Positions 1-64,000 of a DNA stretch of 64,000 bases are shown here, piece by piece. The stretch is taken from assembly GCA_016283355.1 (NCBI GenBank), contig JAEEMS010000008.1, forward strand, positions 36,477-100,476. Reading direction: 5' to 3'. A program made the translations under genes and the position numbers. The stretch comes from Elusimicrobiaceae bacterium (GTDB lineage Bacteria > Elusimicrobiota > Elusimicrobia > Elusimicrobiales > Elusimicrobiaceae). A model generated the notes under the pieces. That model did not search any database, was not told the DNA's origin, and saw nothing but the letters and a program-made list of their open reading frames with translations. Every line of letters starts with the position of its first letter. The stretch's first letter is position 1.

Positions 1-316
1 TAATGCGGTGGAGAGCGCGTTCGGATAGGGCATAATCCGCTTTGAAAGAGTAGATGCCATTGTCATAAAAGACATTTCCGGAAAATTCTTCTTGTTGTTT
101 GTCTTTGTAAACGACCCACTGATCGCTTTTGACGACTCCTCCCAGGAGAGAAGGGAGTTCTTTGTTGGTTGTTTTTTTATCTTGCAGGGATTGTTTCACT
201 TGTTTAATACGACTTTTCACAGGAGCTGTTTGTACCTGTTTATCGTGGACTTGTACGGTTTTGGTACAGGCCCCAAGCAGGAAGGCAACAAAAATGAAAG
301 GCAAATAATAGCGCAT
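1..316 (-). CDS. Lipoprotein with OstA/LptA-like segment (3' part truncated by window edge)
   Basis: Reading from ATG at 316 (minus): MRYYLPFIFVAFLLGACTKTVQ..., lipobox LLGAC, then EFSGNVFYDNGIYSFKADYALSE resembling an OstA repeat; downstream of lptC-like gene. Confidence 0.5.
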   Translation of the reverse strand, partial: MRYYLPFIFVAFLLGACTKTVQVHDKQVQTAPVKSRIKQVKQSLQDKKTTNKELPSLLGGVVKSDQWVVYKDKQQEEFSGNVFYDNGIYSFKADYALSERALHRI

Positions 317-319
317 AGA

Positions 320-847
320 TTATTTTTTTGTAATGTCTTTGACGGAAGAAGGAACACGGGTAGTTTGTTTCCGGAATTCGATTTTAGTTAATTTAGAGTT
401 CGTTTCTACCCCTTTATCTGCGGTAATACTGGCTCCATCCCGTGTAATCAGTGTTTTTCCGTCGGACCAAATAGTATCGGTATCAATATTATAAAAAAAA
501 CGGTTTGTTTTAATCGTTAGGCGGTCGGTAAAAGATTTAATAACGGCATTTCCTTCAATTTTTACCAATCTTTTTAAATAATCAAAAGAGCCGATTTTAC
601 CGGTGATACTGGCACTGTCTTTCCCATCCTGTTTTAATAATAATGACGGACGCGACAGCGTGGCATTTTGTGCATCCGCAAAATTGACGGTATCGGCCAA
701 TAATATCCACTCTTTTTGGTTGTCTTTGGAAGCAAAAATAGAAACTTCTGTAGCCAGCTGCTCGTGTTCTTCGTCCTTTTGTACATCGTCCGCGCTCCCA
801 CAAGCAACCAACAACACAAGAGAAAAGAAAGATAAAAGTAGTTTCAT
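320..847 (-). CDS. LptC-like LPS export lipoprotein
   Basis: MKLLLSFFSLVLLVACGS lipobox, LptC-like repeats, downstream of kdsD/kdsA; alternative start at 862. Confidence 0.6.
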   Translation of the reverse strand: MKLLLSFFSLVLLVACGSADDVQKDEEHEQLATEVSIFASKDNQKEWILLADTVNFADAQNATLSRPSLLLKQDGKDSASITGKIGSFDYLKRLVKIEGNAVIKSFTDRLTIKTNRFFYNIDTDTIWSDGKTLITRDGASITADKGVETNSKLTKIEFRKQTTRVPSSVKDITKK

Positions 848-848
848 T

Positions 849-1853
849 TTATTTCTTATCAAGCAATGCTAAAAACTCAATTAAATCTTTTTCATCAATA
901 ATACCAACTACTTTGCCTGTTTTATCCAATACGGGTAAATTATCTACGTGTGTACGGTGAATCATTTTTGCAGCTTCAATTGCCGGTAATGTGTCCAACA
1001 GATGATACGGGTTTTTAGTCATTACTTCCGTAATCTTTTTACTTAAAACATTGGTACCGTCTTTTTGTAAAATACGTCGTAAATCTCCGTCCGTAAAGTA
1101 ACCGAGGAGCTTTCCGTTTTTATCCACGACACTTGTGGCGCCAACGGCTCCGGTTTTTGTCATCACAAACAAAGCATCTTGTACTGTTTCTTTGGCGGTA
1201 ACAGTAGGATTATTTTTTCCTTTACGCATTAGATCTTTCACGGATTGCGTGAGTAATTTGCCCAAGGAACCACCCGGATGAAAAGTGGCAAAATCTTTTT
1301 TCTCAAAATGCTTAATTTCCATTAAGCAAACGGCCAAAGCATCTCCCACGGCCAAAGTGGCAGTGGTAGAAGCGGTAGGAGCTAAATTATATGGGCATGC
1401 TTCCCGTTCGATGTGGACGGTAACGGCAATATCGGACATCAATGCCAACTTAGAATGTCGGTGTCCGGTGATAGATATAATAGTGAGTTTGCGGCGTTCT
1501 AAAGAAGGTAAAATTTTATTGATTTCTTCCGTTTGCCCGGAAAAAGAAATAGCAATAATGATATCTCCCGGAGTAATCATTCCCAAATCTCCGTGCAATG
1601 CCTCTACCGGATGAACGAAAAAAGAAGGAGTGCCGGTAGAAGCTAATGTGGCAGAAATTTTTCGTCCGATAATACCACTTTTCCCGATACCGAGTACGAC
1701 GACACGTCCTTTACAAGCTGCAATTGCTTTTACCGCTTTTAAAAACTGGTCATCAACACTTTTATGACTCAATTTAAGAGCATCTGTTTCTATGTCCAGT
1801 ACATGTCGTGCGATGCGTTTTACTTGCGCAGGGGAAAAGTTTGTTTTTTTCAT
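849..1853 (-). CDS. kdsD: D-arabinose 5-phosphate isomerase (KpsF/GutQ family, SIS + 2 CBS)
   Basis: SIS domain GIGKSGIIGRKISATLASTGTPSFFVHPVEALHGDLGMI, C-terminal CBS pair. Confidence 0.9.
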   Translation of the reverse strand: MKKTNFSPAQVKRIARHVLDIETDALKLSHKSVDDQFLKAVKAIAACKGRVVVLGIGKSGIIGRKISATLASTGTPSFFVHPVEALHGDLGMITPGDIIIAISFSGQTEEINKILPSLERRKLTIISITGHRHSKLALMSDIAVTVHIEREACPYNLAPTASTTATLAVGDALAVCLMEIKHFEKKDFATFHPGGSLGKLLTQSVKDLMRKGKNNPTVTAKETVQDALFVMTKTGAVGATSVVDKNGKLLGYFTDGDLRRILQKDGTNVLSKKITEVMTKNPYHLLDTLPAIEAAKMIHRTHVDNLPVLDKTGKVVGIIDEKDLIEFLALLDKK

Positions 1854-1861
1854 AAAGTATC

Positions 1862-2689
1862 CTATTTGAAATTTTTTACTACTTTGTCAATCGCGCATAA
1901 TTGTTTGACCATGGTGGCAGTTAATTTGAAATCCAAGGAATTGGGGCCGTCCGATAATGCCTTATCCGGATTGGGATGTGCCTCAAAAAATACCCCGGCA
2001 ATTCCCAACGCGACGGCAGCTTTTGCCAGGACGGGTGCCAATAGACGATTCCCTCCTGTTGCACTGCCCAGGGCCCCTGGCTTTTGAACGGAGTGAGTAG
2101 CATCAAAAATGACCGGATAACCAAATTGCTTCATAATCTCAAGAGAGCGCATATCTACCACCAAATCCCCGTAACCGAAACTGGCACCGCGTTCAGTTAA
2201 TAAGATTTTGTAATTACCGCGCGATTCTATTTTTTTGATGACTTGTTCCATGGAAGACGGGGCCAAAAATTGCCCTTTTTTCACGTTAATGGCTTTACCG
2301 GTATCTGCACAAGCCAACACTAAATCTGTTTGCCGACACAAAAAAGCCGGAATCTGCAAGATATCTGCCACTTGGGCGGCTTCTTCCGCTTGCCAAGGTT
2401 CATGTACATCTACCACAACCGGTAAACCCGTCAGGGCTTTTGCTTTCGCCAAAATTGCCAATCCCGCCGCTAACCCAGGCCCGCGATATGCATGAACGGA
2501 AGTGCGGTTGGCCTTGTCAAAGGATGCCTTTAAGATAAATGGGTGATGGGTGCGTGCCAAGATGTTTTTAAGCTGTTGAGCTGTGTCCAAATAGTGTTTT
2601 TCGCTTTCAATGACACACGTGCCCGCCATAAATGCCAACGGGCGGTTGTTAGATAGAGAGTACTTGCCGATTTTAATAGTTTTCTGCAT
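1862..2689 (-). CDS. kdsA: 3-deoxy-8-phosphooctulonate synthase
   Basis: FIDATHSVQKPG-type motif (IFDATHSVQKPGALGSATGGNR), AGTCVIESE; ORF track starts at 2695, but the ATG at 2689 is 6 nt after a -10 box. Confidence 0.93.
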   Translation of the reverse strand: MQKTIKIGKYSLSNNRPLAFMAGTCVIESEKHYLDTAQQLKNILARTHHPFILKASFDKANRTSVHAYRGPGLAAGLAILAKAKALTGLPVVVDVHEPWQAEEAAQVADILQIPAFLCRQTDLVLACADTGKAINVKKGQFLAPSSMEQVIKKIESRGNYKILLTERGASFGYGDLVVDMRSLEIMKQFGYPVIFDATHSVQKPGALGSATGGNRLLAPVLAKAAVALGIAGVFFEAHPNPDKALSDGPNSLDFKLTATMVKQLCAIDKVVKNFK

Positions 2690-2759
2690 ATCCATATATT
2701 AGCAAATTTATTGCCAAACTTCCCGCCTGTATCAGAATAGATTTTGCTAAAATACCTCT

Positions 2760-4778
2760 ATGAAGAAGAAAGGGTATTATATTGGGGTGTTGGGCCTCTT
2801 GTTTTTAGGTGGATGTGCACATACGACAGCCCAGCAGGAAACCATTTTGCAAATGGGACACGCCCCGCAGATTCCGGCGGAAGCATTTCTTTTCAAAAAT
2901 ACACTGTCGCTTAAATTTTTGCAAGGGCATAAACCTGTTTACTTAATAGCCAATTTAGATAAAACCGTTCAGGCCGGGAATGAAACGTTGGCTAAACTTT
3001 CTATCAAAAAAGAATGGGAGTTGTTCCCTTCAACCTCCACACAACCGGTATATTTTTTAGAAGAAAATATTGAGGAAATTATTCGTCAGGTTCTCTTGCC
3101 GCTTGTGCCGGAAGAGCCCAATAGGGGTATTTTGCTGTTTATTCAAAATTATGATTTATTTTTATTTAGGGATTCTCAAGGCGATCCTTCTTTAGTCCCG
3201 TTAAAAGATATTCCGCAAGGGGTGGAAGTAATCGGGCGTATTGAAGCTGCTACGTTCGTTCAATTGGTACAAGAGGAATTAAAAAAACATCTTTTGAAAT
3301 CCAACCATACCGGGACCCATTTTTTGCTGCCTTTACAAGGTATTCCGCAAACTCCTTATTTGTATATTGATATGGAGAATAAACAGGCCATTCAATTGCA
3401 ACTTCCCAATGTTTATAAAGCCAAAATGGAAATGTCTTCCTTGGGATATTCAGCCTCTTTTATTTACTCTTTTTTGGTAAAAAGCCATTTATGGGGAATT
3501 ATCAAAGCACCGCTGACATCCCTTCATCGGTTTGAAGCATATACCGCTTCCACCCTTTACACTTTTTTCCCTCCCAGTTTGCGGGATTTAAAAACAATTC
3601 CTCCGCTTGCTTTAGAATCTGGTGGTTTTGATTTGAAATCATTCAATGAATGGTTGAATAAAAACATCAGCCGCCAGGTATACAAGGGGAGGGTAAAATT
3701 ACTGATTGACGGGGCAGAATATTTTCCGCAGTTGATGTTGGCCATGCAACAAGCACGGGATAGTATTTTTGCGCAGCTTTATATTTTTCGGGCGGATCCC
3801 TATGGTTTAACAATTGCCGATTTAATGAAGAAACGCGCTGCGGAAGGAATTGATGTTCGGGTGGTGCTAGATGAATTGAATGTAGTTTGGACTTCCGATA
3901 AAGAACCCGAACTGCGGCCGGAAGAAGGATTCGTACAGCCACGTACGATTACCTCTTATTTACGTAAAAAATCACCTGTAAAAGTGCGGACCCATTTAAA
4001 TCCGTGGGGTACGTTTGACCATGGAAAAGTAATATTGGTGGATCGGCGTTTGGCTTATACGGGGGGAATGAATATCGGTCAGGAATACCGTTATATTTGG
4101 CATGATATGATGGTATCTTTGGAAGGACCTGTGGTAGGAAAACTGGTAAAGAATTATTATGAGAATTGGTCGTTTACCGGATGGGGCGGGGATTATGCGG
4201 CCGGATACCGCAAATTGTTTAGCCGTCGTAAAAGACCGATAAACCGTGAAACTCCGGATATGGTAAATGTGCGCTTAATGTATACCAAACCCAATGATGC
4301 AGAAATTTTTAAAGCCCAGCGCGAAGCGATGCGCCGTGCACAAAAACGTATCTATATGGAAAATCCTTATTTTTCGGATGACCGCATTATTAAGGAACTA
4401 ATAGAGGCCCGTGGAAGGGGGGTAGATGTGCGGGTTATTTTCCCGGACAATAACAATATACCGATTATGGACAAAAACAACCGCTACATTGCTAACAAAC
4501 TAATTAAAAACGGGGTACGTGTTTTCCTTTACAAAGGAATGACGCATGTGAAAGCAGCGTTGTTTGATGATTGGGCGGTAATCGGTTCGGCCAATGTGGA
4601 TAAGATGAGCTTGTATATTAACCGTGAAATGAGTTTGGGGATTGATGATCCTGCGTTGATTAATGAATTGCAAACTCGATTATTTGAAAAAGATTTTGCT
4701 TCTTCCGTAGAACTGTTGGAGCCGCTGCAAATAGGATGGTTGTACGGGGTTATTTCTTCTCTGGCAACGCAATTATAA
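2760..4778 (+). CDS. Phospholipase D-like / cardiolipin synthase family lipoprotein
   Basis: Two HxK motifs: FDHGKVILVDRRLAYTGGMNIG and THVKAALFDDWAVIGSANVDKMS; N-terminal lipobox LFLGGCAH. Confidence 0.85.
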   Translation: MKKKGYYIGVLGLLFLGGCAHTTAQQETILQMGHAPQIPAEAFLFKNTLSLKFLQGHKPVYLIANLDKTVQAGNETLAKLSIKKEWELFPSTSTQPVYFLEENIEEIIRQVLLPLVPEEPNRGILLFIQNYDLFLFRDSQGDPSLVPLKDIPQGVEVIGRIEAATFVQLVQEELKKHLLKSNHTGTHFLLPLQGIPQTPYLYIDMENKQAIQLQLPNVYKAKMEMSSLGYSASFIYSFLVKSHLWGIIKAPLTSLHRFEAYTASTLYTFFPPSLRDLKTIPPLALESGGFDLKSFNEWLNKNISRQVYKGRVKLLIDGAEYFPQLMLAMQQARDSIFAQLYIFRADPYGLTIADLMKKRAAEGIDVRVVLDELNVVWTSDKEPELRPEEGFVQPRTITSYLRKKSPVKVRTHLNPWGTFDHGKVILVDRRLAYTGGMNIGQEYRYIWHDMMVSLEGPVVGKLVKNYYENWSFTGWGGDYAAGYRKLFSRRKRPINRETPDMVNVRLMYTKPNDAEIFKAQREAMRRAQKRIYMENPYFSDDRIIKELIEARGRGVDVRVIFPDNNNIPIMDKNNRYIANKLIKNGVRVFLYKGMTHVKAALFDDWAVIGSANVDKMSLYINREMSLGIDDPALINELQTRLFEKDFASSVELLEPLQIGWLYGVISSLATQL

Positions 4779-6065
4779 TTTACGGGTAAGCGGTTCCACT
4801 TCCCGTTCATATCCTTGTGCAGCGACGATTCGGGCTTGGAAAACGCTGCCGGTTGGAACGACATCTGTAAAAGATACTTTTCCATCAATATCGGGGGCAT
4901 CTTTGTAAGTGCGCCCGAAATCGGGGCCATCTGCAATTACCTCTACAGTGGTTCCTAATAAGCGTTTGTTGATTTTATCAATTACGCGGCTTTGTATTTC
5001 CTCTAACTCAGCCGCACGTTCATGTTTGACGGCTGCCGGAACTTGTTTCATGGAATAGGCGGCAGTGCCTTTTTCCCGGAAATATTCAAATACGCCCATA
5101 TTGTCAAATTCGTACTCCCGTACAAATTTTTTGAGTTCATTGAAATCTTTTTTAGTTTCCTGCGGAAAACCTACAATAAAATTAGTGCGCAAAGAAATAT
5201 CGGGGATTTCTATTTTGAGCATATCGAGAGTATGTCGGATTTGGGCTGCGTTGCAGTGGCGATTCATTCGTTGAAGCACAGGATCGGCAATATGCTGTAA
5301 GGGAATGTCCAAATAGTGAAAAATCTTATCGGTGCTGGCTATGAGGCGTGCCAGTTCTTTGGTTACGCGGTGCGGATAAGCGTACATGATGCGTAATCGC
5401 CCCAGTTTTTTTAACTTCAGTAATTTTTCTAATAATGGAAGTAACGAGGGTTTGCCATACAAATCCATCCCGTAGGAAGTAGTATCTTGAGCGATTAACG
5501 AAATTTCTTTGACACCGTGATCAATCATCAGTTGCGCTTCCCGTACTACGTCTTCCATGGGTTTGGAACGGTAGGAACCGCGGATGAATGGAATGGTGCA
5601 ATAGGCGCAACGATTGTTGCAACCGTCCGCTACTTTTAGGTAAGCGGTATGCGAGGCCGTCAAACTCATTTTATACGGGGGAAGATAAAGATTTTTGGGC
5701 AGCGGCGACAATACAGATCCCTTATGACGAAGTACGGTTTCTATATTATCTTGTTCGGCAATAGAAAAGAGAGTATCAATTTCCGGGAATTCTTTGGTAA
5801 CTTGTTCTTTGAAACGTTCCACCAAACAACCCGTAACGGCTACTTTTTTAATAATTCCTTTTCGTTTTAATTCCAAAGCATAGCGAATTTCTTCTTTGGC
5901 TTCTTTAACGGCTGATGCAATAAACCCGCAGGTGTTGATAATGATTTCATCCGCTTTGTCGGGATCAAAAACCATTTGATGCCCTTTTGCAAGCAAGCGG
6001 GCAGAGAATTCTTCGCTGTTGGTCAGATTTTTCGGGCATCCTAAACTAATCAAATAAAATTTCAT
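4773..6065 (-). CDS. rimO: Ribosomal protein S12 methylthiotransferase RimO
   Basis: MKFYLISLGCPKNLTNSEEF; radical SAM CNNRCAYCTIPFIRGSYRSKP; TRAM C-terminus. Confidence 0.95.
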   Translation of the reverse strand: MKFYLISLGCPKNLTNSEEFSARLLAKGHQMVFDPDKADEIIINTCGFIASAVKEAKEEIRYALELKRKGIIKKVAVTGCLVERFKEQVTKEFPEIDTLFSIAEQDNIETVLRHKGSVLSPLPKNLYLPPYKMSLTASHTAYLKVADGCNNRCAYCTIPFIRGSYRSKPMEDVVREAQLMIDHGVKEISLIAQDTTSYGMDLYGKPSLLPLLEKLLKLKKLGRLRIMYAYPHRVTKELARLIASTDKIFHYLDIPLQHIADPVLQRMNRHCNAAQIRHTLDMLKIEIPDISLRTNFIVGFPQETKKDFNELKKFVREYEFDNMGVFEYFREKGTAAYSMKQVPAAVKHERAAELEEIQSRVIDKINKRLLGTTVEVIADGPDFGRTYKDAPDIDGKVSFTDVVPTGSVFQARIVAAQGYEREVEPLTRKL

Positions 6066-6076
6066 ATAGTTTCCGA

Positions 6077-7462
6077 TTATACGGCAATATCCGTGGGGAG
6101 AACCGGTTTGTTGTCTTTGTCGTCATCTTCATCATCGTGGGCGAGTAATGCCATACCAAAAGTGACGACGCCAATACGTCCGATGATCATAGTAGCAATG
6201 ATGATTAATTTCCCCATCCAAGTAAGTTGAGCGGTAATTCCGGTGGAAAGCCCAGAGGTACTTAAGGCCGCGGCAGATTCAAACACCAGATTCAAAAACG
6301 ATAATTTTTCCGTCCAGCTGAGCAAGAAGACACTGATGAATAAAAATACCGTGTAGAGGAGAACAGAAGAAGTGGCCTCATACAAGCGCATCATGGAAAT
6401 ACGTTTTCCTAAAAATTCAACGTGAGGGTTCATGCGCAAACGATTGTAAATAAGCGCAAGAACGCTGGTAAAGGCCGTTGTTTTGAATCCACCTGCCGTT
6501 CCGGAAGGAGATCCTCCGATACACATCATCAAAATTAGAATTAGTAACGAACAGGAGGATAAGGAGGCAATATCTACCGAATAAAAGCCGGTAGTAGTAA
6601 TTGCGGCGACGGATTGAAAGAACGATTCCCCCAAGGAAAGTCCCGGAGACGTCACAAATAGTGTGAAAGTTCCAAAGGCCACAAGAATAATGGTGGTAAT
6701 CACAATGGTTTTTGTGGTGAAAGAAATTTCCTTTGTTTTTCGACGAATAAAATTGAATATATCCGCAGCAACGATAAAACCCATAGCTCCCGCCAGCGAT
6801 AAACAAGATACAACCGTATTCATGGTTTTACTATCGGCAAATCCTATTAAGCTATCGTTCCACAAGGAATATCCGGCGGTACAGAAAGAAGAGATACTAT
6901 GGAAAATACTATACCATAAGGCCTGAAAAATTCCGAAGTCATGATGGCGAAAATAGTTGAAAAAGAAAACGGCTCCGATGCTTTCCGCGATGCATGTAAA
7001 CACGACAGCCGCCCAGAGAAAATCCGATAATTGAAGAGTGTTGGGCAATTTTACTTCGGCCGACAGGGCCTCTGTTTGGCTTTTGCGTAAGCGGTGCTTT
7101 TTTGCCAAAGATAAGAAAAGGAAAGAAGTAAACGTCATGTAACCCACCCCGCCGATTTGAATGAGGATGAGAATTACTATTTTGCCAAGTAATGTGTAAG
7201 AATCGGCAAAATTTACCGTGGCTAATCCGGCCGTAGAAACAGCGGCTGCGGAAGTAAATAAATTATCCAACAAGGTTACATGTCCGCGCGTCATGAACGG
7301 AAGCGAAAGGACGATAAATCCCACCACCATGTACATTAGGATGATTTGCGCGACGTTTTGGTGCGGGGTTAGATGCAACAAGAATACCACATATTTTTTA
7401 AATGTGTGGCGGAGAAACTCTTTTGTTTTTTTGTAGGTCTCTTTCCAATCAATATGTGCCAT
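6077..7462 (-). CDS. TrkH/KtrB-type potassium transporter
   Basis: Multi-TM; pore-like segments AAVSTAGLATVNF, FCTAGYSLWNDS, AITTTGFYSVD, ALSTSGLSTGIT; MCIGGSPSGTAGGFKTTAF. Confidence 0.88.
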   Translation of the reverse strand: MAHIDWKETYKKTKEFLRHTFKKYVVFLLHLTPHQNVAQIILMYMVVGFIVLSLPFMTRGHVTLLDNLFTSAAAVSTAGLATVNFADSYTLLGKIVILILIQIGGVGYMTFTSFLFLSLAKKHRLRKSQTEALSAEVKLPNTLQLSDFLWAAVVFTCIAESIGAVFFFNYFRHHDFGIFQALWYSIFHSISSFCTAGYSLWNDSLIGFADSKTMNTVVSCLSLAGAMGFIVAADIFNFIRRKTKEISFTTKTIVITTIILVAFGTFTLFVTSPGLSLGESFFQSVAAITTTGFYSVDIASLSSCSLLILILMMCIGGSPSGTAGGFKTTAFTSVLALIYNRLRMNPHVEFLGKRISMMRLYEATSSVLLYTVFLFISVFLLSWTEKLSFLNLVFESAAALSTSGLSTGITAQLTWMGKLIIIATMIIGRIGVVTFGMALLAHDDEDDDKDNKPVLPTDIAV

Positions 7463-7602
7463 AGTTTTATTATATCAATTTGCCCAGCGGAGGCAAAAAA
7501 ATCCCAGGCCTTTGCGGGCCCGGGGGTCGTTTTCTCATTTAAAGGAGATATGCAATAAAACACTTCTTTTATGTGTTATACCCTTACAAAGGAGGTGTGT
7601 TT

Positions 7603-7833
7603 ATGAAACATTTTACATGGGTAGCAGTATTAATGGGAACGTTCGCCTTGAGCGGTTGTATGGCTACCATTAGTCCGGATGGTACAGTACGGGCAGGATA
7701 TATGTTCCCGGAGGTGGATGCGGTAGTGGTGGCCCACTCGATTCGGCCTGTTCATATTGCACATAAGCCAGCTCCTCGTCATCATCCTCGCCCTTCCGTT
7801 TATGGCCCGCGCGGGAAATATCACCCGTGGTAA
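7603..7833 (+). CDS. Small lipoprotein with His/Pro-rich C-terminus
   Basis: ATG preceded by AAAGGAGG; MKHFTWVAVLMGTFALSGCMATISPDG lipobox; HKPAPRHHPRPSVYGPRGKYHPW tail. Confidence 0.6.
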   Translation: MKHFTWVAVLMGTFALSGCMATISPDGTVRAGYMFPEVDAVVVAHSIRPVHIAHKPAPRHHPRPSVYGPRGKYHPW

Positions 7834-7878
7834 ACGGAGTTCGATGTTAAACCAAGAAATTTGGTAAAATAAAAATAT

Positions 7879-7951
7879 GCCCCGTTAGCTCAACTGGATA
7901 GAGTACTGGTCTTCGGAACCAGGGATACGGGTTCAAATCCCATGCGGGGCA
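7879..7951 (+). tRNA. tRNA-Arg (anticodon TCG)
   Basis: Acceptor GCCCCGT/GCGGGGC, anticodon stem-loop CTGGT-CTTCGGA-ACCAG, T-loop GGTTCAAATCC. Confidence 0.93.
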
Positions 7952-8123
7952 TATCTTTTGTAGCGCAATCATTCTCTCTACACAAAAATCTAATCATTTA
8001 AGATTATCTTATTTGGAATTTCTTTCAAATATTTTTAAAAGATATTTTTTGAATTTTTAACGAACGACGGAAAAATAAAAAAGGATAGCAAAACTAATCT
8101 TTTTTTGCTATAACTATATACGT

Positions 8124-8765
8124 ATGAAATCAATTTGCAATGAGGCACCGGCTTGCTGCCCTAACGCATGCGAGCCATTTGATGTGGAGTATTGGTCGTT
8201 GGTCCGCGCGGACCAAGACCCGGATTTGAAAGATGCGGCGCTGGGAGGCGAGCTGAATTTGGTGCGTTGCCCGCAGTGCGGTACCTATTTTCATCACAAC
8301 GGAGAACTGATCTATTTTGATTCGTCGGCCGAGTTGCTCATTTTTGTGTTTGCAAAAGATACGCAAACCAAACAAGCATCCTTGCGCAAACGAATGGAAC
8401 GTGATTATCAAATCATCAAAAATACCTTATTAAAGCAGCTCGAAATGGATTATCCTCCTATTTTAGTGTTTGGATTAGATGAGTTGCAAGAACGGCTGCA
8501 CCATTTGGAAGAAATGGCGGCCGAGTCAGAAGTAGTTGCAGCATCTTGTGCGGCGCAAGGGTTTTCGATTGTCCGTTTGAAACCATCTTACGCACGCGAG
8601 CATCATTTCCCGTTGTATGTTCCTGTCTTGTCCTCTCATCCTACTGCAAACGATTATGCAGTCGCCGCCAGTAAAGTACTCAAGAGCGGCTTAAAAAGCA
8701 CATTATTGCTTAATTTTAAAGATATGATGAGTCAGGAGGGGGCAGAATTGCCAAAAATTGCATGA
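8124..8765 (+). CDS. CpXC-domain-like protein
   Basis: DPDLKDAALGGELNLVRCPQCGTYFHHNGELIYFDSSAELLIFVFAKD matches the DPxLKxxLLxGxLNxxxCPxCG pattern of CpXC; overlaps next gene by 4 nt. Confidence 0.55.
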   Translation: MKSICNEAPACCPNACEPFDVEYWSLVRADQDPDLKDAALGGELNLVRCPQCGTYFHHNGELIYFDSSAELLIFVFAKDTQTKQASLRKRMERDYQIIKNTLLKQLEMDYPPILVFGLDELQERLHHLEEMAAESEVVAASCAAQGFSIVRLKPSYAREHHFPLYVPVLSSHPTANDYAVAASKVLKSGLKSTLLLNFKDMMSQEGAELPKIA

Positions 8766-9871
8766 AAGATTTTATCCCATCTTCATTAGGAGAGATGTTA
8801 GGTGCTGTTGGAGCGTACGCGAACAAACTGGGTTTAAATGCTTGGGTAGTCGGCGGAGGCGTACGTGATTTTTACCTTGGTAAAACAACGGAAGACCTCG
8901 ATTTGATTTTCAATGGGAATCAGGAATCCGTTGCAGGATTTTGTGTAAGAATTTGGGGGGGAGAAAAACATAAATTTTCTTCCTTTGGTACATTCCGGGT
9001 CGATTTGGATAATGAATTTAAGTTGGATTTAGCACGGCTTCGAAGTGAAATATATCCTTATCCGGGAGCGTTGCCGCAAGTGTCTTTTACGACGGATTTA
9101 AAGCAAGATTTATTTCGCCGGGATTTTACGGTAAATGCTTGGGCTTTGTCTATTTTACCGAATTCATTCGGAAAAAGTTATGATCCGTACGGTGCTAAAA
9201 AAGATATTGACAAAGGGTGGATCCGCATTCTGCACGAAAAGAGCTTTTTAGACGACCCAACCCGTATGTTTCGGGCGGTACGTTTTGCGGGTCGTTTTGG
9301 GTGGCGATTGGCACCTAAAACGGAGCAGTTGCTAAAAAACGCAGTACAGGAAGAATACCCCTTGTTAATATCGAGAGATCGCTTTTCGCACGAGCTAATC
9401 AAAATATTGGAAGAGCCGAATATCCGAGAAATTTTTGTGCTGCTGGAAACGTACGACTTATTAAAATTTGCATGGCCTGCCTTGCGTTATCATCCTGCTT
9501 TGGGAAAAACCAATGATGCTGACCTGCGTTTAGGTATCTTGGTTTTATCGTTGGGAGAAAAAGGGGATGATTTCTTAAAAACATTGCGTCTTCCCAAACA
9601 TTTATCTCATGAAATACATGCGGCTTGGCGTTTGATGCAAGAAAAAAAATCGCCGTTGGCTCCTATTTCTGCCTATCAAAATACGCTTGTTAGATATATG
9701 TGTCCGGATTTGCCCCCTGCGGCGTTAGAGCCGTGCTTTATTCATGGCAGAGAGCTTCAATCGTTGGGCTTATTGGGCCGCCGTATTTCCGGGGCGTTAA
9801 ACAGGGTGCGACGTGCACAATGGGAAGGGGCTGTTTCCAGCCGAGAAGAAGCTGTTAAACTTATCTCTTAA
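8762..9871 (+). CDS. CCA tRNA nucleotidyltransferase / poly(A) polymerase family
   Basis: VVGGGVRDFYLGKTTEDLDLIF, RRDFTVNAWA, FLDDPTRMFRAVRFAGRFGW. Confidence 0.9.
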   Translation: MKDFIPSSLGEMLGAVGAYANKLGLNAWVVGGGVRDFYLGKTTEDLDLIFNGNQESVAGFCVRIWGGEKHKFSSFGTFRVDLDNEFKLDLARLRSEIYPYPGALPQVSFTTDLKQDLFRRDFTVNAWALSILPNSFGKSYDPYGAKKDIDKGWIRILHEKSFLDDPTRMFRAVRFAGRFGWRLAPKTEQLLKNAVQEEYPLLISRDRFSHELIKILEEPNIREIFVLLETYDLLKFAWPALRYHPALGKTNDADLRLGILVLSLGEKGDDFLKTLRLPKHLSHEIHAAWRLMQEKKSPLAPISAYQNTLVRYMCPDLPPAALEPCFIHGRELQSLGLLGRRISGALNRVRRAQWEGAVSSREEAVKLIS

Positions 9872-9876
9872 TTTAA

Positions 9877-9905
9877 AAACCTCTCCCTAAATATGGGAGA
9901 GGTTT
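9877..9905. terminator. Bidirectional intrinsic terminator
   Basis: AAACCTCTCCC...GGGAGAGGTTT between converging genes. Confidence 0.75.
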
Positions 9906-9924
9906 AAAATCAGTAACAAAGTAA

Positions 9925-10302
9925 TTAATTCCCGTGACCTTCGTTTGTGTGTTGACAATTAACACAATAGCGCGCAAAGGGTAATGCTTTCATTCGTTTT
10001 TTGGCGATAGGTTTTCGGCAATATTCACAAATACCGTAAATCCCTTTATCGATTTTGCGCAAAGCCGCTTCGATTTGGTCAATTGTTTTGTGGGCATTGC
10101 TGGAGAGCTCGAAAAGAATTTCTTTATCCAAGCTTTTGCTGGCATTATCAATATCATCCCCAACTTCAGCTTCCGGCATGTCCATATTTTTGGTGTTTTT
10201 CAAACGAGACAAAGCATCTTCTTTCAATGCGGTTAAATGCTTTTTCAGTTCTTTAATTTCTGCAGCGGTAAAAGCTTCTTTGTTTGTTTTTTTGGTAGCC
10301 AT
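9925..10302 (-). CDS. DksA/TraR family zinc-finger protein
   Basis: GIYGICEYCRKPIAKKRMKALPFARYCVNCQ. Confidence 0.88.
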   Translation of the reverse strand: MATKKTNKEAFTAAEIKELKKHLTALKEDALSRLKNTKNMDMPEAEVGDDIDNASKSLDKEILFELSSNAHKTIDQIEAALRKIDKGIYGICEYCRKPIAKKRMKALPFARYCVNCQHTNEGHGN

Positions 10303-10457
10303 AACAACCTCTAAATAAAAAAATTTTCAGCTTAAAGTAATATAATTTCGCGTTGCTGTCCGATTAGTGTAGCATAAGTAAAATAGGTTTTGCAATAGTT
10401 TCCTGTGGTTAAGGATAAATTCATAAAGGAAAAGTTCTATTTTGCTACACTATATAT

Positions 10458-11027
10458 ATGTGTAAAAAAATGAAGCTGCTTGTATTGTCTTGTTGTGCTC
10501 CTTGTTCATGTGCGGTATTGCATAAATTGGTGCAAGAAGAGGTAGATGTAACCGTCTATTTTTATAATCCTAATATTTTTCCGTCGGAAGAATACCGCAA
10601 ACGGATGGATGAACAAAAACGGATTTGTGCTCATTTTCAACTGAATTTTGTAGAGGGGCCTTATGAACCCGAGGTATGGAAGAAAGCGGTAAAAGGATTG
10701 GAAAACGAACCCGAGCGCGGAGAACGTTGTTCCAAATGTTTTTATTTGCGTTTGAAACAAGCTTCGGATTATGCGCGGAAACATAATTTTGATGCATTTA
10801 CTTCTGTTTTAGGTGTGTCTCGTTACAAAAACTTGTCGCAAGTGAACGAGGCAGCTCGGCGTGTGTGGATGGAAGGGGGAAAACCCTATTTGGCAAAGAA
10901 TTGGCGCAAAGGGGGCTTGGAGGAATTGCGGCGGGCATTAATTGCAGAATTAAAACTTTACCAACAGTCGTATTGCGGTTGCCAATACAGTAAGGAGCAA
11001 AATGAAAAAAATAGGAAGAATTGTTAG
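10458..11027 (+). CDS. queH: Epoxyqueuosine reductase QueH (DUF208)
   Basis: LSCCAPCSCAVL, YNPNIFPSEEYRKR, GERCSKCFYLRL, YCGCQYS cysteine pattern. Confidence 0.88.
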   Translation: MCKKMKLLVLSCCAPCSCAVLHKLVQEEVDVTVYFYNPNIFPSEEYRKRMDEQKRICAHFQLNFVEGPYEPEVWKKAVKGLENEPERGERCSKCFYLRLKQASDYARKHNFDAFTSVLGVSRYKNLSQVNEAARRVWMEGGKPYLAKNWRKGGLEELRRALIAELKLYQQSYCGCQYSKEQNEKNRKNC

Positions 11028-13356
11028 CTGGGGGTTGATAGCAGTTATTACCTTAGTATTGGGATTAGATTGGACGTTGCGCACGGTAACCAATCGACAG
11101 TGGTTCCGCAATTATGTATTGGAAAAAGTACAGCAAACGATACAACGTGAAGTACGTGCGGAAAAAATAAATGCCAGTTTGACGGGAATTCACTTAAAAG
11201 GGGTTGCCGTGGCGGAAGAAGGTGGGTTTGAAAAAGGAGAATTTTTAACCGTATCGCGGGCACAACTTTATTTTTCTTTGTTACACTTATTACACGCCCA
11301 TATTAAAATACCGCAGTTAACGTTGCAAGATGCTCAGTTGACGATTGTCCGTTCCAAAGATGGAAAATTTAATTTTGAAACGATGGGGAATTCTTCCAAA
11401 CAAGATACAACGCAAGAAGAATCCGATTCACAAGATTTCTCTTCTTTCTTTCGCATTACTTTAAAAGGTGTTGTATTTGATAAACTCGCGTTTACGTACA
11501 AGGACCAAGCCGGCGGACAAATTTTCTCTGCCCAAGACATTTATTTGAGTGTACGTGATTTCTGTTTGGATCAACTGTTTAGTTTTACGTTAAATACAAA
11601 ACTGGGATATCAGGATGAAGATCAAACGGTTTTTATCCCGATGGGAATTCATGCGAAGGCAAATTTGGCGAATTTGGATTTTTCAAAAGCTCATTTGGAA
11701 GTAATGGATTGGTCTGCCAAACATAACAAGGCATTAGTTCATTTAAAGGGGGAGGTAACAAATTGGCAGGAACCTACGTTTTGGGCACAGCTGTTTTCCC
11801 GCAAACTGTCTTCGGCCGTGGCTAGTCCGTGGGCTGAGCTTCCTTTGTTTGAAATTCCGGAAATTTCCATTTATACGGCCGGAAAATTTGCCCCTTCCGC
11901 ACATACGGTAACACTTTCCTCCGGAACAATTCATTTAACAGGGGGCGATGTCTTTTTGGAAGGGCGATATCAGTATGAAAAAAATGCGTATAATGCCAAT
12001 GGAACGTATGCTCTTAATCTAACGGATATATCTAAGTGGTTACCGAAAGAATATAAAGAAATGGGATTAGAAGGGTGGTTGGAGGGAAATTTATCGGCAG
12101 ACACACAACAAGCTAAATTGAAGTTGGATTGGAAAAACGGGGGTTATTTCAATCGTTCTACGGGGCGTTTTAGCGATGTTGTTGCTTCCGTAACAGCACG
12201 AGAAGCGATGAATTTTAAAGAAGGTTCGCTGGAAGGAAAAATAGAGGGGAATTTAAATCAGAATCCTTTTCAAACCTCGGTTACGATGGCGCAAACTGCA
12301 CAGCGTATAGACCTCAATTTGAAAGCGTTCGCGAAACGGGTTGTTTTACCCTCTGTTCCAACTTCCACCCAAGAAGAGCCGGAATTTGTGGAAGAAGCAA
12401 ATTTGGAGCCGATTCCCGAAAATTCCTGGAAATGCCCTCCTATTTACCTGAAATCAAACATTCAGATCGGCTCACTGGATGCTCCGTATTTGTATGGAAC
12501 GAATATCCAGTTTGCCTCTGATTTGCAATCCATTACCCCTAAACTGGACCAGGCCCACGGGGAACTTAAACTTGCGATGGGAAAAGGACAAATTTTAGAT
12601 TTGTATAAGTTGACCAACGCAAACGCAATTACAAAAGTGCTTTTCCTTTCTTTAAATGTGATAGGAAAGGTGTTTAATTCGTTAAATGTTTTTTCCGTAT
12701 TAAACGGGCTAGGGAAAGGAATGGTATCAGCCGTTACCGGCGGTCAAAAAGATGAGAAAGGCGAACGGATGATTATTCAAACTGTAATTGGCCCGGATGG
12801 GGAGCCAATGGAAGTAATGGTGCCGTATAGCGAGCAGAAAACGAAGGGACGATTATCGTATGAAAAGTTTGAAACGAAGGTAAATTTTGAAGAAGGAGTC
12901 GCCACTATTAAAGAAGGGACTTTTGTGTCGGATACGATGTCTTTCCGTTTGGATGGTACGACCGATTTTAATTCCGGGGCTATTAAAATGAAGGTACATG
13001 CTGCCCCCGGAAAACACGAAGTAGACGGGATGTTGCCGTTGGCGGTAAATATTGCCGGTACGGTGCAAGACCCTAAGGGAAGTATGAGTATGGTGGGTTC
13101 TGTAACCTCGTTAGTAAAGCAAACGGTAGCTAATAATGTGGTATCGCGTCAGGTGAAGAAAGGCGTGAAAGGAATTTTGGGGATTTTTAAAAAGAAAGAA
13201 GATGGGCAAGAAGTGGAGGAGGAGACCTCCCCTGAAATTTCTTCAGAAGATGCAGAGAACGAAGATATTTCGGTATCGCAGGAGGAGCAGAACGTTGATG
13301 TATCCTCCGCATCTGCGGAAGAAAATACAGTGGGTTCTGATGAATCTGTTTCTTAA
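11002..13356 (+). CDS. AsmA family protein
   Basis: N-terminal TM, repeated AsmA-like blocks (TLQDAQLTIVRSKDGKFNFETM), C-terminal AsmA region; overlaps queH by 26 nt. Confidence 0.75.
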   Translation: MKKIGRIVSWGLIAVITLVLGLDWTLRTVTNRQWFRNYVLEKVQQTIQREVRAEKINASLTGIHLKGVAVAEEGGFEKGEFLTVSRAQLYFSLLHLLHAHIKIPQLTLQDAQLTIVRSKDGKFNFETMGNSSKQDTTQEESDSQDFSSFFRITLKGVVFDKLAFTYKDQAGGQIFSAQDIYLSVRDFCLDQLFSFTLNTKLGYQDEDQTVFIPMGIHAKANLANLDFSKAHLEVMDWSAKHNKALVHLKGEVTNWQEPTFWAQLFSRKLSSAVASPWAELPLFEIPEISIYTAGKFAPSAHTVTLSSGTIHLTGGDVFLEGRYQYEKNAYNANGTYALNLTDISKWLPKEYKEMGLEGWLEGNLSADTQQAKLKLDWKNGGYFNRSTGRFSDVVASVTAREAMNFKEGSLEGKIEGNLNQNPFQTSVTMAQTAQRIDLNLKAFAKRVVLPSVPTSTQEEPEFVEEANLEPIPENSWKCPPIYLKSNIQIGSLDAPYLYGTNIQFASDLQSITPKLDQAHGELKLAMGKGQILDLYKLTNANAITKVLFLSLNVIGKVFNSLNVFSVLNGLGKGMVSAVTGGQKDEKGERMIIQTVIGPDGEPMEVMVPYSEQKTKGRLSYEKFETKVNFEEGVATIKEGTFVSDTMSFRLDGTTDFNSGAIKMKVHAAPGKHEVDGMLPLAVNIAGTVQDPKGSMSMVGSVTSLVKQTVANNVVSRQVKKGVKGILGIFKKKEDGQEVEEETSPEISSEDAENEDISVSQEEQNVDVSSASAEENTVGSDESVS

Positions 13357-13384
13357 AAACGGTTTGTATTGAAAATGAGTCCAA

Positions 13385-13418
13385 AAATTCCCCGGCCTTA
13401 AAACCGGGGAAATTTTTT
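13385..13418. terminator. Bidirectional intrinsic terminator
   Basis: TTCCCCGG...CCGGGGAA with flanking A/T tracts. Confidence 0.8.
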
Positions 13419-13421
13419 CAA

Positions 13422-13814
13422 TTATTTTACGGTGATAGTGTATTTAATATCTTCTCGCAGAGAGTTATGTACAGGACAGGTTTGCGCGGCACGTAGGTAA
13501 ACATCCTTTTGTTCTGAAGTGAAAGAAGATGGAAAATTAAGCACAATATCAAATGCGATAATACGCGTGTGTTTATCATCGAATTTTGTTGTAATATCCG
13601 CGGTAGTGCCTTGTGTGTTATCCCCGCGTTTTGCGGCCATATATCCCACCATGGTAAGCATACATGCACCCAAAGAGGCGGTGAGTAGTTCACCGGGGTT
13701 CATATGTTGGCGCTGGTTTCCAAAAGCAGTTTCCACCGGGGATAGTTCTTCCTGCATGGCGGAAGTGGTCAAATTTTCACCTAATGTTATTTTCATTTTG
13801 TCTCCTTTTTTCAA
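13422..13814 (-). CDS. OsmC family protein
   Basis: MNPGELLTASLGACMLTMVGYMA ... RAAQTCPVHNSL. Confidence 0.9.
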   Translation of the reverse strand: MKKGDKMKITLGENLTTSAMQEELSPVETAFGNQRQHMNPGELLTASLGACMLTMVGYMAAKRGDNTQGTTADITTKFDDKHTRIIAFDIVLNFPSSFTSEQKDVYLRAAQTCPVHNSLREDIKYTITVK

Positions 13815-13825
13815 TTTGGCACATA

Positions 13826-14788
13826 TTAACCCAATTGGGCTAATTTGCTGAATAGTTCCTTCTGTTCCCGGGTCAAAGTGCGCGGAACGTCGATAGTGAG
13901 CGTGATGTATAAGCTACCTTTGGTACTTAGTCCTTTCCCGCTTAATTTGAGCTTTTTCCCGTTGTGGGTGCCGGCAGGAACTTTGACTTGTACGGGACCA
14001 TCTAACGTGGGTACATAAATGGTACCGCCCAATGCAGCTGTCCAAGGCATAATAACAACGGGGACATACAGGTCATCCCCTTCCAAACGAAATTGTGCAT
14101 GTGGACGGATTTTTACAATGAGGTAAAGATCGCCTGCTCCGCGTTGCGTGGGATTTCCCATCCCCTTGAGCTTTATTTTTTTTCCTTCGCTTACACCGGC
14201 CGGTAATTTGACAGTAACGGTCCGACCATTTGGGAGGGTAAGTTGCATATTTCCTCCTCGGTGAGCATCTTCCAGATTTAAGGCCAGTTCTGCTTCCACA
14301 TCTCCGGCGGCTTGACCGGATGCACTGCTACGGCCGAAATTTTGGCCAAATCCGTTCATCCCGCCCATACCACCGAATATGCTTTGAAAGAAATCACTAA
14401 ATCCACCCATCCCTTCTCCGCCAAAGTCAAACCCTTGGGCGCCATTGCCGGAATAGGTATATTGTTGGTAATTTTGATAAGGATTCCTTCCAAAACCGGA
14501 TGCGCGGGAAGAACTGCGTGCCCCTGCAGAGGCACCGCCACCGCGCGCATAATTTTGATATCCTTCTTGGCCTACTTGATCGTAAATCGTACGTTTTTGT
14601 TTATCGGACAAAACGGTGTATGCTTCGTTTAAATCTTTGAACTTTTCGGTCCATTTAGCTTTTTCATTTTCCGGGTGCATGTCCGGATGATATTTTCGGG
14701 CTTGTGTTTTAAATGCTTTTTTAATTTCGGCATCCGAAGCGGTTTTTCCAACACCTAAAATTTTGTAATAATCTTTATATTCTGTCAT
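13826..14788 (-). CDS. DnaJ-family co-chaperone, CbpA-type (no zinc finger)
   Basis: J domain KDYYKILGVGKTASDAEIKKAFKTQARKYHPDMHPEN; G/F region; DnaJ C-terminal domain without CxxCxGxG repeats. Confidence 0.9.
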   Translation of the reverse strand: MTEYKDYYKILGVGKTASDAEIKKAFKTQARKYHPDMHPENEKAKWTEKFKDLNEAYTVLSDKQKRTIYDQVGQEGYQNYARGGGASAGARSSSRASGFGRNPYQNYQQYTYSGNGAQGFDFGGEGMGGFSDFFQSIFGGMGGMNGFGQNFGRSSASGQAAGDVEAELALNLEDAHRGGNMQLTLPNGRTVTVKLPAGVSEGKKIKLKGMGNPTQRGAGDLYLIVKIRPHAQFRLEGDDLYVPVVIMPWTAALGGTIYVPTLDGPVQVKVPAGTHNGKKLKLSGKGLSTKGSLYITLTIDVPRTLTREQKELFSKLAQLG

Positions 14789-14989
14789 AGCAACACCCCC
14801 TTGCTACTTATCATTTTATATAATTTTTGTACACCCATGCTCTATCCGTTGGAGTAAATAAAAATTCTTGGTGTTTGATTTTTACTACAGATTCTATTTT
14901 AATAAATAACGGTGCGGTGCAAGATTATTTAATTGGGTTAGGGATATGAGTGGTTTTCCGTTTGCGTAGTGCAAGAGGATAAAAAAATA

Positions 14990-15018
14990 TTTACAAAGTA
15001 AAATTTATTTACTACAAT
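14990..15018 (+). promoter_or_regulatory. Sigma70-like promoter for tRNA-Asn
   Basis: TTTACA - 17 bp - TACAAT. Confidence 0.6.
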
Positions 15019-15043
15019 ATGTATGTAGTTAAGAACAATTTAT

Positions 15044-15118
15044 TCGCCCTTAGCTCAATGGTGGAGCGACCGGCTGTTAACCGGTAGGTTGAAGGTTCGA
15101 GTCCTTCAGGGCGAGCCA
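15044..15118 (+). tRNA. tRNA-Asn (anticodon GTT), CCA encoded
   Basis: Acceptor TCGCCCT/AGGGCGA, ACCGG-CTGTTAA-CCGGT anticodon arm, GGTTCGAGTCC T-arm, GCCA end. Confidence 0.93.
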
Positions 15119-15121
15119 TTT

Positions 15122-15147
15122 AAAATCCCCGAAAGGGGATTTTTTGT
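15122..15147 (+). terminator. Intrinsic terminator after tRNA-Asn
   Basis: AAATCCCCGAAAGGGGATTTTTT. Confidence 0.8.
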
Positions 15148-15253
15148 TGCAAAACCTCTCCTTTTGATAAAACAAAAAAAGGACTGGTTTTTTTTTGGTT
15201 TTTTAGTATACTATTATAGTACAAGAAGTCCTTACATAAATAGGAGTGATACT

Positions 15254-15769
15254 ATGAAAAAAGGTTTTACCCTCGTTGAATTGTTGGTAGTTGTGTTGAT
15301 TATTGCTATTTTGGCCGCAGTGGCGTTGCCGCAGTATACTACTGCGGTGGAACGTTCCCGCGCTACAGAAGCGTTGACATTGATGGCGGCTATCGGGGAA
15401 TCGGCCCAGCGTTATCGTTTCCATCAAGGGGTATGGCCTACTCGGTGGTCGCAGTTGGATGTGGATATACCCAAACTTTCCGGAGAGACGAACAAATACG
15501 GTGGGAAAAATTTTCAGTTGTATTTGTGTAAAAGCCCCGATGCTTTTGATTGTTACATTACAGCCAACCGCCTTCTGAGTGAACAGGATGATCAATATCA
15601 TTTGACGTTACGATTGACGGATTCCAACGATAGTACAACGATAACGGTAAACCGTTGTTGCGGTTCGGGATCAGTGACCGAAGCGAAAAACTGCAATACC
15701 GTAGATAATAGTAAGAGGAGTAGTGTTTACTGTAACTCTATTACCGGCGGAAAGAATAGCAACTTTTAA
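15254..15769 (+). CDS. Type IV pilin-like protein
   Basis: MKKGFTLVELLVVVLIIAILAAVALPQYTTAVERSRATEA; true start is internal to the ORF-track entry, preceded by AGGAG. Confidence 0.9.
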   Translation: MKKGFTLVELLVVVLIIAILAAVALPQYTTAVERSRATEALTLMAAIGESAQRYRFHQGVWPTRWSQLDVDIPKLSGETNKYGGKNFQLYLCKSPDAFDCYITANRLLSEQDDQYHLTLRLTDSNDSTTITVNRCCGSGSVTEAKNCNTVDNSKRSSVYCNSITGGKNSNF

Positions 15770-15787
15770 AAGTATGCAAAGTTGTTT

Positions 15788-15820
15788 TTACCCCGGGGGT
15801 TGTCCCCGGGGTTTTTTTGT
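15788..15820 (+). terminator. Intrinsic terminator
   Basis: ACCCCGGGGGTTGTCCCCGGGGTTTTTTT. Confidence 0.8.
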
Positions 15821-15899
15821 CCTGGAACCATTATTTTGCCCTTTTGCTGGGGTTGATAATTTGCTAAAATAAATTATCTTACTATTAAGGAGTATACCT

Positions 15900-16658
15900 A
15901 TGGGTGGACACTCACACTGGGCTGGTATTAAACATAAAAAAGCCCTCGTAGATGCCAAAAAAGGCAAAGTATTTACCAAAATTTTGCGCGAAATTACGAT
16001 TGCCGCCAAAATGAGCGGCGGCAACCCGGACCAGAACCCGCGCCTTCGCAAAGCTATTGATGATGCCCGTGCTGCTAATATGCCTTCGGACAACGTAAAA
16101 CGTGCTATTATGAAAGGTACCGGCCAACTGCCCGGCGTTTCGTACGAAGAAATTACGTATGAAGGATACGGGCCCGGTTCGGTGGCAATCATTGTGGAAT
16201 GCACGACCGATAATAAAAACCGTACATTTTCCGAAATTCGCAAAATTTTCTCCAGCCACGGCGGTTCTATCGGAACGGCCGGGTGTGTATCGTACATGTT
16301 CAAAAGCAAAGGTATGGTAATTGTGAAGAAAGACGATATTTCCGAAGATGATTTGATGAACTTAGCGTTGGATGCCGGTGCGGAAGATGTTAAAACATCC
16401 GGCGATGTGTATGAAGTAATTACGAATCCGGATATGGCAGAACTGGATGCCGTGAAGAAAGCCATTGAATCCAAAGGGATTACCCCGGTGTCAGCTGATT
16501 TAACAATGATCCCGGATACGGACGTGGCTATTTCTGATGAGCACACAGCTGAAACGTTACTAAAAATGTTGGATGCGTTGGACGAGCACGATGATACGAA
16601 AAACGTCTACGATAATTCCGACATTCCGGAAGAGATTGTTGCTAAATTAGAATCATAA
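15900..16658 (+). CDS. YebC/PmpR family protein
   Basis: MGGHSHWAGIKHKKALVDAKKGKVFTKILREITIAAK. Confidence 0.95.
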   Translation: MGGHSHWAGIKHKKALVDAKKGKVFTKILREITIAAKMSGGNPDQNPRLRKAIDDARAANMPSDNVKRAIMKGTGQLPGVSYEEITYEGYGPGSVAIIVECTTDNKNRTFSEIRKIFSSHGGSIGTAGCVSYMFKSKGMVIVKKDDISEDDLMNLALDAGAEDVKTSGDVYEVITNPDMAELDAVKKAIESKGITPVSADLTMIPDTDVAISDEHTAETLLKMLDALDEHDDTKNVYDNSDIPEEIVAKLES

Positions 16659-16668
16659 GAGGCATTTA

Positions 16669-17229
16669 ATGCCAATAACCACCGCTTTAGGTATAGACCC
16701 CGGTTTAGATAGAACGGGATGGGCCATCCTTACAAGGGACGCCCGTTCCGTTCTTTCTTTACGTGCGTGCGGATTGATTCACACCGACGCGGGAGAGGAA
16801 TTGCCGAGACGGCTGAATTATATCTTTCAGGAATTTCAAAAAATTTTGAGCACGTACCAACCGGACCAGGTAGCCATGGAGCAAAATTTCTTTTTGAAAC
16901 GTGCTACTACCATGGCCAATACGGTAATGACGCGCGGTGTAATCCTCCTGGCGTGCGAACAGAGCGGAAAACCGATTACTTTTTATCCGCCGCGGCGCGT
17001 AAAACTTATGTTGTGTGGCACCGGTACGGCCGATAAAAAACAAGTGCAACGTATGGTGCAACTCACGCTACATTTAGACAAACCCCCTACACCGGATGAC
17101 ACGGCAGATGCCGTGGCCATTGGGATTTGCCACTTAAAAACGGCTCCGCTTTCCAGCCGTTTAAACGTAAAAACAGCTTTTTTGGAAAAATTAAAACAAG
17201 CACGGGCGTGCCAAGTTAAAAAAAGATAA
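16669..17229 (+). CDS. ruvC: Holliday junction endodeoxyribonuclease RuvC
   Basis: LGIDPGLDRTGWAIL, VAMEQNFF, PPRRVKLMLCGTGTADKKQVQRMV, PDDTADAVAIGICH. Confidence 0.95.
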   Translation: MPITTALGIDPGLDRTGWAILTRDARSVLSLRACGLIHTDAGEELPRRLNYIFQEFQKILSTYQPDQVAMEQNFFLKRATTMANTVMTRGVILLACEQSGKPITFYPPRRVKLMLCGTGTADKKQVQRMVQLTLHLDKPPTPDDTADAVAIGICHLKTAPLSSRLNVKTAFLEKLKQARACQVKKR

Positions 17230-17265
17230 AAAATTACAATATTTAATCCGGTGTGAAAAATATAT

Positions 17266-17973
17266 ATGAAAAAAATTAAAAAGAAAATCAAAGACGTAAT
17301 CAAAAAGATTGCAGATTGGATTGACCCTTATCACCAAAGTTTTTTGTTTTTTCCGTGGAAATTTTGGAGTATTTTGATAGTGGGGTTTCTTTGTGTGTGG
17401 ATGACAAAACAAGTGGAGTATGTCCAGGGGTACCCCGCCGGTTTTCTTCTTCTAATTAACAATCCTGTCACCCATTTTGTTGTTTTCCTTGTGCACGAAA
17501 TGCTGGGGCATAATATTGTAGGGGTAATTTTGTTCCTTATTTTTTCCAATTTTAATGTGGCTGTGGGGGCATGGTTACATACTTTTGCGGGTGACGGGGT
17601 TTCAATTCTTTTGCCGTTATCTTTGTATGTGGGAATGCTCCGCATACAGGGGGGGCGGTGGCTAATGCCGCTGTTTCTTTATTGGTTGTCTTTTGCATTT
17701 TTACATGCGGGTATATATGCATCGGATGCAACAGCGTGTTCATTTAGGTTGGCTTCATCGGATATGATGACAGTTCACCGTGCGGGCAGTGGCGTTTGTG
17801 GGGATTACCATAATCTTTTGGGACCGCTTGGATTGCTTCCCTACGACCAATGGGTCGCAGGGCTATTGGTAGGACTGGGTATGTTTTGTTTCATAATGGC
17901 TGTGTGGAGTTTGTATCGCTACATTTATCACGCGGAAGAGGATTATAAAAATACCCCAAAAACTCAATTTTAA
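17266..17973 (+). CDS. Uncharacterized membrane protein, HQSF-PW family, copy 1 (HEMLGH and GDYHNLL motifs)
   Basis: WIDPYHQSFLFFPWKFWSI N-terminus; VHEMLGHNIVG; GVCGDYHNLLGPLGLLPYDQ; several TM segments. Confidence 0.7.
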   Translation: MKKIKKKIKDVIKKIADWIDPYHQSFLFFPWKFWSILIVGFLCVWMTKQVEYVQGYPAGFLLLINNPVTHFVVFLVHEMLGHNIVGVILFLIFSNFNVAVGAWLHTFAGDGVSILLPLSLYVGMLRIQGGRWLMPLFLYWLSFAFLHAGIYASDATACSFRLASSDMMTVHRAGSGVCGDYHNLLGPLGLLPYDQWVAGLLVGLGMFCFIMAVWSLYRYIYHAEEDYKNTPKTQF

Positions 17974-17987
17974 GGAACCTCATAACA

Positions 17988-18575
17988 ATGACACTTACGA
18001 AAGATAAAATCAAAACATGGTTTAAGGAGTTTATGGAATGGTTTGACCCTGACCATCAAAGTTTCCTCTATTTCCCTTGGGATCTTTGGAGCGTTTCGAT
18101 GATGGCAATCTTTGATGTATGGCTGGTGACACAACCGAAATCTTTTTTGGGCGGCTTATTGATGATATTATCTCCACTTTGGGGAATAATACTGTTTTTT
18201 TGGGGGGGTGCGTTTGTGCAGCTTGAATTTGCATTTCGCCCGCCGGTAATCAATGGAGAACTTGTGTTGCCAAAGGAACGAATAAATGAAATGTTTTATT
18301 TAGGGGGATTGTTCGGTTATTTGGGAACCATTGCCCTCTTAGTTTATTTATATAGAATAACTTTGCAAAGGGATAGCACGTGGTGGAGGGCAGTTCTCTT
18401 ATTTATGTTAGCTTCGTGTTTGTGGTGTTGTGGAGCACATCTGCACCATGTAACGCATATAGGAGGAATCTTTTTCTCATCTTTGGGGGGATGCTTCTTA
18501 TTTATTTCGCTATGGACCATGTGGCGTATGATTCGGCATGAAAAAAATCAAGAATCGAATGAGGAAAATTGGTAG
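17988..18575 (+). CDS. Uncharacterized membrane protein, HQSF-PW family, copy 2
   Basis: WFDPDHQSFLYFPWDLWSV; C-term GCFLFISLWTMWRMIRHEKN. Confidence 0.7.
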   Translation: MTLTKDKIKTWFKEFMEWFDPDHQSFLYFPWDLWSVSMMAIFDVWLVTQPKSFLGGLLMILSPLWGIILFFWGGAFVQLEFAFRPPVINGELVLPKERINEMFYLGGLFGYLGTIALLVYLYRITLQRDSTWWRAVLLFMLASCLWCCGAHLHHVTHIGGIFFSSLGGCFLFISLWTMWRMIRHEKNQESNEENW

Positions 18576-18630
18576 AGTGGTTTTCTTCAATGAGAAAATA
18601 AAATTGACTGAATAACGGAATGTTAGTAAC

Positions 18631-19287
18631 ATGAAAGCAATAAGTGCGTGCAAAGAAAAAATTAAAAGATTTATGGAATGGTTTGATCCATGGCACCAAA
18701 GTTTCTTCTATTTGCCATGGAACTTTTGGAGTATTTTATTAATGGTGGGGTTGGATGTATGGTTGGTAAACCCCAAGTCGTCTAACCTGGCGTTTCACCT
18801 GTATTTTGTAATATTTTCCGTAGGCATGGCAGTGGAGAAATTTTTTGTGTATGGTACGAAAACCTTTTTGTACCTTATCATATTTTTCGTGACGTTATTC
18901 GGTAAGTTTGTGCGGACGGGTTCTTATCGTATAGTGGATTATTTTTTCGTTTTCCGTGAAGATAAAATAAGTTATGTGAATTTTTTGTCTTCTCTCGATT
19001 CTGTATTACTTTTTTGTTGTCGGCTTATGTGGATTGTGATTTTGCTTTTACTTTACAGAAGAGCCCTACACAGGAACGGTGGGCGGCTATTTGGTGCTCC
19101 CTTTTTATTTGTGCTTTCTTCTTGTTGCCTGTGGTGGTCTATAAATGCTTCTTCGCCTATTGTAAAAATGCTCTTGATAGCATTAAGTGGGTTTTTCTTA
19201 TTTGTAATACTATGGTCCGTATGGGATTCTTTTTGGCACAGTGAAGAACATTTGGAAGAGAATATGAAAAGACATGAAGAAATATAA
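18631..19287 (+). CDS. Uncharacterized membrane protein, HQSF-PW family, copy 3
   Basis: WFDPWHQSFFYLPWNFWSI; C-term GFFLFVILWSVWDSFWHSEE. Confidence 0.7.
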   Translation: MKAISACKEKIKRFMEWFDPWHQSFFYLPWNFWSILLMVGLDVWLVNPKSSNLAFHLYFVIFSVGMAVEKFFVYGTKTFLYLIIFFVTLFGKFVRTGSYRIVDYFFVFREDKISYVNFLSSLDSVLLFCCRLMWIVILLLLYRRALHRNGGRLFGAPFLFVLSSCCLWWSINASSPIVKMLLIALSGFFLFVILWSVWDSFWHSEEHLEENMKRHEEI

Positions 19288-19304
19288 TGCGTTTTGAAAT
19301 AATT

Positions 19305-19336
19305 AAAAACCCCTGCAAAAATTGCAGGGGTTTTTA
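19305..19336. terminator. Bidirectional intrinsic terminator
   Basis: AAAAACCCCTGCAAAAATTGCAGGGGTTTTT. Confidence 0.85.
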
Positions 19337-19365
19337 ATTTCTAGTACGCGCAATGCGGCACAGTA

Positions 19366-22300
19366 TTATTTTTCTACTTTTTCAGCCGGTTGAATAGCAG
19401 CCAGTTGCTTGTAGAGGTCTCTGCGCCAGGCATATTCGGATTCGGCACGTTTAATAAGTTGTTTGGCCAATTCCGGATTGTCGCGCATTAAACCTTTGAA
19501 GCGGTTTTCACCACTCATGTAGTCCGCCAACGGCAAGGTAGGCGCGCCCAAGGAAGAATCCACATGGAGCGGGTTTTTGCCTTCGTAACGGGCTTCGGGG
19601 TTGAAGCGGTAGAGGATCCAGCGCCCGGCTTGTACCGCGCGTTTGGCTTCGCCCATACCTTTGGACATATCAATCCCGTGTGCAATACAGTGTGAGTAGG
19701 CAATTACGAGGGCCGGTCCGTCGTAAGCGTCCGCTTCCGCTAGCGCTTGGATGGTTTGATTCATGTTGGCCCCCAAAGCTACTTGCGCTACATAAATGTT
19801 GCCATAGGTCATCGCAATCATACCGAGGTCTTTTTTCGGCATTTGTTTACCGCCGGCCGCAAACAAGGCCTTGGCACCTAACGGCGTGGCTTTGGACATT
19901 TGACCACCGGTGTTGGAGTATACCTCGGTATCCAAGACCAAGATTTTGATGTTCTTGCCGGAGGCGAGTACATGGTCCAAACCGCCGTAGCCGATATCGT
20001 AGGCCCAGCCGTCACCGCCGAGAATCCAAACGGATTTGCGGACGAGGTAGTCCGCTAAGCTGAGGATACGTTTGCAGGTTTCGCAACCTTTTTCGGCTCC
20101 TTTGTTCAAAATAGCTTTAAGATCCGCAATGCGTTTGCGTTGTTCTTCTACGCCGGCATCCGTGGTTTGATCGGCATTTAAAATTGCGTCAATCAAAGAA
20201 GAATGGGCTTTGAAGTTTTCATCTTCCTTGGCAGCAGTCAAAGCAGCTTTTGCATCGTGGTTTAACTGATCAAAGGCCAAGCGGATACCCAAACCGAATT
20301 CCGCATTGTCTTCAAACAAGGAGTTGGCCCAAGCCGGCCCTTTTCCATCGTCACGTTTGCAATAGGGTGTGGTGGGTAAGTTACCACCGTAAATAGAGGA
20401 ACAACCCGTTGCGTTGGCGATGGCTAAGCGGTCTCCAAACAATTGCGTTAAGAGTTTGACGTACGGTGTTTCGCCGCAGCCGGCACACGCGCCCGAGAAC
20501 TCGAAAAGCGGTTGTTTGAGTTGAGACCCTTTGACGGATTCTTTCTTGGTTTTTACATCGGCTTGTTTGAGCCCCAAGAAGAAGGCAAAGTTGTCAATTT
20601 CGTTTTCCCGTACGGAGAGTTGGTGTACCATGTTGATGGCTTTTTTCTCCGGGTTTTCTTTATTTTTGCCGGGGCAGTTAAATACACACGCACCGCAACC
20701 GGTACAATCTTCTACGGCTACTTGTACGGTGAATTTTTTGCCTGCGAGATCGGCTTTTCCGTCGGCAGATTTAAAGGTTTTGGGTGCGTTTTTGAGTTCG
20801 CTTTCGTCATACGCTTTGACGCGGATTGCCGCGTGCGGGCAGACGATAGAGCAGAACGCGCATTGAATACAAGCATTGGGATCCCATTGCGGTACCATGA
20901 GCGCCACATTGCGTTTTTCGTATTGAGTGGTGCCTGTGGGGAATACGCCGCCTTCCGGCATTTTGCTGGTGGGCAAATCGTCCCCGCGGCCGGCGATCAT
21001 TTCGCCTAATACGTCTTTTACAAATGCAGGGGCATCGGCCGGTACCGGCGCTTTGGTGTGCAGTTTGGAAGTAACTTTTTTGTCATATTTTACTTCTTGC
21101 AATCCTGCCAAGGCCGCGTCCACGGCTTTGTAGTTCTTCTGCACCACTTCTTCACCTTTTTTGGAATAGGTTTTTTCAATGGCGTGTTTAATATCCGCAA
21201 TAGCTTTTTCGGTAGGGATTACGCCCGCAATACCAAAGAATGCTGTTTGCATAATGGTGTTGGTGCGGGAGCCCATACCGGTTTTGAGCGCGATTTCGGA
21301 AGCGTCAATGGTGTAAACTTTCAATTCGCGGTCAATAATCGTTTTTTGTACTTCGGCCGTTAAGTGATTCCAGATTTCAGTGGCGTTGTACGGAGCATTG
21401 ATAAGTACCGTGGCGCCTTTTTTGGCTTTGCCGAGTACGTCGTATTTTTCCAAGAAATCAAACATGTGTACACCGATAAAATCAGCTTCTTGGATGAGGT
21501 ACGGAGCGCGGATATATTCTTTACCGAAGCGAATATGGGAAGTAGTCATAGACCCGGATTTTTTAGAGTCATAGACGAAATATCCTTGGGCAAAGAAACC
21601 ATTGGCGCTGATAATTTTCATCGTGTTCTTGTTAGCACCGACGGTACCGTCAGAACCTAAACCGTAGAACATAGCAGCAAAAACATCTTTGCCTTTTTTG
21701 CTTTCTAATTTGGCTTTGGGTAAAGATAGGTTGGTCAAATCATCCACAATTCCGACAGTGAAGTGGACTTTGGGTTCTTTTTGAGCCAAATTATCAAAAA
21801 TAGATTTTACATCAGAGGGGGTAAAATCTTTGGAGCCGATTCCATAGCGACCGCCGGTAATAAGCGGAGTGGTCGGGAATTTGGCTTTAGCTTCCTTGGA
21901 CAGGAACGCAGAGCAAACGTCTTGGAAGAGCGGTTCGCCTAAAGAGCCGGGCTCTTTGGTGCGATCCATCACGGCTATTTTCTTAACGGTGCTCGGGATG
22001 ACTTTGATGAAATCTTCGATAGAGAAGGGGCGGAACAATTTAATCTTGAGTACACCCACTTTTTCGCCTTTCATGGCTTCCACGGCGTTTTGGGCTACAT
22101 CGGCACCGGAACCCATGATGACGACCAAGCGTTCGGCGTCTTTGTCCCCAACGTATTGGAACAAATCATAGTGGCGGCCGGCAATTTTCTCAAATTTGGC
22201 CATTTCTTCTTTTACGATTTGCGGAACGGCATTGTAGAATTTGTTGACAGCTTCGCGAGATTGAAAGTAAACATCCGGGTTGGCGGCAGTACCGCGCACG

Positions 22301-22938
22301 GTAGGATGTTCCGGGTTCAAACCGCGGGCTTTGTGCTGGGCTACCAATTTATCGTCAATCATTTCCTTCATTTGTTCTTTTGTGAGCGGTTCCACCATGT
22401 TGAGTTCGTGGCTGGTGCGGAACCCATCAAAAAAGTGCATAAATGGTACTCTGGCACGCAAGGTAGACGCCTGGGAAATAAGCGCCATATCCATGGCTTC
22501 TTGAGGATTATCGGAACAAAGCATGGCCCAGCCGGTGTGGCGTACGGACATTACATCGGAATGATCACCGAAAATAGACAAAGCGGTGGTGGCTAAGGCA
22601 CGGGCCGAAACGTGAAATACGGTTGGCGTGAGTTCCCCGGCGATTTTATACATGTTCGGGATCATCAAAAGTAAACCTTGAGAAGCCGTAAAGGTGGTGG
22701 TAAGTGCCCCGGCTGTCAAAGAACCGTGCACGGCACCGGAAGCACCGCCTTCGGATTGCAACTCATTTACAGAGGGGATATTTCCCCAGATGTTGGTTTC
22801 GCCTTTGGCACTTTTGGCGTCACAGATTTCGCCCATCGTAGAAGAAGGCGTAATCGGGTAAATAGCGATTACTTCGTTGGTGGCATGGGCGACGTGCGAT
22901 ACCGCGCTATTGCCGTCCATAGCAACTAATTTGGCCAT
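19366..22938 (-). CDS. nifJ: Pyruvate:ferredoxin (flavodoxin) oxidoreductase
   Basis: MDGNSAVSHVAHATNEVIAIYPITPSSTMGE; two 4Fe-4S motifs CIQCAFCSIVCPHAAI and CTGCGACVFNCPGK; TPP domain GGDGWAYDIGYGGLDHVLASG. Confidence 0.96.
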   Translation of the reverse strand: MAKLVAMDGNSAVSHVAHATNEVIAIYPITPSSTMGEICDAKSAKGETNIWGNIPSVNELQSEGGASGAVHGSLTAGALTTTFTASQGLLLMIPNMYKIAGELTPTVFHVSARALATTALSIFGDHSDVMSVRHTGWAMLCSDNPQEAMDMALISQASTLRARVPFMHFFDGFRTSHELNMVEPLTKEQMKEMIDDKLVAQHKARGLNPEHPTVRGTAANPDVYFQSREAVNKFYNAVPQIVKEEMAKFEKIAGRHYDLFQYVGDKDAERLVVIMGSGADVAQNAVEAMKGEKVGVLKIKLFRPFSIEDFIKVIPSTVKKIAVMDRTKEPGSLGEPLFQDVCSAFLSKEAKAKFPTTPLITGGRYGIGSKDFTPSDVKSIFDNLAQKEPKVHFTVGIVDDLTNLSLPKAKLESKKGKDVFAAMFYGLGSDGTVGANKNTMKIISANGFFAQGYFVYDSKKSGSMTTSHIRFGKEYIRAPYLIQEADFIGVHMFDFLEKYDVLGKAKKGATVLINAPYNATEIWNHLTAEVQKTIIDRELKVYTIDASEIALKTGMGSRTNTIMQTAFFGIAGVIPTEKAIADIKHAIEKTYSKKGEEVVQKNYKAVDAALAGLQEVKYDKKVTSKLHTKAPVPADAPAFVKDVLGEMIAGRGDDLPTSKMPEGGVFPTGTTQYEKRNVALMVPQWDPNACIQCAFCSIVCPHAAIRVKAYDESELKNAPKTFKSADGKADLAGKKFTVQVAVEDCTGCGACVFNCPGKNKENPEKKAINMVHQLSVRENEIDNFAFFLGLKQADVKTKKESVKGSQLKQPLFEFSGACAGCGETPYVKLLTQLFGDRLAIANATGCSSIYGGNLPTTPYCKRDDGKGPAWANSLFEDNAEFGLGIRLAFDQLNHDAKAALTAAKEDENFKAHSSLIDAILNADQTTDAGVEEQRKRIADLKAILNKGAEKGCETCKRILSLADYLVRKSVWILGGDGWAYDIGYGGLDHVLASGKNIKILVLDTEVYSNTGGQMSKATPLGAKALFAAGGKQMPKKDLGMIAMTYGNIYVAQVALGANMNQTIQALAEADAYDGPALVIAYSHCIAHGIDMSKGMGEAKRAVQAGRWILYRFNPEARYEGKNPLHVDSSLGAPTLPLADYMSGENRFKGLMRDNPELAKQLIKRAESEYAWRRDLYKQLAAIQPAEKVEK

Positions 22939-23065
22939 AATAGGAAGTCTCCTTAGTTTGAATTAAAAAGGTTGTACTGCATTGTGTGCAGCGGTAGAAT
23001 GAAAATCCTACTTACTTACATTATAGAATTTTAGGATGTACTTGGCAATTTACGGGAAAAAGCAA

Positions 23066-23093
23066 AAAACCCGCCTTTTGGGCAGGTTTTTCG
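23066..23093 (-). terminator. Intrinsic terminator
   Basis: AAAAAACCCGCCTTTTGGGCAGGTTTTT. Confidence 0.6.
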
Positions 23094-23110
23094 ATAAAAA
23101 CACATAAAAC

Positions 23111-23677
23111 TTACAACTCTAACAAAGCATTTATCCAATGCTCGGAAAGGGAGCGAACGGTCGATTTAAATACTTCCGCGGGCGGCAGGGAAACAAGATT
23201 GTCATATTCGTCCGTTAAAGGTACAAAAGGAACTTGTAAATCCATCGAAAAAGAAAATTCATATACGCGGATTCCTTTTGATGTTTCCTTTGCTCTTGTT
23301 ATGGTAAAAACGGCTTTTTCCGCTTTGTCATTATTGTTGATTAAATAATAACGGTTTTGAATGTAGAAATCTTGTTTGCCCGGTTCTTTGGAAACGAAAG
23401 TCGGTTCTTTGGTTTGATAGTTTCCGTTTTCATCTCGTTCATTTAACTCCGACCAAAAGAAAATTTCAAAATCATCCTTCTCCATATTTGTGATAGTCAA
23501 AGAAACTTCGCGATACGGATTCTTGGGGGATAATTGATAAACTATTTCGTCCTCGGAAGATTTGGTCAGTTCCAAAGGGAAACGGTCAAACAGGAGAGTA
23601 TTCTGTGCGGAAGGAATATGGGCCATTGCCGATATGTTTAGTAAACACAAAGAAATTAAACAAATTAGTTTTTTCAT
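23111..23677 (-). CDS. Secreted protein of unknown function
   Basis: Signal peptide MKKLICLISLCLLNISAMAH; AAGGAGC before the start; no family recognised. Confidence 0.6.
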   Translation of the reverse strand: MKKLICLISLCLLNISAMAHIPSAQNTLLFDRFPLELTKSSEDEIVYQLSPKNPYREVSLTITNMEKDDFEIFFWSELNERDENGNYQTKEPTFVSKEPGKQDFYIQNRYYLINNNDKAEKAVFTITRAKETSKGIRVYEFSFSMDLQVPFVPLTDEYDNLVSLPPAEVFKSTVRSLSEHWINALLEL

Positions 23678-23836
23678 GCTTTTGCTCCTTTTATTTTTCT
23701 ATATTTTAAAATTTAATGTTTAAAAGCGGCAAGGGCCATTAGACCTAATTGTTTCTTAGGTCTAATGGGAATTTAAGGTATTTATAACCTCTTTGCTAAT
23801 TTGGTGCTTAGGGGCGGTCTTTTGTATACTATAAAT

Positions 23837-25036
23837 ATGAAGAGTTTTGAACGGTTTCTCCGACAACATCGGCTTTTGTGTGTCGCCTATGAAAGTGTGC
23901 GCTATGGGTGGCATAAGATTTGTCCGATTTCTACGCCTACGCCTGTTTGGTACGGATTTGATAAACGGCCCTCCCAAATGGCAATAGAAAAAATGCCGTT
24001 GGACCATGACTGGTATCACATTAATCGCTCTCTATACCGCCACGAACATATATACTACAATCTACAAAATGCACTTCGGGTAAACCCAAAAGTGAAAGGG
24101 ATCGCGTTTGTCTTCTTCATGGGAATTGGGGATTACCTGTATACCACTCCTATTTGGGAAAAATTAAAAGAGCAATTTCCGCATATTCCTTTTTATGCAT
24201 ATGTGGGAGGACAATTTGATCGAAATAATTCTCCGTTGGTAGGAAAATTATTAGAAGAAAATCCTCATTTTGAGAAAATTTTTTATTTCAAAGGAACACG
24301 CCATCCGCTTATTTGGAAAAACTATGACTATTGCGAAGTTTTTTCTAAAGTACCAGCGGACTTTTTAGTTATTCCTGTTTACTATGAATATAGTGTGCGC
24401 ACTTCTCACAGGGTGTATAGTTTATTTGAAACTTTTGGCTTATCTGTCCCGCAAGAGGTCCCTGCACCCCAAATGTATTTTCCTAAAGAGGTAGCACCTG
24501 TAGTGCAGTTTTATTTGGAGCAAATACGTCAGGGAGCTCAGGATAAAAAACGAATCGTGTTTCTACAGTTGGATTCACGTAGCTCCAGTTACACGTATCC
24601 ATATGTGCGGGAGCTAGCAAACGGACTTATTGCACAAGGATATTATGTGATCAGTGTTACCAAAGGTGGCCCCGTTGAGAATTCGGCTTATTTGGAACTT
24701 GATATCAAAAAACTGGCTATTAATCAAACCTGGCAATTGTTATATTTGCTGAAAAAAGAATATTCCGTGTATGTTGTAGCGGTTAATTCTGTATTTTGGG
24801 CGGCATCAGCCGGGCTTGATTTGAAAAATCTAGGACTTCAACATTGGATAGATAAAAAAGTCCATAATTTGTGGTACCCAAACATAGAGGTGGTAACAAA
24901 TTATGTTTATCCATTGTTACCTCGGGATAAACAGATTATTGCTCCTCCGGAAAGTTTCACTCCCTACAATCGAAAAATGGTTAATTATAAACCGGAGTGG
25001 ATAATCAGATGGTTTAAAGAAAAGTTCGAACGTTAG
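23837..25036 (+). CDS. GT9/heptosyltransferase-like protein, copy A
   Basis: FVFFMGIGDYLYTTPIWEKLKEQFPHIPFYAYVG resembles the GT9 N-terminal GDxLxTTPxxxxLKxxFP; C-terminal donor-site-like half. ORF start trimmed to ATG 23837. Confidence 0.6.
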   Translation: MKSFERFLRQHRLLCVAYESVRYGWHKICPISTPTPVWYGFDKRPSQMAIEKMPLDHDWYHINRSLYRHEHIYYNLQNALRVNPKVKGIAFVFFMGIGDYLYTTPIWEKLKEQFPHIPFYAYVGGQFDRNNSPLVGKLLEENPHFEKIFYFKGTRHPLIWKNYDYCEVFSKVPADFLVIPVYYEYSVRTSHRVYSLFETFGLSVPQEVPAPQMYFPKEVAPVVQFYLEQIRQGAQDKKRIVFLQLDSRSSSYTYPYVRELANGLIAQGYYVISVTKGGPVENSAYLELDIKKLAINQTWQLLYLLKKEYSVYVVAVNSVFWAASAGLDLKNLGLQHWIDKKVHNLWYPNIEVVTNYVYPLLPRDKQIIAPPESFTPYNRKMVNYKPEWIIRWFKEKFER

Positions 25037-25066
25037 AAAAATCCCGTCCAATGGATGGGATTTTAA

Positions 25067-25195
25067 TTAGAATTTATTATAAGTGACAATTTCTTCTAAC
25101 TTGGCGTGGGGGAGCGGATCGGGCGTTTCCGCAGGGTAGCCCAACGCAAATAAATGTTCTATTTCCCCCTTTGGATAACTTGAAATTTTAGTATC
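25067..25195 (-). pseudogene. 3' relic of a nitroreductase gene
   Basis: Minus-strand translation EIEHLFALGYPAETPDPLPHAKLEEIVTYNKF* parallels the intact nitroreductase KIEHLFALGYPAEDPAPRPRAALTEIVSYNKF*; no intact upstream part. Confidence 0.8.
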
Positions 25196-25300
25196 AGCTA
25201 TCTTCTTATAATGTACGTAGAATTTCCGCTAAGATTTATTAAAATGAGTTGCTTTCGCCAGTGTTGCATACGAATATGATATTTTGCTATACTGTCAAAT

Positions 25301-26500
25301 ATGAATGGGTTCAAACGTCTTCTTCAAAAACATTCTTTTTTGTGCTGTACATATGAAGATGTGCGTTGCGCATGGCATAAAATCTTTCCTGTTTCTACCC
25401 CAACGCCTGTTTGGTATAAGTATAATGAGCATCCTTCCACGGAGACAACAGAGAAAATGCCGCTAAACCATGAGTGGTATCATATCAACCGTTCTCTGTA
25501 CCGTAAAGAACACGTATATTACAATTTGCAAAATGCCTTGCGTGTAAATCCAAATGTGAAAGGATTTGCCTTTGTTTTTTTTATGGGAATCGGAGATTAT
25601 TTGTATACCACTCCGATGTGGGAAAAATTAAAGGAACAATTTCCTCATATTCCCTTTTATGCGTATGTGGGCGCACAATTTGATAAAACAAATTCTCCGT
25701 TGGTGGGGAAGGTGTTAGAAGACAATCCCTATTTTGAAAAGGTTTTCTATTTTAATGGGGCACGTTATCCACGTGTTTGGAAAAATTACGATTATTCGGA
25801 AGTTTTTTCAAAAGCTCCGTCTGACTTTTTAATCATTCCCGTCTATTACGAATATAGTGTAAATACTTCTCACCGGGTGCATAGTTTATTTGAAACTTTT
25901 GATTTGTCGGTTCCGCAAGATATACCTGTGCCCAAAATGTATTTTCCCAAAGAGATAGCACCTGTAGTGCAGTTTTATTTGGAGCAAATACGTCAGGGAG
26001 CTCAGGATAAAAAACGAATCGTGTTTCTACAGTTGGATTCACGTAGTTCCGATTATACGTATCCGTATGTGCTAGAGTTAGCGAACGGACTGATTGCACA
26101 AGGATATTATGTGATCAGTGTTACCAAAGGTGGCCCCGTTGAGAATTCGGCTTATTTGGAACTTGATATCAAAAAATTGTCTATCAATCAAACTTGGCAA
26201 CTCTTATCTATGTTGAAAAAAGAATATCCGCTCTACGTGATTTCCGTTGTTTCCGTCTTTTGGGCGGCGAGTGCGGGACTTGGATTGCCCAATTTGGGGA
26301 TGCAACATTGGGTAGATCAAAAAATACATAATGTGTGGTATCCCAATATAGAAGTGATAACGAATTATATGTACCCGCTGTTGCCTCGGGATAAACAAAT
26401 TGTGGCTCCCCCGGAAAGTTTTACCCCCTACAATAAAAAAATGGTTAATTATAAGCCAGAGTGGGTAATCAGATGGTTTAAAGAAAAATTCGAACATTAG
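25301..26500 (+). CDS. GT9/heptosyltransferase-like protein, copy B
   Basis: Near full-length paralog of 23837..25036. Confidence 0.6.
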   Translation: MNGFKRLLQKHSFLCCTYEDVRCAWHKIFPVSTPTPVWYKYNEHPSTETTEKMPLNHEWYHINRSLYRKEHVYYNLQNALRVNPNVKGFAFVFFMGIGDYLYTTPMWEKLKEQFPHIPFYAYVGAQFDKTNSPLVGKVLEDNPYFEKVFYFNGARYPRVWKNYDYSEVFSKAPSDFLIIPVYYEYSVNTSHRVHSLFETFDLSVPQDIPVPKMYFPKEIAPVVQFYLEQIRQGAQDKKRIVFLQLDSRSSDYTYPYVLELANGLIAQGYYVISVTKGGPVENSAYLELDIKKLSINQTWQLLSMLKKEYPLYVISVVSVFWAASAGLGLPNLGMQHWVDQKIHNVWYPNIEVITNYMYPLLPRDKQIVAPPESFTPYNKKMVNYKPEWVIRWFKEKFEH

Positions 26501-26534
26501 AGAAAATCCCGTCCAAATGACGGGATTTTCTCTA

Positions 26535-27074
26535 TTAGAACTTGTTATAACTGACTATCTCTGTCAGTGCGGCACGTGGACGGGGGGCGGGGTCTTCTGC
26601 CGGGTAACCTAACGCAAACAAGTGCTCTATTTTTTTGCCCTTAGGTAAGTGAAGAAATTGCGCGGCTTTATCGGAATTGAGCCATCCAATCCAACATGTT
26701 CCCAATCCTAAATCGTGGGCTCTCAATACAAGGTGTTCGCCGGAAATACCCTGATCTACCAGAAAAAATTCCGTTTTTCTAAAAAAATTTCCGACACGGC
26801 TGGTAAAGTTTCCTCTATCGGAAACGACCGCTATGAGTACCGGAGCTTTGGCTGCCCATTGGCTCATTTTATAAACACCGGTAAAAACTTCGTTGCAAAA
26901 ATCCGCTTTAGTTTTTGGGTCATCCAGTACAACGTAATGCCAGGGTTGTGAATTGCAAGCCGAAGGCGCTAAACGGGCGGCTTCCAAACACATATTTATT
27001 TTTTCCCGTTCTACGGGTTTATCCAAAAACTTGCGGATACTTCTGCGTTGTGCGATTACTTTTTCCAGTTCCAT
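26535..27074 (-). CDS. Nitroreductase family protein
   Basis: IAQRRSIRKFLDKPVEREKINMCLEAARLAPSACNSQPWHYVVLDD; DLGLGTCWIGWL. Confidence 0.9.
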   Translation of the reverse strand: MELEKVIAQRRSIRKFLDKPVEREKINMCLEAARLAPSACNSQPWHYVVLDDPKTKADFCNEVFTGVYKMSQWAAKAPVLIAVVSDRGNFTSRVGNFFRKTEFFLVDQGISGEHLVLRAHDLGLGTCWIGWLNSDKAAQFLHLPKGKKIEHLFALGYPAEDPAPRPRAALTEIVSYNKF

Positions 27075-27133
27075 AAAACCCCCTTGTAAAAATATCTTAC
27101 CAAATTGAGGATTGTTTTTATAAAATAAGGTAT

Positions 27134-27964
27134 ATGGAATTTACAAAATATACCGGACTGGGAAATGATTTTATTTTTTTGGATGGAGCGACGGCTTTAG
27201 CCGTTCAAAATCCTTTTTCCTTGGCAAAACGACTTTGCGATCGGCGTTTGGGAATTGGAGCGGACGGACTGGTGCTTTTGTTGCCTTCACAAAAAGCGGA
27301 TATCCGTATGCGCATTATTAATTCGGATGGTACCGAAGCCGAAATGTGCGGTAATGCATCGCGTTGTGTACCGTTGCATTTGCTTTCAAAGGGACTTGTG
27401 AAAGAGAAGGAGGTTTCTTTAGAAACTTTGGCGGGAATTATTCAAACCGAAGTGCTTGATTTTGACAAAGGGTTTGTGCGTGTTAATATGGGCGTTCCGC
27501 GTTTGACACGGGGGGAGATTCCGGTAACGGGGAATGCGCGAGAAAGGGCGGTCGGTATGACAGTTGAGACAAACGGACATCAATGGATCGGAACGGCTGT
27601 TTCTATGGGAAATCCTCATTTCGTAATTTTTGTAGAGGACCTTAGCCAAGTAGATGTGTCCCGGTGGGGGGCACAATTGGAAATACATCCATTATTCCCA
27701 CGGAAAACAAATGTAGAATTTGTTCAGATTTTGAATGAGGAAAATGTACGGATGCGTGTATGGGAGCGCGGGGCCGGTATTACGCAAGCTTGCGGAACAG
27801 GCGCTTGCGCTACGGCGGCAGCTTGCGTGCTTAACCACAAAACAAAAAATGCACTTACGGTTCATTTGGACGGTGGGGAGTTGAGAATTGAGTGGCCGGA
27901 TCAAAAAGAAATTTGGATGACCGGACATGCTTGCCGCGTATTTACAGGGGATATTACGTTATGA
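27134..27964 (+). CDS. dapF: Diaminopimelate epimerase
   Basis: MEFTKYTGLGNDFIFLDG; NSDGTEAEMCGNASRC; GAGITQACGTGACA. Confidence 0.95.
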   Translation: MEFTKYTGLGNDFIFLDGATALAVQNPFSLAKRLCDRRLGIGADGLVLLLPSQKADIRMRIINSDGTEAEMCGNASRCVPLHLLSKGLVKEKEVSLETLAGIIQTEVLDFDKGFVRVNMGVPRLTRGEIPVTGNARERAVGMTVETNGHQWIGTAVSMGNPHFVIFVEDLSQVDVSRWGAQLEIHPLFPRKTNVEFVQILNEENVRMRVWERGAGITQACGTGACATAAACVLNHKTKNALTVHLDGGELRIEWPDQKEIWMTGHACRVFTGDITL

Positions 27965-29190
27965 CACAAATAAATGCCCACTATTTAAAATTACAAGGGA
28001 GTTACTTGTTTTCCACGATCGGGAAAAAAGTGGCTGCCTATAAAGAAGCCCACCCTTCTCAAAAGGTAATCAGTTTGGGAATTGGGGATGTAAGTCAGCC
28101 ATTAGTTCCTGCGGTAGTGAAGGCCTTGCGTGCTGCCGTGGACGAAATGGGGAATGCAGATACTTTCCGTGGGTATGGCCCAGAACAGGGATATTCTTTT
28201 TTGAGAGAAGCTATTGCAAAAGCCGATTATCAGGCGCGAAATATTGCTATAGACAAAGATGAAATTTTTATAAGTGACGGGGCTAAAAGTGATGTAGCCA
28301 ATTTTCAAGAATTATTTTCTTCTCAAGTAAAAGTGGCACTGCAGGATCCTGTTTATCCGGTTTATTTGGATACCAATGTCATGGCCGGGCGTACAGGGGT
28401 TTTTCAAGAGGGACGTTTTACGAATCTTATTTATTTGTCTTGTACGGAAGAAAATAATTTTATGCCGCAAATTCCCGCCGAACACGCAGATATTATTTAT
28501 TTGTGTTCGCCCAATAATCCGACGGGAGCTGCCCTTAATCGAGAGCAGCTAACGTCTTGGGTAAAGTATGCGCAAGCCAACGAAAGTATTATCCTTTATG
28601 ACAGTGCGTATGAAGCATACATTACTCAACCGAAAATTCCTCACTCTATTTATGAAATTGCGGGGGCTGAAAAAGTGGCGGTAGAATTCCGCTCTTTCTC
28701 TAAAACGGCCGGATTTACCGGTACACGTTGTGCTTACACCGTAGTTCCTCGAGGAGTACAAGTAAAAGACGAACAAGGGAGTACCCATTCCTTGCGTGAT
28801 TTGTGGCTGCGCCGACAAACCACTAAGTTTAATGGGGTTCCTTACATTGTACAGCGCGGTGCCGAAGCCGTTTATAGTGAAAAAGGCCAGGCACAAATCC
28901 GTGCGGTTATCTTGCAATATATGCAAAATGCTCATATTATTTTGGAAGCATTGAAGACGGCAGGTATTCGTGCGTTTGGAGGGGAAAATGCTCCATATAT
29001 TTGGTTAAAAACGCCGGGGGGGTTGAAATCTTGGGATTTTTTTGAAATACTATTGGAGAATGCTCAAGTGGTGGGGACACCAGGTGTAGGGTTTGGCCAA
29101 TGCGGAGAGGGGTATTTCCGTTTAACCGCTTTTAATACACCGCAACTTACGCAAGAAGCCGCGGCCCGCATTACACAATTAAAATTTTAA
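27961..29190 (+). CDS. dapL: LL-diaminopimelate aminotransferase
   Basis: INAHYLKLQGSYLFSTIGKKV; PLP site RSFSKTAGFTGTRCAYTVVP; ATGA overlap with dapF. Confidence 0.93.
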   Translation: MTQINAHYLKLQGSYLFSTIGKKVAAYKEAHPSQKVISLGIGDVSQPLVPAVVKALRAAVDEMGNADTFRGYGPEQGYSFLREAIAKADYQARNIAIDKDEIFISDGAKSDVANFQELFSSQVKVALQDPVYPVYLDTNVMAGRTGVFQEGRFTNLIYLSCTEENNFMPQIPAEHADIIYLCSPNNPTGAALNREQLTSWVKYAQANESIILYDSAYEAYITQPKIPHSIYEIAGAEKVAVEFRSFSKTAGFTGTRCAYTVVPRGVQVKDEQGSTHSLRDLWLRRQTTKFNGVPYIVQRGAEAVYSEKGQAQIRAVILQYMQNAHIILEALKTAGIRAFGGENAPYIWLKTPGGLKSWDFFEILLENAQVVGTPGVGFGQCGEGYFRLTAFNTPQLTQEAAARITQLKF

Positions 29191-29208
29191 GTATTTAACG
29201 GAGGTCCT

Positions 29209-29799
29209 ATGAAAAAAGAGAAGGGTTTTACACTAATTGAACTATTGATGGTGGTAATTATCGTGGCGGTGTTGGTTTCTATGGGGGTTCCCCAATATAC
29301 CAAAGCCATTGAACGTTCTCGTGCTACGGAAGCAATGGCCTTGGTAAAGGTTATTAATGATGCCATCTATGCGCATGCGGCAGGGCGGAACCAAGATTAT
29401 AACTGTAAAGACATTCAATATGATAAATTGTCTATTGCGTTGCCAGCAGAAACTGCGTCCTCCTTTCAAGGAAGAGTCCTCGAAACGCAATATTTTAGAT
29501 ATGTTATACCGCAATACACTCTCCCCACCGAACCCAACAATATAAAAACCGTTATTCCCGGAACCAGATGTAAAGGGGTCTACGCGCAGCGTATCAACGG
29601 GGGAAAATATGATTATGTTATTTGGAATCCTTATCAAGTGGGTCGTAATAAAAAATTAGCTTGTTTTTCAGATGGTGATAAGAATGATAGTAAAAGTTTG
29701 TGTGAATCTATCGGTTTGATTCCTTTTAAGAATTCTGACGGAACCCCGAGATGGACGGACGCTAGGTTGTGGAGTGTAGGAAATACTCCGATATTGTAG
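29209..29799 (+). CDS. Type IV pilin-like protein
   Basis: KGFTLIELLMVVIIVAVLVSMGVPQYTKAIERSRATEAMAL. Confidence 0.9.
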   Translation: MKKEKGFTLIELLMVVIIVAVLVSMGVPQYTKAIERSRATEAMALVKVINDAIYAHAAGRNQDYNCKDIQYDKLSIALPAETASSFQGRVLETQYFRYVIPQYTLPTEPNNIKTVIPGTRCKGVYAQRINGGKYDYVIWNPYQVGRNKKLACFSDGDKNDSKSLCESIGLIPFKNSDGTPRWTDARLWSVGNTPIL

Positions 29800-29818
29800 T
29801 CCATGAATTTATTAGTCA

Positions 29819-29851
29819 CAAAAACCCCGGGTGGTAAACCCGGGGTTTTTC
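29819..29851. terminator. Bidirectional intrinsic terminator
   Basis: AAAAACCCCGGGTGGTAAACCCGGGGTTTTT. Confidence 0.85.
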
Positions 29852-29863
29852 ATTATTCTTATT

Positions 29864-30877
29864 TTATTTCGATTGGATATGTGCGCTGCCACCCGTTAAA
29901 TCTTTGATGGCGGCTACGGCACCTAACACATTGGAGGCCTCATAGGGCATATAGATAATCTTATTATCTTTCCCTTCAGTCATTGCTTGTAAGGCATCAA
30001 TATATTTAAGCGAAATCATGTAGCTGGCAGGATTGGAAGATTGGGCTACCGATTCTGCCACAATTTTTACGGATTGGGCCTCCGCTTGGGCCACTTTGAT
30101 TTTGGCTTCCGCTTCCCCTTCCGCTTCTAAAATAGCAGCTTGTTTTTGCCCTTCTGCTTGTTTGATAGCCGCTTCGCGTACAGCTTCCGCTTTTAAAATT
30201 TGAGCGGTTTTAGTACCTTCGGCTTCGGTCACCATGGCGCGACGGTCGCGTTCGGCTTTCATCTGTTTTTCCATGGCTTCACGAATGGCGGTAGGGGGGA
30301 TAATGTCTTGCAATTCTACACGGTTGACCTTTACACCCCATTTATTGGAAGCATCATCTAAGATAACTTGCAATTTCCCGTTGATAATTTCGCGAGAAGT
30401 AAGCGTTTGGTCCAAATCCATTTCACCGATAATGTTACGCAAAGTAGTTTGTGTTAATTTTTCAATAGCCGTTGGCAACGATTCTACTTGGTACACCGCT
30501 TTTTCAGGATCGGTAATTTGGAAATATAAAAGAGCGTTGATTTCAATACCGACGTTATCGCGTGTAATCACGTTTTGGCGTGGGAAATCGTAAACCGTTT
30601 CACGCATATCGATAGTATCACGCAATTCAATGTACGGAACAGAACGCGTGCGCCCGCCAACGTCCATATATTCGCGGCTTTGGCGCCATTCCATCAAGTG
30701 GGGTTTATCCATAATCGGGATAATCCAGTTGATACCCGGTCGCAGGGTGCGTTGATACTTACCGAAGCGTTCGATAATAACTACTTGGGCTTCTTTTACA
30801 ATTACAATCCCTTTCCAAATAATAACTACTATAAAGAAAAAGACTGCCCCAATGAAAATAAGACCTAGTTCTTCCAT
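29864..30877 (-). CDS. SPFH/band 7 (stomatin/QmcA-like) protein
   Basis: EAQVVIIERFGKYQRTLRPGINWIIPIMDKPH; VEGVELQDI-type (VNRVELQDIIPPTAIREAMEKQMKAERDRRA). Confidence 0.93.
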   Translation of the reverse strand: MEELGLIFIGAVFFFIVVIIWKGIVIVKEAQVVIIERFGKYQRTLRPGINWIIPIMDKPHLMEWRQSREYMDVGGRTRSVPYIELRDTIDMRETVYDFPRQNVITRDNVGIEINALLYFQITDPEKAVYQVESLPTAIEKLTQTTLRNIIGEMDLDQTLTSREIINGKLQVILDDASNKWGVKVNRVELQDIIPPTAIREAMEKQMKAERDRRAMVTEAEGTKTAQILKAEAVREAAIKQAEGQKQAAILEAEGEAEAKIKVAQAEAQSVKIVAESVAQSSNPASYMISLKYIDALQAMTEGKDNKIIYMPYEASNVLGAVAAIKDLTGGSAHIQSK

Positions 30878-30888
30878 TGATTTCTCCT

Positions 30889-31317
30889 TTAATTAATTTT
30901 TTTTACAAAGAGTGTAACCCCGTCTAACTTTTCCACTATGCACGGCGTTCCTTTGGCAAGCGCTTCCGTAGCGGTAGCTTTCCAACTTTCACCTTCTACC
31001 TTGACGCGTCCTGTATTTTGTGTGGGGTTAATTTCAATTTCTACCATGGCTTTTTTGCCAATTACATTTTGGGCCGGGGTTTTGATGGTTTTTGTATTAC
31101 GATATAAATAGCGTAGCGCCAACGGGCGAATAGTCAACCAAAAAAGCACGGATATGATGGTAAATATTCCTAATTGGCCCCACAAACCGAGTCCTAAATA
31201 AGAGGCAACGGCCGCTCCACAAAATCCGAGCCCCAAGCATGTGAGAGAAAATTCCATAGTGAAAGTTTCTCCCACAAAGAAGAGAACAGCTGCAATAAGG
31301 TAGATGTAGTAATTCAT
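30889..31317 (-). CDS. NfeD family protein
   Basis: TM-rich N-terminus plus OB-fold-like C-terminus (NTGRVKVEGESWKATA), adjacent to SPFH gene. Confidence 0.85.
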   Translation of the reverse strand: MNYYIYLIAAVLFFVGETFTMEFSLTCLGLGFCGAAVASYLGLGLWGQLGIFTIISVLFWLTIRPLALRYLYRNTKTIKTPAQNVIGKKAMVEIEINPTQNTGRVKVEGESWKATATEALAKGTPCIVEKLDGVTLFVKKIN

Positions 31318-31328
31318 ACTTTCTCCAG

Positions 31329-32174
31329 TTAGTTTTTAATGATTTCTAAGTAACTACGTAAATAATTTAACCTTCGTGTATCATGTATTTTGTTAAGTAA
31401 ATAAATCATATTTGCCAAAAAGCGCCGTACGATTAAACGAGAAGATAAAAAGGTAAATTCCGCCGTATTCCAATGTAAATTACGAGCTTTAAGATAATTT
31501 TGACAATCATCAATGGATAAAATTTTTCCGTTATCCAACGGGTCAATGGCGAAGGTGTCATTATGCGGTTTATCTTGCACGTGTAACAAAATGCGGCCTG
31601 CTAAATCGACTACTTCTATTTCGATACCGTAACGTTGGCCGATACAAGCGTACAGACACGCGATACATAAAGAAGAACCGCTTTTGGTGCGTAAGAAATA
31701 GGGAAAAGCCAGTTCATTTAAATTTTTTGCACTGGAAAGAGCGGTAAATTTTTTTACGTTAAAAATGTAACGCCCCATTGCCTCAACAGCTTCCCGCGCG
31801 GTAGTGGTATTAAGCAAAACAGGGCGTAATTCCAAAGCCATGTCATCCAACGGTTGTGCAATTTTCCCGCGGGGAGTTGTAGGGGAAGCAAATTTAGCCA
31901 ACAAAGAAAGCCCCTCTTCGATATTGGGATTAATTTTAGCGGCGAAATGTGCCAAAGCTTCAGACAAATCTTCCCAACAAATCTCTTCTAAAACCTCTAC
32001 AATGGGGCGAGGGGCTGTACGGGCAAAATCTTGTTCAAGTACGCCTTGTACGGCGGCAGGATCTGTTTTTATTGCGGAAGCAAGTGCCTGTTTTAAAACA
32101 GGGCGGTTATGATCTGCTTCTGTTTCCAATAATCGCAATAAAGCGCGTACTTGTTCTTGGCTCAAAGAGTGCAT
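31329..32174 (-). CDS. SirB1-like transglutaminase-fold protein
   Basis: YFLRTKSGSSLCIACLYACIGQRYGIEIEVVDLAGRILLHV ... TFAIDPLDNGK. Confidence 0.65.
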   Translation of the reverse strand: MHSLSQEQVRALLRLLETEADHNRPVLKQALASAIKTDPAAVQGVLEQDFARTAPRPIVEVLEEICWEDLSEALAHFAAKINPNIEEGLSLLAKFASPTTPRGKIAQPLDDMALELRPVLLNTTTAREAVEAMGRYIFNVKKFTALSSAKNLNELAFPYFLRTKSGSSLCIACLYACIGQRYGIEIEVVDLAGRILLHVQDKPHNDTFAIDPLDNGKILSIDDCQNYLKARNLHWNTAEFTFLSSRLIVRRFLANMIYLLNKIHDTRRLNYLRSYLEIIKN

Positions 32175-32225
32175 AATTAATCATACCAAATTTAAGGTAG
32201 AAGTTACTACTTTTTTTGACGAAAG

Positions 32226-32252
32226 AAAGGGGCCCTACGGGCCCCTTTCGCA
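32226..32252 (-). terminator. Intrinsic terminator
   Basis: GAAAGGGGCCCTACGGGCCCCTTTC. Confidence 0.65.
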
Positions 32253-32266
32253 AAAAATAATATTTT

Positions 32267-32905
32267 TTATTGTGCGATGTCTTTTTCGTTGGCGGTAATG
32301 GCCAAAACTACGCGGCGGTTTTTAGCACGCCCTTCTTCGGTATCGTTGCTGGCAATCGGGTTGGATTTGCCGTAACCGACGTAAGAGATGCTCAAGGTTT
32401 TTAAACCTGTGCCGACCAAGTAGTTATAGACAGCTTGTGCACGTTGGGTGGATAATCTTTGGTTCAATTCATCGGAACCGGTAGAATCCGTATATCCTTG
32501 TACGACGATGCGGTTTTTCGGATATTTTTTGAGTACTTTGTTTAAATCCGTCAATGTTTGAATGGCATTGGAAGATAATTCGGCGCTGCCGATATCAAAC
32601 AAAATATCATTTTTCAAAAATACTTGGATTCCGTTATCTCCTTTTACTACATCTGCGATAGCGGCAAGTTCTTTGGCTTGCTTATCATAATAGTTCCCTA
32701 AAGCTCCACCCGCTGCTAAACCGGTTAAACCACCGATTAAAGCACCGGTACCGCTTTTGCCACCTGTGGTGTGGGAGATTACGGCTCCGGCAGCAGCACC
32801 GATGGCAGCGCCGCTTGCGGCTCCGATAGCGGTTCTTTTACCGGGAGTGGTACAAGCCGCGACTAAAAACGCACAGATTGTGCAGAGTAACAACGTCTTT
32901 TTCAT
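32267..32905 (-). CDS. OmpA-family lipoprotein with glycine-zipper segment
   Basis: Lipobox FLVAACTTPG; AASGAAIGAAAGAVI; VQGYTDSTGSDELNQRLSTQRAQAVYNYL. Confidence 0.9.
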   Translation of the reverse strand: MKKTLLLCTICAFLVAACTTPGKRTAIGAASGAAIGAAAGAVISHTTGGKSGTGALIGGLTGLAAGGALGNYYDKQAKELAAIADVVKGDNGIQVFLKNDILFDIGSAELSSNAIQTLTDLNKVLKKYPKNRIVVQGYTDSTGSDELNQRLSTQRAQAVYNYLVGTGLKTLSISYVGYGKSNPIASNDTEEGRAKNRRVVLAITANEKDIAQ

Positions 32906-32978
32906 ACAGTTCTCCTTTATTTAAAATAGACAGTTATATTGTACTTAATTTTGCAAATTAGGAAAATGATTTTTAAAT

Positions 32979-33013
32979 ACAAAAAAGGGTCCCCTTTCGG
33001 GAACCCTTTTGAA
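32979..33013 (-). terminator. Intrinsic terminator
   Basis: AAAAAAGGGTCCCCTTTCGGGAACCCTTTTG. Confidence 0.6.
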
Positions 33014-33031
33014 ACTTATAATACCCGTGAA

Positions 33032-33586
33032 TTAGTTGTTGGTTACTTCTAATTCTACGCGGCGGTTCAAAGCGCGGCCTTCAGCGGTTTCGTTGGTGGC
33101 AATCGGGTTGGCAGAACCGTAACCCACGAAGGATACGTTATCGGCGTTTACACCGTCGTTTACGAGTTGCAACGCAACGGCTTTGGCGCGGCGTTGAGAG
33201 AGATCCAAGTTATAGTCCGGGTTACCGATAGAATCGGTGTAACCAGCGGTGCGGATGGTGGCATTGGGATATTTTTTCAATGCATCCGCTACTTTCTGGA
33301 TGTTGTCCAAGGAATCTTCTTGGATGACATCGCTGTTAAAAGCAAAGTGAATCGGTTCTTTGAAGTTCAAGACAACTTTGTTTTCAGCTTGTTGGTTGAC
33401 AACAGCCACTTCTTTGAAGTCTTCAGCTTCCACTTTGGGTTGCGGTTTCGGAGCAGGCGGTAACGGTTTCGGCGCAACGACAACCGGGGCTACCGGAGCT
33501 TTTTGGCACGATTTTTTCGTGCATTTGGTGCAGTGGCAGGCGCCTAAAAACAGAGCGGCTACCAAAAGAGTCATTACTTTTTTCAT
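33032..33586 (-). CDS. OmpA-family lipoprotein
   Basis: Lipobox ALFLGACHC; RTAGYTDSIGNPDYNLDLSQRRAKAVALQLV; Pro-rich linker. Confidence 0.9.
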   Translation of the reverse strand: MKKVMTLLVAALFLGACHCTKCTKKSCQKAPVAPVVVAPKPLPPAPKPQPKVEAEDFKEVAVVNQQAENKVVLNFKEPIHFAFNSDVIQEDSLDNIQKVADALKKYPNATIRTAGYTDSIGNPDYNLDLSQRRAKAVALQLVNDGVNADNVSFVGYGSANPIATNETAEGRALNRRVELEVTNN

Positions 33587-33635
33587 TCTGTTCTTTCTCC
33601 TTACTAAAATGGTACAACTATCTTACTGTTATATT

Positions 33636-34133
33636 TTACAATATTTGGCAAGTAGGTAAACCCTTTTTTTTCATAAGGGCGCGGTAGAGCCGATAAACAG
33701 GTTGGCCGAACTTCGGGTGAACATAATCCGGCAGGATGTAAGAAAGGGGTTTTAATACAAATTCCCTCTCGTGTAAATGGGGGTGGGGAATACACAACGT
33801 ATAGGTGTCGCTATCTTGGAAAATGGTTTGGTCATCATAAAATAGGATGTCAATATCAATTACCCGGGGGCCATTGGGAAACGTAGGGGTCCTGCCAAGC
33901 TGTTTTTCAAGATCTTTGAGACGGTGTAACAGTGGCATTGGTTCGTACGAAGTGTCCATAATTAGGACCGTATTTACAAAATCGGGTTGATGTGTATATC
34001 CTTCCGGTTTGGATAAAATATAGGGCGCTATTTCTTTAATGGTGCCAATAGAGGATAGGGCTTTTACTGCCTTATCTATGTTTTCTTTGGCAGGAGCAAT
34101 GTTGCTGCCCAATGCTAAAACGACGGTGGCCAT
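33636..34133 (-). CDS. folK: 2-amino-4-hydroxy-6-hydroxymethyldihydropteridine pyrophosphokinase
   Basis: VVLALGSNIAPAKENI; GPRVIDIDILFYDD; IPHPHLHEREFVLKPL. Confidence 0.95.
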   Translation of the reverse strand: MATVVLALGSNIAPAKENIDKAVKALSSIGTIKEIAPYILSKPEGYTHQPDFVNTVLIMDTSYEPMPLLHRLKDLEKQLGRTPTFPNGPRVIDIDILFYDDQTIFQDSDTYTLCIPHPHLHEREFVLKPLSYILPDYVHPKFGQPVYRLYRALMKKKGLPTCQIL

Positions 34134-34134
34134 T

Positions 34135-34482
34135 TTATTTTTCTCCTTTGTATATTATCCAGCGGTCAGGGGCTTCCGCTACTTTAACACTATATAAATG
34201 CGGGAGTGATTTGTCCGCTTTTTTATAGAGCCAAATGCAGACGTTTTCCGTTGTCGGATTTTTGAAGAATGTGCTTAAATTTTGTTTTTCTAACGGTTTG
34301 ACAATTTGCAAGAGTACTTTTTGTACTTCCCGAAAATCCAAGAGGAATCCTTCCTCGTTTAAAGGGCCATGGAAAGTGACTTCATACGTAAAGGTGTGTT
34401 CATGCAAAGATTCGTTTAAAGAGCCGTCATGGCTATGAGATGCTGTGAAAGAACCCGTCTGCGTGAGGTAAACTTTTGTCAT
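34135..34482 (-). CDS. 6-pyruvoyl-tetrahydropterin synthase-family protein, PTPS-III-like candidate
   Basis: GSFTASHSHDGSLNESLHEHTFTYEVTFHGPLNEEGFLLDFREVQ; ExxHEH in place of CxxxHGH; between folK and folP. Confidence 0.75.
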   Translation of the reverse strand: MTKVYLTQTGSFTASHSHDGSLNESLHEHTFTYEVTFHGPLNEEGFLLDFREVQKVLLQIVKPLEKQNLSTFFKNPTTENVCIWLYKKADKSLPHLYSVKVAEAPDRWIIYKGEK

Positions 34483-35270
34483 TTTGCATTCTCCAATTCT
34501 TTGTAAAAATCGATGACTTTGTGTGTATCTCGTACATCGTGCACGCGTAAAATATCAGCCCCTTGCTCCAGGGCGATTAAATTGGCGGCTAACGTTTGTG
34601 CTTTGCGTTTGGGGGGGAGTTCCCGTTTTTGTGCCAGGAATGTTTTGCGGGAAAGCCCAACTAGTACGCGTACACCCAATTCTTTAAAAAAATGTATATT
34701 TTTGAGGAGTAAATAATTTTGTTCCCGCGTCTTTGCAAAACCAAATCCGGGGTCTATAATAATTTTTTCGTCGGGAATGCCACAATTGCGGGCTTGTGTA
34801 ATTTTTTCTGCCAAAAAATTTTTAATTTCACCAATCAAATCGTTATAAGAGGTAAGCGTTTGCATGTTTTGTGGGTTTCCGCGTGTATGCATTACGACGA
34901 TCTGTGCATTAAAATCTTTTACAAGCCGGAACATGTCTTTACCAGTTGTGCCGCTGACATCATTTATAATAGACACGCCATTTTTGAGACCTTCTAACGC
35001 AACGACCGGTTTAGTAGTATCTAGCGAAAGAGGAATTTTTGGCCATTTCTTATGCGCCTCTTTAATAAGCGGCAATACGCGTGATAATTCTTCTTCGGCG
35101 GATACCGGGGATGCTCCGGGACGGGTGGATTCTCCGCCGATATCTAAAATATCGGCGCCATCCGCAACAAAATCCGTGCACTTTTTTACAAGTGCATCTA
35201 AATTATTTTGTGGATTCCCGTCGTAAAATGAATCCGGTGTGGCATTCACGATACCCATCAGTTGTGTCAT
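34479..35270 (-). CDS. folP: Dihydropteroate synthase
   Basis: MGIVNATPDSFYDG; DILDIGGESTRPGASPVSAEEE; IIIDPGFGFAKT. Confidence 0.95.
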   Translation of the reverse strand: MTQLMGIVNATPDSFYDGNPQNNLDALVKKCTDFVADGADILDIGGESTRPGASPVSAEEELSRVLPLIKEAHKKWPKIPLSLDTTKPVVALEGLKNGVSIINDVSGTTGKDMFRLVKDFNAQIVVMHTRGNPQNMQTLTSYNDLIGEIKNFLAEKITQARNCGIPDEKIIIDPGFGFAKTREQNYLLLKNIHFFKELGVRVLVGLSRKTFLAQKRELPPKRKAQTLAANLIALEQGADILRVHDVRDTHKVIDFYKELENAK

Positions 35271-35273
35271 AAG

Positions 35274-36209
35274 TTAATCCTCTATGAGTACTTTTTCTTG
35301 TAAGCCGTCCAGTGAGCACTCCTGCCACAACTCCTGCGGAGAAATTTGATCCATCCGAACGTAACGGGGGTTTCCGAGCATTTTTTTGAGTGCTTTGTGG
35401 ATGTCTACGAAATGTCCGGATCCCATTTCACTGAATACGATTTCATATTCATTTAAGGCTGCGGCTATGTTCTCTAGCATAAATACGCTTCGTACATCAG
35501 GTATTCCGCGTAGCAGTTTATAAAAAGGAGTCCTCGTTACCCACTTTTTGGGGGTTACTTCCATTAAATCTAAGTAGAACGATATAAAATCAGTTGTGTT
35601 GAAATCTCTGCCATAGTGCTCTTGGAAATAAGCCAGCAGACGATCTTCAGTAAATAATTCGCCCCATGCCGGATTGTGCACTGTGCGTTTGTAATCTCTA
35701 ATTTCTTGTGCAGCGCTCGTTTGTTTTCCCTCGTACTTGGCAAAACCGTATGCACTACGAATTATCCAGAACATTTGAAAATCCTCATATGAAAAACCGT
35801 GCTGCTCAGCATATTTCCATTGCGTTTCCAAATCAGCGTCCGTTCGTACTAGTGGGATATTGTTCTTGGCACTCAGAGCAGCTGTATAAGCGTCCTCATG
35901 TTGCGTGCAATTTCCCAGAGGGAACCCCGGCTCTCTTTCAATAAGTGCAACTTGCGGATGATAGGTATCAAAAGCGTACTGTACGGCAGGTAAAGATTGA
36001 GGGCCGTGTTTGGCTGCCAATAGTACAAGGGTTCGTCCGTTCTTTTGATAAATGGCTAAAAAAGGGGGAAGGCCCACTTTTTTGAGAAGATCACTCGTTT
36101 GTTTCGGAGTAGGATTAATGACCAAACGAGTATCTGCTGTAAAGGTTTGTGCCAATGTTCCACAACAGGTGCAACCGAGGAAGATAATCAATGCAAGGAT
36201 TTTTTTCAT
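35274..36209 (-). CDS. Secreted protein of unknown function (possible TraB/ChaN-like fold)
   Basis: Signal peptide MKKILALIIFLGCTCCGTLAQ; LLAAKHGPQSLPAVQYAFDTYHPQVALIEREPG; terminal MGSGHFVDIHKAL. Confidence 0.45.
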   Translation of the reverse strand: MKKILALIIFLGCTCCGTLAQTFTADTRLVINPTPKQTSDLLKKVGLPPFLAIYQKNGRTLVLLAAKHGPQSLPAVQYAFDTYHPQVALIEREPGFPLGNCTQHEDAYTAALSAKNNIPLVRTDADLETQWKYAEQHGFSYEDFQMFWIIRSAYGFAKYEGKQTSAAQEIRDYKRTVHNPAWGELFTEDRLLAYFQEHYGRDFNTTDFISFYLDLMEVTPKKWVTRTPFYKLLRGIPDVRSVFMLENIAAALNEYEIVFSEMGSGHFVDIHKALKKMLGNPRYVRMDQISPQELWQECSLDGLQEKVLIED

Positions 36210-36222
36210 GCGACGCCCTCAC

Positions 36223-36843
36223 TTATTTAATCATTTCTAAAAATTCGCTGCGTACTTCCATCTTTTTAAATGCACCGCGGATGGCACTGGTAACCATTAC
36301 TGCGTTGTGCTTTTCAATTCCGCGTGAGCTGATACACATGTGTTTGGCTTTGCAAACCACCATTACGCCGTGCGGATGGAGCGTTTGCATTAAACTGTCG
36401 GCAATTTGGGCTACCAATTTTTCTTGGATTTGTAACCGGCGGGCAAACACTTCCACGAGCCGTGCCAATTTGGAAATGCCCAGCACGCGCCCGTTGGGCA
36501 AGTAACCAATGCTAATCGTACCGAAGAAAGGTTGCAAATGGTGTTCACAGGTGGAATAGAACTCAATGTCTTTGAGTACCACCATTTCCTCGCAAGAACC
36601 TTCTACAAATGTTTTCAAAACATCTTGCGGTTTTTGGGTATACCCGCCGTAAAGTTTCTTCCAGCTTTTCACGATACGTTTGGGCGTTTCCAATAACCCT
36701 TCACGGGAAGGATCATCCCCGATATAGGATAAAATTTCGCGCAAATTTTGCAGAACTTTTTCTTCCGTTATTTTACGTTTATTAGTTTGTGCAGTTGCAC
36801 GCTTAGCCGAGCGCTTGGATGTTGTTTGATTAGTTTTACGCAT
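36223..36843 (-). CDS. folE: GTP cyclohydrolase I
   Basis: YSTCEHHLQPFFGTISIGYLPNGRVLGISKLARLVEVFARRLQIQEKLVAQIADSL. Confidence 0.95.
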   Translation of the reverse strand: MRKTNQTTSKRSAKRATAQTNKRKITEEKVLQNLREILSYIGDDPSREGLLETPKRIVKSWKKLYGGYTQKPQDVLKTFVEGSCEEMVVLKDIEFYSTCEHHLQPFFGTISIGYLPNGRVLGISKLARLVEVFARRLQIQEKLVAQIADSLMQTLHPHGVMVVCKAKHMCISSRGIEKHNAVMVTSAIRGAFKKMEVRSEFLEMIK

Positions 36844-37367
36844 AGGTCTATATTCTCCTGTTTGTTACTTTCCGGTTGTAGGTAAATTTGTGTCTTTTCG
36901 TTTTCATATAAGTAATATTTTTGCAAATCTTTCAAATCGGTTTGTTGGGTGATCACCAATTTAATGATATCGGCTTTGGCGAGCATTTCTTTTGCTACGT
37001 ATTTTTTAGGGGAAACGCATACAAAATCAGCTTTGCTTACATCACAATCCTTGGCACCGTTTGTTTCAATGTGTACGATATGCCCGGCACTTTTTAATGC
37101 ATTAATGAGTGCGGGCAAATCTTGTTCCGTGGGTTCTCCGCCCGTGATGACAACTGTTTTGCATGGGAACTGTGCCAATGCTACTAAAATCTGCAAACTG
37201 TTCATTTCTTCCCCGTCGGAAAATGCATATTTCGTATCGCAAAAATTACACCCCATGGAGCAGCCGGCCAAGCGCAAGAACACCGCAGGCATACCGGTAT
37301 GTTTACCCTCACCTTGAATGGAATAGAAAATTTCGTTAATTTTCCACGATAGCGGCTGCATTTTCAC
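36768..37367 (-). CDS. queE: 7-carboxy-7-deazaguanine synthase
   Basis: INEIFYSIQGEGKHTGMPAVFLRLAGCSMGCNFCDTKYAF; VVITGGEPTEQ. Confidence 0.93.
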   Translation of the reverse strand: MKMQPLSWKINEIFYSIQGEGKHTGMPAVFLRLAGCSMGCNFCDTKYAFSDGEEMNSLQILVALAQFPCKTVVITGGEPTEQDLPALINALKSAGHIVHIETNGAKDCDVSKADFVCVSPKKYVAKEMLAKADIIKLVITQQTDLKDLQKYYLYENEKTQIYLQPESNKQENIDLCVKLIKQHPSARLSVQLHKLINVK

Positions 37368-37680
37368 TCTCCCAAATTTCGAGCGTTTTTAAAGTCAGTT
37401 TTTGTTTTTTCAATTTCGTACCGATTTTTTTGAAATAGAATTGAGCTAAATTTTCGGCGGTCGGGTTGGGTACAATTTTGTTAAGAAGTTCATGATCGGG
37501 TAGGTTGTCGTCTAACAATTTTTTTAATTTCTTAAAATCACATACCATCCCGTCGGATTTTACCTTGCCTTCAATAATGAAAACGGCCTTCCACGTATGC
37601 CCATGTAAATCATGGCATAGCCCTTTATAGTGAGGCAAGTGATGGGCGGCTGAAAAAAAGCGGATAATTTTAATGCGCAT
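37336..37680 (-). CDS. queD: 6-carboxytetrahydropterin synthase
   Basis: FSAAHHLPHYKGLCHDLHGHTWKA (CxxxHGH) ... GMVCDFKKLK. Confidence 0.9.
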   Translation of the reverse strand: MRIKIIRFFSAAHHLPHYKGLCHDLHGHTWKAVFIIEGKVKSDGMVCDFKKLKKLLDDNLPDHELLNKIVPNPTAENLAQFYFKKIGTKLKKQKLTLKTLEIWESENAAAIVEN

Positions 37681-38416
37681 GAGAGGAATCCTCCGGGATG
37701 AGATTAAAGATTTGTTGCATATAAATGATACACAAAATTAGCTGAGCAAATGAAAAAAGAGGAATGTTTATCCATAATCGGATATACCACAAAACGGATA
37801 AGGGTCCCAATAGAAAAAAAGCCCAACGTGCTAAAACAACATAAGGAACGGCGATGTTGCGAAGAAATTTAAATAAGAGTCCGGTGGCAAAAGCTAAACA
37901 AAAAGATAAAGACATAACAAATATAATCAGAAAAAATGAGGCAATTAACGTGGATAGCCGCAATGAAAGGGCAATAGAATCTTGGTATTTTTCTAAGTTT
38001 TGCTGTGAAGTAACAAAAGTAAGTTCCGCAGGCAATGTTTGGCTTTGTTGGCGACCATTGGCAAAGAAATGTAACTGGTTTTCATGGATCCAAACAAGCG
38101 TATTTTGTTCATCGGGTTGAGGGGAGACCGCATTTTTAGAAGCATCAAAAATTAATTTAATCCCGGAACTCGGAACTTTGAAAGAAACCGGCGTTTGCGG
38201 GGCAGTTAAAAAACCTTTTTCAAAAGTTACTTCAGGGAAGTTTTTAAGAAGAACCGGTAATTTGCGCCGAATCTGGGAGCCGCTTGCAAAATAAACCAGT
38301 AATAAGGATAAAAAGAACAGATAAATCCCAAAAAACACCATCAACCCCTTTCGAACGAAAGATAGTTGATGATAAAAATGGAAAGAAAATAGCGTGCGCA
38401 AATGAATCAATAACAT
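37670..38416 (-). CDS. Integral membrane protein, DUF1189-like
   Basis: N-terminal TM, extracytoplasmic segment, C-terminal TM cluster; family assignment tentative. Confidence 0.5.
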   Translation of the reverse strand: MLLIHLRTLFSFHFYHQLSFVRKGLMVFFGIYLFFLSLLLVYFASGSQIRRKLPVLLKNFPEVTFEKGFLTAPQTPVSFKVPSSGIKLIFDASKNAVSPQPDEQNTLVWIHENQLHFFANGRQQSQTLPAELTFVTSQQNLEKYQDSIALSLRLSTLIASFFLIIFVMSLSFCLAFATGLLFKFLRNIAVPYVVLARWAFFLLGPLSVLWYIRLWINIPLFSFAQLILCIIYMQQIFNLIPEDSSHAH

Positions 38417-38441
38417 ACTATATTATAGCAATTGTGAACGC

Positions 38442-39014
38442 TTATTTTGTGCGTATGGATTTTGTGTTTTGGCAAGTGATTTGTGTGCCTAAAAAGAAAG
38501 TTTGTTCCTTTTTGTACACACACATCAATTTGGTAGATTGTGTTTCCCCGGATGATGTGGGGGAAAGTGGTTTCCAACAAGCAATACGGGTGCAAGTATA
38601 TGTTTGTTCACATTGCGCGAACGAAGAGGAGGGAAAATTGGTGATAAACCAGGAAAAATCTAAATTGTATTTTAAAGAAGCTAAAAAATTCTCACAGCTT
38701 AGCGCTCCCTCAAAGTTACAAGTGGGTTCTGCGGTATTCATTTGTGTGGAGATATTTTCATCCAGCAACGTATATCGTTGGGAAGGGGGTGGATCTCCTT
38801 CGACTTCGTAAACATCAAAACAAGAAAATCCATTTGCTTGCTTTTTGCTGCAAGAAAAGGGGAGCCGGATATCTTTCCCGGGGCATGTGTCTTGTACCTG
38901 ATCCGCGTGGACGGAGAGATATTGTGCCGGGGTGCGCTGAGTTGTAATTTTTGCTTCAAGAGGCAATGAGCAGAAAGCAACACATAAAAAGATAAATACG
39001 GACTGTTTTATCAT
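38442..39014 (-). CDS. Secreted cysteine-rich protein of unknown function
   Basis: Signal peptide MIKQSVFIFLCVAFCSLPLEAK; ten Cys in predicted mature part. Confidence 0.55.
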   Translation of the reverse strand: MIKQSVFIFLCVAFCSLPLEAKITTQRTPAQYLSVHADQVQDTCPGKDIRLPFSCSKKQANGFSCFDVYEVEGDPPPSQRYTLLDENISTQMNTAEPTCNFEGALSCENFLASLKYNLDFSWFITNFPSSSFAQCEQTYTCTRIACWKPLSPTSSGETQSTKLMCVYKKEQTFFLGTQITCQNTKSIRTK

Positions 39015-39159
39015 GCCCCTATCTTAACAAATTTTGTATTTTAAAGCATAATAAAATTTATCTATTTTTCGTACGCGCTCCTGCAGGCGCGTTTGGGGAT
39101 TGCATAGTTTCTCATATTTTATATACCATATAACCAACTTGTACCAAAAGAGGAAAAGT

Positions 39160-42100
39160 ATGCCCATCCCATTTTTCTTTCGTAAAAGTGCCAAAATGGC
39201 AGATGTACGCTTCTTAACAGAGGAGATGCGGTCTTTTTTCGACCAATATCCCTATCCTATTCTGTTGGTAGACAAGAAAGATAAAATTGTATTAGCTAAC
39301 CCGGCGGTATGTGCGTTAATGGCTTGTACGAAAGAACAAATGATGGGTACCGGGTTGGAACAATGGGGTTTGTCTTTTAGCGATATTAAAAAATTGGCAA
39401 AACAATATTCCACAGATCCTCACTTGTACGAGGTTGTTACGCCTCAGGCGGATGCTATTTTGGTCAACATGACCGTAACCGCTTTAGCCCAAACACAATT
39501 ACTGATGATTACGCTGGATAAGCAAACGCAAACCCCGGTGGGGACTTCATTTTTGGAAAATTGTTTGCAAGCGTATCCGATGGCGGTTGTTTTACAGGAC
39601 GTGCAAGGAAAAGCTATTTTGTGTAATCGATACGCGGAGAAGATGTTTGCCATTTCTTCTAAACGCATTCATGGACAATCCCTTTATTCCTTTTTGCCCA
39701 AAGAATTAGTCCCTTCTTTGCGGCGAGTTGATGATACGATTGCGCAAACGGAATCTTTTGAAACGGTTTCTCTCTCGTACATGAACCCGCAAGGGGAAGA
39801 AGTGCAATTGGAAGTAACGAAGGCCTTTGTTCCGGCGGAAAACGGTGCGGAAGATATAATTGCCACTGTTTTTCGCAATGTAACTGCCGATCGTCGGGAA
39901 ATAGAACGTTTGATGCAGACCAAAGAGATGTTGCAGCGTATTTTGGATCATATACCTTTGGGAATCTATGTGCGGGATGAATTACAACGGATTATTTACC
40001 TGAATAAGACGGCCTCCCAACTCCTTACTGAATTTGATACGACAACCGGTAATACGGGGAGTTCTTTCAATGATTTGCAACAAAATAAAACAGTTGCCGC
40101 TCGCGAAAAAAAGGTTTGGCTCGATGGAAAAGCATGTGAATTCCCGGAGGAAGAATATACGGATAATTTGGGAAATAAGAAAATTTTACGTCTGTGTAAA
40201 GTTCCATTGAAAGAAGATCCTTCCCGGCAATTGGTTTTGTCAATTGTAGAGGATGTTACCCAAGAACGCCAGCAACAAAAAGAAAGCAAACGTATCAATA
40301 GTATTTTGAGCGCTATTGTGCACAATATGCCAATCGGTTTGTATGCCCGTACGGAAAACGGAGATTTGTTGTTGCGTAACAAACAATGCGAAACTATTTT
40401 TAATGTTACATCGGTCACCTTGTTTGATAAAACGGGAACACTACCGCACGAAACGCCGGAACAAATCCGAGGATACATAGAACGGGAACGTAAGCTATTA
40501 GCTTCGGGGCAGACGTTGGATATTGCGGAAGAAGAATATATAGCGGAAGATGGCGAAAAGAAAATATTGCACATGGTAAAAGTTCCGGTAAAGGAAGAAA
40601 CAAAATTTGTCATTACTTTAACGGAAGATATTACGCGGCGTAAAATGCAGGAAAAGGAAATTATAGATGCCAAAAACTTTTTGCAGACCATTATTAACCA
40701 TCTGCCGGTTTCTCTATCCGTTAAAGATGCAAAGGGAAAGTATATCTTGTGGAACAAGAAAAGTGAAGAGCTCTTTGGAGCCAAGGCAGCGGATGTAATC
40801 GGAAAGATGTCATACCGAGATGACCTAAACCAAGATCAAAAAGATTTTTTGCGTGAGAAAGATTTGCGGGTATTTGAGAGCGGCAAGGTGCAGGATATCG
40901 CACAAGAATTGATTTCTTCCGCCGCGGAAGGGGCAAAAATCATGCATACGGTGCATACTCCTGTTTTTCATGAGGACGGGACACCTGATTGTTTGTTGAC
41001 AATTTCGGAAGATATTACGGCGAAAACTAGAATGGAAAAGCAGATTCGTGAAGCCAATGATAAAAATGCGTTACTTTTGGATCATGCGCGGGAAGCTATT
41101 TTGATTGTAGAAAATCGCAAAGTAATATATTCCAATAGTGCATTTTTTAAAATGTTGGGGTATGAAAGCGTTGAAAAAATAAAGGGCCATTTATTAACAG
41201 ATTTTGTGGATAAGGAGTTTCACGTATTTTTAAATGATAAGTATGACAACACTTTAGCCGGAACGGCACAGCCGGGTAGAGCTATTTCCCTGCGTTTGTT
41301 AAAGAAGAATGGGCAGTTAATAGAAGTGGAATTTGATGCGGTGGCGGCGCGTTATCTCGGCCGGCGCGTTGTTTTGTGTTTCTGCCGGGATATCACATCA
41401 GATAACCGTATCCTACGGGAGTTAAGAGAGGATAAACATACACTTAAAGCGGTGTTTGAACACAGTATACTCCCTTCATTCCGATTGCAGGAAAACGGAT
41501 ACATCAAAGTGATGAATAAGGCGTGTCGTGAATTGTTCGGTTTTACACCGGAAGATAAAAATTTCTATTGCAATGTTTACATCCGTCCGGCGATATCGTT
41601 GGCGACGCGTAAGTTGCTTAAACAAGGGAAAATGGCAGAGATGGATTATGTATTTGATTTCGACCGTGCAAAAGCAAAATTCCATGATCGTATCCACGGG
41701 AGTGGAAAATTACCGCTTCATATTACATTCGTGCCGATTAATAAACGCGATACCAAAGAAGGGGTTGCCGCTGATTTTGTAGTTTTTGTTCAACCGCAGA
41801 ATCAACGGTTAGTCTCGAATATCACTTCTTCACAGAGCGAAACCGCTGTTGATGACACGAAGAAAGTTCCCGTTGAAGATGGATTACTGATTTTACCGGA
41901 TAGTGAACCGTACGTTTTATGCGATGCGAATTTTAATATGCAATCTTGTAATGCGTTATTCTGTTCGTTATGTCAGATGAAGAAAGAAGATTTGATTGGG
42001 CAGAACATACGTGTATTGGTGGATGAAAAATCTTTGACGCAGTTTGAGGAAGATTTGAAACTCCTCATGCAAACAGGTTCTTTGTCTCATCGGGATTATC

Positions 42101-43809
42101 AGGTGGGCTTGCCGGGGGCGGATAAGAATTCAGTATGTCTAATGGGAAAAAGAGAGCAGGACGGACGATATTTGTTTGTCTTGCGCAACATGGCTTTCCA
42201 CCAACAGATTTTGCATGTTTTAGAAGAGCGTTCTGCTCAACTTAACGCTTTGTTGGATGCAACGGATGGAATCGTTTTTACCGTGTTTATTCAAAATGGC
42301 AGATTAGGAGGAATTTCCCACGCAAACCAATTTTTAATTAAGAAATTGGGATTCTCCGCTGCCGCCCTTGCGGGAAAGCGTTTTCAGGATTTGTTTGAGG
42401 ATACGGCCAAAAAGCAAGTTGTGCCAGCTTTTAAACAATTTGAAAAAGAATTACAAGAAAAAGGAAAAGTGTCTTTTGCGTGGAATATGCTGATGGCTTC
42501 CGGCCAAACCTTTGAAGCGGAGGTAACGGTAACGGTATTGGATTTACCCAAGCAGGAAACAGCTTTGGTAGTTGTTCGAGATTTGTCCGAAAAACAAAAT
42601 GAATGGGCGCGTTCCTCAAAAACCGCTTTGGAATTGAATAGTATACGGCGAGCTTTGCCGGGTTTATACGTAAAAATGAATTGGGCAGGAACGGTATTGG
42701 ATATTTGCTCGAATCTGTCCTATTGGAACAATACCCAAGCACAGCAGGTGCGCAATCGAAATGTCAATGAGTTTTTACCGGAAGAATTGGCCGGAAGAGT
42801 AATTGCGGCTGTGAAAGAATCTTTGGCGGTGAATATTAGCACTCATTTTGACCTGCCGTTAAAACTATCCGGCAAACCTCGGCATTTTGAGATGACGGTG
42901 TCTCCTATTACCGGCCAAGAAGAAGTTGTGTTGTGGGGAACGGATGTTTCTGCAGAACGTGAGAATGACCGACACCTGCGCCATGTTTATCGTTTGTTGG
43001 ATGAATCGCATACATCCTTAGATAAGCAAGTAGATAAAATTTTGCAATTCGGGGTAAGTGCTTTCCATATGGAGGTTGGCTGTGTATTGCGTTTGGAAGA
43101 AAAACCGTATGGAACGGAAAGTTGTGTGATGCACGTTACGCAAAATGACGCACAGTTGAAGCAAGGAATGACTTTTGAAGTCGGGGAATGCTTGCAGACA
43201 GTGCAAGACGGTAACGTGATTTTATGGCAAGATTTAGAAGTGTGCAGATCCACCAAATGCATTCATCACAAGCAAAAATGGAAATCCATGGTGGCGGCTC
43301 CTCTCTACGTAGGAAGTTCGGTGGTGGGCATTTTATGTTTTGCTTCCCAAGAGTATCATGTTCCCTTTTCGAATGGAGCGGAAGAGTTGGCCGGAATTTT
43401 AGCTCGCTGGTTGGGACTACGCATTGAGTTGCGTAAGACAGGGAAAATGTTGGATGAGGCCTCCCGTTCCTTTGCACGCACGCTAGAGTACGTTGAGAAA
43501 CCGGCGGTAATGTTAGATTTGGATTACTGCATGACTTTTGTGAACCAACCGTTATTGGATTTGACCGGCCGTCATAGCGGTAATATGTTGGGGCGCAATT
43601 TCTTTAATGAAATCGTGCATGATGAAAAGAAATCGATGAAGTATTTTCAACAAACCTGTGAAACAACTAAAAAGAACATATTTGAAGTACATTTAGATGT
43701 TTATCACAAAAACGGATTATACCAAGATACTCAATGGGAGGTATTTGTGTGCAAAGATGCTAACGGAAAAGTAGCTGGGTATGGTCTGATACAAGAATCT
43801 CGTTCGTGA
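39160..43809 (+). CDS. Giant multi-PAS (+GAF) sensory protein without recognisable output domain
   Basis: Repeated PAS/PAC units (LDHIPLGIYVRDELQRIIYLNKTASQL; INHLPVSLSVKDAKGKYILWNKKSEELFGAKAADVIGK; etc.). Start trimmed to ATG 39160 with GAGGAAAAG upstream. Confidence 0.85.
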   Translation: MPIPFFFRKSAKMADVRFLTEEMRSFFDQYPYPILLVDKKDKIVLANPAVCALMACTKEQMMGTGLEQWGLSFSDIKKLAKQYSTDPHLYEVVTPQADAILVNMTVTALAQTQLLMITLDKQTQTPVGTSFLENCLQAYPMAVVLQDVQGKAILCNRYAEKMFAISSKRIHGQSLYSFLPKELVPSLRRVDDTIAQTESFETVSLSYMNPQGEEVQLEVTKAFVPAENGAEDIIATVFRNVTADRREIERLMQTKEMLQRILDHIPLGIYVRDELQRIIYLNKTASQLLTEFDTTTGNTGSSFNDLQQNKTVAAREKKVWLDGKACEFPEEEYTDNLGNKKILRLCKVPLKEDPSRQLVLSIVEDVTQERQQQKESKRINSILSAIVHNMPIGLYARTENGDLLLRNKQCETIFNVTSVTLFDKTGTLPHETPEQIRGYIERERKLLASGQTLDIAEEEYIAEDGEKKILHMVKVPVKEETKFVITLTEDITRRKMQEKEIIDAKNFLQTIINHLPVSLSVKDAKGKYILWNKKSEELFGAKAADVIGKMSYRDDLNQDQKDFLREKDLRVFESGKVQDIAQELISSAAEGAKIMHTVHTPVFHEDGTPDCLLTISEDITAKTRMEKQIREANDKNALLLDHAREAILIVENRKVIYSNSAFFKMLGYESVEKIKGHLLTDFVDKEFHVFLNDKYDNTLAGTAQPGRAISLRLLKKNGQLIEVEFDAVAARYLGRRVVLCFCRDITSDNRILRELREDKHTLKAVFEHSILPSFRLQENGYIKVMNKACRELFGFTPEDKNFYCNVYIRPAISLATRKLLKQGKMAEMDYVFDFDRAKAKFHDRIHGSGKLPLHITFVPINKRDTKEGVAADFVVFVQPQNQRLVSNITSSQSETAVDDTKKVPVEDGLLILPDSEPYVLCDANFNMQSCNALFCSLCQMKKEDLIGQNIRVLVDEKSLTQFEEDLKLLMQTGSLSHRDYQVGLPGADKNSVCLMGKREQDGRYLFVLRNMAFHQQILHVLEERSAQLNALLDATDGIVFTVFIQNGRLGGISHANQFLIKKLGFSAAALAGKRFQDLFEDTAKKQVVPAFKQFEKELQEKGKVSFAWNMLMASGQTFEAEVTVTVLDLPKQETALVVVRDLSEKQNEWARSSKTALELNSIRRALPGLYVKMNWAGTVLDICSNLSYWNNTQAQQVRNRNVNEFLPEELAGRVIAAVKESLAVNISTHFDLPLKLSGKPRHFEMTVSPITGQEEVVLWGTDVSAERENDRHLRHVYRLLDESHTSLDKQVDKILQFGVSAFHMEVGCVLRLEEKPYGTESCVMHVTQNDAQLKQGMTFEVGECLQTVQDGNVILWQDLEVCRSTKCIHHKQKWKSMVAAPLYVGSSVVGILCFASQEYHVPFSNGAEELAGILARWLGLRIELRKTGKMLDEASRSFARTLEYVEKPAVMLDLDYCMTFVNQPLLDLTGRHSGNMLGRNFFNEIVHDEKKSMKYFQQTCETTKKNIFEVHLDVYHKNGLYQDTQWEVFVCKDANGKVAGYGLIQESRS

Positions 43810-43827
43810 GTTTGCTATAATTTATAT

Positions 43828-46035
43828 ATGAAAAAAGGGTTATTATTTTTGGCCTTATGTGTCGGTTTTATACCGTTGAAAGCGCAAGAAGTGGAGCCGT
43901 TCTCAGCACAGCCGCTACCTTGGCAAGCAACGGTGGAGGAACCCTTGGTCAAGGGGGAAGATTCCTCTGTTACACCGCCTCAGAAGCAATCCATTTCAAA
44001 ATCATCTTTGACGACCACTCGGGCGGACAGCAAACTGAACGAAAAATTGCTACACAAAAGTGTATTGAACTACGCTTTGCCCGTTGAAATTTCATCGGTG
44101 ATGGACAAGTGTGTGGTCGGCGATGTGGATGGATGTTATTTTTCCTTGAAAACCTATGAAACCAACGAAGATACTGAGGTGGCGGCAGTCGCCAATTTAG
44201 AATTGGCTATTTTATCGTTACAACGCGGTTTGGTTAAACAAGCAATAAATTACATTGAGAAAGCCGGAGAGCTTGCTCCGGAAGATCCTTTTGTGGAATT
44301 AACGCACGGCTGGATATTGCTTTGTTCCGGCCAACATAAACGGGCCCGAGAAATTTTTGAACATTTACTTTATCTTACAGCAGATTTTGAATACGTATCT
44401 TCAGCCAAACTGGGAACGGCGTTATCTTACTATTTTTCCGGCAATAAAGAAAAAGCTGCGGCCTCTTTTCAATATGTATATACTTCAAATCCGTATATGA
44501 TTTCCTTTGTTTCTTACATGTTGGGTCGCATCGCTTCCGAAATGAAAGCGGCGCGTCATTTGGCCCCCGTTTTTCTACAACAATCTCTCACACACGATGA
44601 AAAAAATTATGCGGCAGCGGCTTTGTATGCTAAGCTTTCAGAGAAAAAGAAAGAAAAATTACAAGCATGGCAATATTATGCCACTTTATTCAGTTTGGAT
44701 CCACAAAATGAGATGTTATCCAAAAAAGTGGAGAAGTATGGAAAAGAGTTGGGCGACAAAACAAATGATTATTTGTTTTATTTGCGCTTAGAACAACCCA
44801 TTGTACATGAGATTGCATCTGTCCCTTCGGAATTAGTGCGAATAGCACTATATGCCAATAGAGAGCAAATTCCGCAAGAGGTACAGCAATTATCTGTCAT
44901 GGGGTCCGGCACACTACAAGTGACGGATGAAAAATTAGGAGAAGTACTCCGTTCACCGGCTTATGTGGAAAAAATAATTGCTTTCAACCCACAGACCAAA
45001 GGCATTGATTTTAAAAATGCAAAAGGGCAGGTGGAATTTTCTTCCGTTCGTCCTATTCGGATTCAACCGGATTCAACCCATAAGACGCTATTGGTGAAAA
45101 ATTTACAAGCGGCCAATTTATTTGCCGCAAATTGGAGTGACAAAGAATTAAAAGGCACATTGATTGTTATTCCAACTTCCACGGGTATAAAGTTGACAAA
45201 TGAAGTATACGCGGAGGATTTAATTCCTGCTTTGTTAGCTGCAAAAGTGCAAAATATTACACAGGAAGCTGCCCTACGGGCATTGGCAGTTGTATTACGT
45301 TCTGCCTTAGCTGCCGCAGTAGCGCAACATCCGCAAGCACCTTATCATATTACCGATAATGATGAACAATTCTCTTTTAAAGGAATTAACTTGATGTTTA
45401 AAGGTTTGATAGAAGCTTCGCAAGAATCCGCCCAAATCCATCTAACGGAAGCAGTGGCGGGAGCTTATGAAAGTTGTGGGGTGGTAACGGCCGATGCAAT
45501 TGAAAATACGGAACAAAAGCCGAATTACCAATTTTCTCCGGCGAACGTTAGCAAATATATGTTGTCTAATCCCCCGGCTGATTTATATGCCCGCCCGCAA
45601 GATCCCACACAATGGTCGAGTGTGAAATGGATATATCTGTATGAAGTCAAGGATATCCAACAACGTATTTCTTACAAAAAGAACATTGGTGCATTGCGAG
45701 CGATTGCTCCCATTAAATTTTCACCCAATGGACGTATTTTAGGGATGCGTTTTGAGGGAAGTAAAGGAAGTTATGAAACGCAAGATCCGCAGGAGATTCT
45801 GTTCATTCTAAGTGCGGGAACGATGCGTTCTAATTTCTTCGATATTCTTCCTTTCTACAAAGGGAAAGATATTCAATCGGTGTTAGTACGTGGTTATGAC
45901 ACAGGGCTGGGAAATGGTTTATGCCTACGCGGAGCAGAAGGATTAGCAAAAACGGGAGCAGATTATATGGCGATTATTAAATACTATTTCCCGCAAGCAC
46001 GCATTATCAACACCACTACAGGGATGATTAACTAA
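43828..46035 (+). CDS. TPR-repeat protein with SpoIID/LytB-like domain
   Basis: TPR-like helical repeats; C-terminal EDLIPALLAAKVQNITQEAALRALAVVLRSALAAAV ... GYDTGLGNGLCLRGAEGLAKTGADYMAIIKYYFPQARI. Confidence 0.75.
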   Translation: MKKGLLFLALCVGFIPLKAQEVEPFSAQPLPWQATVEEPLVKGEDSSVTPPQKQSISKSSLTTTRADSKLNEKLLHKSVLNYALPVEISSVMDKCVVGDVDGCYFSLKTYETNEDTEVAAVANLELAILSLQRGLVKQAINYIEKAGELAPEDPFVELTHGWILLCSGQHKRAREIFEHLLYLTADFEYVSSAKLGTALSYYFSGNKEKAAASFQYVYTSNPYMISFVSYMLGRIASEMKAARHLAPVFLQQSLTHDEKNYAAAALYAKLSEKKKEKLQAWQYYATLFSLDPQNEMLSKKVEKYGKELGDKTNDYLFYLRLEQPIVHEIASVPSELVRIALYANREQIPQEVQQLSVMGSGTLQVTDEKLGEVLRSPAYVEKIIAFNPQTKGIDFKNAKGQVEFSSVRPIRIQPDSTHKTLLVKNLQAANLFAANWSDKELKGTLIVIPTSTGIKLTNEVYAEDLIPALLAAKVQNITQEAALRALAVVLRSALAAAVAQHPQAPYHITDNDEQFSFKGINLMFKGLIEASQESAQIHLTEAVAGAYESCGVVTADAIENTEQKPNYQFSPANVSKYMLSNPPADLYARPQDPTQWSSVKWIYLYEVKDIQQRISYKKNIGALRAIAPIKFSPNGRILGMRFEGSKGSYETQDPQEILFILSAGTMRSNFFDILPFYKGKDIQSVLVRGYDTGLGNGLCLRGAEGLAKTGADYMAIIKYYFPQARIINTTTGMIN

Positions 46036-47267
46036 TGGAAAAGACAAAAATTTTATATTTTATTACGCGTATGGACCAAGGTGGCGCACAAGCCAGTGTG
46101 CTGACTACATTCAAAACAATTAACAAGCAACAGTTTGAAGCATTTCTTGCTACGGGTCCGGGTGGCCGGTTGGACGGGAAAATACAACATGATAAAGAAC
46201 ATGTATATTTCTTGTCGGCCCTAAAGCATGATACCTGTTTAAAATATATGTTTCATGATTTGGTGGCTATTTGTCAGATGGGGCGCGTATTGCGAAAAGT
46301 AAAACCGGATATTGTGCATACAAACGCTCCCAAAGCAGGTATTTTAGGAAGAATAGCAGCGCGTATATTTTGGCGTAAAGCCAAAGTGGTGCATACATTT
46401 CACGGTCTCGGTTTTGCGCGTGAGCAAGGGGAAAAACAATTTAAATTTTTTGTATCCGTAGAAAAATTTTGTGCGAAATTTACGGATGTGCTTGTTTTTG
46501 TTTCCCGTAAAAATGCACAAGAAGCCAAAGAATTGGGCATTGGGAAAGGAATTCGGACGGAAATTATTCGGGCAGGGGTTAATTTTAATCCCATTTTGCC
46601 TCTCAAATTTGATCCGGTAGCCAAAAAAGCTTCTTTTAATATTCCGCCCAACGCAAAAGTAGTATTGGCCCTAGCCAATTGTAAACCACTTAAAAATCCT
46701 TTGCATTTTGTGTTTGCTGCCTACAAAGTGCTTAACCAAATGAAGAATGTATATTTTATTTTTACGGGAGACGGGCCGCTGCGGGAGCAAGTTTCGCATT
46801 TGGTAGAAAATTTAAATATCAAGAAAAATGTTCTGTTCCCCGGTTGGCGTAACGATGCTTTGGAATTATTGGCGATCAGTGATGTGTATGCCAGTGTGTC
46901 GTTGCGTGAGGGGTTGCCGATGTCTTTGTTGGAGGCAATGTCTATGCGGGTGCCGGCCGTCTGCTACGATGTGGATGGTATTAGCGAAGTAATTACGAAT
47001 AATAAAACCGGATTTTTAGTACGTCCGAAAGATATCGACAAATTCGCTGAAAAATTGAAAGTCCTTCTGCGCCATAATAACCTACGGGAAAGATTTGAAG
47101 CCGCGATTGACCATCGCGATTTTTCCGAATTTACTGCCAATACCATGGTGAAAAAACAGGAGCGTTTATACCGCGGTTTGGTACCTCCTACCAAGAAAAG
47201 CGCGGGGCATCGTCGGTTTTTTCGCAAACGCCGAAGCCACAAAAGATTTGAAGGGAGAGCGCGATGA
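46035..47267 (+). CDS. Glycosyltransferase family 4 protein
   Basis: RMDQGGAQASVLTT; VVHTFHGLGFAREQG; SLREGLPMSLLEAMSMRVPAVCYDVDGISEVI. Confidence 0.9.
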   Translation: MEKTKILYFITRMDQGGAQASVLTTFKTINKQQFEAFLATGPGGRLDGKIQHDKEHVYFLSALKHDTCLKYMFHDLVAICQMGRVLRKVKPDIVHTNAPKAGILGRIAARIFWRKAKVVHTFHGLGFAREQGEKQFKFFVSVEKFCAKFTDVLVFVSRKNAQEAKELGIGKGIRTEIIRAGVNFNPILPLKFDPVAKKASFNIPPNAKVVLALANCKPLKNPLHFVFAAYKVLNQMKNVYFIFTGDGPLREQVSHLVENLNIKKNVLFPGWRNDALELLAISDVYASVSLREGLPMSLLEAMSMRVPAVCYDVDGISEVITNNKTGFLVRPKDIDKFAEKLKVLLRHNNLRERFEAAIDHRDFSEFTANTMVKKQERLYRGLVPPTKKSAGHRRFFRKRRSHKRFEGRAR

Positions 47268-48496
47268 ATTACGCAATCAACGAGATAGAAGAAGCGGTTC
47301 TTCAAACAACACGTGAGTTTGCCCAGAAAAAGATTAAACCCATCCGTGCGGAAATGGATGAGAAGGAGCAATTTTCCAAGCAGTTATGGCAGGAATATTG
47401 TAAATCCGGTTTATTTGGGTTATGGTTGCCGGAATTCTATGGGGGATTAGGCGGTGGTATTACGTGTTTGGCCATGGCGTTTGAAGAGCTTTCCCGTGCT
47501 TGTGCCGGATTGGCATTAACGCCGGGGACTTCGGCTTTGGGAGCTATCCCTATGTTTTTGGCCGCTACTGCGCAGCAACGAGAACGGTGGTGCCCTGATT
47601 TGGCTAGCGGCAAAAAGTTGTGGGCTTTTGCCCTTACAGAGCCGGAGGCCGGCTCGGATGCGACCGCTTTGAAAACCACGGCCATCCGGGATGGCGACTA
47701 TTATGTAGTCAATGGAACAAAACATTTTATTTCTACCGGTAAAGAAGCTGATTTTTATACGGTTGCCGTGAATACGAATCCTTCCCGTGGTGCACGAGGA
47801 ATTTCTTTGCTTGTGATTGAAAAGGGAACGCCCGGATTTTCTTTCGGAAAGAAAGAAGTAAAAATGGGAATTCGTTCTAACCCGACGTACGAGTTGATTT
47901 TTGAAAATGTTCGTGTGCCGAAAGAAAATTTACTGGGGAGTGAAGGGCGTGGGTTGTTGTATGTGCAGGAAACGCTCGATTATTCACGGCCCGGTGTGGC
48001 AGCGCAAGCAATAGGTATTGCACAAGGGGCCCTGGATACAACAATTCCTTATTTGCGTACGCGTAAACAGTTCGGACAGCCGCTCATTACTTTTCAGGCG
48101 TTGGGTCACAAAGTGGCGGAATTGTCTGCGAAAATAGAAGCGGGACGTTCTTTAGTATACACTTTAACACATCAAATGGATAAAGAATTCATTCCGGCGG
48201 TTCAAAATGCATTGGCGAATCAAACAACTGTACACGACGAACTTAAAAAACTGAAAGGCGCTCGTTGGACAAAATACAGTGCCCAAGCTAAACTTTTCTG
48301 TTCCAATGTGGCAATGGAAGTAGCGGACGAATGTGTAACATTATGCGGCGGTATTGCATACATGAGAGATTTTCCGTTAGAAAAATATATGCGTGATGCC
48401 AAAATTACCCAAATATACGAAGGGACGGTGCATATCCAGAAAAACGAGATTCTAACAGCTCTTATTAAAGAGTACGCGGCCAAGGGAGAAGAATAA
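47264..48496 (+). CDS. Acyl-CoA dehydrogenase
   Basis: FALTEPEAGSDATALKTTA; GTKHFISTG; RKQFGQPLITFQALGHKVAEL; TQIYEGTVHIQKNEI. Confidence 0.93.
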   Translation: MNYAINEIEEAVLQTTREFAQKKIKPIRAEMDEKEQFSKQLWQEYCKSGLFGLWLPEFYGGLGGGITCLAMAFEELSRACAGLALTPGTSALGAIPMFLAATAQQRERWCPDLASGKKLWAFALTEPEAGSDATALKTTAIRDGDYYVVNGTKHFISTGKEADFYTVAVNTNPSRGARGISLLVIEKGTPGFSFGKKEVKMGIRSNPTYELIFENVRVPKENLLGSEGRGLLYVQETLDYSRPGVAAQAIGIAQGALDTTIPYLRTRKQFGQPLITFQALGHKVAELSAKIEAGRSLVYTLTHQMDKEFIPAVQNALANQTTVHDELKKLKGARWTKYSAQAKLFCSNVAMEVADECVTLCGGIAYMRDFPLEKYMRDAKITQIYEGTVHIQKNEILTALIKEYAAKGEE

Positions 48497-49293
48497 TGCA
48501 TATCGTTACATGCGTCAAGCAGACGCCCAAATCCGAAAATATCAAAATTGATCCGGTTACGGGATGTTTAATTCGTGCCGGTGCCGATAGCGCAATGAAT
48601 CCGTTTGATGAATACGCTTTGGAAGCCGCGGTAACACTCAAAGAACAAGTTGGGGGAACGGTGTCAGCCCTTACGATGGGCCCGCCGCAAGCAGAAACAG
48701 TATTGCGAGACAGTATTGCGCGCGGAGCGGACCGGATTTACCAATTGGGGGATAGAGCCCTGGCTGGATCCGACACGTGGTCTACCAGTTATGCCCTTTC
48801 CAAAGGAATTGAAAAAATCAATGCGTTGCAGAAAGTAGATGTTGTCATTTGCGGCAAGCAAACCAACGATAGCGATACCGGCCATATTGGCCCGCAAATT
48901 TCAGCATGGCTGCAATGGCCAAACGCGGCATTTGTAAAAAAAATAGTACGCGTAAACCAAAAATCCATTGTGGTGGAACGATTGACCGAAGACGGAAGTG
49001 AAATTTTAGAGTTGCCTTTTCCGTGTGTTCTTTCCGTGGTGAAAGAAATCAGCAATCCCCGGGTGCGCAGCGTAAAAGGACGTATTGCGGCCAAGCGCGC
49101 AATCATTACGGCTTGGACGGCGGATGACATTGGAGCCGATAAAGAAAAACTGGGAATTGCTCATTGCCCGACCCGTGTGGTAAAATCTTTTACTCCTACG
49201 CGAGAAAATACCGCTCAAATAGTAGACGGAACGAACGGCCGGGAAAAAGGAAAAAATTTAGTTTCTCTTTTGAAGGAAAATCATTTGATTTGA
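48496..49293 (+). CDS. etfB: Electron transfer flavoprotein beta subunit
   Basis: MHIVTCVKQTPKSENIKIDPVTG; CGKQTNDSDTGHIGPQISAWL. Confidence 0.93.
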   Translation: MHIVTCVKQTPKSENIKIDPVTGCLIRAGADSAMNPFDEYALEAAVTLKEQVGGTVSALTMGPPQAETVLRDSIARGADRIYQLGDRALAGSDTWSTSYALSKGIEKINALQKVDVVICGKQTNDSDTGHIGPQISAWLQWPNAAFVKKIVRVNQKSIVVERLTEDGSEILELPFPCVLSVVKEISNPRVRSVKGRIAAKRAIITAWTADDIGADKEKLGIAHCPTRVVKSFTPTRENTAQIVDGTNGREKGKNLVSLLKENHLI

Positions 49294-49300
49294 GGAATTT

Positions 49301-50293
49301 ATGCCAGTGAAGGATTGTAAAAATGTATGGATTTTGGCGGAAGTGCAGCATGGGAAATTGAGCCCAACGGCTTATGAGTTACTCCATGCCGGCCGTAAAT
49401 TAGCCGACGATTTGGAAGAGAAATTGTGCGCGGTTGTATTAGGAAATCACGTCGGGAAATATGCGCGGGATTTGATAGAGCACGGGGCAGATGTCGTTTA
49501 TGTGTGTGAGAGTGACCAATTGGAAAATTATGTGGATGATACTTATGCTAAAGTATTAACCGATTTGGTGCAAACATATCACCCCAACAAATTATTAATC
49601 CCCGCCACCAATTGCGGCCGTGCCTTGTCCGCCAAGACCGCTGTGTTTGTGGGAACAGGGTTAACGGCCGACGCAACACAAGTGCAAATTAACAAAGCGG
49701 ATGGGCAACTTTATGCTACGCGTCCTACGTTTGGCGGAAATTTGATGGCAACCATTACCTGTGCAAAAACACGGCCGGAGATGTGTTCGTTACGCCCAAT
49801 GGCTTATGACAAAGCTCCCTTGCAAAAAGGACGAAAGGGGGAAATCGTTAAATTCCCATTTACCAAAGGAAAACATGCTTCCCTTGCTAAATTTTTAGAA
49901 TTCATCAAAAGTAAAGAAGAAGGATTAGATCTTTCCGAGGTGACAGTTATTGTAGCCGGAGGGAGGGGAGTTGGTAAGAAAGAAGGATTTCATCTTTTAC
50001 ACCAGTTAGCGCAACGGTTGGGAGGTGCAGTGGGGGCTTCTCGCGGCCCGGTGGATAGTGGCTGGATTGACTATCGGTATCAAATTGGTTTAACGGGCCG
50101 TACGGTAAAACCCAAACTTTATATCGCATGTGGTATTTCTGGGCAGATTCAACATATGGCCGGTGTAAGCGGAGCGGATGTAATTGTTGCTATTAACAAA
50201 GATCCAAATGCTCCTATTATGAAGATGGCACATTACGCTGTGGAAGGGGATATGTATGAAGTAATCCCTGCTATGTTGGAAGCGCTGTCTTAG
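49301..50293 (+). CDS. etfA: Electron transfer flavoprotein alpha subunit
   Basis: VASRGPVDSGW-type (GASRGPVDSGWIDYRYQIGLTGRTVKPKLYIACGISGQIQHMAGV), VAINKDPNAPIMKMAHYAVEGD. Confidence 0.95.
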   Translation: MPVKDCKNVWILAEVQHGKLSPTAYELLHAGRKLADDLEEKLCAVVLGNHVGKYARDLIEHGADVVYVCESDQLENYVDDTYAKVLTDLVQTYHPNKLLIPATNCGRALSAKTAVFVGTGLTADATQVQINKADGQLYATRPTFGGNLMATITCAKTRPEMCSLRPMAYDKAPLQKGRKGEIVKFPFTKGKHASLAKFLEFIKSKEEGLDLSEVTVIVAGGRGVGKKEGFHLLHQLAQRLGGAVGASRGPVDSGWIDYRYQIGLTGRTVKPKLYIACGISGQIQHMAGVSGADVIVAINKDPNAPIMKMAHYAVEGDMYEVIPAMLEALS

Positions 50294-50305
50294 TGTACAA
50301 TTTGC

Positions 50306-50340
50306 AAAACGCCCCGGGAATTTCCCGGGGCGTTTTTTTG
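50306..50340. terminator. Bidirectional intrinsic terminator
   Basis: ACGCCCCGGGAATTTCCCGGGGCGTTTTTTT. Confidence 0.85.
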
Positions 50341-50793
50341 TTATTTAATCAGGTAAGCATCTTCGCCGTTTAAATCGAAGGGGTCTTCTTGGTTGGCCTG
50401 CGACTCACAGAAGTTTTTTCCTGCAGAGTTGAGAGGAATACAGGCCAATCGGCGAAAATTTTGAGTGGTTTGTATTTTGTACTGCAAAGGTTCATCAGCA
50501 TCCTTCTTTATAAATTCCGCTTCCCAACAAATCCCTGTGCTGTTTTCAGCGCAAAAAATGCGCCCTGTAAAATGTTTTAGGTTGCTGTGTTGTAATTTGC
50601 TTGTCCACGAATCGGCCTGTGCTTGAGAGAAGTTTACGCCTGTTGCAAAGTTTTTTTGGTGTCCCCATAAAATCACTAATTCCGTCAATCGTGCACTCTC
50701 GACCGCATTACGGTAATAGGGTAATGCAACTGCGATTAGGACAGCAATAATGAGGACGACAACTAACATTTCCAAAAGGGTAAATCCTTTCAT
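50341..50793 (-). CDS. Type IV pilin-like protein
   Basis: MKGFTLLEMLVVVLIIAVLIAVALPYYRNAVESARLTELV. Confidence 0.88.
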   Translation of the reverse strand: MKGFTLLEMLVVVLIIAVLIAVALPYYRNAVESARLTELVILWGHQKNFATGVNFSQAQADSWTSKLQHSNLKHFTGRIFCAENSTGICWEAEFIKKDADEPLQYKIQTTQNFRRLACIPLNSAGKNFCESQANQEDPFDLNGEDAYLIK

Positions 50794-51977
50794 AGTTGGA
50801 CCTCAGCCAAACAATGGTGTACCAAGTGTTGTAATTCTTCCTCGGACACGATGAGCCCTAACGACCACGCAATCTCGTGCATCATATTTTGTAACAGGGC
50901 AGGTAAACTGTTCTGTAATTCAGACAAAGTAAGCGAACGGTCCATGCGTAAGTAATCTTCCAATACGGTGGCTTGTTTCTTTGCCAATAACGCTCGTACT
51001 GCACGGATATTATTTAATTTAAAACGCAGTTCAAATGTACCGGCACACGGGAGTTTTTCTAAAAATTTGCGAGCCGTTACCAAGAACAACGTTAAATTTT
51101 GGGCCAATGTTTCTACATGGATGGTTTTAGAAGAATGACCATTGACGGTTTCGGCACAGGAAACCACTTGCTTGTTCATCAACAGACCATAGGCATTGAA
51201 TTCTGTCATTTTATAGACGTTGCGTGTGTTGGAAATAATAGTGGCTCCGTCCTGAACGGGAATAAGCGGATAATGTGGGTTGGCCATGATGCCGTAACTG
51301 GCTTTAGCGGAAGATTGTCGAATGAGTTCCGGTAAAAATTTATAGGCAGCTAGCGGTTCTTCAGGATAGAGCGGAACGATGGACATGGTACAAATGCTTT
51401 CTTCCGACACAGAGGCCGTTAGAGTTTTAAGATAGTTGTCAAAGTGCCTTTCTGCTTTATCCTGTAAAATATGGCGTAAGCGTTCGGATTTTTGTCGATG
51501 ATCCAATAACCAGGGTAATTTTTCCGGGTGGACAATCGCTTCCGGACGGCTGGATTGGCCGGTGCGGATATAAGCACGTTTGAGTTTACCTACCAAATGA
51601 GGGGTTAAGTTGCTTTGCGGAATATTCACAACAATAAACATACGTTCTCTGTCGGGGCTGACACAAATATTAATATCCACAAATACAACAGGATCAATAT
51701 AGGTTTGAATAATATCTTCTATCGAATTACGGATTTTTTCGTGGTAGGCAATTCCATTATAAGGCGGGCACGGTTTGTCATTTTTATCGTCCTGCACCCC
51801 TACGATGATTGTACCCCCCAATGCATTGGCAAAAGAAGCGATGGTCTTCGCGAATTTTTCATGATTTTTGGGTAACATGTATTTATAATCCAACTGCTTA
51901 TTTTCCGGCAGTTGGCGTTCACAGAAGGCAACGATATCCTTAAATGTCAATTCGTGAATTGGTTTGTTGAACAACAT
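50790..51977 (-). CDS. AlbA_2/Schlafen-like putative DNA-binding domain protein
   Basis: LDYKYMLPKNHEKFAKTIASFANALGGTIIVGVQDD; IVVNIPQSNLTPHLVGKLKRAYIRTGQSSRPE. Start trimmed to ATG 51977 (GAGGGG upstream). Confidence 0.7.
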   Translation of the reverse strand: MLFNKPIHELTFKDIVAFCERQLPENKQLDYKYMLPKNHEKFAKTIASFANALGGTIIVGVQDDKNDKPCPPYNGIAYHEKIRNSIEDIIQTYIDPVVFVDINICVSPDRERMFIVVNIPQSNLTPHLVGKLKRAYIRTGQSSRPEAIVHPEKLPWLLDHRQKSERLRHILQDKAERHFDNYLKTLTASVSEESICTMSIVPLYPEEPLAAYKFLPELIRQSSAKASYGIMANPHYPLIPVQDGATIISNTRNVYKMTEFNAYGLLMNKQVVSCAETVNGHSSKTIHVETLAQNLTLFLVTARKFLEKLPCAGTFELRFKLNNIRAVRALLAKKQATVLEDYLRMDRSLTLSELQNSLPALLQNMMHEIAWSLGLIVSEEELQHLVHHCLAEVQL

Positions 51978-52028
51978 AGGCCCCTCGTTATTAGCCCGCA
52001 GGCGTTTTAATTTATTATAATAAATTAT

Positions 52029-52775
52029 ATGAATAATCCTATGCAAAATTTAGCCACCGTGATAACCGAAAAGTTCATTGCGGCCGACTCTGTATCGGCG
52101 GCGAAAGCATTGGAATCTTTGGCTACGCATGAAATTATTTTGCTGGTAGGCACACTTAAAGCGCATACGTTAGTATCTTGTTTTAACCCGATGAATCCGG
52201 CGAAAGCAGCCGCTGTACTACGGCGTTTGCCGCTTAAGCAAGCTTCCTACGTGCTAATGCACTTGGAGGTGCCCCAAGCCGCCAAATTGTGGAAGGAATT
52301 TTCTGCTCCGTACCGAGAGCGCTTGCGTATGGGATTAGAAAAACCATTTATTGCGTTACTGGAGCAAGCCGGAGGATATCCCAAGGATAGCGTGGGTTGT
52401 TTGATGAAAACGGATTTTGTAGCGATTCGCACGGATGTAAAAGTGGGTGCACTTGTGGAACGGCTTAAAAATTTGCCACGTAAAAAACTCCCGTTGGCCT
52501 GTTGGATAACAGGAAAAGAGGGGGAGTTAAAAGGTGTTATCCGCACTGCAGAGTTGGTGTTTTATAACGCAAATTCCGTGTGTGGTTCTGTTATGGAAGC
52601 GGTTTCCCCGTTGCATTTGCAGGACAACGTTCTTAAAGCGCGAGCGCAATTTGAGCATCAACAAACAGCCATCTTGCCTGTAGTAGACGAACAGAATGTT
52701 ATGTTGGGTGTATTGGAAAAGATTCAACTTCCGCCGGAAGAGAAAAATTCTCTTTGGAAACGTCTGACACATTAA
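52029..52775 (+). CDS. Soluble MgtE N-terminal-like + CBS-domain protein
   Basis: NPMNPAKAAAVLRRLPLKQASYVLMHL; VGCLMKTDFVAIRTDVKVGALVERL; no TM magnesium-channel domain. Confidence 0.7.
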   Translation: MNNPMQNLATVITEKFIAADSVSAAKALESLATHEIILLVGTLKAHTLVSCFNPMNPAKAAAVLRRLPLKQASYVLMHLEVPQAAKLWKEFSAPYRERLRMGLEKPFIALLEQAGGYPKDSVGCLMKTDFVAIRTDVKVGALVERLKNLPRKKLPLACWITGKEGELKGVIRTAELVFYNANSVCGSVMEAVSPLHLQDNVLKARAQFEHQQTAILPVVDEQNVMLGVLEKIQLPPEEKNSLWKRLTH

Positions 52776-52787
52776 ATTTCTTTTCCT

Positions 52788-52825
52788 TTTAAAAAGGGCC
52801 CAGATTTTTCTGGGCCCTTTTTGCC
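52788..52825 (+). terminator. Intrinsic terminator
   Basis: AAAAAGGGCCCAGATTTTTCTGGGCCCTTTTT. Confidence 0.8.
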
Positions 52826-52848
52826 TTTACACGTAGGCCCAAAGACCC

Positions 52849-52877
52849 TTGAGTTTATTCCTCTTAACTCATATACT
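52849..52877 (+). promoter_or_regulatory. Sigma70-like promoter for 5'-nucleotidase gene
   Basis: TTGAGT - 17 bp - TATACT. Confidence 0.6.
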
Positions 52878-52897
52878 GAAGGAAAGGAGAGAAGAAA

Positions 52898-54379
52898 ATG
52901 AAAAAAGTTATTTATTTATTCGTGGGTATATTGTTCGCGTTGCCGTTATCCTTATCGGCCAAAACACTTACTATTTATCATACAAGCGATACCCATGGTT
53001 TTTTCTATCAAGAAGCAGGGAGAGGAGGATTTGGTGTTTTATCTTCCTTAATTCGTAGTGGCTCTAAAAACTACTTGTTGCTGGACAGCGGGGATTTTGC
53101 CAACGGTTCCCCCGAGGCAAAAAATTCAAAAGGTGAAAAATCCGTTGTAATGTTTAATAAGCTGAGATACCACGCCACAACCATCGGAGATCATGAATTT
53201 GATTTTAAAGAAGAAGGGTTAGAAAAGATATTAGCGTCGCTTACTATGCCAGTACTTGCAGCTAATTTTGTGTTTAAGGATACACAGACATACCCAGACC
53301 ACGTGCAACCCTACAAAATATACGATGTAGATGGAGTACGTGTGGCGGTAATCGGGTTGGCGAACGCTACTCCTACCAAACCTGTGACTCGCTATGAGTT
53401 TTTGGATCCGTTGAAAAGTATTGAACGGGTTTTGCCGGAAGTAGAAGCGCAAAATCCCTCTTTGGTGGTGGTAATCGTGCACGATTCTGTACAAGATGAT
53501 GTTCATAACGTGGAAAATTATACGTTAGATATTGCACATCGTTTTCCGGGGCGCATTCATTTAGTATTGGGAGGGCACGCTCACAAAGTAATTCAAAATT
53601 ACAGAGAGGGTAAAACGGTTTATGTGGAAAGCGGTTATGCTCTAAGAGGAGTAAGTAAGGTTTCTGTTTCTATTAACGATGAAACCGGAAAAGTAGAAAA
53701 AATTTCATCTTCTTACGTGCCGCTATTTGCAGCTACGTTTGGTGAAGATCCAGATGTTTCGTTTTGGTCCGATAATTTGAAAGATCCGTGCCAGGATATC
53801 TATGTGGGGAAGATTCCTGTACCCTTAGTTAAAAAACAAAAATACGGATTTATTTTGGATTCTCCTATTAGCAATTGGCTAGCAGACCTGATGCGGCAAG
53901 AAGTGGGTACCCCTATTGCCATTAACAACAATGGAGGGCTGCGGAACGATTTAGCGGCAAATATGGCAATAACAGAATGTGACCTGTTAGAACTCTTTCC
54001 GTTTGATAACCAATTGATGGTTGTTGAAGTGGATGGAAAATTTTTGAAAGAATTCGTTTCAAGCACACTTGGTCTGTTTTCTTATTCGGGTATGAAGATA
54101 GGCGTATTGAAAGATGAAGATGGAAATTGGTACGTGGATGCTATCACGGTTAACGGAGAACCGTTAAAAGAAACAAAAATTTATCAGGTAGCCGTTTCCG
54201 ATTTTGTGGCATCGGGGCAAATGGAGGCGCGGTTGTTTTCCCAAATTGATGAAGGGAAAAAACACGAAGTGGGTATATTCTTGCGAGAATTGTTACGACG
54301 GGATCTGAAGAATTCGCAACCAAGTGAGCATTATGCGGAAATATATATTCCGCGTATTTTTCGCGAGATAGACCATTAA
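52898..54379 (+). CDS. 5'-nucleotidase / UshA-like metallophosphatase
   Basis: Signal peptide; LTIYHTSDTHGFFYQE; LLDSGDFANGSP; IGDHEFDFKEEG; VLGGHAHK; NNGGLRNDLAANMAITECDLLELFPFDNQL. Confidence 0.92.
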   Translation: MKKVIYLFVGILFALPLSLSAKTLTIYHTSDTHGFFYQEAGRGGFGVLSSLIRSGSKNYLLLDSGDFANGSPEAKNSKGEKSVVMFNKLRYHATTIGDHEFDFKEEGLEKILASLTMPVLAANFVFKDTQTYPDHVQPYKIYDVDGVRVAVIGLANATPTKPVTRYEFLDPLKSIERVLPEVEAQNPSLVVVIVHDSVQDDVHNVENYTLDIAHRFPGRIHLVLGGHAHKVIQNYREGKTVYVESGYALRGVSKVSVSINDETGKVEKISSSYVPLFAATFGEDPDVSFWSDNLKDPCQDIYVGKIPVPLVKKQKYGFILDSPISNWLADLMRQEVGTPIAINNNGGLRNDLAANMAITECDLLELFPFDNQLMVVEVDGKFLKEFVSSTLGLFSYSGMKIGVLKDEDGNWYVDAITVNGEPLKETKIYQVAVSDFVASGQMEARLFSQIDEGKKHEVGIFLRELLRRDLKNSQPSEHYAEIYIPRIFREIDH

Positions 54380-54410
54380 GCATGTAAGGGTAATGTAATA
54401 AATTTTGCAT

Positions 54411-54443
54411 AAAATTCCCGGGTTTTAACCCGGGAATTTTTAT
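54411..54443. terminator. Bidirectional intrinsic terminator
   Basis: AAAATTCCCGGGTTTTAACCCGGGAATTTTT. Confidence 0.85.
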
Positions 54444-55246
54444 TTTTTATAGAACTTTTCGATTTCTTTCCATGCTTCTTCGGCTGTTTCCACAATTGGT
54501 ATGGCCTTTGCATCTTCGTGCGAGATAACGCCGTAACGGGCCAAAGCATTGATATTTATAACGTCATTCCAAAATTCTTTTCCTACAAGAATAACGGGAA
54601 TCCGTGTTTTTTTGCCGGTTTGTACCAGCGTTAAAATTTCAAAAAGTTCGTCGAAAGTTCCAAATCCGCCGGGGAAAACCACAAACGCTTTTGAACGCAT
54701 GACAAAGTGTATTTTGCGGATGGCGAAATAATGGAACAAAAATGCCATGTTGGGGGAAATATATTTATTGGGAAATTGTTCGTGCGGCAGTGTGATATTT
54801 AACCCAATAGAAGTACCACCGGTTTCGTATGCACCGCGGTTTGCGGCTTCCATCATACCGGGACCTCCGCCGGTAACTACGGCAAAACGTTTTTTAGATT
54901 TTTTAATAACGATTTGAGCGAAACGGCGAGCTTCCTCATAATAATGAGAGAGACTTGCCAATCCTTTTGCCTCTTCTAACTTATGTTGCAAATTTTTGTT
55001 GGAAGGATTTTGTTTGAGGGCTTTTTCCGCCAATTTTACTTTTTGTAAAGCTGCTTTTTTGTCCCCAATACGAGCACTACCGAAACAGACGATGGTATCG
55101 GTAATATTGAAGTGCTTAAAATATAATTCCGGCTTTAGCACTTCCAATTCCATACGAACGGGACGCATAATATCGTGTTTAAGCAGTTCCACATCTTCGT
55201 ATGCTTTGATATAAGAATTAGGATGATTGGTTGTTTTTGGTGCCAT
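54440..55246 (-). CDS. LOG family protein (TIGR00730-like)
   Basis: VVTGGGPGMMEAANRGAYETGGTSIGLNI; FVVFPGGFGTFDELFEILTLVQTGK. Confidence 0.93.
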   Translation of the reverse strand: MAPKTTNHPNSYIKAYEDVELLKHDIMRPVRMELEVLKPELYFKHFNITDTIVCFGSARIGDKKAALQKVKLAEKALKQNPSNKNLQHKLEEAKGLASLSHYYEEARRFAQIVIKKSKKRFAVVTGGGPGMMEAANRGAYETGGTSIGLNITLPHEQFPNKYISPNMAFLFHYFAIRKIHFVMRSKAFVVFPGGFGTFDELFEILTLVQTGKKTRIPVILVGKEFWNDVININALARYGVISHEDAKAIPIVETAEEAWKEIEKFYKK

Positions 55247-55255
55247 AATTCCTCT

Positions 55256-57109
55256 CTATTTTGTTTGTTGTAAAATCGTCTCGGCAATTTTTTGTACCGA
55301 TATCCCTAGTTGATCGTAAAGTAGTGCGCTTTTTCCATGCTCCACAAACTCGTCCCCAATGCCCAACCGGGTAAGCTGGACGGAAGATTTTTGATCAGCT
55401 AAGTATTCAGCCACAGCCGAACCAAAACCGCCGGCAAGCATGTTATCTTCCACTGTAAATAAACGGGGGGATGTTCCAATGGCTTCTTCGATAACACATG
55501 TATCAAGTGGTTTAACAAAACGCATATCGATTACACCACAATCTATACCGTGTTCTTTGAGTAGTGCGGCGGCTTCGACTGCAGGATGTACACGGTTGCC
55601 GATAGCCAAAATAGTAGCATCTTTTCCTTTTTTCATCCAGCGGCCTTTTCCGATAGGAAGTTTTTTTAGTTCTTCATCTAATGCTACTCCAAAACCGGCT
55701 CCCCGCGGATAGCGAAGTACGAAGGGAGCTTTGGCTTCAAAAGCGGTTTTAAGCAAATGTTGCAATTCGTTTTCATCAGCCGGTGCTGCCATAATTAAAT
55801 TGGGGATGGAACGTAAGAAACTGATATCAAATACGCCGTGATGTGTAGGGCCGTCTTCCCCGACAATTCCACTGCGATCTAGCGCAAATACAACGGGTAG
55901 ATTTTGTAAGCAAATGTCGTGCAAAATTTGGTCATAACAGCGTTGTGCAAATGTGGAATAGAGTGCAACGACGGGTTTTACGCCGCCGGCCGCTAATCCG
56001 GCCGCAAAAGTGGCAGCGTGTTCTTCCGCAATTCCTACATCAAAATAGCGGGAGGGAAATTTGTCGCGGAAGGCATCCAGCCCGGTGCCTTCTGGCATGG
56101 CCGCGGTAATGGCTGCGATAGAAGGATCTTTCTCTGCCAGCTTTACCAAAGCGTTAGAAAATGCCTTAGTAAAAGTAACTGTATTGGATTTGCCCAGCAT
56201 GTCTCCGGTATCTACATCAAAAATGCCTACGCCGTGGAATTTGGTGGGGTTGAGTTCGGCGGGTTCGTATCCTTTTCCTTTTTTCGTTACCGTGTGTAAG
56301 ATAACAGGCCCCTTGATATCTTTAATCGTTTCCAATACTTCCAAGAGCGCAGCCAAATCGTTACCGTTGACCGGGCCGAAATAGCGAAACCCCATTTCTT
56401 CAAATAAGGTCCCCGGAAATAAAATGGAGCGGGCCCGTTTGGCCAGTTTGGCAGCATTGTTACCCAGTTCATCAAAACGTTTTAAAAAATTGGTGGCTTT
56501 TTCTTCCGCCAGTTGCACGTATTTGGTAGCCAGTAGTTTAGTTAAAGCTTTCCCCAGAGCACCCACCCGTTGTGAGATGAACATTTGATTATCATTCAAA
56601 ATAACAAGTAAATCTGTGCGTAACAGCCCCGCATTTTGCATGGCTTCGTAGGCCATGCCTCCCGTCAAACAACCGTCCCCTACTAAGGCAATTACTTTGT
56701 GATTTTGCTTGCGTTGATCGCGCGCAATGGCCAATCCGAGTGCTGCGGATATGGCGGTGGAAGCGTGACCCACACCAAAAGCATCATAGGGGCTTTCTTT
56801 GCGTTTTGGAAAACCGCTGAGTCCCCCTTTGGTGCGAATGGTAGAAAATTTTTTTTGCCGTCCGGTTAGCAGTTTATGCGCATACGCTTGGTGCCCGGTA
56901 TCAAAAACGATTTGATCTTCCGGCGTGTTGAAAACATAGTGAAGGGCTGTAATAAGTTCAACAGCTCCCAAACTGGACCCCAAATGCCCCCCATTTTTAC
57001 TGGCAGTAGCCAAAATGGTTTCGCGCAGTTCTTGGCACAACGTCGGTAAAAGCTCTTTTTTAATCAAACGCAAATCGTGCGGAGTTTGAATGTTGGGCAG
57101 TACTTTCAT
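55256..57109 (-). CDS. dxs: 1-deoxy-D-xylulose-5-phosphate synthase
   Basis: GGHLGSSLGAVELITALHYVFNTPEDQIVFDTGHQAYAHKLLTGR; ALVGDGCLTGGMAYEAMQNAG; DRSGIVGEDGPTHHGVFDIS. Confidence 0.96.
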   Translation of the reverse strand: MKVLPNIQTPHDLRLIKKELLPTLCQELRETILATASKNGGHLGSSLGAVELITALHYVFNTPEDQIVFDTGHQAYAHKLLTGRQKKFSTIRTKGGLSGFPKRKESPYDAFGVGHASTAISAALGLAIARDQRKQNHKVIALVGDGCLTGGMAYEAMQNAGLLRTDLLVILNDNQMFISQRVGALGKALTKLLATKYVQLAEEKATNFLKRFDELGNNAAKLAKRARSILFPGTLFEEMGFRYFGPVNGNDLAALLEVLETIKDIKGPVILHTVTKKGKGYEPAELNPTKFHGVGIFDVDTGDMLGKSNTVTFTKAFSNALVKLAEKDPSIAAITAAMPEGTGLDAFRDKFPSRYFDVGIAEEHAATFAAGLAAGGVKPVVALYSTFAQRCYDQILHDICLQNLPVVFALDRSGIVGEDGPTHHGVFDISFLRSIPNLIMAAPADENELQHLLKTAFEAKAPFVLRYPRGAGFGVALDEELKKLPIGKGRWMKKGKDATILAIGNRVHPAVEAAALLKEHGIDCGVIDMRFVKPLDTCVIEEAIGTSPRLFTVEDNMLAGGFGSAVAEYLADQKSSVQLTRLGIGDEFVEHGKSALLYDQLGISVQKIAETILQQTK

Positions 57110-57118
57110 AGAAACCTC

Positions 57119-58129
57119 TTAATACGTGCGTGTTTTGAAAAATTCGGCCATTTCGTAGAGTGGCCATAAATTTTTCTTCTTGACGGTTTTCAATTTGTTT
57201 AATGCTTTTTGGGCATTTGCAATTAAAAGTTGGGCATGCTTGCGGCTCCCTTCCAAACCATACAAACTGACGAAGGTTAATTTACCGTTTTCTTTGTCGC
57301 TATTGGATTTGCCTAACTGTTTTGCGCTGGAGGTCACATCCAGAATATCATCTACTATCTGAAATACTAAACCGATGTTGTTGGCGTAAGTTTTGATGTG
57401 TTTTAAATCCGCTCCTTTTACGCCGGCTAACAATGCTCCGCTTTCTACACTTCCGCGGATAAGCGCCCCTGTTTTGTTGGCATGGATGTAATTTAAAATT
57501 GTTTCCGGCGTTGTTTCGGCCGTGTGGGGGGGAAGCATAAAATAACGCAACGATTTATCTGCTAAGGGTTTGGATATTTTGCGGATTTTTTCTGCCCGGA
57601 AGCTACGCGCATCCTGCGTTCCCATCCCTTCGGCGTACACATCGGCCACTTGTCCGCCCACCATCCCGGAAGCTCCGGCACAGTTTGCAAAATTTAAAAG
57701 AGCATTTAGGGTATTTTCAGCCCCGATAGATTTTACTTTTCCGTTTTGCGCAAATACTTCAAAAACATAAGTAAGTAATGCATCACCGGCCAATAAAGAT
57801 AAATCTTCCCCGAAAATCTTGTGATTGGTGGGTTTGCCACGGCGCAAGGAATCGTTATCCATAGAAGGTAAGTCATCATGAATAAGTGAATAGGTATGCA
57901 ACATTTCCACCGCACATGCTGCGGGTAATACATCAGTGGCTTTTTTGCCAAAAGCTTCCGCTGTGGCCATCAATAGAATGGGGCGCACACGTTTGCCTCC
58001 CGCTTGAAGTGAATAATTCATAGCATCCGTTAAAATTTTAGGAGCATTTTTAATCTTGCCGATGTATTTGGTAAGATTTTTCTCAATCAATTTGGCACGT
58101 TCTTTTTGATAATTTTGAAATTGGTTCAT
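57119..58129 (-). CDS. ispA: Polyprenyl (farnesyl/geranylgeranyl) diphosphate synthase
   Basis: AGGKRVRPILLMATAEAFG; YSLIHDDLPSMDNDSLRRGKPTNHKIFGE; LVFQIVDDILDVTSS. Confidence 0.93.
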   Translation of the reverse strand: MNQFQNYQKERAKLIEKNLTKYIGKIKNAPKILTDAMNYSLQAGGKRVRPILLMATAEAFGKKATDVLPAACAVEMLHTYSLIHDDLPSMDNDSLRRGKPTNHKIFGEDLSLLAGDALLTYVFEVFAQNGKVKSIGAENTLNALLNFANCAGASGMVGGQVADVYAEGMGTQDARSFRAEKIRKISKPLADKSLRYFMLPPHTAETTPETILNYIHANKTGALIRGSVESGALLAGVKGADLKHIKTYANNIGLVFQIVDDILDVTSSAKQLGKSNSDKENGKLTFVSLYGLEGSRKHAQLLIANAQKALNKLKTVKKKNLWPLYEMAEFFKTRTY

Positions 58130-58209
58130 AAATTCCTCTTTTTTAAGGACTTTCTTCTATTATACCTTAATTTGCTGCATAGTCGTTTTCTTTTTTATAT
58201 ACTTAAAAT

Positions 58210-59382
58210 ATGGTACAAATCAATCGGCCGCATATCGGCATTTTCGGAAAAATGAACGCGGGGAAAAGCTCGCTGATCAATGCACTTGTAGGACAAGATG
58301 TATCTGTTGTATCGGAAACACCCGGCACAACTACGGATCCCGTCAAAAAAACGATGGAAATTTTGGGTATCGGGCCGGTAGTGTTGGTAGATACGGCTGG
58401 GATTGATGATGTTTCTGTGTTGGGAACCAAACGTGTACAACGTACGCAAGACGCATTGGACCAAGTAGATTTGGCGATTTTGGTCTTTGCCGGAAATTTT
58501 GATGAATACGACAGGGGCCTCATGGAAACATGTTTGTCACGCCGGGTCCCGTTTTTCTTTGTGCAAAATAAAACAGATTTACAACATACCAATGTGGAAA
58601 TCAAAGGGGTAGAGGTAATTGATTTCAGTTGTCAGCAACCCAATGTCAATGTGCTTTTGCGTGCCATTCAAACCTACTTGCCTAAGAGTTCTTACTCCGC
58701 AGAGGTGATTTTGGATGACTATGTAAAAGCCGGAGAAGAAGTGGTACTAGTGATCCCCATTGATGCTTCTGCGCCTGAGGGGCGGTTAATTTTACCGCAA
58801 GTGCAAACCATTCGTAATTTGTTAGATATCGGTGCGACGGCTGTTTGTGTAAAGGATACAGAGTTGCGGTCTTATTTACAGCAACATACCCCTAAACTTA
58901 TTGTGACCGATTCTCAAGCATTTAAATACGTCAGTTCTGTCGTGCCTGTTACCATTCCTTTGACCAGTTTTAGTATTTTATTTTCCCGATTAAAAGGAGA
59001 TTTTCCGGCATTTTTGAAAGGGACGCCCGTCATCAGTCGTTTGCAAGATGGAGATAAAATTTTAATGTTGGAATCTTGCTCGCACAGCATCAATAAATGC
59101 GATGATATCGGGCGGGTAAAAATTCCGGCGTTGCTTGAGCAATTTACCGGGAAAAATTTGTATTTTGATATGGTAACTAATTTGGATCCGTTACCGGAGG
59201 ATTTATCCTCCTATCGTTTGGCGATCCAATGCGGCGGATGTATGGTAACGCGCACGCAGATTATGCGACGATTGGAAATTTTAAAAACAGCCGGCGTGCC
59301 TATTTCCAATTATGGGATGACCATTGCCTATTGTAGCGGTATTTTTGAGCGGGTAACAGAAATTTTCCGCAAAAGACGGTAA
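58210..59382 (+). CDS. hydF: [FeFe]-hydrogenase maturation GTPase HydF
   Basis: GIFGKMNAGKSSLINALVGQDVSVVSETPGTTTDPVKKTMEI; LESCSHSINKCDDIGRVKIPALL; IQCGGCMVTRTQI. Confidence 0.93.
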   Translation: MVQINRPHIGIFGKMNAGKSSLINALVGQDVSVVSETPGTTTDPVKKTMEILGIGPVVLVDTAGIDDVSVLGTKRVQRTQDALDQVDLAILVFAGNFDEYDRGLMETCLSRRVPFFFVQNKTDLQHTNVEIKGVEVIDFSCQQPNVNVLLRAIQTYLPKSSYSAEVILDDYVKAGEEVVLVIPIDASAPEGRLILPQVQTIRNLLDIGATAVCVKDTELRSYLQQHTPKLIVTDSQAFKYVSSVVPVTIPLTSFSILFSRLKGDFPAFLKGTPVISRLQDGDKILMLESCSHSINKCDDIGRVKIPALLEQFTGKNLYFDMVTNLDPLPEDLSSYRLAIQCGGCMVTRTQIMRRLEILKTAGVPISNYGMTIAYCSGIFERVTEIFRKRR

Positions 59383-59408
59383 CGTATGTAATTTGTTTTG
59401 AAGTATTA

Positions 59409-59440
59409 TAAAAACCCCCGTCCGCTGACGGGGGTTTTTA
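59409..59440. terminator. Bidirectional intrinsic terminator
   Basis: AAAAACCCCCGTCCGCTGACGGGGGTTTTTA. Confidence 0.85.
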
Positions 59441-59454
59441 TCTGTGAAATTTTA

Positions 59455-60432
59455 TTATTTCACGCGTCCAGCGGAACCGAATACGTTTTCGTTCTTTTCG
59501 GCGTACATTTTAATCAATTCTTCGCGGGCCGGGCCCAAATATTTGCGCGGGTCAAATTCAGCCGGTTTGGTGGCGAAGATTTTGCGGATCGTGGCGGTCA
59601 TTACGAGGCGGCCGTCAGAATCTACATTGATTTTGCACACAGCCGATTTGGCTGCCTTGCGCAGTTGTTCTTCCGGAATACCGGCGGTGTTATCGAGTTT
59701 TCCACCGTATTCGTTGATTTGCTTGACAGCCCATTGCGGCACGGAGGAAGAACCGTGTAATACAATCGGGAAACCCGGCAAACGTTTGGAAACTTCTTCC
59801 AAAATATCAAAGCGAAGCTCGGGGAGTTTTTCACCCGGTTTTACTTTAAATTTATAAGCACCGTGAGAAGTGCCGATAGAAATCGCCAAGGAATCTACCC
59901 CTGTGCGTTTTACGAAATCTTCTACTTGAGCAGGATCTGTATAGGTGTGATGTTCGGCGGAAACTTCATCTTCAATACCGGCCAAAACGCCTAATTCCCC
60001 TTCTACGGTTACATCATGTTGATGCGCATATTCCACTACTTTTTTGGTAAGGGCTACGTTTTCTTCGTACGGCAAGTGGGAGCCGTCAATCATTACAGAG
60101 GAAAACCCGTTATCGATACAATCTTTGCACAGTTCAAAGCTATCTCCGTGATCCAAGTGCAAGCAGAGTGGCACCGGTTTACCAATTTCCGCCATCATTT
60201 CCACAGCACCGCGGGCCATCCAGCGTAGCAACGTAGAGTTGGCATATTGACGGGCACCTTTGGAAACTTGCAAGATTACCGGGGAGCCAGTTTGTACACA
60301 AGCGGTTACGATGGCTTGTAATTGTTCCATATTGTTGAAGTTATAAGCCGGAATAGCATAACCGCCGGCCATAGCTTCTTTGAACATTTGGCGCGTATTT
60401 ACGAGGCCAAGTTCTTTGTAAGAAACGGTCAT
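59455..60432 (-). CDS. fba: Class II fructose-bisphosphate aldolase
   Basis: VPLCLHLDHGDSFELCKDCIDNGFSSVMIDGSHLPYEENVALTKKVVEYAH; start trimmed to ATG 60432 with GGAGG upstream. Confidence 0.94.
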   Translation of the reverse strand: MTVSYKELGLVNTRQMFKEAMAGGYAIPAYNFNNMEQLQAIVTACVQTGSPVILQVSKGARQYANSTLLRWMARGAVEMMAEIGKPVPLCLHLDHGDSFELCKDCIDNGFSSVMIDGSHLPYEENVALTKKVVEYAHQHDVTVEGELGVLAGIEDEVSAEHHTYTDPAQVEDFVKRTGVDSLAISIGTSHGAYKFKVKPGEKLPELRFDILEEVSKRLPGFPIVLHGSSSVPQWAVKQINEYGGKLDNTAGIPEEQLRKAAKSAVCKINVDSDGRLVMTATIRKIFATKPAEFDPRKYLGPAREELIKMYAEKNENVFGSAGRVK

Positions 60433-60551
60433 TTTCAATTCCTCCAAGGGATAAATTAAAGTCACCTTTATTGTACTTTTATTTGAAGGGGGTTGCAATG
60501 GGCCTCCCCGAATATGCTTAAACGCGCGTACCGGTCATAAGAAGAAAAAAC

Positions 60552-60580
60552 TTGCAAAAAAAAAGGGTTATGAGTATAAT
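60552..60580 (+). promoter_or_regulatory. Sigma70-like promoter for transketolase gene
   Basis: TTGCAA - 17 bp - TATAAT. Confidence 0.65.
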
Positions 60581-60642
60581 GTAAGGACCTAAGTGTCAAA
60601 AAATGAGGAAAAATTTCATTCTTTACCGTCTAAGGGGGAACT

Positions 60643-62982
60643 ATGAGCCGTGCTTTCCAAGTAAGTAAAAAACGCGCTGAATATTTTGATGTAACTGACT
60701 ATCTGGAAAACCCTTCTTACAATTTGTCGGATGCTGATGAGAAAAATTTAACACAGTTGGACGTTATTTATAGAGCACTTGTGTCCATATTGTTTAACTA
60801 TGTGCCTACTTCCGGCCATCCGGGGGGCAGTATTTCCAGCGGACGGTTTGTGTCTCACCTTTTATACCACGCCATGGATTATGATTTTTCCAATCCTCTT
60901 CGGTTAGATAACGATATCATTTCTTACACAGCCGGGCACAAAGCATTGGGGCTTTATGCGATGTGGGCCCTTCGCAATGAATGCGTTCGTGCAACCGGTT
61001 CTGCCCTTTTACCCAAAACAGAAAAAATGCAACTGCGGCTAGAAGATTTGCTTGGATTTCGCCGTAACACGGTGCAAGGTACACCGTTATTTATCAAATT
61101 TCATGCCAAACCGTTAGGTGGTCATCCGGAACCTTTAGTACCGTTTGTGCGCACCAGTACCGGTGCCAGCGGCGTGGGAGTGGGAAGTGGCGTCGGCCTG
61201 GCTTTTGGGGCGGCCGATGCGTACGGTGAAAATTGCCCGAGAGTAAATATGGTGGAAGGGGAAGGCGGTTTGACGGCGGGTCGTGTAAGTGAGGCCGTTG
61301 CAATGGCTTCCACGGCGCAACTTAAAAATGCTGTTTTCCATTTGGATTGGAACGAAGCATCCATTGAAAGTGAACGTGTAACAGCGGAAAACGGCAATCC
61401 CGGGGATTACGTTCAATGGACGCCGTTAGAGTTTTTCTACATTCACGATGTAAACGTAATCTACGTTCCCAACGGACATGATTTTCAACAAATTCACATT
61501 GCCCAACAATTGGCCAAAGAAATAAAAAATCACCAGCCTACGGCCATTGTGTACCGCACTACAAAAGGTTGGAAATACGGTATTGAGGGAAAGGCCTCCC
61601 ACGGCGGTGGACATAAGTTTGCATCAGACGGATTTTACGCATCCCTGGAAGAATTTGAAAAAACATTTAATGTTAAAGTTCCGCATTTTGAAGGAGATAA
61701 AACGCCGGAAAATGTGGAAAAATATTTCTGGGAAAGTTTGCAAACCGTTCGCCAAGCTGTGGAAAAAAATAAAGAATTGGCCTCCTATGTTGCAAAGAAA
61801 TTACAGGATAGCGTAGCGCGTCTTGACGGACAAAAACGTATCGTGCGAGAGGATTTGGGAGACGTAGAAAAATTGTTCCAATTTGATCCCAAAAAAGTGC
61901 CGGCCCAATTTAGCTTGAAAGTAGGGGAAAGCTACACCACCCGCGGTATCTTGGGGGATGTATTGGGATACCTTAATAAAGAGACAAACGGATCTATTTT
62001 GATGGCTTCGGCCGATTTGTACGGTTCTACTGGCGCGGCGGGGGTTGCAAAACCGTTTGCCGCCGGAAATTTCAATACACAAACCAATCCCAAATCACGC
62101 CGTTTGAGTGCGGGGGGGATTTGTGAGGACGGCATGGCCGCCGTGTGTACGGGAATTTCCGCATTTGGGAAACATGTAGGGGTGTCTTCTTCCTACGGTG
62201 CGTTTCTAGCGTTCGAACATGTGGCAGCCCGTTTGCATGCTATCGGTGTGCAAGCCGCTCGCGAAGCCGGGCAAAAAGCCAACACTTTTATATTATTTAA
62301 CGGGCATGCCAGTTTGCCTACCGGAGAGGATGGTCCTACGCACGCCGACCCGCAAGCATTGCAATTGGTGCAAGATAATTTCCCGAAAGGGTCTTGTATT
62401 ACGGCCACTCCTTTAGAGGTGGATGAAATTTGGCCGCTTGTTGCGAAATCACTTTCGTTGAAGCCGGCGGTATTTTCGCCGTTTGTGATTCGCCCTTCCA
62501 ATAAACTGATGGACCGCACCGCTTTGGGGGTGGAAGATGCGCAGCGCGCTACACAAGGGGTATATTATTTGCGCCGCGCCAAAGGAAAAGCGGACGGTAC
62601 AATTTTTGTACAAGGGGCCGGTGTGGGCCGCGAAGTAATTGAAAAAGTCCTTCCGGTACTAAAAGAAAACGTAAACATCATTTATATTACTAGCCGGGAA
62701 CTTTTTGAACAATTGCCGCAAGCGGAACAAGAAAAACTTGTTCCTACGGAATTATTAAAAACCGCAATGGGCATTACCGATTTTACCCTGCCTACACTGG
62801 ATTGTTGGCTTAATAGTGTGGCAGGGCGGAAACATTCGTTATATCCGCACAAGGATGGGAAATTCCTTTCCAGCGGATCTTCCGCCAAAGTGTATGAGGA
62901 AGCACATTTGGACGGAGCGTCGATTCTCACGGCTATCAAAGCGTATGTGAACGATTTAAAAAAGGCGAGCCACTGGTGCTAG
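60643..62982 (+). CDS. Transketolase-family protein
   Basis: TSGHPGGSISSGRFVSHLLYHAMDYDFSNPLRLDNDIISYTAGHKALGLYAMWAL; NMVEGEGGLTAGRVSEA; GEDGPTHADPQALQL. Confidence 0.88.
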   Translation: MSRAFQVSKKRAEYFDVTDYLENPSYNLSDADEKNLTQLDVIYRALVSILFNYVPTSGHPGGSISSGRFVSHLLYHAMDYDFSNPLRLDNDIISYTAGHKALGLYAMWALRNECVRATGSALLPKTEKMQLRLEDLLGFRRNTVQGTPLFIKFHAKPLGGHPEPLVPFVRTSTGASGVGVGSGVGLAFGAADAYGENCPRVNMVEGEGGLTAGRVSEAVAMASTAQLKNAVFHLDWNEASIESERVTAENGNPGDYVQWTPLEFFYIHDVNVIYVPNGHDFQQIHIAQQLAKEIKNHQPTAIVYRTTKGWKYGIEGKASHGGGHKFASDGFYASLEEFEKTFNVKVPHFEGDKTPENVEKYFWESLQTVRQAVEKNKELASYVAKKLQDSVARLDGQKRIVREDLGDVEKLFQFDPKKVPAQFSLKVGESYTTRGILGDVLGYLNKETNGSILMASADLYGSTGAAGVAKPFAAGNFNTQTNPKSRRLSAGGICEDGMAAVCTGISAFGKHVGVSSSYGAFLAFEHVAARLHAIGVQAAREAGQKANTFILFNGHASLPTGEDGPTHADPQALQLVQDNFPKGSCITATPLEVDEIWPLVAKSLSLKPAVFSPFVIRPSNKLMDRTALGVEDAQRATQGVYYLRRAKGKADGTIFVQGAGVGREVIEKVLPVLKENVNIIYITSRELFEQLPQAEQEKLVPTELLKTAMGITDFTLPTLDCWLNSVAGRKHSLYPHKDGKFLSSGSSAKVYEEAHLDGASILTAIKAYVNDLKKASHWC

Positions 62983-63000
62983 GCCTTAGAGGAGATAATT

Positions 63001-63429
63001 ATGGCTGAAGAAAGACCTTACTTAACCGGCAGAACGTATTTGTTCCGCCTTCCGAAAGGGAAAGACCTTTTGGAAGAACTGATTGATTTTTGTCATGACA
63101 ATCAAGTGAAATGCGGAATCGTTCATGTGACCGGGATGTTATCTAATGCTACCATCGGTTATTACGACCAATCCAAAAAGAAATTCGAAAAATCTATTTT
63201 TGAAGAAGAACTGGAATTGGTACACTGCAGCGGGAACATCAGCATTCAAGATAACCGCCCGATTGTGCATGCCAGCGTGGTGCTTGCCGATAATGAACAT
63301 AATACGGTAGGCGGAGAACTGTTGCCGGGAACCAAAATTTATGTGTGTGAAGCATATATTCAGGAACTTGTCGGCGAACCGAAAGTCCGCCGTTCGGACA
63401 AAGTAACCAAGTTAGCACTTTGGAACTAA
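63001..63429 (+). CDS. PPC/DUF296 domain protein
   Basis: YLFRLPKGKDLLEELIDFCHDNQVKCGIVHVTGMLSNATIGYYD; IQDNRPIVHASVVLADNEHNTVGGELLPGTKIYVCEAYI. Confidence 0.85.
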   Translation: MAEERPYLTGRTYLFRLPKGKDLLEELIDFCHDNQVKCGIVHVTGMLSNATIGYYDQSKKKFEKSIFEEELELVHCSGNISIQDNRPIVHASVVLADNEHNTVGGELLPGTKIYVCEAYIQELVGEPKVRRSDKVTKLALWN

Positions 63430-63449
63430 CGTGTTGAAATGAGTTTATA

Positions 63450-63481
63450 CAAGCCCTCGGGTTGCACCGAGGGCTTTTATA
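63450..63481 (+). terminator. Intrinsic terminator
   Basis: AAGCCCTCGGGTTGCACCGAGGGCTTTTA. Confidence 0.8.
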
Positions 63482-63607
63482 TTGCAAAGCTCTCTAATGT
63501 AACACATTACATTTTTAAATGTCAAGTGCAATTTAAAAAAAGTATTGCAAATGTTTTTGCAATAAGTTTTAATAATAAATGTAGTTAATTTATTAGGAGG
63601 ATATTAC

Positions 63608-64000
63608 ATGAAGAAACTACTCGGCTTGTTACTCGTAGCCGTTGTTGCCTTCCCGGCCAACGCTGCAGTAATTAAGAATGTAGAACTCAAAGGCGAAGTG
63701 CAAACGATCGCTTCTGATGTAAAATATAGCTTGGAGAATACCTTCAACCGCGGTGCCAAAACGCGCGCGATTGCCGGTTTATCCTTTGACGTCGTAGAAG
63801 ACGTTAAAGCCAACTTGTTGTTCCAATATGCTTACAATTGGGGCGACCACAACTATACCAACAACGGTTTTGACAGTGCCGAAGGTATGCGCTTGGTCAA
63901 TGCTAACTTGGTATTATCCAATTTATTCTGCTGCTTAGAAGCGACCATCGGTCGCCAATTCTACGGTGAAGACAACAGCCCGATCATTTACTTTGGGCCG
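63608..64000 (+). CDS. Secreted/outer-membrane porin-like protein (C-terminus beyond window)
   Basis: AGGAGG then MKKLLGLLLVAVVAFPANAAVIKNVELKGEVQTIASDVKYSLENTF; alternating beta-like segments (ANLLFQYAYNWGDHNY); open to window end. Confidence 0.65.
   Translation, partial: MKKLLGLLLVAVVAFPANAAVIKNVELKGEVQTIASDVKYSLENTFNRGAKTRAIAGLSFDVVEDVKANLLFQYAYNWGDHNYTNNGFDSAEGMRLVNANLVLSNLFCCLEATIGRQFYGEDNSPIIYFGP

Follow-up and report, generated by a model that had tools for sequence, protein, structure and literature searches.

A tandem trio of Elusimicrobium membrane proteins: a putative site-2-protease-like metallopeptidase and two paralogues without its catalytic residues

Introduction

Site-2 proteases (MEROPS M50; Pfam PF02163 and PF13398) are characterized by an HExxH motif and by an LDG motif that carries the third ligand (PMC10202637). 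A motif longer by one residue, HExxGH, marks the soluble enzymes of M49 dipeptidyl peptidase III, a family that also has shorter HExxH members, which are active enzymes (PMC9820243; PMC3268031). The related hexapeptide HELLGH forms the iron site of the tyrosine, phenylalanine and tryptophan hydroxylases (PMC3268031). Here, we describe three tandem membrane-protein genes from a rumen-type Elusimicrobium bacterium and compare them with these systems.

Results

The trio and its neighborhood

The window, which is the whole 64,000-nucleotide stretch of DNA that was analyzed, derives from a genome of 1.4 Mb. Within it, three membrane-protein open reading frames of 235, 195 and 218 aa lie adjacent to each other on the plus strand, in the following context.

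15900-16658, plus strand: YebC, directly upstream of RuvC and the trio
16669-17229, plus strand: RuvC, directly upstream of gene 1, with a gap of 36 bp to it
17266..17973, plus strand: gene 1, 235 aa, a putative membrane metallopeptidase of the HE(x)nH...(G/H)DW family
17988..18575, plus strand: gene 2, 195 aa, a paralogue without HExxxH, DAR, SSD and GDW
18045..18065, plus strand: DPDHQSF of gene 2, the shared N-terminal motif
18631..19287, plus strand: gene 3, 218 aa, a paralogue without the catalytic residues, sister to gene 2
18685..18705, plus strand: DPWHQSF of gene 3, the shared N-terminal motif
19301..19339, no strand assigned: very stable hairpin separating gene 3 from a convergent gene (-24.6 kcal/mol, z -7.9)

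The convergent gene beyond the hairpin is nifJ, named from its sequence, and the hairpin is a probable bidirectional terminator. The common strand and the 36-bp gap suggest that the trio is possibly co-transcribed with YebC and RuvC.

A DNA pattern for W(I/F)DPxxHQSF has three matches in the 1.4 Mb genome, all within the trio, and the reversed control pattern has none. A search of the genome with gene 2 returned gene 3 (E=1.4e-11) and gene 1 (E=2.3e-11), and the alignment revealed N-terminal and C-terminal blocks common to the three proteins. Thus, a prior sequence-only reading of this DNA was correct in describing three consecutive same-strand membrane-protein genes with a shared signature and a shared C-terminal block. 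It had also recognized no named family, and we likewise found no characterized family that matches the three proteins above the curated cut-offs of Pfam and NCBIfam, and nothing at all for the trio family in PHROGs or PADLOC. Pfam matches of genes 1-3 to ClpS, T4SS_pilin, the NfeD membrane domain and DUF2306 fell below the cut-offs and were set aside as generic membrane-helix similarity. Plasmid searches with three distant homologues as queries and viral-contig scans for the family gave no match, and thus there is no sign of an origin from a mobile element.

Pilin-like open reading frames with a G(F/Y)(T/S)L.E methylation motif occur in the window at 15029-15766, 29191-29796 and 50344-50802, the first being confirmed by Pfam N_methyl. 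A link to type IV pilins was rejected, since pilin-like genes are found near many gene 1 homologues but, with one exception, not next to the distant loci: a pattern check of 20 distant loci revealed no adjacent pilin-like genes, the exception being one N_methyl protein (at L123) that Pfam found. No conserved partner gene was found for the gene 1 family.

Gene 1 belongs to an Elusimicrobiota family with an invariant core

Homologues of gene 1, mostly 35-48% identical to it, were found by a related-genome search in many members of the genus. The loci belong to uncultured Elusimicrobium or Elusimicrobiaceae, many from ruminant guts, and in related genomes the homologues often occupy the same site as gene 1. 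This recurrence indicates that the signature is not local ORF noise, which the sequence-only reading had named as a possible outcome. A profile search placed the family in 83 of 296 genomes across the phylum, with a strong match in 35 of the 58 sampled genomes of the genus as counted from the same search; distant relatives occur across Elusimicrobiota, in other families and classes.

The following features of gene 1 were located by comparison with these homologues.

17323..17343, plus strand: DPYHQSF, the family-wide N-terminal hallmark DPxxQS
17494..17511, plus strand: HEMLGH, residues 77-82, a putative hexapeptide HExxGH metal motif; H, E and H are invariant in 66 homologues
17725..17736, plus strand: DATA, residues 154-157, at the position of the family DARA; the Asp is invariant in 47/47 gut homologues
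17755..17763, plus strand: SSD, residues 164-166; Asp166 is invariant in the 47 gut homologues and unaligned in the distant ones
17800..17808, plus strand: GDY, residues 179-181, at the position of GDW/HDW; Asp180 is invariant in 66 homologues
17890..17940, plus strand: the C-terminal block FIMAVWSLYRYIYHAEE, the last membrane helix

Inspection of the alignments revealed that none of the 66 active-type members (47 gut and 19 distant) departs from H77, E78, H82, G109, Y151 and D180, and that all 47 gut homologues also share D154 and D166. In a 19-member alignment, the invariant columns include H77, E78, H82, D154, D166, G179 and D180. Distant members contain a canonical HEAGH or HEFGH, followed in most by GGTxMQxxxP and YxADARAQ...HDWxYL, and some have a zinc-ribbon-like segment N-terminal to the motif region. 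The N-terminal D-P-x-x-Q-S is retained in the 47 homologues at 98% (D), 89% (P), 96% (Q) and 87% (S); on this alignment DPxxQS characterizes the family as a whole and is not peculiar to the trio. Gene 1 itself has the invariant H, E, H, G, Y and D and the DPxxQS N-terminus, and departs from other family positions at DAR (DAT), GDW (GDY) and GNGxET (GDGxSI). At the level of sequence, this is a new, uncatalogued Elusimicrobiota membrane-protein family, defined by HE(x)2-3H ... Y ... (G/H)DW.

Genomes of the genus (L113, L123 and others) also contain a second subfamily, which carries HEAGHP and PDW; several of these genomes, such as G007 and G011, have no close gene 1 homologue.

Nine close family pairs with a computable value gave dN/dS of 0.08-0.33, which indicates purifying selection on the family. 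Gene 1 homologues have a median identity of 57% over 78 locus pairs, versus 90% for NifJ, and by this measure the gene 1 family is fast-evolving. A closely related species (L046) has a single copy, 44% identical to gene 1, between ruvC and nifJ, whilst its YebC, NifJ and RuvC are 97%, 96% and 86% identical to those of this genome. Across the L046 locus, identities of the neighbors to the window range from 72 to 97%, with the pilin at 47% and gene 1 at 44%.

Predicted structure and proposed mechanism of gene 1

AlphaFold2 gave a confident model for gene 1 (pLDDT 88.4, pTM 0.84), which contains an amphipathic N-terminal helix followed by about five membrane helices. H77-H82 are situated inside one long helix (residues 67-93), and D180 begins a short helix that precedes the last membrane helix. 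In its sequence pattern, the family conforms to a membrane-embedded metallopeptidase, and from the residues and the model together we infer metal binding and peptidase activity for gene 1.

We propose that gene 1 encodes a metallohydrolase of the inner membrane that is polytopic and, most likely, acts as a site-2-protease-like peptidase. The second membrane helix would present His77-Glu78-x-x-x-His82. His77 and His82, together with Asp180 (and possibly Asp154 or Asp166), would hold zinc or a similar ion inside the membrane domain. Asp180, which belongs to (G/H)DW and is predicted close to where the last helix begins, is a candidate for the third metal ligand. Glu78 would activate a water molecule, leading to the cleavage of a membrane-protein or peptide substrate. 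No substrate of the gene 1 family was found.

Comparison with site-2 proteases and M49 peptidases

The family resembles site-2 proteases in being polytopic and in having an Asp on a later segment as the probable third ligand. It probably also resembles them, in most members, in placing HExxH in a membrane helix: HExxH is found in 43 of the 66 family members, whereas gene 1 has HExxGH (HEMLGH), on a predicted helix. Unlike site-2 proteases, the family has no LDG, its invariant Asp being in (G/H)DW, and it shows no Pfam M50 match above the cut-off and no fold match. Foldseek searches of the PDB with the gene 1 and gene 2 models gave no match (best E=1.3 for gene 1), and no site-2 protease is among the matches listed for gene 1. 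The wide-family profile matched the site-2 protease MJ0392 (3b4r) weakly (E=0.035); the few weak PDB profile matches also include thimet oligopeptidase-type HExxH enzymes, and they are located at the HExxH region. Two M50 matches and one M50B match lie elsewhere in the own genome. Since the LDG, a curated-model match and a fold match are all missing, the gene 1 family cannot be filed as M50.

One homologue matched the M50B model at E=0.0083, below the cut-off. Common ancestry with the M50B family of the phylum was considered and set aside as too weak (hhalign P=0.0099, probability 4%). In 21 of the 61 phylum genomes searched there is a distinct M50B-like family, whose proteins are about 230 aa long and carry HExTH/HExSH together with a conserved Q-x-D (L144-L164; the own copy is L156 on contig C19).

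Gene 1 shares with M49 dipeptidyl peptidase III the HExxGH motif and, within its family, the switch between pentapeptide and hexapeptide. However, the M49 enzymes are soluble proteins of about 700 aa with a large two-domain fold, whereas gene 1 is a 235-aa membrane protein. The second M49 motif, EExR(K)AE(D), is absent from gene 1, and no M49 model or fold match was obtained. As the second motif and the fold are missing, gene 1 cannot be filed as M49, and we read the likeness as convergent.

Gene 1 might instead be a membrane metalloenzyme other than a peptidase, for instance one that uses a metal to modify lipids or quinones, or one with an iron site. HELLGH binds iron in the aromatic amino-acid hydroxylases (PMC3268031), no curated peptidase model matched at its cut-off, and, with no substrate known, similar residues could hold a metal for another purpose. 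We regard this as unlikely, though worth keeping in mind, given that the HEAGH/HEFGH of distant members is the canonical form usual in zinc peptidases and that the weak PDB matches at the HExxH region are zinc peptidases.

The metal-motif length has switched repeatedly

Among the 66 tree members, 43 have HExxH and 23 have HExxxH, all 23 of the latter reading HExxGH. The tree requires about three changes of motif length, and a single clade of HExxGH members was rejected (p-AU 0.000245) in a test for which the motif and the following loop columns had been removed beforehand. Thus, the length has switched repeatedly between HExxH and HExxGH inside the family, and the longer form has no single origin. 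As far as the literature we found shows, the same switch is otherwise reported only in M49 dipeptidyl peptidase III.

Genes 2 and 3 have lost the catalytic residues

H77, E78, H82, D154, D166 and D180 are all missing from genes 2 and 3, which hold only the N-terminal and C-terminal parts of the family features. The AlphaFold2 model of gene 2 (pLDDT 82.5) follows the same order of helices as gene 1 but lacks the 154-190 loop. In the tree, genes 2 and 3 are sisters (100/99) and join gene 1 (91/82) on a long branch.

The sequence-only reading proposed a tandem expansion with conserved ends and almost wholly diverged cores, serving differing cargo or specificity. The expansion and the conserved ends hold, and the middles do differ, but the core (HE..H/D/D/GDW) is invariant in the 47 close homologues of gene 1. 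The middles of the trio vary because genes 2 and 3 lost this invariant set, which replaces the cargo explanation with that of one putative metallopeptidase and two catalytically dead paralogues. A shared, non-enzymatic membrane-docking module would agree with common ends and different middles. We consider it improbable, since the family middles carry six fully invariant residues, with HE..H plus the Asp pattern, and the gene 1 core has been deleted and lost in genes 2 and 3 rather than exchanged for alternative conserved domains.

No full-length orthologue of gene 2 or gene 3 was found in 66 genus genomes, matches elsewhere falling mainly on the N-terminal region of gene 1 homologues. Given this and the single, 44% identical copy at L046, the trio is best understood as the product of a fast-evolving gene that expanded specifically in this lineage.

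The lack of orthologues would also suit functionless pseudogenes decaying after duplication, as would the loss of every catalytic residue, the long branches, and a GC content below that of ruvC and nifJ. Nevertheless, genes 2 and 3 have diverged from each other by about 2.1 amino-acid changes per site without either frame being broken, and the end motifs and helical scaffold are retained. Synonymous divergence exceeds nonsynonymous divergence (pS 0.73, pN 0.42, with synonymous sites near saturation), so the two genes seem to be kept under protein-level constraint. Simple decay therefore appears to us a minor prospect. The best reading of genes 2 and 3 is as pseudoenzymes, in which the catalytic residues have been lost while the scaffold and the open frames are kept.

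A fourth family copy, decayed and 191 aa long, is found in the same genome on contig C25 (L045, 19767-20135). It retains DPxKQS and the C-terminal block without HE..H, and groups with copies from two other species (L040 and L041) that read HSFLGH/HSLFGH (HSxxGH).

Discussion

We favor, by a modest degree, the reading of gene 1 as a site-2-protease-like membrane metallopeptidase and of genes 2 and 3 as its dead tandem duplicates, acting as pseudoenzymes. The duplicates have lost the putative metal-site residues and the 154-190 segment. What they retain is the N-terminal amphipathic helix, the entry marked by DPxHQSF...PW, and the scaffold of helices. As probable pseudoenzymes, they could form heteromers, capture substrates or exert a dominant regulatory effect on gene 1. 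The iRhoms, paralogues of membrane proteases, are examples of such pseudoenzymes: they keep the protease scaffold and have lost the catalytic residues. Rhomboids are serine proteases, unrelated to the gene 1 family, and in the trio the dead copies lie in tandem with the live gene.

More tentatively, and with considerable doubt, the family may be an undescribed group of intramembrane metallopeptidases in which the HExxH/HExxGH length changes repeatedly, the trio here forming a membrane complex of one enzyme and two pseudoenzymes. If so, an uncatalogued family would join the short list of intramembrane metalloproteases, and its members would provide a natural series on how an intramembrane zinc-binding helix tolerates a one-residue insertion. 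The trio would then show, in compact natural form, how a protease-like gene evolves dead partners.
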